Below, one piece after another: positions 1 to 40,669 of a stretch of 40,669 bases of DNA. The number at the start of each line of letters is the position of its first letter. Within the stretch, counting starts at the first letter, position 1. This stretch comes from Nitrospirota bacterium (lineage in GTDB: Bacteria > Nitrospirota > JACRHL01), in NCBI GenBank assembly GCA_016212085.1, contig JACRHL010000004.1:1-40669 (forward strand). Direction: 5' to 3'. A program made the translations under genes and the position numbers. The notes below the pieces were generated by a model. It saw nothing but the letters and a program-made list of their open reading frames with translations. It was not told the DNA's origin and did not search any database.

Positions 1-841
1 GGCCGGGCGGCGCGGAGGGCGTGGACATGTCCGGCGTGGGCGCCGGGCCGGCCGATTCGGCCTGCACCTGGGCGCTGGCCGGGGCCGCCGGAGCCGGTGG
101 CCGCGCCGTCGCGCCAGGGGCCTGCGTGGCCGCCTGGGGCGCCGTGCCGGCGCTGGCGGACGGGATGGCCGTGGCGGACGGGATGGGGGCGGACGCGGGG
201 GCCCCGCCCGCGCCGTCGGCCACCCCAAGCCCCGGCCCCGCGCCGAAGGCCGCCGCAACCGACGGGCCGACTCCGGCCACGGCCGCCGCCTCGGGGTTGG
301 CACCCTCGGTGGGAGGCGGCGGCCCGGCCCTGGTCGTACTGGATGCATCCGCGCCGGCGGCGTCGCACACCGTCGCCGCGAACCGGGTGGGGGCGGTCTC
401 CGCCGGGCCGCCCGCCGGGGGGGCCACGGCCGCCGTGGCGGTGCCCTCGGCGCCCGCATCGTCCTTGGGGGTCTGGCTCGGAGAGGCGGACCGGGTGGCC
501 GCCTGGACGTCCGCCGTGGCCCCGTCGGCGGCCCCGTCGGCCGGGGCCACGCCGCGTGGGGCGTCCCCGTCGCCCTGGCCGTCGGCCCGCTGCCGCTCGA
601 CGCGGGAGCGGGGTTCCGGGCGGCTGGTAGCGCGGCTGTGGCCGGCCCGCTGGCCGGCGGCATCACGGCTGTCGCGGGCATCACGGCTGTCGCGGGCGGC
701 GCGGCCCGGGCCGCGCTCGCCGGTGGCGGCCAGGGCATCCTGGAAGGCCCGCGCCCGCTCCGGGAAGCCGGTGTCCGGGGCCATTTCCGGCAGGTCGCCG
801 CGCGCCACCGGCGCGGCCATTTCCATTTCGCGAATCATCAT
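1..841 (-). CDS. fliK: Flagellar hook-length control protein FliK, N-terminal part (runs off left edge)
   Basis: Open frame of about 280 codons from an ATG at 841 to the window edge, without a stop on the minus strand. The product is extremely rich in Ala, Pro, Gly and Thr, as expected for the disordered N-terminal ruler half of FliK, which controls hook length by timing the export-specificity switch. The conserved C-terminal Flg_hook domain would lie outside the window. Residues near 50 show a short SRDA-type repeat, encoded by two copies of an 18-bp unit around 660-695. It is the last visible gene of the flgB-fliK cluster, 93 bp after the MotE-like gene. In-frame GTG codons at 850 and 853 are alternative starts. 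The FliK call rests on position and composition, since the diagnostic domain is not visible. Confidence 0.7.
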   Translation of the reverse strand, partial: MMIREMEMAAPVARGDLPEMAPDTGFPERARAFQDALAATGERGPGRAARDSRDARDSRDAAGQRAGHSRATSRPEPRSRVERQRADGQGDGDAPRGVAPADGAADGATADVQAATRSASPSQTPKDDAGAEGTATAAVAPPAGGPAETAPTRFAATVCDAAGADASSTTRAGPPPPTEGANPEAAAVAGVGPSVAAAFGAGPGLGVADGAGGAPASAPIPSATAIPSASAGTAPQAATQAPGATARPPAPAAPASAQVQAESAGPAPTPDMSTPSAPPG

Positions 842-934
842 GCGCGTCACCACCGTTAAAGTGTCCGGGCGCGGGGCCCGATAAGTCCGATAAGGGGGGG
901 GCCGATGCCCGCCCGCAACCGGATCCCCAAAAAA

Positions 935-1426
935 TCAGTTGGACCTGGCCAGCCGCTCCCCCAGCCGCGCCGCCTTGTCCTTGGGCATGAACTCCATGAT
1001 GCCGGCGGCGGCCTTGTCCTTCATGGCGGCGAACAGGGAGAGCGCCACCCGCTCGTCCATGCCGTTCAGGATGGGCGCCGCCTCCTCCGGGGTCATGGCC
1101 TCATACACCTTGACGAGCTTGCGCACCTTGTCATCGTTGGCCCGGTCGACCACCTCCTGGCGCCGCGCCAGTTCCTGGCGCAGGGCCTCGTTCTTGGCGA
1201 TGAGCGCCTCCAGGTCGGCCTGCATGCGCTTCACCCGCTCCTCGCGCGCGGCCAGTTCCGCCTCGCGTCCGGCCATGGCCTCCTGCCGCTCGCGGGTGGC
1301 CTTGTCGACGATGGCCTCGATGGAGGTGTCGAGCATGGCGTCCCCCCCCTCCTCCGCCGCCGCCAGGGGCACCCACGCCAGCAGCGCCGCCAGCGCAAGG
1401 CCGGTGATCCAGCGCACCGTTGCCAT
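935..1426 (-). CDS. MotE-like flagellar protein (MgtE intracellular N-domain family), exported
   Basis: 163 residues. A signal peptide or membrane anchor (MATVRWITGLALAALLAW) is followed by a long charged coiled coil at about residues 45-105, then a C-terminal helical module (EAMTPEEAAPILNGMDERVA) typical of the MgtE_N fold. Proteins with this build sit directly after fliJ in many bacteria and are often annotated MotE. In rhizobia MotE is a periplasmic chaperone of a motor protein, but a role here is inferred. The start is set by the TGATG overlap with fliJ (one shared base at 1426), giving translational coupling; the longer upstream frame lies inside fliJ and is discounted. Confidence 0.75.
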   Translation of the reverse strand: MATVRWITGLALAALLAWVPLAAAEEGGDAMLDTSIEAIVDKATRERQEAMAGREAELAAREERVKRMQADLEALIAKNEALRQELARRQEVVDRANDDKVRKLVKVYEAMTPEEAAPILNGMDERVALSLFAAMKDKAAAGIMEFMPKDKAARLGERLARSN

Positions 1427-1869
1427 CACTCCACCTCCATGTAGCCGCGCCGCGCCAGGGCGTGCAGGTCGTCCAGGGCACGCTGTCCGCGGCGCTCCCG
1501 GTCCGCCCGCAGGCTGGCCAGACGCCTTGCGATGACGGTTTCCATGCCTTGCAGGTTGTGGCGCGCGTTCACCCATATGTCCTCCGCCTTGCGCAGCGCG
1601 TCGCGCTGGCGCACGCAACCGCTGGCGGCGTCGTCCACGCGGCGGGCCAGGACGTCCAGGTAGCGGTAGGCGTCGGCCATCGGGTCCACCCCCATGCCGG
1701 CCCGCGCCTGCCCCGAGAGTTCCGCGCGCACCCGTTCGCGCTCCTTGTCGAGGCCCGACAGCGCCGCCTCGGCACGGGCCAGGTCGGCCACCCGGTCCGC
1801 GAAGTCGCGGCGCGCCTGCCGCTCGCGCACGGCGGCCAGGCGCCGCACCAGTTCCAGCCCCCGGCTCAT
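1426..1869 (-). CDS. fliJ: Flagellar export chaperone FliJ
   Basis: 147 residues, almost entirely alpha-helical coiled coil rich in Arg, Ala, Glu and Leu, the normal size and composition for FliJ. FliJ acts as the stalk of the type III export ATPase and escorts empty chaperones. The sequence is poorly conserved in this family, so identification leans on position: its ATG overlaps the fliI stop by four bases (ATGA, 1866-1869) and its stop overlaps the MotE-like start by one base. Confidence 0.85.
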   Translation of the reverse strand: MSRGLELVRRLAAVRERQARRDFADRVADLARAEAALSGLDKERERVRAELSGQARAGMGVDPMADAYRYLDVLARRVDDAASGCVRQRDALRKAEDIWVNARHNLQGMETVIARRLASLRADRERRGQRALDDLHALARRGYMEVE

Positions 1870-3203
1870 GCCGCCGCCTTACGGGCGAGCTGTTGCAGGT
1901 GGTTCACCGTTTCGCCCCAGCCGGCCCGGTCGTGCACGCCCTGGGTGAGGAACGCCTCCACCTCCTTGCGCAGCTTCACCGCCTGGTCCAGGTCCGGGCG
2001 GTTGCCGGGCTTGTAGGCGCCGATGGTGAGCAGGTCGCGCGCCTCCTCGTACACCGCCAGCATGGCGCACAGCCGTTGCGCCGCCGAAACGTGCTCCGGC
2101 GCCACCACGTCCACCATGACGCGGCTGACCGAGGCGCCCACGTCCAGGGCCGGAAAGTGCCCCGCCGCCGCCAGCCCGCGGGACAGCACGAAGTGGCCGT
2201 CGAGGCTGGCGCGCAGGGTGTCGGCCACCGGGTCGCCCAGGTCGTCGCCCTCCACCAGCACCGTGTAGATGCCGGTGATGCTGCCCTGCCCCTGGGCGCC
2301 CATGCCGGCGCGCTCCACCAGGGCCGGGATGGCGGCGAACACGGACGGGGTGTAGCCCTTGGTGGCGGCGGGCTCGCCCACGCTCAGGCCCACCTCGCGG
2401 CGGGCCATGGCGAAGCGGGTGACCGAGTCCATCATGAGCATCACCTTCAGACCCCGGTCGCGGAAATACTCGGCGATGGCGGTGGCCACGTAGGCACCGC
2501 GCTGGCGCAGCAGGGGGGCCTTGTCGGCGGTGACCGCCACCACCACGCTCCTCGCCATGCCGCCGGACCCCAGCTCGCGCTCCACGAATTCGCGCACCTC
2601 GCGGCCGCGCTCGCCGATGAGGGCGATCACGTTCACGTCGGCGGCGCTCTGCCCGGCGATCATGCCCATCAGCTTGGACTTGCCCACGCCGCCGCCGGCG
2701 AAGATGCCCACCCGCTGCCCCTCGCCCAGGGACAGCAGGCCGTCGATGGCGCGCACGCCGGTGGGCATGGGGGCCTGGATGCGGCGCCGCGCCATGGGGT
2801 TCAGGGTGACGCCGTGCAGCGGCATGCGCCGGGCGGCGGGATCGGCGCCAAGGGGGCGGCCGTCGATGGCGTCGCCCATGGCGTCCAGCACCCGGCCCAG
2901 CAGGAACTCGCCCGCCAGCACGCCGGGGCTTTGGCCCACGGGCTTGAGCCAGTCGCCCGGCCCGATGCCCAGGGAGTCGCCCAGGGGCATCATCAGCGCG
3001 CGGCCGTCGCGGAAGCCCACCACCTCGGCGCGCACGCGGGGGCGGCCCGCGTGGTCCAGCACCTCCACCATGTCGCCCAGGGAGCAGGCCATGCCGGTGC
3101 CCTCCATGAGCAGCCCGAAGGCGCGGGTGAGCCGCCCGTAGGCGCGCACGTCGGCCTTGAGGGGCGCCTGCCCGAGCCGTTCCGAAAGGGTGAGAACCGC
3201 CAT
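1866..3203 (-). CDS. fliI: Flagellum-specific ATPase FliI
   Basis: 445 residues, standard length. Residues 1-95 form the N-terminal beta-barrel-like domain. The Walker A loop (AGGGVGKS, Lys175) is followed by the GERGREVREF segment and the Walker-B region LMMDSVTRFA, all as in the F1-beta-like export ATPases. The C-terminal helical part contains EARDLLTIGAY. FliI is the hexameric ATPase energising flagellar type III export with FliH and FliJ. The start directly abuts the fliH stop, and the end overlaps fliJ. Confidence 0.97.
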   Translation of the reverse strand: MAVLTLSERLGQAPLKADVRAYGRLTRAFGLLMEGTGMACSLGDMVEVLDHAGRPRVRAEVVGFRDGRALMMPLGDSLGIGPGDWLKPVGQSPGVLAGEFLLGRVLDAMGDAIDGRPLGADPAARRMPLHGVTLNPMARRRIQAPMPTGVRAIDGLLSLGEGQRVGIFAGGGVGKSKLMGMIAGQSAADVNVIALIGERGREVREFVERELGSGGMARSVVVAVTADKAPLLRQRGAYVATAIAEYFRDRGLKVMLMMDSVTRFAMARREVGLSVGEPAATKGYTPSVFAAIPALVERAGMGAQGQGSITGIYTVLVEGDDLGDPVADTLRASLDGHFVLSRGLAAAGHFPALDVGASVSRVMVDVVAPEHVSAAQRLCAMLAVYEEARDLLTIGAYKPGNRPDLDQAVKLRKEVEAFLTQGVHDRAGWGETVNHLQQLARKAAA

Positions 3204-3830
3204 CTACAGCCGCTCCATGAGGGTTGCCAGGGCCTGCTCGAAGCGCGTGACCAGGGTGGCGTCGATCAGCTTGCCGTCGCCCTCCAGCACCGCCCCGCCC
3301 CGCTCCATGCCGGGGTCGGTGACCAGGTCGAAGTCGTTGGCCAGCAGCGCCAGCAGGTCGGCGCGGTGGCTGTCCAGCACCGGCTGGTCGTCCGGGTGGA
3401 TGCGCACGGTCAGGCGCGCGGTAGGGGCAAAATGGTCGCGGGCCAGGGCGATGCCCGCCAGGGGCACCGGGTGATCCACCGCCACCTCGTAGTCCAGCAC
3501 GGCCCGGGCCAGGGCGATGGCCAGGTGCAGCACGTCGCGCTCCGCGTCCGCCACCAGGGCGGCGCGCATGTGGCGGATCTCGTCGCGCACCACGGTCACC
3601 GCGGCCAGCATGGTCTGGGCCACCTGCTCGCCCTGGGCGTAGCCGGCGCGCTCCCCGGCGGCGAAGCCGGCGGCGTAGGCGTCGCGCTCCATCTGGGCCA
3701 GGCGCTCCTCGGTGAGCAGCGGCTGCACCGGGCGGATCACCGGCTGCGGCTGCGCCGGCAGCTTGGCGGCGAGGCGCTGCGCGCCGCCCAGGGGCGGGCG
3801 CTCGAGGACGCGGCTATTCGATGAGGGCAT
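3204..3830 (-). CDS. fliH: Flagellar assembly protein FliH
   Basis: About 208 residues. A Pro/Arg/Gln-rich N terminus precedes a helical segment with glycine-spaced repeats (AYAAGFAAGERAGYAQG, the FliH GxxxG-type region), then a V-ATPase subunit-E-like C-terminal domain. FliH binds and restrains FliI and docks it to the C ring. I prefer the ATG at 3830, preceded by a GGAGG about 11 bases upstream; the longer frame begins with GTG at 3851. With the 3830 start it overlaps the end of fliG by 17 bases. Confidence 0.88.
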   Translation of the reverse strand: MPSSNSRVLERPPLGGAQRLAAKLPAQPQPVIRPVQPLLTEERLAQMERDAYAAGFAAGERAGYAQGEQVAQTMLAAVTVVRDEIRHMRAALVADAERDVLHLAIALARAVLDYEVAVDHPVPLAGIALARDHFAPTARLTVRIHPDDQPVLDSHRADLLALLANDFDLVTDPGMERGGAVLEGDGKLIDATLVTRFEQALATLMERL

Positions 3831-4836
3831 CGCCACCGGCACCTCCGCCACCCAGGATGATGCGTCCCTGGTCCCCGAGGGACTTGACGGTCCTGAGGAT
3901 CTCCGCCTGGGCCGATTCCACCTCGCTCACCCGCACGGCGCCCCGGTCCTCCATGTCCTCCTTGAGGATGACGGAGGCGCGCTCCGACATGTTGCGGAAG
4001 AACAGATCGCGCACCGCCGGCTCGGTGCCCTTGAGGGCGATGGCCAGCACGTCGCGCCCGATCTCCTTGAGGATCTCCTGCACCCCCTTGTTGTCGAGCT
4101 TGATCAGGTCCTCGAACAGGAACATGCGCTTGCGGATGTTCTCCGCCAGGTCCGCGTTGACCCGCTCGATCTCCGCCAGGATGTTCTCCTCCGTGGCGCC
4201 GTCCACGTAGTTGAGCACGTCGGCGGCGGCCTGGATGCCGCCCGAGGTGCGGGTGCGCGAGCTGCCGCCGGAGAGCAGCTCCTGCTTGAGCACCGCGCCC
4301 AGGTCGCGCACCACGTTGGCGGGCACCTGGTCGATGGTGGCCATGCGCAGCACCACGTGGGCCACGTTGTCCTCGCGCAGCAGGGGCAGCACCTGGCTCG
4401 CCAGGGGCGGGTCCAGGTAGGAGAGGATGATGGCGATGGTCTGCGGGTGCTCGTGGCGCAGGAAGCCCGCCAGGGTCTTGGGGTCCAGCCAGTTGAGGGA
4501 TTCCAGGGAGTTGGTCTCGGTCTGGATGCTTTCCAGCATCTGCTCCGCCTTCTCGCGCCCCAGGGCGTTCTCGAGCACGCGCTGGATGTAGTCCTCGCCG
4601 CCGATGGCGGAAAAGCCGCCGTTGGCCACGGTCAGCTCGCCGAACTCGCGGATCACCTCGGCCACCTGGGTGGGCGACGCGGAGGTGAGCTTCATCATGT
4701 GGGACGAGATGGTGAACACGTCGCGCGAGCTCAGGTGCCTCAGCACGTTGGAGGCCGCCTCCTCACCCAGGGCGAGCAGGAACAGGGCCGCCTTCTGGAT
4801 GCCGGAGAGGGCGTTTTCGGTTGCGGTGTCGGCCAT
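3814..4836 (-). CDS. fliG: Flagellar motor switch protein FliG
   Basis: 340 residues, normal length. The N-terminal domain (SGIQKAALFLLALGEEAA) binds FliF. The middle domain has the EHPQT motif at residues 129-133 that contacts FliM. The C-terminal domain contains the torque helix with its charged residues (LIKLDNKGVQEILKEIGRDV), which interacts with the MotA loop. The tail is glycine-rich. It starts 18 bp after fliF and overlaps fliH at its end. FliG couples the stator (motAB at 20206-22073) to rotor rotation and switching. Confidence 0.98.
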   Translation of the reverse strand: MADTATENALSGIQKAALFLLALGEEAASNVLRHLSSRDVFTISSHMMKLTSASPTQVAEVIREFGELTVANGGFSAIGGEDYIQRVLENALGREKAEQMLESIQTETNSLESLNWLDPKTLAGFLRHEHPQTIAIILSYLDPPLASQVLPLLREDNVAHVVLRMATIDQVPANVVRDLGAVLKQELLSGGSSRTRTSGGIQAAADVLNYVDGATEENILAEIERVNADLAENIRKRMFLFEDLIKLDNKGVQEILKEIGRDVLAIALKGTEPAVRDLFFRNMSERASVILKEDMEDRGAVRVSEVESAQAEILRTVKSLGDQGRIILGGGGAGGDALIE

Positions 4837-4854
4837 GGTGACAGGTCAGTTCCC

Positions 4855-6402
4855 CTAGGAGTCCTTGAGCCAGTTCTTGAGCAGCTCGGCGGCCTGACGC
4901 GGGTTGTCCTCGGCCATGCGCAGCACGTCCGCGCGGGTGGAGGGAAGGATCCCCTTCACGTCGAAATCCTCGAACAGCAACTTGTTCTCGCTCTCCAGCT
5001 GGCTCACGGTCTTGGGCAGGCCGTCGGCCAGCACCAGGTCGGTGCTGGCGGCGCGGGGCGACTGGGACGCCACGCCCACCAGCGGCCTGAGCACCAGGAA
5101 CACCACCATCGCCACCGCGACCAGCGCCAGCAGGTAGCGCACCGCCGGGGCGGCCAGCGGCATGAGCTTGTCGGTCATGCCGGGCTCCGCCGGCTCCTCC
5201 GCCTGCTCCATGCCCACGAATGGGATGGAAACCACCTCCACCGAGTCGCCGCGCTCCGCGTCGAAGCCCACCGCCTTCTTGACCAGGGCGGCATAGGGGG
5301 CCATGTCGGGGGCGGCGCCGCCCTCGCCGGCCACGGCGCCCGCGTCCACCAGCACCGCCACGCTCAGGCGCTTGATCTGGCCCACCTGGGCCACCGTGTG
5401 CGACACGGTCTTGTTGAGCTCATAGTTGATGGTCTCGGACTGGTTCTTGGACTTGTTGCTCTCGCCGCCGGACCCGCCCGGGGTGGTGACGCCCACCACG
5501 CCGCCGGCGGCGGCCGAGGCGCCCTCGGCCTGCTCCTTGCTGCGCTGCTCGGAACGCACCACGGCCACCTCCGGGTCGAACAGCTCCTGGGTGGTCTCGG
5601 TGCGGGTGAAGTCCAGCTCCGCGGCCACCTGCACCTGCACCCGGTCGTGGCCCACGGTGGGGGCCAGGATGTCCATCACCGCGCCCCGCAGGCGCTCCTC
5701 CACCTGGTAGCGGTAGCCGGCCTGGGAGTTGACCATCAACGTCTCGCCGTCCTTCTCGCCGCCGGCGTAGAGCACGCGGCCGGAGAAGTCGACCACCGTC
5801 ACCCGCTCCGGCTCCAGCCCCGGCACCGCCGAGGCCACCAGGTGCAGGATGCCCGCCACCTTGTTGTCGTCCATGGACACCCGGTTGGCCAGCTTGAGGG
5901 TGACCGAGGCGCGCGCCGCCTCCTGGTCCTTGGCGAACAGGCGCTTTTCCGGGATCACCAGGTGCACCCGGGCGCTGCGCACCTGGTCCATGGCGCCGAT
6001 GGTGCGCGACAGCTCGCCCTCCAGGGCGCGCCGGTAGTTGACCTTCTGCACGTAGTCGGTGGTGCCGTAGTCGTTGCGGTCGAATATCTCGAAGCCCACG
6101 CTGCCGCCGGACGGCAGGCCGTCCTCCGCCATGTTCATGCGCAGCTCGTGGACGCGGTCGCGGGGCACCAGCACCGTGCCGCCCCCTTCCGAGAGCTGGT
6201 ACGGCACGTTGGCGTCGCGCAGGCGGTCGACGATGGCGTTGGCGTCGGCCATGGCCAGGCCGCCGAACAGGGGCTCGAAATCCGGCTTCTGGGCCCACAG
6301 CACGGTCACGGCGATGGTGGCCGCCGAGGCCGCCACCGCCACCAGCAGGATGAGACGCTGACCCAGCGGGATTCTGCCGAAATTTTTAAGCCAGGTTTCC
6401 AT
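4855..6402 (-). CDS. fliF: Flagellar MS-ring protein FliF
   Basis: 515 residues, slightly shorter than many FliF proteins. First membrane segment at about residues 17-38 (LILLVAVAASAATIAVTVLW), then the secretin-like ring-building motifs with PLFGGLAMADANAIVDRL and the MNMAEDGLPSGGSVGFE stretch, a low-complexity Gly/Ser segment near residue 310, the second membrane segment at about 430-455 (VRYLLALVAVAMVVFLVL), and the acidic C-terminal FliG-binding tail ending AELLKNWLKDS. It builds the MS ring that seeds basal-body assembly. It lies 43 bp after fliE and 18 bp before fliG in one transcript. Confidence 0.97.
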   Translation of the reverse strand: METWLKNFGRIPLGQRLILLVAVAASAATIAVTVLWAQKPDFEPLFGGLAMADANAIVDRLRDANVPYQLSEGGGTVLVPRDRVHELRMNMAEDGLPSGGSVGFEIFDRNDYGTTDYVQKVNYRRALEGELSRTIGAMDQVRSARVHLVIPEKRLFAKDQEAARASVTLKLANRVSMDDNKVAGILHLVASAVPGLEPERVTVVDFSGRVLYAGGEKDGETLMVNSQAGYRYQVEERLRGAVMDILAPTVGHDRVQVQVAAELDFTRTETTQELFDPEVAVVRSEQRSKEQAEGASAAAGGVVGVTTPGGSGGESNKSKNQSETINYELNKTVSHTVAQVGQIKRLSVAVLVDAGAVAGEGGAAPDMAPYAALVKKAVGFDAERGDSVEVVSIPFVGMEQAEEPAEPGMTDKLMPLAAPAVRYLLALVAVAMVVFLVLRPLVGVASQSPRAASTDLVLADGLPKTVSQLESENKLLFEDFDVKGILPSTRADVLRMAEDNPRQAAELLKNWLKDS

Positions 6403-6445
6403 CCAATCCCCTCCGCGTGCGATTCAACAAGACGACAGCGCCGCG

Positions 6446-6763
6446 TTACACGGGCATCCGCATCACTTCCTGATAGGCATCCAGCACCTTGTTGCGGACC
6501 GCGACGACCATATCCATGGCCACCGCCGAGTCCTGCATGGCGATCATCGCCTGGTGCACCGAGCCCTGGCCGATCATCAAGTCCTGGGTGGCCTGGTCGG
6601 CGGCCAGGGCCTTGGTGTTGGCGGCGCCCACGGCATCCACCAGCGCCTGGGTGAAGCTGGGGCCGGCGCCCTGGCCCACGTTCAGCGCCTGCGGCGCCTT
6701 GCCGCCCACGTCCGACAGGGACCGGGGCTGGATGAGTCCGGCCGAAATGCCCTTGATATCCAT
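6446..6763 (-). CDS. fliE: Flagellar hook-basal body protein FliE
   Basis: 105 residues, the standard size. The C-terminal half carries the conserved pattern QDLMIGQGSVHQAMIAMQ and VRNKVLDAYQEVMRMPV. FliE is the first rod protein, joining the MS ring to the rod. A clear ribosome-binding site (GGGGAGG) lies just upstream of the ATG. It sits 19 bp after flgC. Confidence 0.96.
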   Translation of the reverse strand: MDIKGISAGLIQPRSLSDVGGKAPQALNVGQGAGPSFTQALVDAVGAANTKALAADQATQDLMIGQGSVHQAMIAMQDSAVAMDMVVAVRNKVLDAYQEVMRMPV

Positions 6764-6782
6764 GGCTTACCTCCCCGCTCCG

Positions 6783-7202
6783 CTACTGGCCGATCTGCAT
6801 GGCCTGCTTGGTCATCTGCTTGGTGGCGTCCACCACCTTGGCGTTGGCCTCGTAGGAACGCGTGGCGGAGATCATGTTGGCCATCTCCTCCATCACGTTC
6901 ACGTTGGGCATCTGGACATAGCCGCCGGCGTCCGCGTCCGGGTGGCCGGGCTGGTAGACGTTCCTGAAGGGGCGCGGGTCCGCCTGCGTGGTGGCGGCCA
7001 CCAGCCGGGGGGCGTCCTGCCCCTGGGCCTTGGCCAGCTGGTCGGAAAAGCTGCGGAAGGCCACGTCCTGGCGCCGGTAGGGGGTGCCGTCCGCGGTGCG
7101 CGTCACCTCGGCGCCGGCGAGGTTCTCGGCGATCACCTCCAGGCGGCGCTTCTGCGCCCCCAGGGCCGACCCGCTGATGCGGAGCATGGTGGCGATGTCC
7201 AT
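6783..7202 (-). CDS. flgC: Flagellar basal-body rod protein FlgC
   Basis: 139 residues. The N terminus (LRISGSALGAQKRRLEVIAE, then NLAGAEV) and C terminus (EEMANMISATRSYEANAKVV) are the paired rod-protein signatures that form the helical D0 domain; PNVNVMEEM is typical of FlgC. It is a proximal rod subunit exported through the type III apparatus. It lies 43 bp after flgB and 19 bp before fliE. Confidence 0.97.
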   Translation of the reverse strand: MDIATMLRISGSALGAQKRRLEVIAENLAGAEVTRTADGTPYRRQDVAFRSFSDQLAKAQGQDAPRLVAATTQADPRPFRNVYQPGHPDADAGGYVQMPNVNVMEEMANMISATRSYEANAKVVDATKQMTKQAMQIGQ

Positions 7203-7245
7203 CGGTTATCCCTCCCGGCCCCAGGGCCTGTTCACACAACCGGCC

Positions 7246-7674
7246 CTAACGGCCCTCGTGGATGATGCCGCGCAGGTTCCGGTACTTGTTGGCCAGGATC
7301 TGCGAGGCCGTGTCGTACATCAATGTGTTCTCGGCCAGCCGCGACATCTCCTCCTCGGGGCTGACCGTGTTGCCGTCGGTCTTGGCGCCGTGGCGGATCA
7401 CCTGCTCGGTGCCCACCACCGCCTGAAAGCTGTTCTCCCCGGCCCCCTGGCCGATGTGGCCGGGCCGGGTGGCCACGGGGCGCAGCGGGTCGCCGCCCTG
7501 GGCCGCCTGGCGCAGCGCGTCCTGGAACTCCAGGTGGCGCGCCTTGAAGCCGGGGGTGTCCTGGTGGGCGATGTTCTCCGCCGTCCGCTCGTGGGCCGCA
7601 TGGCGCAGGTCCAGCACGCGGGACAGCAGATGAAAGGTGTCGCTTCCGGTCAGTCCGCTCGGCACGGTTGCCAT
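7246..7674 (-). CDS. flgB: Flagellar basal-body rod protein FlgB
   Basis: 142 residues with the rod-protein N-terminal motif (RTAENIAHQDTPGFKARHLEF) split across the usual positions and the C-terminal SRLAENTLMYDTASQILANK motif. It is the first gene of the long minus-strand flagellar operon and lies 70 bp downstream of a sigma-54-like promoter. The ATG at 7674 directly abuts a GGGGAG, which is too close to serve it; a GAGG 11 bases upstream could. GTG at residue 4, about 9 bases from the GGGGAG, is a plausible alternative start. Confidence 0.96.
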   Translation of the reverse strand: MATVPSGLTGSDTFHLLSRVLDLRHAAHERTAENIAHQDTPGFKARHLEFQDALRQAAQGGDPLRPVATRPGHIGQGAGENSFQAVVGTEQVIRHGAKTDGNTVSPEEEMSRLAENTLMYDTASQILANKYRNLRGIIHEGR

Positions 7675-7743
7675 CTCCCCAAAAACCTCAAGGGTTCCGC
7701 CACCGCCCCCGATAAGGGGACAGGGCGCCTCCTCCCCCCTTTG

Positions 7744-7759
7744 TGCAAAGGTCGTGCAC
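7744..7759 (-). promoter_or_regulatory. Sigma-54-type (-24/-12) promoter of the flgB operon
   Basis: On the minus strand the sequence GTGCACGACCTTTGCA aligns with TGGCACG-N4-TTGCA, missing only the first two bases of the -24 box. The second G of the -24 and the GC of the -12 are correctly spaced. A start near 7734 would give a leader of about 60 nt before flgB. A sigma-54 activator of the flagellar FlrC/FleR type is encoded nearby (10844-12289). No activator-binding sites were identified. Confidence 0.6.
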
Positions 7760-8035
7760 AGCGCGCCACGCGCCGGGGGATATTCCGCAATGCCCCGCGA
7801 AAATAAAGATAAACCCGTTTAAAAACACACTGTTGGCTACTTGCCAAAAAGTTCCGCCCCATGCCGCTCCAGACGCCTCCGGGGCCGTGTGCGGGCCGTT
7901 CCGGGCCGTTTCGTCAAAACCCCGTCACCGCCCGTCGGGGGCTTCTGACGCTTCCGTGACGGGGGGGAGAACGGCACCCGGCGCGGACGCGGAGCCACGG
8001 CACCGGGGGGGGATGATCGATGAGGGGGGATTGAT
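7760..8035. other. Gene-free region upstream of the flgB promoter
   Basis: No gene is seen. The stretch has G-runs and two similar GATGAGGGGG segments, one before and one after repeat E1. It would be the natural place for enhancer sites of a sigma-54 activator, but I cannot point to a convincing repeated operator. Short frames here are shadows. Confidence 0.4.
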
Positions 8036-8200
8036 GGGCACCTCTATTAACTGTCGCGAGCGCCCCCTAGTGCAAGGCGCCCCGAGCGGAGCGGCACCGT
8101 TACGCCGCGCAGAACCCGAGACATATCTGGGAGATAGGCGAGGGTTCGAGCACCGCCCAACGCAGCAATCGGGGCGCGCAGCAGGTTAATAGAGGTGCCC
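8036..8200 (+). repeat. Structured dispersed repeat E1 (MITE-like, 165 bp)
   Basis: Bounded by 16-bp perfect terminal inverted repeats (GGGCACCTCTATTAAC at 8036-8051, complement at 8185-8200) and flanked by a TGAT duplication (8032-8035 and 8201-8204). It shares its order of blocks with E2 (28040-28182) and E3 (36478-36620, reversed). It contains the small hairpin TATCT-GGG-AGATA and an extra segment of about 20 bp relative to the other copies that itself can fold (GCGGC...GCCGC). It codes for nothing convincing, has no transposase, and lies between the TPR gene and the flgB promoter. Confidence 0.85.
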
Positions 8201-8234
8201 TGATGAGGGGGAGGATGCCCGGATGGGCGCCCCC

Positions 8235-10703
8235 CTATTCCGGCGAGCCGGCGATCTCGCGGGCCACCGACGACATGACCGTGCCGGTGCCCTCCTGGGC
8301 CAGGGTGGAGAGCAGCTCCCGCCCCTCCGCGTCGCCGCCGGCCACGGCCGCCTGGCCGCGGCGCAGCTCGGCCCAGCTCCGGTTGTCGCCCTTCAGGCCA
8401 TCGGCCAGGGCCGCCTCGTAGGCGGCCTGGGCGGCGCCGTAACGGTCCAGGCCGTATTCCAGGTCCGCCAGCCGCAGGCGCACCTGGGCGCTGGTGGGCA
8501 CCCGCGCCGGGTCCGGCTGGCGGGCGTCGTCCGCGAGCACCTCCAGGTACAGGTCGCGGGCCCGCTCCGGCTCCTCCAGCCGCTGGCGCAGGGCGGCGGC
8601 GGCCAGCCGCGTGTCGCGCCGCTCCGGGCCGCGGGCGAAGCGGCTCAGGTAGCGGTCGTAGGCGTCCGCCGCCCGGCCCAGGTTGCCCATGACCGCGTGG
8701 GTCTGGGCGATGCGCAGATGAACCGTGTCGGCGTTGGGGCCGTGCGGGTAGCGCCGGGTGTAGTAGCCGAAGCGCTTGAGCGCCTGCTCCGGCTGGCCCA
8801 TGCGCAGATACAGGCCGCCCAGCCGGTACAGGGCGCGGGCGCGGTATTCGTCCGGCGCCTGGCTGCCCAGCAGCGACAGGAAGTGGCGCATGGCGTCCCG
8901 GTTGAGGCCCAGGGACTCGTTGGCCAGCGCCAGCGGATAGTGGGCGCGCCACCCCCTCAGGGCCGGGGTGAACAGCGCCGGCTCGTACTCGCGGTAGGTA
9001 CTGATGGCCTTGGCCGCCTGCCCCTTGGCCACCAGGTCCGTGGCCAGGTGCGCCAGCACGTCCTCGGCCAGTTCCCGGGCGGGTGTCCGCCAGTGGGTTT
9101 TCGGGTTGCGGGTCACCAACTCGCCGGCCTTGGCCAGGGCCGACAGGTCGTCGCCCATGTCCGCATGGAGCAGCGCGGATTTGTAGATGGCCTCCTCCGA
9201 CAGGGCGTCGGACGGGGCGATCCGCACCACCTCGCCATACAGCTTGAGCGCCTCCGCCAGCAATTCGTCCTCCTTGGCGCGGCCCAGATCACCGCCGATG
9301 ACCGGCCCCAGGTCCACCTTGCCCAGGCTGCGCTGGCGGTCCACGTACAGGTCGGCCAGGCTCATGCGCGCGGTCAGGCTGCCCTCGCTCTTGGGGTAGA
9401 GGGCGATCACCTCGGTGTAGCGGCGCTCCGCCAGCTCCCACCGCCCCTCGCCGCGGAAGGTGTCGGCCACCTGCGACAGGGCCACGCTGGACGGATAGTG
9501 GGACGGGAACACGTTGTAAAGGATCAGGAACACCTGGCGCGCGTCCAGGAAGCGCCCCGCCTCCATGAGCGCGCGGCCCATCAGCTTGAGCTGGTGGATG
9601 TCGCCCTTGGCGCGGCCCGGCGCGCGGGTGACGGCCTCCTGGTACAGGCTCACCGCCTCCGGGTAGCGGCCCATGCGCACCATGGTCTCGGCCAGGCCGA
9701 AGGTGGCGGCGGTGCCGTCGGCGTCGCCGGTGCCCCCGTCGCGCACCTCCGTGAAGTTGGCCAGGGCCGTGTGCACGTGGTTCTGGCCCAGGGCGATCTG
9801 GCCGCGCAGCAGGGTGGCGCCCCGGTACGCGGGGGACTCCACGTAATCCTGCCGCACCGTCTCCACCAGCGGCTTGGCGTCCTCCCACTTGGACTCGGCC
9901 ACCAGCACCTCGGCCATGCGGACGAGGGCGGTGGGAAGGTTGGGGGAACGCGGAAAGCGCTTCACCAGGGCGTCGTACTGCTTGGCCACCTCGGCGCGGG
10001 CGGGCGGCCCCAGCGGCCAGGCCGCCGGCACCTTCAGGTCGGCGGCCAGGTAGGCGGCCGCCTCCGCCAACGGGCTGTCCGGGTGCTCGGCCAGAAACCG
10101 CTCGAAACCCGTGGCGGCGGCGTCCCACTGCTTGCGGTCGTAGGCGGTGTGGGCGGCGGAGAAGACATCCGCCCCCGGTCCGGTGGCCGGGCCGCTCACC
10201 GCCACGGGGATGGCCAGCGGCGGCTGCGTCAGCTCCACCGGCACGTGCAGGGCGAAGGGGCTCGGCGACGCCGGCGCCGGGGCGGTTTCGGCCTCCGGGG
10301 TGGCGACGGGCGCGGTGGGCAGGTCGTGAACCAGGTCCAGGACCACGCGGAACGGCCGTTCCAGGGTTTGGGTGGCGCTGCGCACCGCGTGCTCGCGCAG
10401 GAACACCCGCACGCGGGTGCCGGTGCCGGTGGCGTCCGGCTCCAGGGTCATCCCGGCCACCAGCGGGTCGTCCTCCGCCACGGCAAGGGGGGTGACCGTG
10501 TCCGGCGGGCTGTCGATCCGCACCTCCACCTCGGTACCGTTGACGGCGCGCACCATCTCGAAGTTGACCGCTTCGGTCACCCGCAGCACCACCTCGGTGT
10601 GCAGGAACGCCTCCGCCGCGCCAAGCGGCGCCGCCACGCCCAGCATGGCCAGGGCGGCCAGGACGATCCGCGGATAAACCGATATGGGCCGTGGTACACG
10701 CAT
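8235..10703 (-). CDS. Secreted tetratricopeptide-repeat protein, flagellar-regulon neighbour
   Basis: 822 residues. A signal peptide (about residues 1-30, ending PLGAAEA) is followed by a beta-rich domain to about residue 125 that resembles an AMIN-type module (FRVVLDLVHDL), a Pro/Ala linker, then degenerate TPR units to the C terminus (for example SAAHTAYDRKQWDAAATGF and AETMVRMGRYPEAVSLYQ). The product is therefore probably periplasmic and a protein-interaction scaffold, perhaps touching peptidoglycan through the N-terminal domain. It follows the sigma-54 regulator gene by 140 bp on the same strand and precedes the flgB operon, suggesting a motility or envelope role, which is inference. The ATG has only a weak ribosome-binding site. 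Confidence 0.8.
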   Translation of the reverse strand: MRVPRPISVYPRIVLAALAMLGVAAPLGAAEAFLHTEVVLRVTEAVNFEMVRAVNGTEVEVRIDSPPDTVTPLAVAEDDPLVAGMTLEPDATGTGTRVRVFLREHAVRSATQTLERPFRVVLDLVHDLPTAPVATPEAETAPAPASPSPFALHVPVELTQPPLAIPVAVSGPATGPGADVFSAAHTAYDRKQWDAAATGFERFLAEHPDSPLAEAAAYLAADLKVPAAWPLGPPARAEVAKQYDALVKRFPRSPNLPTALVRMAEVLVAESKWEDAKPLVETVRQDYVESPAYRGATLLRGQIALGQNHVHTALANFTEVRDGGTGDADGTAATFGLAETMVRMGRYPEAVSLYQEAVTRAPGRAKGDIHQLKLMGRALMEAGRFLDARQVFLILYNVFPSHYPSSVALSQVADTFRGEGRWELAERRYTEVIALYPKSEGSLTARMSLADLYVDRQRSLGKVDLGPVIGGDLGRAKEDELLAEALKLYGEVVRIAPSDALSEEAIYKSALLHADMGDDLSALAKAGELVTRNPKTHWRTPARELAEDVLAHLATDLVAKGQAAKAISTYREYEPALFTPALRGWRAHYPLALANESLGLNRDAMRHFLSLLGSQAPDEYRARALYRLGGLYLRMGQPEQALKRFGYYTRRYPHGPNADTVHLRIAQTHAVMGNLGRAADAYDRYLSRFARGPERRDTRLAAAALRQRLEEPERARDLYLEVLADDARQPDPARVPTSAQVRLRLADLEYGLDRYGAAQAAYEAALADGLKGDNRSWAELRRGQAAVAGGDAEGRELLSTLAQEGTGTVMSSVAREIAGSPE

Positions 10704-10843
10704 GCCGGAGGCAAGGGAAGCAAGACCCGAACCAAATTGTGCGACAGGTTGTTTTGTGCGCGAAACCAGGTGGTTACGCGATGCGCGGCGGGCGTGCTGG
10801 CCCCCCGCCGGGGCCCATCACGCCAATCCGCTGACGCTGGCCG

Positions 10844-12289
<1,446 letters not shown>

Positions 12290-12397
12290 CTGCTGCTCCC
12301 CGAGAATAAATTCCGGCGTCGCGGTCCGCCCGTGTATGGCCGGACCGGTGGCTGCACCAAACACCCATGTCCCGCATGACGCCCCCGTCTTAAGCTC

Positions 12398-12427
12398 AAG
12401 CTAGCAAACAGGACACAATCGTGTCAA
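12398..12427 (-). promoter_or_regulatory. Possible sigma-70 promoter with overlapping palindrome, upstream of the FlrC-like regulator
   Basis: On the minus strand a perfect TTGACA (12422-12427) is followed after 18 bp by TAGCTT (12398-12403), a weak -10. The dyad GACAC-N4-GTGTC (12412-12425) covers the end of the -35 and the spacer, where a repressor could block polymerase. The leader to the regulator ATG would be about 100 nt. Confidence 0.4.
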
Positions 12428-12444
12428 TGGGTTGACGGGTTGAT

Positions 12445-12960
12445 TTATTCCCCTTGACGGAGCGCCGACTGGTAGGCGTCATGGGTTTTGCCGTCGAGGC
12501 AGACGAAGCGCACCTCCTCCAGCTCCGGCCGGGCCGCCAGGGCCGCCCGCGCCTCGGCCACGGCGATGGCGGTGGCGGCGCCCAGGGGGTAGCGGTAGGC
12601 GCCAGTGCCGATGGCGGGAAGGGCGACGCGCCGCAGGCCGTGTGCCGCCGCCAGGGCGAACGACGCCCGGTAGCAGGCGGCAAGCTGCTCCGCCTCGCCG
12701 TGGCCGCCGCCGTGCCACACGGGCCCCACCGTGTGGATGATGTACCGGGCTGGCAGGCCGAAGCCCGGCGTGATGCGCGCCTGGCCGGTGGGGCAGCCGC
12801 CGATGGCGCGGCAGGCGGCAAGCAGTTCCGGCCCCGCCGCCCGGTGGATGGCCCCGTCCACCCCGCCGCCCCCCAGCAGGCTGGTGTTGGCGGCGTTGAC
12901 GATGGCGTCCACCGCCTGGGTGGTGATGTCGCCCCGGATGATGCGGATGCGCGCGCCCAT
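12445..12960 (-). CDS. Macrodomain protein, O-acetyl-ADP-ribose deacetylase type
   Basis: 171 residues, a single macrodomain covering the whole protein. Ligand-binding motifs are visible: [16 protein letters not shown] near residues 10-25, the glycine loop [16 protein letters not shown] at about 29-44, [10 protein letters not shown] near residue 75, and the phosphate loop [12 protein letters not shown] near residue 120. The family (YmdB/MacroD type) binds ADP-ribose and removes acetyl or ADP-ribosyl groups. It lies after the mini-protein gene on the same strand, but a strong terminator separates them, so it may be transcribed alone. Confidence 0.93.
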
Positions 12961-13005
12961 GGGGAAAATATAGCCGGGAACGGGCGCCGGGCCCCCCGAT
13001 GGCGC

Positions 13006-13053
13006 AAAAAAAGGGGCCGCCCCGCCCCGGTCCGGGCGGAACGGCCCCCTTGA
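13006..13053 (-). terminator. Rho-independent terminator, probably two-way
   Basis: A long GC stem pairs the GGGGCCG side near 13048 with CGGCCCC near 13018; on the minus strand it is followed by a run of seven to eight T. The plus strand also has a T-run partner (A-run at 13006 and TTGAAAAAA at the other side), so it could act both ways. It would end transcription of the 68-residue protein gene. Confidence 0.8.
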
Positions 13054-13065
13054 AAAAACCGTGGC

Positions 13066-13272
13066 CTACTGGACCAGCAAGAAGTCCGCGAAGCGCACCG
13101 AGCGGTCGATGCGCACGCAGCGGCTGCAAACGTCGATCTCCGCCTGCATGTCGAACTCGCTGTCGCCGGGTATCTTGATATCCTCGCAAAAGTTGCACAG
13201 GAACGGGGAGTTGCTCAATTCCCGGCCGTGCATCGCGTCCCGCTCCACCACGGTTCTGGACAATTCGGACAT
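13066..13272 (-). CDS. Small four-cysteine (zinc-ribbon-like) protein of unknown function
   Basis: 68 residues. Two CxxC pairs, Cys26/Cys29 (LCNFCE) and Cys49/Cys52 (VCSRCVR), are spaced 19 residues apart, consistent with one structural zinc site. Residues between them are acidic. I do not recognise the family. It looks real: GGAG precedes the ATG at usable distance, a strong terminator follows directly, and composition matches neighbours. It is divergent from lon. Confidence 0.7.
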   Translation of the reverse strand: MSELSRTVVERDAMHGRELSNSPFLCNFCEDIKIPGDSEFDMQAEIDVCSRCVRIDRSVRFADFLLVQ

Positions 13273-13385
13273 GGACTGCTCCGTTGCTTGGGGCCCAGTC
13301 CCCTCTCACTCATCATTCTCGGTGCCCGCACGGGGCGACTTGAGGCCCCGAGGGGCCATCCGCGGAATTCATCGGCGCCGCGCCG

Positions 13386-13413
13386 TTGACAGGGCGGCAA
13401 GGCGGATTAAATA
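13386..13413 (+). promoter_or_regulatory. Possible lon promoter
   Basis: TTGACA at 13386-13391, then 16 bp, then TAAATA at 13408-13413 within the only AT-rich patch before lon. The leader would be about 135 nt. The -10 match is modest, and I see no good sigma-32 (heat-shock) promoter, which lon genes often have. The rest of 13273-13555 holds GC hairpins only. Confidence 0.4.
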
Positions 13414-13555
13414 AAATCCGGACCCGCCGCCGGACCCCTGTGCGCCCCATCCAGGCGGACACGGCCGGTCCGCCGCCCCGGCGGCGCGGGGGCGCGTCCC
13501 GAATCATCGCCTTCACACCAACGCGGCCCGCTCCCGGCGGGCCCCAGGGAGACCC

Positions 13556-16054
13556 ATGGCCGACCACGATCGGGACGCTGTCCCGGACAACGCCCCGCCC
13601 GCCCCGCAGGACCCGCCCGCCGGCAAGCCCGGCAAGGAAAGGCCGGTCAAGAACATGGTGGTGCTGCTGCCCAACGCCGGGCGGCCCCTGTTCCCCGGCG
13701 CCATGGCGCCGTTCTCGGTGAGCGACCGCGCCGCCGCCCTGGCCAGCCTGGAAAGCTACGACGCGGTGCTGGGCGTGGTGCAGACCGTCGACCCGCGCAA
13801 CGACCGGGTGGAAACCCTGGCCGACATCCACCCGGTGGGCATCGTCGCGCGCATCACCAAGACCCTGGACGACGAGGCGGAGGAAACCCCCGAGGGCGGC
13901 GGCGCGCCGCGCTTCCGGGAACCGGCCGACCTGACCGGGGAGGAGCCCTCCATGGCCGTGCTGCTCAAGGGCGGCCCGCGCTGCGTGGTGGAGGAGATCG
14001 TGCAGACCGAGCCCTATCTGGTGGCGCGCGTCCGCTACCCGGAGGAGGAGCTCGACGCGGACGACCCGGAAACCAAGGCCCTGGCCATGGCGCTCATGGG
14101 CGAGCTCAAGCACCTGGTGAAGAAGAGCCCCCTGTTCTCCCGCGACATGAACGTGCTCTCGCCCCCGGTGCCCCTGGAGGAGGCGGGCCGCCTGGCGGAC
14201 ATGGCCGCCGTGCTCACCAGCGCCCGGCGCGACGAGATGCAGGCGATCCTGGACGAGTTCGACATCAAGAAGCGCCTGGAGCGGGCCCTGGTGCTGGTGA
14301 AGGAGGAGCTGCACCTGGTGGGCCTCCAGAACACGCTCAACGACCGCATCGAGCGCAAGGTGAACCGCCAGCAGCACGACTTCTTCCTGCGCGAGCAGCT
14401 CAAGGTGATCCGCCGCGAGCTGGGGCTGGAGAGCGACCCCAAGACCCTGGAGGTGGCGCGCTTCAAGAAGCGACTGGGCGAGATCACCTGCCCCCCCACC
14501 GTGACCCGCGTGATCCACGAGGAGATCGACAAGCTCGAGATGATCGAGCCCAGCAGCCCCGAGTTCAACGTGTCGCGCAACTACCTCGACTGGCTCACCG
14601 GCCTGCCCTGGGGCATCGAGAGCAGGGAGCCGCTCGACATCGCCCGCGCCCGCCGCATCCTCGACCGCGACCACTACGGCCTGAAGGACGTGAAGGACCG
14701 CATCATCGAGTATCTGGCGGTGCACAAGCTGAAAGGGGGCGACCTGCGCGGCTCCATCCTGTGCCTGGTGGGGCCCCCCGGCGTGGGCAAGACCAGCATG
14801 GGCAAGTCCATCGCGAAAACCCTGGGGCGCCAGTTCTTCCGCTTCTCACTGGGCGGCATGCGCGACGAGGCGGAGATCAAGGGCCACCGCCGCACCTATG
14901 TGGGCGCCATGCCCGGCAAGATCATCCAGGCGTTAAAGCGCGTGGGCACCGCCAACCCGGTCATCATGCTCGACGAGATCGACAAGCTCACCTCCAGCTA
15001 CCAGGGCGACCCCTCCTCCGCCCTGCTGGAGGTGCTCGATCCCGAGCAGAACAGCCAGTTCCTGGACCACTACCTGGACGTGCCGTTCTCCCTGCGCGAC
15101 GTGTTCTTCATCGCCACCGCCAACACCCTGGACGGCATCCCGCGCCCGCTCCTGGACCGCATGGAGGTCATCCGCCTGTCCGGCTACATCGAGCAGGAAA
15201 AGATGGCCATCGCCAAGCGCTACCTGCTGCCCAAGCAGCTCAAGGAGCACGGCATCGGGCCCAAGCACCTCAAGATAGGCGCCCACGGCTTCCGCGCCAT
15301 CGCCCGCGGCTGGGCGCGCGAGGCGGGGGTGCGGCACATGGAGCAGCAGATCGCCAAGACCTGCCGCAAGGTGGCCACCGCCCTGGCCACCAACCCGGAC
15401 GCCTTCACCCCCGTGACCATCACCGCCGATGACGACCTGAAACCCTACCTGGGCGACCCCCTGTACCGGGACGAGAAGCTCGACACCGCCGCCCGCCCCG
15501 GCATCGCCCTGGGCCTGGCCTGGACGGCGCGCGGCGGCGCCACCCTGGAGATCGAGGCCATCGCCATCCCCGGCAAGAAGGGGGGCCTCAAGCACTCCGG
15601 GCAACTGGGCAACGTGATGGTGGAATCCGCCGGCATCGCCCACAGCTACATCTCGAGCCGGGTGGCGGATTTTTCCATCGACCCCGAGTTCTTCGGCGAC
15701 AACCTGGTGCACCTGCACGTGCCCGCCGGCGCCACCCCCAAGGACGGCCCCTCGGCGGGCATCACCATGGGCTGCGCCCTGCTCTCCCTGGCCACCCGCA
15801 AGGCCATCCGCCGCGGCCTGGCCATGACCGGCGAGCTGACCCTCACCGGCCGCGTGCTGGCGGTGGGCGGCATCAAGGAAAAGGTCATCGCCGCGCGCCG
15901 CCAGGGCATCAAGGAGATCATCCTCCCCGCCGCCAACGAGCGCGACCTGAACGAGCTGGACGCCCAGATCAAGAAGGGCATCAAGTTCCACCCGGTCACC
16001 CACTTCGACCAGGTGGCGGAACTGGCGTTCCGGGGGCTGAGGAAAAAGGCCTGA
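13556..16054 (+). CDS. lon: ATP-dependent protease Lon
   Basis: 832 residues, slightly longer than usual because of a Pro/Ala/Asp-rich N-terminal extension of about 30 residues. The LON substrate-binding domain ([19 protein letters not shown]) comes first, then a helical region, the AAA+ module with Walker [10 protein letters not shown] near residue 405 and Walker [11 protein letters not shown], and the serine-lysine protease domain with PKDGPSAG (catalytic Ser near 732) and GGIKEKV (catalytic Lys near 775). It degrades misfolded and regulatory proteins in the cytoplasm. GGGAG lies before the ATG. Confidence 0.98.
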
Positions 16055-16098
16055 TCCCCGCCCGTCCGGGCGCGCCATTCGGAAAAAATGGAGGAGAC

Positions 16099-16518
16099 AT
16101 GCAGCCCCGCCTCACCCTCGTCACCCTGCCCGTGGACGACCTGGAGCGCGCCGTGCGCTTCTATCGCGATGGCCTGGGCCTGCCCACCGAGGGCATCATG
16201 GGCGCCGAGTTCGAGCACGGCGCCGTGGCCTTCTTCGAGCTTCAGGGGGGCATCAAACTGGGGCTGTGGCCGCGCAAGAGCCTGGAACACGACTCGGGCC
16301 GCGCCGTGGCCAAGGGCGACATGAGCAGCATCGTCCTGGCCCACAACGGCACCAGCCGCGACGAGGTGGACCGGGTGATGGCCGAGGCCAAGGCCGCCGG
16401 CGCCACCATCGTCAAGCCCGCCCGGAACACCTTCTGGGGCGGCTACGGCGGCTACTTTGCCGACCCGGACGGCCACCTGTGGGAGGTGGCCTACAACCCG
16501 GCGTGGGACGTGGCCTGA
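16099..16518 (+). CDS. VOC-superfamily (glyoxalase/dioxygenase fold) protein
   Basis: 139 residues, a single VOC domain. Paired beta-alpha-beta-beta-beta motifs are visible: VDDLERAVRFYRDGLGLP at the N terminus and GGYFADPDGHLWEVAYNP at the C terminus, the latter with the His and Glu that usually take part in metal binding. Substrate is unknown: the family includes glyoxalases, resistance proteins and dioxygenases. GGAGGAG precedes the ATG. It starts 44 bp after lon and may be read through from it. Confidence 0.88.
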   Translation: MQPRLTLVTLPVDDLERAVRFYRDGLGLPTEGIMGAEFEHGAVAFFELQGGIKLGLWPRKSLEHDSGRAVAKGDMSSIVLAHNGTSRDEVDRVMAEAKAAGATIVKPARNTFWGGYGGYFADPDGHLWEVAYNPAWDVA

Positions 16519-16562
16519 ATACGCGCCACACTGCGCCGACATTGCCGGGGCTGTAGGCAAGC

Positions 16563-16606
16563 GCCCCGATCCCCGCCCCGATCCACCCCCGCCCCGATCC
16601 ACCCCC
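16563..16606. repeat. Short direct repeats, 16-bp unit
   Basis: Two perfect copies of a 16-bp unit GCCCCGATCCACCCCC (16575-16590, 16591-16606), preceded by a 12-bp partial copy. They lie between the VOC gene and the transporter promoter. No function is evident. Confidence 0.8.
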
Positions 16607-16653
16607 GCACGGCGGCCCGCACGTCCCCGACGGACGGCCCCCGCCTTCCCGCC

Positions 16654-16682
16654 TTGACGCCTTTTTCCGTCCCGGTTACAAT
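16654..16682 (+). promoter_or_regulatory. Strong sigma-70-type promoter of the SLC13 transporter
   Basis: TTGACG at 16654-16659 and TACAAT at 16677-16682, spaced 17 bp, each one base off consensus. Transcription would begin near 16690, giving a leader of about 125 nt. Confidence 0.7.
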
Positions 16683-16696
16683 TTTTCTACATATTT

Positions 16697-16785
16697 CCGA
16701 TCGAAAAAGTAGGGATACTTTCCCGGTCGGCCGTTGCAACCCGCCCGTGCCGATTCCGTTGGCGGCGCGGGGCGGCGGTTTTTTT
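16697..16785 (+). promoter_or_regulatory. Candidate transcription-attenuator leader upstream of the SLC13 transporter
   Basis: Two consecutive hairpins lie between promoter and ATG. Hairpin 1 pairs 16697-16711 with 16716-16730 (13 of 15 pairs, one of them G-T, loop GGGA). Hairpin 2 pairs 16741-16752 with 16763-16775 (12 pairs, one bulge) and is followed at 16779-16785 by seven T, the form of an intrinsic terminator, 28 bases before the ATG. A competing pairing is possible: 16724-16731 (3' arm of hairpin 1) with 16749-16758 (5' arm of hairpin 2). This gives the mutually exclusive design of an attenuator or riboswitch. No known riboswitch class was recognised. Confidence 0.5.
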
Positions 16786-16813
16786 CCACCATCTGGCATG
16801 GGCGGGGCACGGC

Positions 16814-18589
16814 ATGGGCGCACAACTGGGCTGGCAGGCGTGGGTGGCGGGGGGCGTGGTGGCCGGGGTGTTCGCCGTGCTGATGGCCACCCGCGTGCCC
16901 CCCTACCTGGCCATGGTGGGCGGCATGGCCCTGCTGCTGGTGACCGGCGTGGTCTCCCCCAGGGCCGCCCTGGCGGGCTTCGCCAACGAGGGGGTGATCA
17001 CCGTGGCCGTGCTGTTCGTGGTGGCGGCGGGGCTGCGCCAGGCGGGGGTGCTGGCGTGGCTCATGGGCCGGGTGCTGGGCCGCCCGCGCTCCGTGCGGGC
17101 CGCGCAGGCGCGCATGGCCGTGCCGGTGATGGCCGCCAGCGCCTTCCTCAACAACACCCCGCTGGTGGCCATGCTGCTGCCGGTGGTGCAGGACTGGGCC
17201 CGGCGCGTGGGCATCGCCCCCTCGCGGCTGCTGTTGCCCCTGAGCTACGCGGCCATCCTGGGCGGCCTCACCACCCTCATCGGCACCAGCACCAACCTGA
17301 TGGTCAACGGCCTGTGGATCGCCGAGGGGCACGCATCCCTGTCCCTGTTCACCATCACCCCGGTGGGGCTGGCGGCGGCGCTGGCGGGGATGGCCTTCAT
17401 GCTGGCCGCCGGGCGGCGCCTGCTGCCCGACCGCCAGGTGGATGCCTCGGTGTTCGACAACCCGCGCGAATACACGGTGGAGATGCGCGTGTCCGGGCGC
17501 GGCGCCGCCGGGCGCACGGTGGCCGATGTGGGCCTGGGCCACCTGCCGGGCATGGTGCTCACCCACGTGCGCCGCCCCGGCCGGGTATGGTCGGAGGCGC
17601 AGGGCGACATGCGCCTGGGCGAGGGCGACGAGCTGCGTTTTGCCGGGCTGGTGAACGGCGTGGCCGACCTGCTGCGCCTGCCGGGGCTGGCCCCCGCCAC
17701 CCGCCAGGTGAACCGGTTGGACGACCCGCGCGCGGAGCGGGTGTTCGCCGAGGCGGTGGTGTCGCGCACCAGCCCGCTGGTGGGGCAGTCGGCGCGCGAG
17801 GGGCGCTTCCGCACCCGCTACGGGGCGGTGGTGCTGGCGGTGGCCCGGGGCGGCGAGCGCCTCACCCAGCCGGTGGCCGACGTGGTGCTGCAACCGGGCG
17901 ACGCCATCTTTCTGGAGACGGGCCCGCACTTCGTGGCCCAGCACCAGAACTGCTCCGACTTCTGCCTGGTGAGCGCCCTGGACAGCGACGGCCCCGCCAC
18001 CCGCGAGCGCGCCCCGGTGGCGCTGGCGATCGTGGTGGGCATGGTGGTGGCGGCGGGCACGGGGCTGCTCACCATGTTGCAGGCGGCCTTCGTGGCGGCG
18101 TTTTTGATGCTGGCCACCCGCGTCTGCTCGGAAGCCACCGCGCGCCGCGCCATCGACCTGCCGCTGATCCTTTCCATCGGCGCCGCCCTGGGGCTGGGGC
18201 AGGCGCTGGACCAGACCGGGCTGGCCGGGGCGTTCGCCGGCTCGCTGCTGGCCGTGGGCGGCGACCACCCGTGGGCGGCGCTGGCGGCGGTGTACGCGAC
18301 CACCATGATCATCACCGAGATCGTCACCAACAACGCGGCGGCGGCGGTGGCCTTCCCCATCGCCATGGCCACCGCCCACCGCCTGGGGGTGGACCCCATG
18401 CCCTTCGCCGTGGCGGTGATGATGGCCGCCTCCGCCAGCTTCGCCACCCCCATCGGCTACCAGACCAACCTCATGGTCTACGGCGCCGGCGGCTACCGGG
18501 TGAGCGATTTCTTGCGGATCGGCATCCCCATGAACATCGTGGTGGGGGTGGTCACCGTGCTGCTGCTGCCGTGGGTGTTTCCGTTCTAG
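16814..18589 (+). CDS. SLC13/DASS-family permease with central TrkA-C (RCK-C) domains
   Basis: 591 residues, about 12 membrane segments split by a soluble region at about residues 205-365 that looks like two TrkA-C domains (FRTRYGAVVLAVARGGERL and LQPGDAIFLETGP). Family motifs occur in both membrane halves: SAFLNNTPLVAMLLP and GTSTNLMVNG in the first, EIVTNNAAAAVAFPIAM and IGYQTNLMVYG in the second, matching the Ser-Asn-Thr substrate and sodium hairpins. The family imports anions such as sulfate or dicarboxylates; the substrate cannot be read here. It has its own promoter and structured leader and appears monocistronic. Confidence 0.9.
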   Translation: MGAQLGWQAWVAGGVVAGVFAVLMATRVPPYLAMVGGMALLLVTGVVSPRAALAGFANEGVITVAVLFVVAAGLRQAGVLAWLMGRVLGRPRSVRAAQARMAVPVMAASAFLNNTPLVAMLLPVVQDWARRVGIAPSRLLLPLSYAAILGGLTTLIGTSTNLMVNGLWIAEGHASLSLFTITPVGLAAALAGMAFMLAAGRRLLPDRQVDASVFDNPREYTVEMRVSGRGAAGRTVADVGLGHLPGMVLTHVRRPGRVWSEAQGDMRLGEGDELRFAGLVNGVADLLRLPGLAPATRQVNRLDDPRAERVFAEAVVSRTSPLVGQSAREGRFRTRYGAVVLAVARGGERLTQPVADVVLQPGDAIFLETGPHFVAQHQNCSDFCLVSALDSDGPATRERAPVALAIVVGMVVAAGTGLLTMLQAAFVAAFLMLATRVCSEATARRAIDLPLILSIGAALGLGQALDQTGLAGAFAGSLLAVGGDHPWAALAAVYATTMIITEIVTNNAAAAVAFPIAMATAHRLGVDPMPFAVAVMMAASASFATPIGYQTNLMVYGAGGYRVSDFLRIGIPMNIVVGVVTVLLLPWVFPF

Positions 18590-18625
18590 GCGGTTTGGGG
18601 ATGCCCTGTTGCAACGGCCTGCCAT

Positions 18626-18690
18626 GAAAACAGGCCCCTGACCGGCCACCTCGGCCGGCGCGGGACGCCACCCCGTTCAGGGGCGTTTTC
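18626..18690 (+). terminator. Large nested inverted repeat, probable terminator of the transporter gene
   Basis: Outer arms GAAAAC (18626-18631) and GTTTTC (18685-18690), next GCCCCTGA (18634-18641) with TCAGGGGC (18677-18684), and an inner hairpin CCGGCC/GGCCGG (18642-18658). The T-run is only four long, so termination is plausible but not certain. The remaining sequence to 18825 is gene-free and becomes AT-rich after 18760. Confidence 0.45.
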
Positions 18691-18825
18691 ACCCCGCCGG
18701 ACAAGCACGCACCTTGCACGACAACGGGGCGGCGGGGCGTTCGCAGCCGATACGCAAAATGCAATTCTAACCCGATTTAATGTTGTTATCTATTTGTAAA
18801 CACATAAAATACCACCCAAGCCGCC

Positions 18826-18853
18826 TTGATATAAGTTATATATTTGCTACATT
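18826..18853 (+). promoter_or_regulatory. Probable promoter of the HD-GYP gene
   Basis: TTGATA (18826-18831), 16 bp, TACATT (18848-18853), in a strikingly AT-rich island at 18760-18870 within otherwise very GC-rich DNA. The leader would be about 65 nt. Confidence 0.45.
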
Positions 18854-18923
18854 TAGATGAGACCTTGGCGTTCAATGCATGGCGGCCTGCGGCCGTAACG
18901 TGGCATCGATGGGGAGGATGACC

Positions 18924-20021
18924 ATGGCGCTCCCGAACATGGAAAACGGGGACCGGCGGGAACGGCTACCCCCGCGGTTGTCCGAGGCGGGCGACATGGG
19001 CCTGCCGGATGGGCGTGCCGGCCGGGTGCGCCCGGTGGACCATCTGGCCACGGAGGTGATGATCCGGTGCCTGCGCGACGCGGTGCTGGACCTGGACACC
19101 AAGGGGCGGGTGCGCCTGTGGAGTTCCGGGGCGTACCGGCTTTTCGGGTATAGCGACGCCGAGGCGATGGGCCGGCCGCTGGCGGAATTGGTGGCCGTGG
19201 GCGACGCGGGCGTGGGGCGGGAGTTGGCCGGCCTGCTGGCGGCGGCGGAATGGCCCCAGCCCGAGCGCACCATAAACAGCCCCCTGCGGCGCAAGGACGG
19301 CACGCTGTTCTCGGGCGAGGTGACCCTTTCCAGCTATACGGCGTCCCACCACCGCCGGGTCATGGTGGTGGTGCGCGACCATGGGGAGTGCCGGGCCCTG
19401 GAGGTCGCCCTGGAGGCAAGCCTTGAACGGGAACGCCTTGCCATGGAGGCCTACATCCTGGCCATCGGCCGGATGGTCGAGGCGCGCGATCCCTACACGG
19501 CTGGCCACCAGCAGCGCACGGCGCGGCTGGCCAAGTCGGTGGCCCTGCACATGGGCATGGGGGCGAAGCGGGCGGAGGGGATCTTCCTGGGCGCCGCCGT
19601 GCACGACATCGGCAAGATCGACGTGCCCGCCGAGATCCTGGCCCGGCCCACCGCCCTGCGCAGCGGCGAGCGGGAGATCGTGCAGCGCCACCCCACCGTG
19701 GGCTACAACATCATCAAGGACATCAACTTTCCGTGGCCGGTGGCGGACATCGTCCTCCAGCACCACGAGCACCTGGACGGCAGCGGCTACCCCCAGGGGC
19801 TCAAGGGCTCGGAGATCACCCTGGAGGCGCGCATCGTGGTGGTGGCCGACGTGGTGGAGGCCATGAGCTCGCACCGCCCCTACCGCCCCGCGCGCACCAT
19901 GGCCGAGGCCCTGGCGGAGATAAACGACCACCGCGGCACCTACTACGACCCCAAGGTGGTCGACAGCTGCACGCGCCTGATCGAGCAGGGAGGGAACAAG
20001 CTGGAGATGGTCGCCCAGTAG
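18924..20021 (+). CDS. PAS-HD-GYP domain protein, predicted cyclic-di-GMP phosphodiesterase
   Basis: 365 residues. A PAS domain (about residues 45-160, DLDTKGRVRLWSSGAYRLFG) leads into an HD-GYP domain (about 185-350). The HD pair is intact (VHDIGK), followed by QRHPTVGYNIIK, and the HHEHLDGSGYPQGLKG block carries the GYP signature. Such proteins hydrolyse cyclic-di-GMP to GMP, with PAS as sensor input; no membrane segment is seen, so it is cytoplasmic. The start at 18924 follows GGGGAGG by six bases; the frame is open for 15 more codons. It is convergent with motAB, and lowering cyclic-di-GMP would favour motility, which is inference. Confidence 0.92.
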   Translation: MALPNMENGDRRERLPPRLSEAGDMGLPDGRAGRVRPVDHLATEVMIRCLRDAVLDLDTKGRVRLWSSGAYRLFGYSDAEAMGRPLAELVAVGDAGVGRELAGLLAAAEWPQPERTINSPLRRKDGTLFSGEVTLSSYTASHHRRVMVVVRDHGECRALEVALEASLERERLAMEAYILAIGRMVEARDPYTAGHQQRTARLAKSVALHMGMGAKRAEGIFLGAAVHDIGKIDVPAEILARPTALRSGEREIVQRHPTVGYNIIKDINFPWPVADIVLQHHEHLDGSGYPQGLKGSEITLEARIVVVADVVEAMSSHRPYRPARTMAEALAEINDHRGTYYDPKVVDSCTRLIEQGGNKLEMVAQ

Positions 20022-20146
20022 GACCGGCGCCGCGCCGGCAACCCCAAGAACGGCCTCCGCGGCGCGACCGTGGCGGGCCGGCCCCCCCTCCCGCCGCGAC
20101 GTGGGCGCGCCACGCACGGCCCGGGCCGGCCCGCCCACCCTCGGCC

Positions 20147-20192
20147 AAAAAAACGCCCGCCGCGCCACCCCAACCCGGTGGCGCGGCGGGCG
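20147..20192 (-). terminator. Rho-independent terminator of motAB
   Basis: A perfect stem (16 bp or more) at 20154-20192, arms GCCCGCCGCGCCACC and complement with loop CCAACCC region, followed on the minus strand by seven T (20147-20153). It lies 14 bp after the motB stop. Confidence 0.92.
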
Positions 20193-20205
20193 TCATTGCA
20201 TCCGG

Positions 20206-21192
20206 TCAGTGCCCGGCTGGGTTGACAGGCGCTGGGTTGACAGGCGCCGGGTTGACAGGCGCCGGCGGGGCGGGGTGGGTGATGCCCTCGGCCTGCATGT
20301 CCAGCTCCATGGGGGAAAGCTGCGGGAAGGCGGAGCCGCCGTCGTTGATGGCGTCCTCGGATTGCTTGTTGAGCACCACCACGCTGATGCGCCGGTTGAG
20401 GGACGAGGCGGGATCGGCCTGGTCGAAGGGGACCGCCGGGCCCATCCCCGCCACCCGCATGATGCGGTCGTCCTGCATGCCGCCGGTAAGCAGCTCGCGG
20501 CGGGCGGAGTTGGCCCGGTCGGCGGACAGCTCCCAGTTGCTGTAGCCGACCGATCCCCCCTGGTAGCTGGCGGAATCCGTGTGGCCGGAAATGCTGATGT
20601 GGTTGGAAACCTTGTTCAACACCTGGCCGATCTCGTGGAGGATCGCGCGGGTGTAGGGGGCAAGCTTGGTGCTGCCCACGTCGAACATGGGCTTCTGGTC
20701 CTGGTCCATGATCTGGATGCGCAGCCCTTCCATGGTCATGTCCAGCAGGATCTGGTCGCGGTAGGGGGCCAGATCGGGGTTGCTCTCGATGGCCTGGGCC
20801 ACCTGTGCCTTCAGATCGGTCAACTTCTGCACTTCCTGGCGCGCCAGCTCCGTCTTGGCGGCCTCCAGGTCGACCACCGGGTGGTCCATATTGGCCTTCT
20901 TCACCTGTCCGTCGCTTTGCGTCAGATCGTCTCCGCCGCCGGGCAGAATGGAGGTGCGGTCGCCCACGGACGAGCCGCCGGACAGGGCCACCTTGAGCGG
21001 CGTCTGGAAGTATTCGGCGATGCCCTCGCGCTGGGCCTGGCTGGTGGAACCGAGCAGCCACATGAGCAGGAAGAACGCCATCATCGCGGTCACGAAGTCG
21101 GCATAGGCGATCTTCCAGGCGCCGCCGTGGTGGCCGCCGTGGCCGCCCTTTCCCTTGCGGACGATGATGCGGGGTTTGGTGTTGATATCCAT
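20206..21192 (-). CDS. motB: Flagellar motor stator protein MotB
   Basis: 328 residues. A short basic His/Gly-rich cytoplasmic N terminus is followed by one membrane segment with the proton-carrying Asp32 (AYADFVTAMMAFFLLMWLL), a plug-like segment, and an OmpA-like peptidoglycan-binding domain (HISISGHTDSASYQGG, ANSARRELL, SLNRRISVVVL). The C-terminal tail contains three Asn-Pro-Ala-Pro-Val repeats. MotB anchors the MotA ring to the cell wall. AGGGGGAGG precedes the ATG, 20 bp after motA. Confidence 0.97.
   Translation of the reverse strand: MDINTKPRIIVRKGKGGHGGHHGGAWKIAYADFVTAMMAFFLLMWLLGSTSQAQREGIAEYFQTPLKVALSGGSSVGDRTSILPGGGDDLTQSDGQVKKANMDHPVVDLEAAKTELARQEVQKLTDLKAQVAQAIESNPDLAPYRDQILLDMTMEGLRIQIMDQDQKPMFDVGSTKLAPYTRAILHEIGQVLNKVSNHISISGHTDSASYQGGSVGYSNWELSADRANSARRELLTGGMQDDRIMRVAGMGPAVPFDQADPASSLNRRISVVVLNKQSEDAINDGGSAFPQLSPMELDMQAEGITHPAPPAPVNPAPVNPAPVNPAGH
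20219..20263. repeat. Three 15-bp tandem repeats in the 3' end of motB
   Basis: Unit GGGTTGACAGGCGCC, three copies with one mismatch, encoding the APVNP repeats at the MotB C terminus. Copy number could vary by slippage without shifting the frame. Confidence 0.9.
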
Positions 21193-21212
21193 GCGTTACC
21201 TCCCCCTCCGGC

Positions 21213-22073
21213 CTACTTGGCCTTGCGCGCCGCGCACTCGTCTTCCAGTTCCTTGAAGGTGGGGCGGTCGCTGGAGTACAGCGTCTTGCGCCCATACTCC
21301 ACCGCCAGGGACGGCGCATAGCCGTTGGCGGTGGCCAACAGGGTCACCTTGATGCAGTCCAGGACCTTGCCCGACTCGGCGCCACGCTGCTCCAGCAGGG
21401 TGGCGAGGGGCCCCACGAAGCCGTAGGCCAGCAGGATGCCCAGGAAGGTGCCCACCAGGGCGTGGGCGATGAGGATGCCCAGTTCCGCCGGCGGCAGGCC
21501 GATGGATTCCATGGTGTGCACCACGCCCATCACCGCGGCCACGATGCCGAACGCGGGCATGCCGTCGCCCAGCTTGGTGATGGCGTTCACGGGGCCGGCG
21601 GCCTCCTTGTGGTGGGTGTCGATCTCCACGTCCATCAACGCCTCCAGCTCGAAGGGGTTGGTGTTGCCGATCATCATCACCCGCAGGTAGTCGGTCAGGA
21701 ACTCGATGGCGTGGTGTTGGGCCATGACGTTCGGGTATTTGTTGAACAGGGCGCTTTCGTGGGGGTTCTCCACGTCCTTCTCGACGGCCAGCATGCCCTC
21801 GCGGCGGATCGTGTTGAGCAGATCGAACAGCATCGTCAGCACCTCCAGGTACACCACCTTGCTGAAGCGCGAGCCCTTCAGCAGGCCGGGCAGCTCCTTG
21901 ATGGTGGCCTTGACGATCTTGGGGTTGTTGCCGACGACGAACGCGCCCAGCGCGGCGCCACCGATCATCAGCAGCTCCACCGGCTGGAACAGGGCCGCCA
22001 CGTGGCCGCCGGCGATGACGAAACCGCCGAACACCGAGGCCGAGATGATCAGATACCCGATAATGACGAACAT
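21213..22073 (-). CDS. motA: Flagellar motor stator protein MotA
   Basis: 286 residues with four membrane segments: two near the N terminus (MFVIIGYLIISASVFGGFVI and the ELLMIGGAALGAFVV region), and two after the large cytoplasmic loop (FGIVAAVMGVVHTM and ALVGTFLGILLAYGFVGPLA). The loop carries the charged residues that contact the FliG torque helix (around LLNTIRREGMLAVEKDVE). MotA5B2 uses the proton gradient to turn the rotor. It is first in the motAB operon, downstream of a sigma-28-like promoter. Confidence 0.97.
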   Translation of the reverse strand: MFVIIGYLIISASVFGGFVIAGGHVAALFQPVELLMIGGAALGAFVVGNNPKIVKATIKELPGLLKGSRFSKVVYLEVLTMLFDLLNTIRREGMLAVEKDVENPHESALFNKYPNVMAQHHAIEFLTDYLRVMMIGNTNPFELEALMDVEIDTHHKEAAGPVNAITKLGDGMPAFGIVAAVMGVVHTMESIGLPPAELGILIAHALVGTFLGILLAYGFVGPLATLLEQRGAESGKVLDCIKVTLLATANGYAPSLAVEYGRKTLYSSDRPTFKELEDECAARKAK

Positions 22074-22118
22074 GCGCGCCCCCTTCTCTCCCTGGGCAGG
22101 ACCAGACTCTTGACGGAC

Positions 22119-22146
22119 TTATCGGCTGCCGGGCGATGTGTCTGAA
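22119..22146 (-). promoter_or_regulatory. Sigma-28 (FliA)-type promoter of motAB
   Basis: On the minus strand GCCGATAA (22119-22126) matches the sigma-28 -10 box exactly. Sixteen bases upstream is TTCA (22143-22146), a weak match to TAAA. A start near 22112 gives a leader of about 39 nt. Motor genes are commonly late, FliA-dependent genes. Confidence 0.6.
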
Positions 22147-22180
22147 ACGGCGTGGGACAGGTGGCCCCGGAAATCCTGAC

Positions 22181-22591
22181 CGACATGGGCCTCGGATTCC
22201 CTCCCCGGGCCCAGGCGTGGGTGAGTGAAAGGCCGCAGGCGGGGCGGCGCTACGTCAAGGGTCTTTCGGGAGCCGACAACGCAGGCTCCGGCGGAAAAGA
22301 CGAGGCCGGCCCCCCACCGACGTAGGCCTCGGATTTTGCGTCGGACCCAGGCGGAGCAAAAAAGCGACCGCAGGCGTGGCAGCGCCACGTCGAGGATCGG
22401 TTTTGAAGCGACAACGCAGGCTCCGGCGGAAAAGCCGTGGCCGGTGCCCTCAACCAATGCAGGCCTCGGATTTTTTCGCGAGCCAAGGCGGAGCGACAAA
22501 ACCACCGCAGGCATGGCAGCGCCATGTCGAGGATGGGTTTGGAAGCGACAACGCAGGATTCGCGGAAAAAGCCGTGGCCGGTGCCCTTCTC
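22181..22591. repeat. Three tandem copies of a 137-bp non-coding repeat
   Basis: Units at about 22181-22317, 22318-22454 and 22455-22591, each 137 bp. Landmarks in each are GGCCTCGGATT, CCGCAGGC, GACAACGCAGG and GCCGG, with the first copy most diverged. A hairpin inside changes in a paired manner: CGTGGC-AGC-GCCACG in copy 2, CATGGC-AGC-GCCATG in copy 3, imperfect in copy 1. The array fills the space between the motA promoter and the fdhD stop codon, ending at that stop. Frames within it are repeat translations and I do not regard them as genes. Similar translated repeats are often misannotated as hypothetical proteins in proteobacteria. Confidence 0.88.
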
Positions 22592-23378
22592 AAAGCACCC
22601 GCCGGGGATGCGTGTATACGTTCATCCGCTCCCCCCGCACAAACCCCACCAGGGTCATGTCGAGCACGTCCGCCAGGGCCACCGAGAAGCTGGTCGGGGC
22701 GTTGCGGGAGGCGATGAGGGGGACGCCCGCGCGGGCGCACTTGAGGACGATCTCGCTGGACATGCGGCCGGAGGAGAGCAGCACCTTGCCCTGGGGGTCG
22801 ATGCCCTTCAGGAAGCACTGGCCGAACACCTTGTCCACGGCGTTGTGGCGCCCCAGGTCCTCGGCAAAGACTTGCAGGCCGTTGCCGTCCCACAGCATGG
22901 CGGAGTGCACGCCGCCGGTGCTCTGGTAGGTCTCGGACATGTGGCTGAAGGCCTTCACCGCCCGCGCGATGGCCGCCGCCGGCAGCACGGTGCCGAAGGG
23001 CAGCGGCGCCATGCCCGCCACGTCGCGGACGAAGGCATAGGTCTGCCCCTTGGCGCAGCCGGTGGTGAGGGTGCCCTTGCGGGCGCCGGAAAAGGGCGAC
23101 AGGTCCACGGATGCCGCCACCCGCACGCGCACGATGCCGCGCCCCCGCTCGTGCCGCACCGACAGCAGGTCGCGCCGCTCCGCGAGAATCCCCTCCCCCA
23201 GCAGAAAGCCCACCGCCAGCTCGCGCACCAGGGAGGGGGAGCACAGCACCGTGGCCGCCTCGACCTGGTTCACGAACAGGGTGAACATGGTTTCCACCGC
23301 CACCGGGTCGGTGACCGTCTCGCGCAGGGCGCCGGTGATGCGGGTGATGCGTCGGTCCTTGTGGGAGGGCGTTTCCAT
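22590..23378 (-). CDS. fdhD: Formate dehydrogenase accessory sulfurtransferase FdhD
   Basis: 262 residues, usual size. Family motifs include ELAVGFLLGEGIL, the cysteine loop TTGCAKGQT, STGGVHSAMLW, EDLGRHNAVDKVFG and SSGRMSSEIVLK. FdhD delivers sulfur from IscS to the molybdenum cofactor of formate dehydrogenase. The loop has one Cys rather than the CxxC pair of E. coli FdhD, a form that I believe also occurs in other FdhD proteins. No formate dehydrogenase gene is in the window. The ATG at 23378 is favoured; the frame stays open 11 codons upstream. Confidence 0.95.
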   Translation of the reverse strand: METPSHKDRRITRITGALRETVTDPVAVETMFTLFVNQVEAATVLCSPSLVRELAVGFLLGEGILAERRDLLSVRHERGRGIVRVRVAASVDLSPFSGARKGTLTTGCAKGQTYAFVRDVAGMAPLPFGTVLPAAAIARAVKAFSHMSETYQSTGGVHSAMLWDGNGLQVFAEDLGRHNAVDKVFGQCFLKGIDPQGKVLLSSGRMSSEIVLKCARAGVPLIASRNAPTSFSVALADVLDMTLVGFVRGERMNVYTHPRRVL

Positions 23379-23515
23379 GGGCGCATGGTAACGGCCCCGG
23401 CGGCGCCGCACAACCGGGTTCCGCGCGGCGCCGCCCCGCTCCGCAGCGTGACCAATCGGCGGTCAGATAGGCCGCTCCCGTGTGGTATCATGACCGCCTT
23501 GTCCACAGGAGTGCC

Positions 23516-26002
23516 ATGCGCCACTGGCCCATCAGGAAGAAGCTCACCGCCATCGGGGCCGCCACGGCGGGGGCGTGTGCCGTATTTTTGGGCACACTGG
23601 CGCTGCTGGCCGTGGACCGGGCCGCCGACGCCCGCCTGGCCGCCGCCCGCGCCCAGCTGGACGCCATCCTCGCCGCCGAGCAGCGCCCCCTGATCGACAC
23701 CGCCCGGCGCATGGCCCGCCGCGCGGAGATCGGGCGCATCCCCGGCGGCACCGCGCAAAACCCCGCCCTGGCCCTGAGCGCCACCTTCACCGGCGCCATG
23801 GGCCGCGCCGTGGACGCGGACACGGACCTCATCGCCGTCACCGGCGCGGACGGTACCCTGGCCTTCAGCCTCGTCCGCCAGACGGTGGACAGCGCCGCCC
23901 TGCCCCCCGTGCAGCGGGCCCTGGGGGGCGGGGCGGACGCGGGGCTGGCGCTGGTGAACGGCGGCGCCGTGCTGGTGGCCGCCGCGCCCCTTTACGCGCC
24001 GGAGGGCAATCCAGGCGCCCCGGCGGGGGCGGTGGTGGTGGGGCTCCGGGTGCAGCCCGCCGCCCTGGCCGAATGGGGCGCCCGCGCCGGCGCCACCCTG
24101 CGCCTGGACCATGTGATGGAGGCCCCGCCCCTGCCCTGGCTGCCCGCCACCCGCGCCGCCGGGCGCGACGACGGCGGGCCGGTGGTGCACCTGGCCCTGG
24201 CGGGCGGCTGGCGGGATGTGCTGCCCGGCGCGGCGCCGTGGCTGTTTGCCGGTGCCGTGCTCGCCCTGCTCCTCGCCGCCTGGGCGGCGCGGGTGGCGGG
24301 CTCGGTGAGCGCTTCCCTGGCGGCGCTGGAGCACCACGTGACCGAGGCCGCCGCCGGGCGCCCGGTGCCGCCCCTGCCGGTGACCGGCCAGGGGGAGCTG
24401 GCGCGGGTGGCCGCCACCGTGAACCACCTGGCGGGGCTGCTGGCGCACCGCGACCGGGAGCGGGTGCAATCCGGCAAGCGCCTGGCCACCCTGCTGGAGC
24501 AGATGGTGGACGCGGTGTTCCTGTTCGACCGCACCGGCCGCATCCGCGAGGCCAACGTGACGGCCCAGCGCCTCACCGGCCTGGACCGCGACGGCCTGCT
24601 GGCGCGCGACCTCATCGCCCTGCTGCCGGACGACGAGACCGCGCGGGAGGACGCCTACCGCCGCTTCCACGACTGCCTGAACGGCCATTCACAGGTGTTC
24701 GAGACGCGGGTGCGGGCCGCCGGCGGGCGGGTGGTTCCGGTGGAGGTGTCCGCCGGGCTGCTCACCGGGCTGGAGGCGCCCATGGTGCAGGCGGTGGTGC
24801 GCGACGTGTCGCAGCGCAAGCGCCTGGAGGCCCAGCTCGCCGAGGCGGAGAAGATGGAGGGCATCGGCACCCTGGCCGGCGGCATCGCCCACGACTTCAA
24901 CAACATCCTGGGCGGCATCCTGGGCTATGCGGCCCTGCTCAAGGGCACCCTGGCCGGCGACGAGCGGCTGTTCCACTATGCCGACATCATCGAGCGCTCC
25001 GCCACCCGCGCCGCCGAGCTGACCCAGCAGTTATTGGGCTATGCCCGCGGCGGCAAATACCAGGTGAAGCGCATCGACGCGAACCGGGTGATCGACGAGG
25101 TGGCCACCCTCATGCGCGAAAGCCTGGGGGCGCGGGGCATTTCCATCGACCAGCGCCTGGCGGCGGACCTGCCCGCCATCGAGGCCGACGCCAGCCAGCT
25201 GCACCAGGTGCTGACGAACCTGTGCGTCAACGCGCGCGACGCCATGCCCCACGGCGGCCGCCTGCGCCTGCTGTCGGAAGGGGTGGACATCGCCCCCGGC
25301 CAGGAGGGGGCCCCGCCCGGCCTGGCCCCCGGCCGCTACGTGCGGGTGACCGTGGCCGACACGGGCCACGGCATGAGCCCCGAGGTGCAGAAGCGCATCT
25401 TCGAGCCGTTCTACACCACCAAGCCCCCCGGCGCGGGCTCGGGCCTGGGGTTGGCCATGGTGTACGGCATCGTCAAGAACCACGGCGGCCAGATCACCGT
25501 GGCCTCGCGCCCCGGCCAGGGCACCGCCATGCGCCTCTACCTGCCCGCCCTCACCGGCCCGGCGCGGATCGAGAAGGGCGCCGTGCACACCCCGGCGGCG
25601 GACGCCCCGGTGGTGATGGTGGTGGACGACGAGACCACCCTGCTGGAGCTTGCGCGAGACATCCTTTCCGCCCAGGGCTACGGCGTGCTGCTCGCCCGCG
25701 ACGGCGAGGAGGCCCTGGCCCTGTACGACGAATACGGCGGCAGGATCGACCTGGTGGTGCTCGACATCGTCATGCCGCGCATGGGCGGCAAGGAGACCTT
25801 CCGCGCCCTCAGGGAGCGCAACCCGGCGCTGCGGGTGGTGGTCAGCTCCGGCTTCTCCCGCCACGGGCAGGCCCAGGACCTGCTGGAGGCGGGGGCGGAC
25901 GCCTTCGTGCAGAAGCCCTACCGCCCGGAGGAGCTCACCCGCGTGGTGCGGGAGACCCTGCGCCCCGTGGACGCGGGGGCGCCGCCGCAGGCCGGATCCT
26001 AG
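23516..26002 (+). CDS. Membrane-bound hybrid histidine kinase (sensor-HAMP-PAS-HisKA-HATPase-REC)
   Basis: 828 residues. First membrane segment at about 12-33, a periplasmic sensor region to about 240 that resembles a single-Cache/double-Cache fold, second membrane segment (PWLFAGAVLALLLAAWAARV), HAMP, PAS (about 325-440), the kinase core with phospho-acceptor His459 (GGIAHDFNNILGG), N box (LTNLCVNARDAMPHGG), G boxes (DTGHGMS, GSGLGLAMVYG), and a C-terminal receiver with Asp750 (VVLDIVMPRMGGKE). No output regulator is adjacent. AGGAG lies just before the ATG. Its stop codon overlaps that of the convergent gene. Confidence 0.93.
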   Translation: MRHWPIRKKLTAIGAATAGACAVFLGTLALLAVDRAADARLAAARAQLDAILAAEQRPLIDTARRMARRAEIGRIPGGTAQNPALALSATFTGAMGRAVDADTDLIAVTGADGTLAFSLVRQTVDSAALPPVQRALGGGADAGLALVNGGAVLVAAAPLYAPEGNPGAPAGAVVVGLRVQPAALAEWGARAGATLRLDHVMEAPPLPWLPATRAAGRDDGGPVVHLALAGGWRDVLPGAAPWLFAGAVLALLLAAWAARVAGSVSASLAALEHHVTEAAAGRPVPPLPVTGQGELARVAATVNHLAGLLAHRDRERVQSGKRLATLLEQMVDAVFLFDRTGRIREANVTAQRLTGLDRDGLLARDLIALLPDDETAREDAYRRFHDCLNGHSQVFETRVRAAGGRVVPVEVSAGLLTGLEAPMVQAVVRDVSQRKRLEAQLAEAEKMEGIGTLAGGIAHDFNNILGGILGYAALLKGTLAGDERLFHYADIIERSATRAAELTQQLLGYARGGKYQVKRIDANRVIDEVATLMRESLGARGISIDQRLAADLPAIEADASQLHQVLTNLCVNARDAMPHGGRLRLLSEGVDIAPGQEGAPPGLAPGRYVRVTVADTGHGMSPEVQKRIFEPFYTTKPPGAGSGLGLAMVYGIVKNHGGQITVASRPGQGTAMRLYLPALTGPARIEKGAVHTPAADAPVVMVVDDETTLLELARDILSAQGYGVLLARDGEEALALYDEYGGRIDLVVLDIVMPRMGGKETFRALRERNPALRVVVSSGFSRHGQAQDLLEAGADAFVQKPYRPEELTRVVRETLRPVDAGAPPQAGS

Positions 26003-27822
26003 CGCGGGTTTTGCGCCCGGTAGCGCGCCAGCGCGGCCGGGCTCACGTAGAACTCCGCCCACGGCCAGCCGCCGGGGCGGAAGACGTCCACCCGCACCAT
26101 GTTTTGGGTGACGTAGTTGGACACGGAGTGGTCGGGGTAGAACGTGGCGGGCGGCGCCGGGGCCGACACCCCGTTGTCCAGGTCCACGGGGAAGAACAGG
26201 GGCGGCTGGAGGAAGCGCACCGCCACCGCCGGCTCGCGCCCGGCCTGTTGCATGCGCTCCACCGCCTCGTAGCGCAGCAGCGCCGAGCGCATCAGCCCCA
26301 GCCACGCGTGGTTGAGGGCCGGGCGGCGCCCCATGCTCAGGTGCGCCATGGGCGCCCGCTCCAGCACGATGGCCAGCTCGTCCGGGGTGGAGAAGCGCGC
26401 CGCCCGGTCGCGCAGCCAGCGGTCCAGGTCGAGGAACAGCGGGTTGGTGCGGATGCCGCGCAAGAAGCCGTCCGGGACGGTCTGCGTCAGGTATTTGGGC
26501 GGCAGGTCGAACAGGGTGAAGCGCCAGTCCGCCCGGCACAACTGCCAGGTGAACGGCAGCACCAGCGCCACCAGGGCCAGCGCCCGCGCGGCGCGCCCCA
26601 TGCCGCGCCCGCGCATGGCGTGCTGGGCGATGAGGACGATGCCCAGCCAGGCGGGCATGGCCGCGTAGGCGGTGGTCAGAAAGCCGATCTCGGAGAAGTA
26701 GGCGAACACCGCCGCCAGCACCCCGGCGGGCAGCATCAATACCAGGATGGCGCGCCCGTCCCGGTTCAGGGGGCGCGGCCGCGCCAGGCGCGGCAGCAGG
26801 GCCAGCGCATACACGCCCAGCGCCGCCATGAGCAGCCCGCAGAACCACATGGGGGCGGCGAACCAGCCGCGCCAGTAGGGGGCGATGGCGCCGCCGAAGC
26901 CGGTGGCCATGCCCCACCACACCCCCCCGGCCAGGGCCGCCAGCGCCGCCAGCCGCGCCCGCGCCGGCAGCCGCAGCGCCCCCCACGCGGCGGCCGCCGC
27001 AGCGGCCATGACGGCCACGTATTGGATGCCCTCCCGGTCCAGGTGGGCCTGGGTCTTGCCGCCCTGCTGGGCGTAGCGCAGCATGTCCGCCAGGGCGCTC
27101 CAGAACGGCGCGCCGTAGGCGGCGAACACGATCCCCCACAGCAGCGCCACCGGCGCCAGCACCCACGGCAGGTCGCCAAGGGTGAAGCTCCCCGGCGCAA
27201 GCCGCCGCAGCACCAGCCACAGCAACGCCGGCGCGGCGGCGGAAACGCTCAACGGCAGCAGGGCGAAGCCGATGCCCCACAGGCAGCAGCCGGAGGCGAA
27301 CAGCAGGGCGCGCCGGGCGCCCCCCGCCGCGTCCAGCGCCAGGAGCAGCAGCGCCACGTGCCCGATCAGGAACAGGTGCGGGTAGTGGTAGTACGACAGG
27401 GTGGCGGTCTTGCCCACCGGGTCCAGCCCCAGAAAGGCGAACGGCGCCAGCGCCCACGGCAGCGCCCAGCGGCGCCCGGTGTGGCGCCACACGGCGAAGC
27501 CCAACAGCCCCGCCGCCCCCAGGGCGAGGCCGAACTGGATGCGGCGGATGGCCAGCAGCGAGATGTCGGGGAACAGGGAGAACAGCCAGCCGTTGAACAC
27601 GGCGTATAGGCGCAGCACCCCCGTCTCCGCGTCCGGGAACATGCGGTCCCCCGCCGCCAGGCGCCAGGCGTCGGCCACGTACATGCCCTCGTCCGCCCAG
27701 CTCACGCCATAGGGGAGCTTGAGCCAGCCCAGCACCGCCAGGGCGGCGAACGCTAGGCAGCCGCCCCAGAACAGCGGCGCCTCGCGGCCAAGGGGGGCGA
27801 TGGGGGTGGATGGATGGGGCAC
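25999..27822 (-). CDS. Polytopic membrane protein, GT-C glycosyltransferase-like
   Basis: About 607 residues from a GTG at 27822, with about 10-12 membrane segments up to residue 430 and a soluble C-terminal region. The first extracytoplasmic loop has an acidic motif (GVSWADEGMYVADAWRLAAG), resembling the catalytic Asp/Glu loop of GT-C enzymes (ArnT/PMT-type), which move sugars from polyprenyl carriers. That assignment is tentative. The start is uncertain: no ATG occurs between 27987 and the first membrane segment, and the longer frame runs into repeat E2. It is convergent with the hybrid kinase. Confidence 0.65.
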   Translation of the reverse strand: MPHPSTPIAPLGREAPLFWGGCLAFAALAVLGWLKLPYGVSWADEGMYVADAWRLAAGDRMFPDAETGVLRLYAVFNGWLFSLFPDISLLAIRRIQFGLALGAAGLLGFAVWRHTGRRWALPWALAPFAFLGLDPVGKTATLSYYHYPHLFLIGHVALLLLALDAAGGARRALLFASGCCLWGIGFALLPLSVSAAAPALLWLVLRRLAPGSFTLGDLPWVLAPVALLWGIVFAAYGAPFWSALADMLRYAQQGGKTQAHLDREGIQYVAVMAAAAAAAWGALRLPARARLAALAALAGGVWWGMATGFGGAIAPYWRGWFAAPMWFCGLLMAALGVYALALLPRLARPRPLNRDGRAILVLMLPAGVLAAVFAYFSEIGFLTTAYAAMPAWLGIVLIAQHAMRGRGMGRAARALALVALVLPFTWQLCRADWRFTLFDLPPKYLTQTVPDGFLRGIRTNPLFLDLDRWLRDRAARFSTPDELAIVLERAPMAHLSMGRRPALNHAWLGLMRSALLRYEAVERMQQAGREPAVAVRFLQPPLFFPVDLDNGVSAPAPPATFYPDHSVSNYVTQNMVRVDVFRPGGWPWAEFYVSPAALARYRAQNPR

Positions 27823-27871
27823 GGCGTCCGTCGCGTCAGGGGGGGTGGCGCCACCAGTATAGGGCAACCGG

Positions 27872-27906
27872 CCGCCCCCTTCCCAGGGGGGCCGGGAAGG
27901 GGGCGG
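27872..27906. other. Perfect 13-bp hairpin upstream of the membrane-protein gene
   Basis: Arms CCGCCCCCTTCCC (27872-27884) and complement (27894-27906) with a 9-nt loop. No T-run on either side. On the minus strand it lies about 50 nt before the proposed GTG, so it could be a leader structure. Nothing else is seen in 27823-28039. Confidence 0.6.
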
Positions 27907-28039
27907 GAACACACACGGCCGCGCCCGTTGCCCATCCGGTAGAGCCGCGCCCCCGGCGCATGGCACGGGGGGCGCCCGGCGGGGCATGGCGCCGGCGCGA
28001 CGGAGCCCATATGGCGCGAACGCCTGCCTGTCCACACCT

Positions 28040-28182
28040 GGGCACCTCTATTAACCGTCGCGAGCGGTCCGAGTGCAAGGCGGACGGAGCGGAGGACCCG
28101 AGACATATCATGGTGATAGGCGAGGGTTCGAGCACCGCCCAACGCAGCAATCGGAGCGCGCAGCAGGTTAATAGAGGTGCCC
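28040..28182 (+). repeat. Structured dispersed repeat E2 (MITE-like, 143 bp)
   Basis: Same family and orientation as E1. The terminal inverted repeat is the same 16 bases with one change on the left arm. Flanked by ACCT on both sides (28036-28039, 28183-28186), the right copy including the first bases of the cheB stop codon as read on the plus strand. Internal stems are GTCCG/CGGAC around the conserved loop AGTGCAAGG, and TATCA-TGG-TGATA. Confidence 0.88.
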
Positions 28183-28184
28183 AC

Positions 28185-29222
28185 CTAGCGGTGGGTGAGC
28201 AGCTCCAGCACCGTGCGGGCGATGTTTTGCAGCGACACCACCTGGTCCACGCAGCCGGTCTCCTTGGCGGCGCGGGGCATGCCGTAGACGACGCTGGTGA
28301 GCGCGTCCTGCGCCACGGTGAGGGTGCCCGCCCGCTTCAGCTCCACGATGCCATCGGCGCCGTCGTGACCCATGCCGGTGAGCACGGCGGCCACCGCTTG
28401 CTGGCCCAGCCCGCGGGCGGCGGACTTGAACAGCACGTCCACCGCCGGCTTCTGGTGGCACACGGGGGGGCCCTCCTTGAGGCGCACGCGCATGGCGGCG
28501 GGCGATCCCTCCACCACCATGTGCAGGCCGCCGGGGGCCACCAGGGCCACGCCGCGCTGCACCAGGTCGCCGTCCTTGGCCTCGCGCACGGTCATGGCCG
28601 AGACACGGTCGAGGGACTGGGCGAAGGAGTGGGTGAAGTGGGCGGGCATGTGCTGCACCACCAGGGTGCCCGGCGTGTCCGCCGGCAGTTCCGCGAACAC
28701 GGCGCGCAGCGCCTCGGTGCCGCCGGTGGAGGCGCCCAGCAGCAGCAGCGGCCGGCGGTAGATGCCGCCCCCGCCCAGGGACTGGGGCTTGCTGATGAAC
28801 GACGGCCGGTGGCGGGTCACGTCCACCGCGGCGGCCACGCGGACCTTTTCCGCCAGCTCCACGCCCAGGTTGCGCATGGCGGCGAGGTTGGTGGGCTTGC
28901 CCACCACGTCCACCGCCCCCAGCGACAGGGCGCGCATGGCCATCTCGCCCCCCTGCTGGGTGAGGGTGGAGAACATCACCACCGGCATGGGGCGCTTGGC
29001 CATGAGCTGCTCGAGGAAGGTGATGCCGTCCATGCGCGGCATCTCCACGTCGAGGATCATCACGTCCACCTCCTGCGACAGCAGCACGTCGCGCGCCTCG
29101 ATGGGGTCGTTGGCGCAGGCCACCACCCGGATGTCCGGCTGGCGCCCCAACTCGTCGGTCAGGATCTTGCGGACGAAGGCCGAATCGTCCACGCACAGCA
29201 CGCGAATGATCGAATTACGCAT
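28185..29222 (-). CDS. cheB: Chemotaxis response regulator protein-glutamate methylesterase CheB
   Basis: 345 residues. Receiver domain with Asp11/Asp12 and phospho-acceptor Asp58 (MILDVEMPRMDG), then the methylesterase domain with catalytic Ser165 (LLGASTGGTEAL), His191 (VQHMPAHFT) and Asp287 (TGMGHDGADG). It demethylates and deamidates receptors when phosphorylated by CheA. The ATG shares one base with the cheD stop (TGATG). It is the last gene of the operon; its stop codon touches repeat E2's flank. A longer upstream frame lies inside cheD and is discounted. Confidence 0.97.
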   Translation of the reverse strand: MRNSIIRVLCVDDSAFVRKILTDELGRQPDIRVVACANDPIEARDVLLSQEVDVMILDVEMPRMDGITFLEQLMAKRPMPVVMFSTLTQQGGEMAMRALSLGAVDVVGKPTNLAAMRNLGVELAEKVRVAAAVDVTRHRPSFISKPQSLGGGGIYRRPLLLLGASTGGTEALRAVFAELPADTPGTLVVQHMPAHFTHSFAQSLDRVSAMTVREAKDGDLVQRGVALVAPGGLHMVVEGSPAAMRVRLKEGPPVCHQKPAVDVLFKSAARGLGQQAVAAVLTGMGHDGADGIVELKRAGTLTVAQDALTSVVYGMPRAAKETGCVDQVVSLQNIARTVLELLTHR

Positions 29223-29809
29223 CAGGGTTCCAATCCAAGAGCCAGTCCCGTCGCCACATTGCCTCGGCCGCCTTGTTGCAGGCGGGTCGCCGGTTCGCCG
29301 GGGCACTTCATCCAGACCTCGCCGGTGCCGATCCTCAGGGTGATCGTGCGCCCCACGCGGCCACCCACGTGGCGCGCCACGTGGGACACGCCGCGCATGG
29401 ACAGCCAGGCGCGCGCCGTCTGCAAGTTGCGCGCGCCGATGGAAAAATCCCTCAGGCTTTCCGACACGGAGGCGCAGCCGAACAGCGTCACCCGCGCGTT
29501 CTCGCGGCGCGCCCCCATGCGGTGCGCCGCGGAGAGGAACAGGGGCAGGGCCACGTCCACGAAACGCCACGGATTGTCCAGCTCCTCGCCGGGCGCAAGG
29601 TGCGCCTCCGGGAACACGGCGTGCAGGATGCCCCCCACGCCGGCCACCGGATCGTGCAGCGTCACCCCCAGACACGAGCCCAGGTTGTGGGTGGCGATCA
29701 CGTCACCGCCGGCACGGCTCAGGGCCATGTCGCCGATCAGCACCACCACCGTGGGCGCCGGAACGCCGGTTTCAAGGCCCGCCGGGGCCGTGTCGGGCAT
29801 GGTGGCCAC
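29222..29809 (-). CDS. cheD: Chemoreceptor glutamine deamidase CheD
   Basis: 195 residues (192 if ATG 29800 is used). The catalytic residues are visible: Cys46 in THNLGSCLGVTLHDP and His63 in GVGGILHAVFP. CheD deamidates receptor glutamines, and in some species also works with CheC. The GTG at 29809 overlaps the receptor stop by one base; ATG at 29800 is an equally good candidate with no clear ribosome-binding site for either. Its pairing with cheB suggests receptor adaptation through deamidation. Confidence 0.93.
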   Translation of the reverse strand: MATMPDTAPAGLETGVPAPTVVVLIGDMALSRAGGDVIATHNLGSCLGVTLHDPVAGVGGILHAVFPEAHLAPGEELDNPWRFVDVALPLFLSAAHRMGARRENARVTLFGCASVSESLRDFSIGARNLQTARAWLSMRGVSHVARHVGGRVGRTITLRIGTGEVWMKCPGEPATRLQQGGRGNVATGLALGLEP

Positions 29810-31632
29810 TAGAACAGATTGTCCACTTCCGGACGGTCGCCGCGCAGGGGCGACAGCACCCGCCCGCCGCCGTCATCGTGGGTGGCATCGTGGGCGGCGC
29901 GGGCGGTGGACGCACCCCACACCAGGGTGTCCATGGTGCTTACCAGGTCGCGCAGGGCGGTCACCTGGGTGTTGAGCGCCTCGCCGGACGAGGCGGAGCG
30001 CTCGGCGCTGGTGGCCGCCTGCTGGGTCACCTGTTCCATCTGCTGCATGGCCTGGGTCATCTGGCCGATGCCGTCCGCCTGCTCGGCGCTGGCCATGGCG
30101 ATGCGCTCCACCAGGCCCGACATCTCCACCGCGTGGTGGGTGATCTGCTCCAGGGCGCCGCCGGCGCTCTCCATGATGGACACGCCACGGGTGGCGCGGT
30201 CGATGGATTCGGAGATCATGGCCGCCGTGTCCTTGGCGGCGGCGGCGGAGCGCTGCGCCAGGTTGCGCACCTCGTCCGCCACCACGGCGAAGCCCATGCC
30301 CGCCTCGCCGGCGCGGGCCGCCTCCACCGCCGCGTTCAGGGCCAGGATGTTGGTCTGGAAGGCGATGTCGTCGATGACGTTGATGACCTTGGCGATCTGC
30401 GTGGCCGAGGCGTGGATGTCGCGCATGGCCTGGGCCATCTCGCGCATCTTGTCGTTGCCGTCGGTGGCGGCGTCGCGGGCCTTGCCGGCCACGGTGTTGG
30501 CGGTGCGGGCCGCCTCGCTGTTCTGGTGGGTGCGCTGGCTCATGTCGGTCATGGTGGCCGACGCCTGCTCGATGGAGGCGGCCTGTTCGGACGCCCCCTC
30601 CGCCTGCTGCATGGCGGCGCGCGAGATCTGCGCGCTGCTCTGCTCCACCTGGCGCGAGCCCGCGTCCAGCCCGGCGATGGCCTGCACCAGCGGGGCCACG
30701 ATGGCCCGCGCCACCAGGAAGCCGATGAGCAGCGACAGGGCCACCGCCGCCACGCTCATGGCGGCCATGATGGTGGCGGCCTGGGTGCGGATGGTCTTGG
30801 CCTCCGCCTGGGCCTTGGCCACCTCGTCCGCCTGCATGGCGAGCATCTGCTCGGTCAGCTCCTGCAACTTGAGGCTGGCCCCGTCCAGGCGCTCCATGGC
30901 GGCGCGGGCCGCCACCGTGGCGGCCTTGGCCTCGGCCACGGTGGTCATGACCAGCTGGGTGGCGTCGATGAACTCGGTGTAGGCGGGCTGGAAAGTGCGG
31001 AACCCGGCCAGTCCGCGCACCTTGTTGTCCAGCACCTGGAAGCGCGCGCGGGCGCCCTCGTTGTGGACGGCCACATAGTCGAACACCGCCAGCACCTGCT
31101 CGGTGAGGAGGCGCTGGCCGTTGGCCGACACGCCGGCGTACGCGGCGGCCTCCAGCATGCGCGGCGTGGCCTGGGTGAGGGACTGCAACTGGGCGCTGGC
31201 CCGCGCCATCAGGACCACCGCCGTGCCGTGCTGCTGCATCATCTCGGTGGCGCCGGCGGCGTAGACGGTCTTCAGCTCGTCCATGGCGCGCGCCGTGTCC
31301 TGCTCCACCGGCAGCAGATCCCTTTCCGCCAGCGCGGCCAGGTGCCCATCGAAGGCGGTCAGGTTGTCGTGAAACTCGCGGCGCACGTCCGCCAACGCCG
31401 CCGGATCATCCAGGGACAGGTACTCGCCGGTGGCGTCCTGGCTCTTGAGCAGGGTGCGCGCCAGGCCGTTGACGATGGCGCTGTGGCCGATCTGTTCCGT
31501 GAGCGTGGAGCCGATGAACGTGGACAGCCGGTTGATGCTGCCCATGGCGATGACCCCGGTCACCCCCACCAGGACCGACACGGCCACGAACGCGCCGATG
31601 ACCTTTTGCCTCAGGGTGAATTTCTGCAACAT
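29809..31632 (-). CDS. Methyl-accepting chemotaxis protein, membrane-bound
   Basis: 607 residues. Membrane segment 1 at about 10-32, a helical periplasmic ligand-binding region to about 280, membrane segment 2 ([20 protein letters not shown]), a HAMP-like linker and a long coiled-coil signalling domain whose hairpin tip is highly conserved ([20 protein letters not shown] and following). The C-terminal tail lacks a CheR/CheB-binding NWETF pentapeptide. The ligand is unknown. The start at 31632 is preceded by GGAGG about ten bases upstream. It sits 63 bp after cheW. Confidence 0.95.
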
Positions 31633-31695
31633 GGTGTGCTGTTTCCTCCAGTACGGCTGGCCCACACTTCCCCCCTCCGGGGGGGGCGGCCGTGA

Positions 31696-32211
31696 TTAAA
31701 ATCCGGCGTCCGCGTAGAACGCGTCGTCCGCCAATGCCTTTTCGATGTCCACCACGATATAAACCTTGTCCCCCCAGTTGGCCACGCCGGGCACACAGCC
31801 GTTCATGAGCCGTTCCGCGCCGGCGGGCGGCGGCGCCAGCCGGTCCGGCGGGATGCGCACCACCTCGTTCACCGAGTCCACCACCACCCCCATCAGGTTG
31901 GGGCCCGCGCGGCCCTCCAGCTCCAGCACCACGATGCAGGTGCGGTCCGTGTAGTCGCGGCCCGCCAGGCCGTACTTGAGGCGCAGGTCCACCACCGGCA
32001 CCACCGAGCCGCGCAGATTGAGCACCCCCTTGATGTGCGCCGCCATGTTGGGCAGCCGGGTGATGGGCCCCACGCCGATGATCTCGCGCACCTTGGCCAC
32101 CGAGACGGCGTACTCCTCGCGCTCGATGGACAGGGTCAGGTACTTGTGCTCCCACTCGTTGCCGGTGACACCGGCCTGCTTGGCGGGCTTGCGGATGGTT
32201 GCCGTGTTCAT
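31696..32211 (-). CDS. cheW: Chemotaxis coupling protein CheW
   Basis: 171 residues, a single CheW (SH3-like) domain with a charged N-terminal extension of about 20 residues. Motifs include YLTLSIEREEYAVSVAKVRE, GVLNLRGSVVPVVDLRLKYG and a C-terminal KVYIVVDIEKAL. It links receptors to CheA. GGTGAGG three bases before the ATG at 32211 fixes the start; a GTG at 32220 is less likely. The cheA stop is only nine bases upstream. Confidence 0.95.
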   Translation of the reverse strand: MNTATIRKPAKQAGVTGNEWEHKYLTLSIEREEYAVSVAKVREIIGVGPITRLPNMAAHIKGVLNLRGSVVPVVDLRLKYGLAGRDYTDRTCIVVLELEGRAGPNLMGVVVDSVNEVVRIPPDRLAPPPAGAERLMNGCVPGVANWGDKVYIVVDIEKALADDAFYADAGF

Positions 32212-32220
32212 GGTCCTCAC

Positions 32221-34416
32221 CTATGCGTCGATGCCGGCCATGCGGTAGATCTTGCCGATGTCGAGGATCAGGCCGATGCTGCCGTCGCCCAGGATGGCGC
32301 CGCCGGCCACGCCCCGCACCCCCTGCATGCGCTCGCCCAGGCCCTTGATGACCACCTCCTGCTTGCCCAGCAGGGTGTCGACCATCAGGCAGCAGCGCCG
32401 CCCGTCCGACTCCACCACCACCGCCAGGCCGTCCCAAGGGTCGCGCACGGCGCCGTCGATATGGAACAGGTCGGCCACGCGCACCAGGGGCAGCAGCTTG
32501 CCGCGCACCTTGAGGGACTCGATGCGCTGGTTGACGGTGGCGTAGTGGGCCGGTTCCGGCTTGAACGACTCCATGATGCCCAGGGTGGGGATGATGAAGC
32601 GCTCCGGCCCCACCCGCACCACCATGCCGTCGATGATGGCCAGGGTGAGGGGCAGCACGATGGTGACGGTGGTGCCCTTGCCGGGGGTGGAATCCAGCTC
32701 CACGCGGCCGCGCACCTTCTCGATGGTCTTCACCACCACGTCCATGCCCACCCCGCGCCCCGACACGTCGGTCACCTTGTCGGCGGTGGAGAAGCCGGGC
32801 TGGAAGATCAGGTTGTACAGCTCGCGCGGGGCCGGTTGCTCGTCGGGGCCGATCAGCCCGCGCTCCACGGCCTTGGCGCGGATCTTGTCGCGGTTCAGGC
32901 CGCGGCCGTCGTCGGCGATGGTGATGAGGATGGCGTCGCCCTTGTGCTCGGCGCCGATGGTGATGGTGGCCACCGGCGGCTTGCCGGTGGCGGGGCGGCC
33001 CTCGGGGGGCTCGATGCCGTGGTCCACCGAGTTGCGCACCATGTGCATGAGCGGCTCGTAGATCTCCTCCACCAGGTTGCGGTCGATCTCCGTGTCGCCC
33101 CCGTTCATGACCAGTTCCACCGCCTTGCCGGACTTCTTCGAGAGGTCGCGCACCACCCGCACCATCTTCTGGAAGGTGGCGCGGATGGGCACCATGCGGG
33201 TGGACATGGCGGTCTTTTGCAGCTCGTTGGTGATGCGCGAGAGCTGGGCCAGGTTGCGTTGCAGGCGCTGGTCGGCCACGCGCTGGATGATGGGGTCCTG
33301 GCGCACCTGGAGCTGCGCCACCACCAGCTCGCCCACCATGTTCAGCAGGCTGTCCAGCTTGGCGGTGTCCACCTTGATGGTGGTGGTGCGGGCGTGGGCG
33401 CCCTCGCGGGCGGGCTGGGCGGGCTGGGTGGTTTCGGCGGCCTCGGCGGTGTTAGGGCCGGCCTCGGGGCGCGCCGGGGCGGCGGGCGCCTGGGTCTCCT
33501 CGCCGGCCAGCACCCGGCGGATGCGCGCCACCAGCGGCTCGATGGCGAACACCGGCCCGTTGCCGCCGCCCTTGCCGTTCAGGTCGCGCACCGCCGCCAC
33601 CATCTGGCTGATGAGGTCGACGCTGGCCAGCACCACGTCCACCAGGGCGGGGCTGACGGCAAGCTTGCCGGAGCGGGCCGCGTCCAGGAGGTTCTCGGTC
33701 TCGTGGGCCAGGCGGTTGATGGGCGTCAGTTGCAGGAAGCCCGACACCCCCTTGATGGTGTGGAACGGGCGGAAGATGGTGTTGATGACCTCCGTGTCGC
33801 CGGGGTGCTCCTCCAGCGCCAGCAGGTTGCTCTCGATGCTGTCCAGGTGCTCCGTGGCCTCGGTGACGAACTCGTCCACCAGCGACGTTTCCAGCGACGG
33901 GTCCAGGGCGAGCCCCAAGGCCGCCTCCGGCGCCGGGGCCTTGGGCGGGGGCGGGGCCACCTCGGCGGCCATGGCGGCCGCCGGCGGCACCAGGGAACCG
34001 AGCTGGGCCAGCGCCTGTTCCGCGTCCCGCTCGTCCGCGTGGCTCACGGCGCGGCCGGTCAGGGCCACGAAGCGGTCCAGCACGGCATCCATGCCGGTGG
34101 CGCGGGCGGCATCCGCCGGACCGTTGCGCAGCACGTCCTGAAGGCCGGTGATGCCCTCGCCCACCAGCTTCAGGGCGGCCTGCTTCTCCGCCTCGCCCTC
34201 GATCTGGAACAGCACCAGCATGGAGAGCACGGCGTCGATGGATTCGGCCACCTGGACGAACAGGGCCAGACCGTCCTCCCGGCGGGCGGCGTCGGCCACC
34301 TCGCGCGCGACGTCCATGAGGGACACCAGGCCCTGGAGGTCGTCCGGGTCGAGCAGCACCAGGTCGGTGGCGGCCTGGTTCAGGCGGCCGGAAAGATTCT
34401 TCAGGATCGCTTCCAT
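32221..34416 (-). CDS. cheA: Chemotaxis histidine kinase CheA with N-terminal extension
   Basis: 731 residues. Residues 1 to about 145 are a helical region that is not the usual HPt start, followed by a Pro/Ala linker. HPt then carries the phosphorylated His219 (FRPFHTIKGVSGFL). A second Pro/Ala-rich linker (about 335-370) leads to the dimerisation domain (LDSLLNMVGELVVAQLQV), the ATPase (N box MHMVRNSVDHGIEPPEGR, G boxes DDGRGL and GRGVGMDVV) and the C-terminal CheW-like domain. No P2-type response-regulator-binding domain is obvious. It is second in the operon, 71 bp after the heme-motif receptor. Confidence 0.96.
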   Translation of the reverse strand: MEAILKNLSGRLNQAATDLVLLDPDDLQGLVSLMDVAREVADAARREDGLALFVQVAESIDAVLSMLVLFQIEGEAEKQAALKLVGEGITGLQDVLRNGPADAARATGMDAVLDRFVALTGRAVSHADERDAEQALAQLGSLVPPAAAMAAEVAPPPPKAPAPEAALGLALDPSLETSLVDEFVTEATEHLDSIESNLLALEEHPGDTEVINTIFRPFHTIKGVSGFLQLTPINRLAHETENLLDAARSGKLAVSPALVDVVLASVDLISQMVAAVRDLNGKGGGNGPVFAIEPLVARIRRVLAGEETQAPAAPARPEAGPNTAEAAETTQPAQPAREGAHARTTTIKVDTAKLDSLLNMVGELVVAQLQVRQDPIIQRVADQRLQRNLAQLSRITNELQKTAMSTRMVPIRATFQKMVRVVRDLSKKSGKAVELVMNGGDTEIDRNLVEEIYEPLMHMVRNSVDHGIEPPEGRPATGKPPVATITIGAEHKGDAILITIADDGRGLNRDKIRAKAVERGLIGPDEQPAPRELYNLIFQPGFSTADKVTDVSGRGVGMDVVVKTIEKVRGRVELDSTPGKGTTVTIVLPLTLAIIDGMVVRVGPERFIIPTLGIMESFKPEPAHYATVNQRIESLKVRGKLLPLVRVADLFHIDGAVRDPWDGLAVVVESDGRRCCLMVDTLLGKQEVVIKGLGERMQGVRGVAGGAILGDGSIGLILDIGKIYRMAGIDA

Positions 34417-34487
34417 CCGCCTATCCGATGGCGCGCGCGGCGGGGCGGCGCGGGAACTGGGGTTGCAGGGGGATCATCGCGGCCGCC

Positions 34488-36191
34488 CTAGAAATCGTTC
34501 ATGCCGTCGAAACCCGTCCGCTTCGGCGACCGCGGCGCCGCATGGGCCTTGGCGCGCACCGGCGGCGGGGCGTGGCGCTTGCTGGCGAAACCGCCCGTGC
34601 CGCCCGTGCCGCCGGTACCGCGCGGCGGGTGGGCGGGCCGGGCGGTGGACGCGGTATCGAAGGCGGCCATCATCTCGCCCAGGCGGCGCGCGTCGGCGGC
34701 CAGGTTCTCGGCGGAGGCGGAGGCCTCCTCCACCAGGGCGGCGTTCTGCTGGGTCACCGAGTCCATGTGGCTGATGGCGGTGTTCACCTCGTTGATGCCC
34801 TGGGCCTGCTCCTGGGCGGCCTCGGAGATCTCGCGCACCAGCGCGGCCACCTGCTCGACGCGGGTGACCACGTCGGCCAGGGACACGCCGGTCCGGGCCA
34901 CCAGCTCGTTGCCGGCGGCCACCTTGAGCACGCTGTCCTGGATCAGCTCCTTGATCTCGCTGGCGGAATCGGCGGAGCGCTGCGCCAGGTTGCGCACCTC
35001 CTCGGCCACCACCGCGAAGCCGGCGCCGGCGTCTCCGGCGCGGGCCGCCTCCACCGCCGCGTTCAGGGCCAGCAGGTTGGTCTGGAAGGCGATGTTGTCG
35101 ATGACGGTGATGATCTCCGAGATCTTCCTCGAGCTTGCGGTGATCTCGGCCATGGCGGTCACCGTGTGCTGCACCATGCCGTTGCCGTGGCGGGCGCCGG
35201 CGGATGTCTCCTCCGCCAGGCGGCGCGCCTCCAGGGCGTTCTGGGCGCTCTGCTTGACGGTGGCGGTGATCTCCTCCATGGAGGCGGCGGTTTCCTCCAG
35301 GGACGACGCCTGCTCCTCCGTGCGGTGCGCCAGGTCCGTGTTGCCGCGCGCCAGGCCCTGGGCCTCCAGGGCCACCTCCTCCGACACGCGCATCACGCCG
35401 CGCACGGTGCGGTTCAAGGGGGTCACCACCAGACGCTGGAAGCTGAGCAGGATCACCACGATGGAGACGGGGATCAGCAGCAGCGCCCACAGCACGTTGC
35501 GCTTGAGGGTGCTTGCCACCGCCTGGTGCATGGGGGCCAGGTCGGCCACCACCTCGAAGGCGCCGTGCACCTCGCCCACCTTCCAGCCCTCCATGGTGAA
35601 GCCGAGCGGGTCCTTGGTGGTGCCGGTGACCGAGTCGTCGATGGTGCCGTGGCAGCCCATGCAGTCCTCCGTCAGCACCACCGGGCGCATGTAGCGCAGC
35701 ACGTCCGCCTCCTTGTCCACGCGCGCCAAGCCCTTGAGCTGGCCCGAGCCAAGCTCCAGCAACATCTCGCGCTCGATGGCGGTGGGCTCGTTGGCGGGGT
35801 TGCGCGGAGAGATCTTGGGCACCCGGAAGGTGTAGCCCGTCTCCTCCGCGTTACGCCGGCCCACGTTCCAGCCGGCCACGATGGGGATGGTCCAGTAATA
35901 GCGGGTTTCCCGCGCCGCCTTGATCGGGTCGGCGGCGCCGGCCATGGCCGCCTCGACCTCGGCGCGCATCGCCTGGTCGTCGAAGGCGTTGTGCTTGGCG
36001 CGCAGGTCGGCCATGTAGACCCGGGCGTTCTCCGCCTCCTGGGTGACGGCGCGCGCCTTCTCCTCGAGCAGGTGCATCGCCTCGCGCTCCAGGCTGCTCT
36101 TGACCACGGTGAAATTGACGCCGTAGCTCACCAGGAAGGCGGCCACGATCACCAGGCCGATCCTGGCCCGGTAGTCCAACTTGCTGAACAT
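34488..36191 (-). CDS. Methyl-accepting chemotaxis protein with heme-binding (CxxCH) periplasmic sensor
   Basis: 567 residues. Membrane segment 1 (about 10-30), a periplasmic domain of the DUF3365/Tll0287 type with CMGCH at 177-181, the c-type heme attachment motif, membrane segment 2 (about 232-252), HAMP and a conserved signalling hairpin ([20 protein letters not shown]). The tail is a Pro/Gly/Lys-rich linker without a NWETF pentapeptide. Covalent heme suggests sensing of redox state, oxygen or NO. The start at 36191 is chosen because the membrane segment follows directly; upstream frame extension passes through non-coding DNA and a repeat. It is first in the che operon. Confidence 0.93.
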
Positions 36192-36477
36192 GTCCCTATC
36201 CCCATGAAAGATCTGGATGTCCGGCCCGGTGCCGGAACGCGCGCGCAGGGTGCGCGGCCCCGCCATGAACCGCCCCCCAGCCACCTCCAGGAAACCTATC
36301 GGCGCCGCGTCCCGCGCCCATGAGGAGGGTATCTCCAACAGGGAGTTGAAAAAGTCCATCCGTGGCCTTTTGCAATCCGAAACCGGAACACCGCGCTGTT
36401 TCGGTTCCTCCGGATTCCAGGCGCTTACGCGCGTGCAATCCCCCCCCGTGCCGGACGCGGGCGTGCCGAAAGGCGGT
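36192..36477. other. Intergenic region before the chemotaxis operon
   Basis: About 290 bases with no convincing gene. On the minus strand a GCCGATA (36297-36303) resembles a sigma-28 -10 box about 105 bases before the receptor ATG, but no -35 partner fits. A short hairpin-forming repeat fragment lies at 36345-36379. Confidence 0.4.
36345..36379. repeat. Fragment of a GTTGAAAAAGTCC-type repeat
   Basis: GTTGAAAAAGTCC then a partly complementary GTGGCCTTTT, forming a short imperfect hairpin. A related sequence starts at 38043 (GTTGGAAAAGTCC). Similar AT-rich palindromes are scattered in many proteobacterial genomes; I regard both as degenerate copies. Confidence 0.4.
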
Positions 36478-36620
36478 GGGCGCCTCTCAAAACCTGCTGC
36501 GCGGTCCGATTGCTGCGTTGGGCGGTGCTCGGCTCCTCTCCTATCCACTGGATATGTCTCGGATCCTGCGCTCCGTCCGCCTTGCACTCAGACCGCTCGC
36601 GACGGTTTCGAGAGGTGCCC
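36478..36620 (-). repeat. Structured dispersed repeat E3 (MITE-like, 143 bp, reversed and diverged)
   Basis: Same 143-bp length as E2 but opposite orientation. The terminal arms have changed on both sides yet still pair: CTCTCGAAACC with GGTTTTGAGAG (one G-T pair). Read in the E1 direction, internal stems are GTCTG/CGGAC around AGTGCAAGG and TATCC-AGT-GGATA. Flanks CGGT and CAGT differ by one base. It lies between the divergent chemotaxis and porin genes. Confidence 0.85.
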
Positions 36621-36892
36621 CAGTGTTTTTCGACAGCCTGCAAAACCTGCCGCGCGGTTCTTGGCGGGCTCCGGGAACGGGGGCGATTTGACGTGGGCCG
36701 TTCCGGGGGGCAGAGTTGAAGGGTCTGCCAAGGCAAGCCACAAAGCCATCCCGGGGAGGCCGGAACCCGCCACCTTGCGGGCCCCGGCGCCACCGTTGGG
36801 AGCGGTATTCCCCGGACCCGGGCCACAGGTGGCCACGTGGAGGGGAGTACGCGCGGCGGGCCCCCGCGCCACAACATCCGGAGGGGGAAACC

Positions 36893-38035
36893 ATGACACA
36901 CCGTTGCAATCCGGGGGCGGCGGGACTCGCCGCCATCGCCGCGCTGCTCCTGGGCGGCGCCACCAGCGCCCAGGCCATCGAAACCACCATCGGCGGCCAG
37001 GTCAACCGCATGATCCGTCTCGCCGACAACGGCGACAAGTCCGACATCCAGCACCTGGACAACAGCGCCGACCAGACCCGCGTCGGCATTCACGGCCACG
37101 GCATGATGGACGACACCATCAAGGCCGGGTTCGACTGGGAGACCGGCATCACCTCGAACCTGTCCGAGTTCGCGGACATCGAGCAGGTGGGTAACGATTC
37201 CAACACCGAGTTCCAGATCCGCGTGGCCCAGGTGTGGGCGGAGCGGCCGGAATTCGGCCGCGTGAGCCTGGGCCAGGGCGACGGTGCCGCGCGCCGCGCC
37301 GGGCGCGCGGACCTGTCGGGCACGGAGCAGGCGCTCAACAACGACTTCCGCCGCTACCACAGCGTGCGCTTCCGCGATTCCGGCGGCTTTTTCGTGGGCG
37401 ACGTGAGCAGCGTGTTCCACGCCTACGAGGGCCTGCGCGACGACCGGGTGCGCTACGACTCGCCCGCCCGCGCCGGCTGGAGCGCCGCCGCGAGCTGGGG
37501 CAACGACGACGAGGCCGAGCTGGCGCTCCGCTTCGCGGGCCTGGCCCGGCGCATGGAGGACGCCTACGACTCGTCGTCGTCCTTCCCCGCCGGAACCCGC
37601 GTCGAGGGCGCCGTGGGCTACAGCCGCAACCTGGGCCAGGGCACGTCCCTGCCGGACATCGACTACCAGCTCGATACCTCCTGGTCCGTGCTGCTCACCA
37701 ACGGCATGAACGGCACCGCCGCCTACGGCCGCCAGAAGCTGCAAGGCGGCGCCCAGGACACCAACCACGCCTGGTACCTGAAGCTGGGCTACAAGGCCGG
37801 CCGCCACGCCTTCGCCGTGGACTACGGCCAGTCCACGGACAACGCCGACCCCCTGTCCCCATCCAACCCGGTGGACGGCACCCACTACGGCCTGGGCTGG
37901 CAGATGGACCTGAACCGCTACAACACCGCCATCTACGCGGGCGTGCGTGTCTTCCAGATGGAACGCTCCGTGACCGGCGTGCCCGACCCGGACGACGTGC
38001 GCGGCCTCCACACGGGCATACGGGTGACGTTCTAG
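36893..38035 (+). CDS. Outer-membrane porin
   Basis: 380 residues. Signal peptide of about 27 residues ending SAQA, then a beta-barrel pattern of alternating residues starting IETTIGGQVNRMIRL, and a C-terminal Phe (TGIRVTF) used by the BAM machinery. The ELFGRV-type motif appears as EFGRVSLGQGDGA. It is a Gram-negative porin of the general diffusion type. GGAGGGGG precedes the ATG. The leader region 36621-36892 has no obvious promoter. The frame stays open upstream for 59 codons but lacks a signal peptide there, so 36893 is preferred. Confidence 0.9.
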   Translation: MTHRCNPGAAGLAAIAALLLGGATSAQAIETTIGGQVNRMIRLADNGDKSDIQHLDNSADQTRVGIHGHGMMDDTIKAGFDWETGITSNLSEFADIEQVGNDSNTEFQIRVAQVWAERPEFGRVSLGQGDGAARRAGRADLSGTEQALNNDFRRYHSVRFRDSGGFFVGDVSSVFHAYEGLRDDRVRYDSPARAGWSAAASWGNDDEAELALRFAGLARRMEDAYDSSSSFPAGTRVEGAVGYSRNLGQGTSLPDIDYQLDTSWSVLLTNGMNGTAAYGRQKLQGGAQDTNHAWYLKLGYKAGRHAFAVDYGQSTDNADPLSPSNPVDGTHYGLGWQMDLNRYNTAIYAGVRVFQMERSVTGVPDPDDVRGLHTGIRVTF

Positions 38036-38038
38036 CGG

Positions 38039-38257
38039 ATGTTGGAAAAGTCCGTCCACGGGCTTCTGACGCGCGCCGCCGGAAACGCGCTGCTGGCGGC
38101 GGCGCTGGCGGGCGTGCCGCTCGCGGCGGGGGGCTGCGCCCGCCTGCCGCCGGAGGTGGCGGCGCAGGTGGCCGCCCCCGGCCCGGCGGAGCCCAGCCAC
38201 TACGCCCTGAAGGGCGCTCCGGACCCGCCCGGCCCGCGCGCGCGGGCCGCCCGGTGA
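38039..38257 (+). CDS. Small putative lipoprotein
   Basis: 72 residues. A signal-peptide-like core (NALLAAALAGVPLAAGGC) ends in a lipobox-like AGGC with Cys at about 33, and the mature part is short and Pro/Ala-rich. It starts three bases after the porin stop, and its own stop overlaps the next start by four bases (GTGA). Its first codons coincide with a degenerate repeat (38043-38070), so the exact N terminus is uncertain. No family recognised. Confidence 0.5.
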   Translation: MLEKSVHGLLTRAAGNALLAAALAGVPLAAGGCARLPPEVAAQVAAPGPAEPSHYALKGAPDPPGPRARAAR

Positions 38258-39201
38258 GGGGGTGGGCCGCCCTGGCCGCGTGGCTGGCGTGCGCCTGCGC
38301 CGGCATGCCGGTGACGCGGGTTCTGGACGGCCCGCCGGGGGTGGACGGCACCCTGGAGCTGGCGGACGGCCAGATCGCCGTGAGCCCCGCCGGCGGGCCG
38401 CTGGGGGTGTTCCTCTCCCTGTTCCCGGAGTCGTTCCACCCCTACGTGCACGGCGGGGTGGTGGCCGTGGAACGGGACGGCGCGGTGGTCTACCACGCCA
38501 TGGGGGTGCCCCGCCCGCACCTTGAGGGCCCACCCACCGACGCCACCGGCGGCGGCGTGTTCCGCACGCCGCTGGCGGATTATGTGGCCATGCAGGGCAC
38601 CGTGCACCTGTTCCAGCCGCCGCCGGGGGTGGACGGGGAACGGGTGGCGGCGTTCGCCCGCGCCCGGTACCGGGCGGGCACCCCCTTCGACCCCTATTTC
38701 GACAGCACCGACCGGGCCCGCCTGTACTGCACCGAGTTCGTGGCGGCGGCCCTGGAGGCGGGCGGCGGCGGGCCGTATCCCGTCAGCCCCAACCGCCGCA
38801 ACCGGTCCCTGGCGGTGGTGCGGGAGTGGCTCAAGGTCGACGCGCGCGGCGCCATCCAGGCCGACACCCTGGTGGCGGGCGCCCGCCCCCTGGCCACCCT
38901 GAGCGCCCGCGACAGCGCCCCCCAGGCGCGCCTGCGGCGGGCCTGGACGGCGGAACTGCACCGCCGCTTCGGCGCCGACCAGCGCATCGGCTACCTGTTC
39001 GAGTGGACCGGCATCCGCCTGCGCTTCCGCCCGGACGTGCTGGCCTTCCGGGAGCGCGCCCTGGCCCTGGCCGACGCCGCCCCGCCCCCGGACCAGGCGG
39101 CCGCCGACGCCGCCGTGCGCGCCCTGGCGGACGACCTGTTCGGCCCCCTCCCCGAGGCGCCGCGCGTGGCGGCCGCGGGCCCCCGCTGCCCGTCCTGCTG
39201 A
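38254..39201 (+). CDS. YiiX/YebB-like permuted papain-fold hydrolase, exported
   Basis: 315 residues from GTG at 38254. The hydrophobic N terminus contains LACACAG, so it may be a lipoprotein or secreted. The His66 region (HPYVHGGVVAVER) and Cys159 (ARLYCTEFVAAAL) fit the permuted NlpC/P60 catalytic His and Cys; TPFDPYFDSTDRARLYC is the typical surrounding segment. These enzymes hydrolyse amide or ester bonds in cell-envelope compounds; the substrate is unknown. The start overlaps the lipoprotein stop, suggesting coupled translation and shared function. Confidence 0.8.
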   Translation: MRGWAALAAWLACACAGMPVTRVLDGPPGVDGTLELADGQIAVSPAGGPLGVFLSLFPESFHPYVHGGVVAVERDGAVVYHAMGVPRPHLEGPPTDATGGGVFRTPLADYVAMQGTVHLFQPPPGVDGERVAAFARARYRAGTPFDPYFDSTDRARLYCTEFVAAALEAGGGGPYPVSPNRRNRSLAVVREWLKVDARGAIQADTLVAGARPLATLSARDSAPQARLRRAWTAELHRRFGADQRIGYLFEWTGIRLRFRPDVLAFRERALALADAAPPPDQAAADAAVRALADDLFGPLPEAPRVAAAGPRCPSC

Positions 39202-39257
39202 CCGGCCGGACGGAGAACGGCCCACATCCGGCGCGGCGGGTGGTAAGCTGTTGGCCC

Positions 39258-39800
39258 ATGCACCGCCTGTTCGTCGCCATCGATTTTCCCAAGACCGCGC
39301 GCGAGCGGCTGTCCATGCTGTGCCACGGCCTGCCCGACGCGCGCTGGATCGATCCCGCCCAGATGCACCTCACCGTGCGCTTCATCGGCGAGGTGGAGGG
39401 CTCGGTGATGCTGGACGTGCGGGAGGCCCTGGCCACCGTGGTGATGACCCCGTTCGAGCTGATGCTCATGGGCGTCGGCCACTTTCCGCCACGCGGCAAG
39501 CCCACCACCCTGTGGACCGGGGCCGACGGCGGCGACGCCCTGCACACCCTGTTCGCCCGCGTGAGCCGCGCCCTGGAGGGGGCGGGCATCGCGCCGGAGG
39601 GGCGAAAGTACATGCCCCACGTCACCCTGGCACGGCTTTCCGGCACGCCGCCCACCCGCGTGGCGGGCTACATGCAGCACCACGCCGCCTTCACCGTGCC
39701 CCCCTTCCCGGTGACCGCGTTCCACCTCTACGAGAGCACCCTCACCGCCAAGGGGGCGCTGCACCGCAAGGCCGCCAGCTACCCCCTGCACGCGGGTTAG
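39258..39800 (+). CDS. thpR: RNA 2',3'-cyclic phosphodiesterase ThpR (LigT family)
   Basis: 180 residues, the family's normal length. Both HxTx catalytic motifs are present: His37 ([12 protein letters not shown]) and His121 (PHVTLARL). The N terminus RLFVAIDFP is also typical. It opens 2',3'-cyclic phosphates on RNA ends. It begins 56 bp after the YiiX-like gene and is followed four bases later by yjbQ. Confidence 0.96.
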
Positions 39801-39804
39801 GGCC

Positions 39805-40227
39805 ATGCAAAGCTTCCGCAAGGAGATCTGGCTCGAGATCCCCACCCGCCGGGCGTTCGTCAACATCACCCCGCAGGTGGCGGCGGCCCTGGCGGAGAGC
39901 GGCATCCGGGAGGGGCTGTGCCTGGTGAACGCCATGCACATCACCGCCTCGGTGTTCATCAACGACGACGAGAGCGGCCTGCACCACGACTATGAGCAGT
40001 GGCTGGAGACCCTGGCGCCGTTCAACGCCTCGCCCCAGGTGTACCACCACAACCGCACCGGGGAGGACAACGCCGACGCCCACCTGAAGCGCCAGGTCAT
40101 GGGGCGCGAGGTGGTGGTGGCGGTCACCGATGGCCACCTGGACTTCGGCACCTGGGAGCAGATCTTTTACGGGGAGTTCGACGGCCGGCGCCGCAAGCGC
40201 GTGCTGGTGAAGATCATCGGCGAGTAG
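39805..40227 (+). CDS. yjbQ: YjbQ family (UPF0047) secondary thiamine-phosphate synthase-like protein
   Basis: 140 residues, a single domain of standard length. Conserved features are [40 protein letters not shown] and the [15 protein letters not shown] block near the end. Members are annotated secondary thiamine-phosphate synthase on limited evidence; the physiological role is unclear. It follows thpR by four bases in an operon. Confidence 0.95.
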
Positions 40228-40295
40228 CCCCCCACGCCCGCACCCCACGCCCGACATGCGCGGCGGATGGGTGATTGTCTCTGGCAGGATGTAAT

Positions 40296-40343
40296 AAAAC
40301 GGCCCCCGCCCCCGCCGTGACGGTGGAGGGGGCGGTGCCGTTT
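40296..40343 (+). terminator. Probable terminator of the thpR-yjbQ transcript
   Basis: Stem with arms AAACGGC-CCC-CGCCCCC and GGGGGCG-GT-GCCGTTT, loop near 40318, ending TTTCTT. On the minus strand it ends GCCGTTTTATT, so it may work both ways. Confidence 0.6.
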
Positions 40344-40412
40344 CTTGCCCCCGCCCGGGGGCCCCCGGGGACGACCAGGAACCGGGGCACCCAGGCGGGG
40401 GAGCGGGGGAGC

Positions 40413-40527
40413 GTGCCGGGCCTTCCAGCGCAGGCGCGGAGCGAACGGCCTTTGGCGTTTGCCGAAAGGCCCGGCACCGGGGGCGGCAGGTCAGGAGAAA
40501 ACCGCCGCCCCCGATCCCCTGTTTTTT
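40413..40527. other. Unclassified structured region, two strong hairpins and a T-run
   Basis: A perfect 12-bp stem pairs 40413-40424 with 40466-40477 and encloses 41 nt. Directly after it, GGGGGCGGC (40479-40487) pairs with 40504-40512, extended by GGT/ACC across a bulged A, with loop CAGGAGAAA. Six T follow at 40522-40527. No coding frame is convincing. I could not match it to RNase P RNA, SRP RNA, 6S, tmRNA or a riboswitch class by eye. Confidence 0.45.
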
Positions 40528-40580
40528 GGCTCGAAAGGCGGAACGTTACGACACCTTCCGAACCGAAACCCGTCATGTTC

Positions 40581-40630
40581 GCCGAGCCCCGCAAACCGGC
40601 CGGGCCAGCGGCCGGTTTGCGGGGCTCGGC
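40581..40630. repeat. Perfect 21-bp inverted repeat
   Basis: Arms 40581-40601 and 40610-40630 are exactly complementary, with an 8-nt spacer GGGCCAGC. There is no T-run on either side. It could be a terminator without a U-tract, a protein site or an end of a mobile repeat. The neighbour to the right is outside the window. Confidence 0.85.
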
Positions 40631-40669
40631 CGTGCCGGCGCGGCCCGCGATGAGGGCACGGGCAGCGCC

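Follow-up and report, generated by a model that had tools for sequence, protein, structure and literature searches.

A probable promoter-proximal intrinsic terminator in the predicted leader of an SLC13/TrkA-C transporter gene from a Nitrospirota bacterium

INTRODUCTION

Why would a structure expected to end transcription be located between the promoter of a bacterial gene and its start codon? This question is raised by the region preceding an SLC13/CitMHS transporter gene in a Nitrospirota bacterium, which we examined within a contiguous stretch of 40,669 nucleotides (hereafter 'the window'). A preliminary description of the locus, made from its sequence, had proposed that two hairpins with mutually exclusive folds might form a transcription attenuator or a new riboswitch whose ligand might relate to the transported anion. 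Here we evaluate the anatomy of this leader (Table 1), its distribution, and the regulatory and non-regulatory functions that it could serve.

Table 1. Positions of the leader features and adjacent genes within the window.
Feature	Position	Strand	Basis
Glyoxalase-family gene, upstream; stop codon 261 nt before the T-run	16099-16518	+	Gene call, homology
Sigma70-type promoter, TTGACG-17-TACAAT	16654-16682	+	Motif search of the window
Predicted transcription start (A), 7 nt past the -10 box	16689	+	Inferred from -10 position
Hairpin 1: 7 bp, AA/CC internal loop, 6 bp, GGGA loop; -15.0 kcal/mol	16697-16730	+	Folding
Possible transient antiterminator pairing, 16725-16731 with 16749-16755	16725-16755	+	Folding
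Intrinsic terminator: hairpin 2 (16731-16778) and T7 (16779-16785)	16731-16785	+	Folding, T7 context in window and genome
Region before the ATG with weak Shine-Dalgarno-like GGGCGGGG, complementary to terminator 5' arm 16740-16752	16794-16806	+	Folding, shuffles
SLC13/CitMHS transporter gene with two TrkA-C stretches, 591 aa	16814-18589	+	Homology

RESULTS

A rare promoter match and a probable intrinsic terminator precede the transporter gene

Direct reading of the sequence locates near-consensus promoter elements at 16654-16659 (TTGACG) and 16677-16682 (TACAAT), separated by a spacer of 17 nucleotides. The preliminary description had likewise called this promoter near-consensus. The pattern TTGACN-(15-18)-TANNAT matches only once in the entire 40.7 kb, with 0.04 matches expected and 4 of 100 shuffled sequences yielding one. 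A promoter motif search of the interval from 15.5 to 17.5 kb returned this site as its sole match, with 0.1 expected. Inspection of the sequence between the terminator and the transporter ATG found no second fitting promoter. The interval between the glyoxalase stop codon and the promoter carries short GC-rich tandem repeats (16562-16652), including a 16-nt unit, CCCCGCCCCGATCCAC, present in 2.4 copies, plus neighbouring repeats.

Hairpin 1 has exactly the extent originally described and is modestly more stable than shuffled versions of its sequence (z = -2.3; 4 of 200). The terminator-like element that was said to follow it is also present with its seven T residues, and its stem begins at position 16731 rather than at 16741. 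Considered alone, the stem of hairpin 2 is unexceptional for a sequence of 71% GC (z = -0.67 versus shuffles), and the leader as a whole folds better than its shuffled counterparts (z = -2.5 for 104 nt and -2.6 for 125 nt).

The context of the T-run is more informative. Only three T7 runs exist on both strands of the window, and each resides directly 3' of a stable GC-rich hairpin (-23 to -41 kcal/mol). Throughout the genome, S4-N-T7 sites number 106, compared with 58 for the reversed control, and the tail GCGGCGGTTTTTTTC recurs exactly, 3' of a nitroreductase-like gene. When 30 sampled genome sites were considered together with those of the window, well-formed T7 hairpins were mostly found 38 to 73 nt past a stop codon (12 sites); these genome-wide statistics derive from pattern searches and sampled loci, and the distances use stop codons from a simple GC3-based gene call. 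Because T7 runs with GC-rich hairpins recur in this manner as gene-end terminators, hairpin 2 and its T7 tail represent the usual terminator type of this organism. The element is therefore convincing as a real terminator, persuasive by its context rather than by its stability.

Its placement is atypical, however: the T-run lies 261 nt past the preceding stop codon, with a promoter in between, and the next start codon follows after only 28 nt. Given that a terminator of the usual form is found so far from the gene behind it and so near the one ahead, it is likely to be promoter-proximal and to yield a leader RNA of approximately 97 nt.

Two further intrinsic terminators with T7 tails, both very strong (-36 and -40 kcal/mol), were observed on the minus strand at 13006-13048 and 20147-20192. 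The latter is 3' of motB, and the former probably follows a small gene, also on the minus strand, similar to a zinc-finger protein that adjoins lon in another genome (G001).

The transporter gene has a patchy distribution

Homologues of the transporter align from residues 1 to 8, and thus the ATG at 16814 is a good start codon. The closest orthologue among those compared is 59% identical and comes from a metagenome-assembled genome labelled Lambdaproteobacteria, whereas in genomes of the same family no homologue exceeds about 35% identity. The nearest relatives of this protein reside in Lambdaproteobacteria-labelled, Nannocystineae, Omnitrophota, Planctomycete and cyanobacterial genomes, and this patchy pattern suggests that the gene may have been acquired by horizontal transfer. 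All three family genomes carry lon, and the glyoxalase gene was not found beside it in any of them, so there is no syntenic leader there. As far as genomes were compared, the gene block appears specific to the present lineage.

The leader is an orphan among the sequences compared

Covariance models from Rfam 15 produced no match to the leader at gathering thresholds, and permissive settings gave only a chance match outside the leader (E = 6.7), in agreement with the earlier statement that no known riboswitch could be recognized. Comparison of the leader DNA with 60 relatives gave short chance matches only. Among these was a 27-nt match recurring in many genomes, which we dismissed as chance; in the window's own genome it falls on a tRNA-Val(GAC) gene.

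No similar leader was detected by BLAST or covariance model in the regions upstream of 80 orthologues. Two well-formed terminators found before orthologues (L028 and L050) end the preceding gene, approximately 50 nt past its stop codon, and a third candidate (L041) is a weak hairpin with T5. A covariance model built from the single leader sequence likewise identified no similar leader in the relatives or in 296 genomes of the phylum. Its second match in the present genome is merely a similar terminator 3' of the nitroreductase-like gene, and matches elsewhere (G250 and others) look like chance. Leader matches were also absent from plasmid records and, by exact 22-mer search, from viral contigs. 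A literature search on riboswitches associated with SLC13 or sulfate transporters uncovered nothing relevant. The leader is thus the single known sequence of its kind among the genomes compared. Its lack of conservation in orthologues, which the preliminary description had named as evidence against its proposal, holds for distant orthologues which, at 59% identity at best, are too distant to be decisive.

As a separate observation, an interspersed repeat whose length is about 120 nt or more is present in at least five copies in the genome, with the form GG-CTGTT-ACACAAAGGCAA...GCGCTGCAACGC-GGGTTGCGAAAAAATGGGC (G000:C3:54539-54627, C6:20548-20636 on the minus strand, C15:323742, C16:162431 and C18:47414; L175, L182). 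In both of the copies that were read, the repeat directly adjoins a stop codon.

Alternative pairings are possible within the leader

The pairing once proposed to make the two folds exclusive can indeed be drawn, with five Watson-Crick and two G-U pairs. However, hairpins 1 and 2 are compatible and coexist side by side in the minimum-energy fold (-44.6 kcal/mol), whereas the best fold forced to hold the alternative reaches only -29.8 kcal/mol, making it 14.8 kcal/mol less stable. When folding of the nascent transcript was modelled in 4-nt steps, the alternative was the minimum-energy structure only with the 3' end around 16757-16761; at 16765, hairpin 1 had returned and the terminator was forming. 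A kinetic switch is imaginable on the basis of such modelling but is not indicated by it.

A second possibility, missed by the preliminary description, is a 13-bp helix (including G-U pairs) between the terminator 5' arm and the segment preceding the ATG. Equally long helices arise in 1.8-3.7% of shuffled sequences. In the 125-nt leader, the fold containing this helix is predicted to be better than the terminator fold (-58.5 versus -50.2 kcal/mol, a margin of about 8 kcal/mol), but of three longer contexts, two lowered its probability to 0.5-0.6. These predictions are no more than suggestive.

DISCUSSION

Attenuation in the broad sense and its alternatives

We favour transcription attenuation, broadly defined, or leaky premature termination, and assign this explanation about an even chance; transporter mRNA would then be made by read-through. 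RNA polymerase would begin at the near-consensus promoter and generate the leader (about 16689-16785) as its first product. This RNA is expected to fold into hairpin 1 and then into the intrinsic terminator, where most transcripts would probably stop. Transporter mRNA would therefore arise solely via read-through of a promoter-proximal terminator that is off by default. If the system is regulated, the 3' arm of hairpin 1 could pair with the terminator 5' arm to create an antiterminator whenever hairpin 1 is blocked, for example by a protein, a ligand, a small RNA or altered elongation, such that hairpin 1 would serve as an anti-antiterminator. In the full-length mRNA, the terminator 5' arm may pair with the pre-ATG region and lower translation further.

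The order of promoter, intrinsic terminator and gene that characterizes attenuators is evident in the sequence. Attenuation is also favoured by the rarity of the promoter, the unusual position of the terminator, the stability of the leader relative to shuffles, and the transient appearance of the alternative pairing as the minimum-energy fold. Weighing against it, our searches found neither a leader homologue nor a comparable leader terminator before an orthologue, and the alternative fold is weak and short-lived. A leader peptide of the type used by trp-type attenuators is missing as well: there is no ATG from 16689 to the terminator, and only GTG and TTG codons that lack a plausible Shine-Dalgarno sequence.

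The same architecture, a dedicated promoter followed by a terminator, also satisfies the usual description of a small RNA gene. The preliminary argument that constitutive termination at this position would be senseless, and that regulation is consequently implied, was too strong, since such a gene or a leaky terminator could also account for the element. As the main rival, although a somewhat unlikely one, we consider a trans-acting RNA, either stand-alone with a length of about 97 nt or a small RNA derived from the 5'UTR; transporter expression would then depend on read-through or on a different transcript. It holds this position because E. coli is known to produce 5'UTR-derived RNAs of such size (approximately 60-90 nt) with functions of their own (PMC7815308). 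Nevertheless, no homologue of such an RNA was found in the relatives searched, the transporter would be left without its own promoter, and the terminator is positioned just 28 nt from the ATG.

If the promoter-like site has little activity or arose by chance, the terminator might mainly end transcripts of lon and the glyoxalase gene. These genes are upstream on the same strand, and no other terminator was seen between 16518 and 16731. This explanation is improbable, given a distance from the stop codon that is unlike the 38-73 nt typical of the genome, the rarity of the promoter match, and a transporter gene that would again have no promoter. We attach still lower probability to the idea that hairpin 1 matters mainly as a palindrome in the DNA, with AAAGTA-N4-TACTTT serving as a repressor or activator site that overlaps the early transcribed region. 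The perfect inverted repeat AAAGTAGGGATACTTT is indeed located just 3' of the predicted start and occurs once in the genome. However, the repeat continues outward through the AA/CC mismatch and a pair that can form, as U-G, only in RNA, and the genome offers no second copy even at two mismatches, which argues against a regulon. Allowing two mismatches across 61 genomes gave counts similar to those of the reversed control, and at the single matching locus in a family member (L138) the leader was absent, so that match was taken as chance.

The preliminary proposal stands as far as anatomy is concerned: the sequence gives good support to an intrinsic terminator lying close to the promoter within the 5' leader of the transporter gene. 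A two-state switch or new riboswitch lacks such support, because the hairpins coexist, the exclusive fold is far weaker, no known riboswitch is recognized, hairpin 1 is simple, and no conservation was found. We also regard as very doubtful an RNA switch of a type not yet described, with hairpin 1 as the sensor of a metabolite or ion connected to the SLC13/TrkA-C transporter and with control exerted over termination as well as over pairing of the ribosome-binding region. Least probable of all is a ligand-binding riboswitch that senses the transported anion itself. Its location before a transporter and the formal possibility of an alternative fold are in its favour, but the 34-nt stem-loop of hairpin 1 is simple and lacks the complex architecture of an aptamer, Rfam yields no match, and no homologous leader was found among the genomes compared.

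Significance and comparison with known systems

Judged from sequence, this element is most likely a conventional regulatory leader whose sequence is an orphan among those compared. If termination before the gene is real, it would add a single orphan example of an anion transporter controlled by premature termination, from a GC-rich lineage of bacteria of which few relatives have been sequenced. At present it is a good local regulatory candidate rather than a new RNA class, and it will gain importance only if covarying homologues or a ligand emerge.

The leader resembles the general class of 5'UTR attenuators that rely on intrinsic terminators in its promoter, leader hairpin, terminator shortly before the start codon, and formally possible antiterminator. 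It departs from that class in having no leader peptide, known regulator or ligand, in its one-sided energetics, and in the absence of detected conservation. The RNA antiterminators (RATs) recognized by proteins of the LicT/SacY type are hairpins of about 30 nt that adjoin intrinsic terminators, and hairpin 1 is of about that size and is similarly placed. Unlike a RAT, hairpin 1 shares no nucleotides with the terminator stem in the minimum-energy fold, and its AA/CC internal loop is symmetric. The small RNAs IspZ and ChiZ of E. coli derive from 5'UTRs (PMC7815308), whereas the present leader is a candidate known by its sequence. What the leader is predicted to share with IspZ and ChiZ (PMC7815308) is the production of a short RNA, about 60-100 nt in length, by premature termination upstream of a gene.
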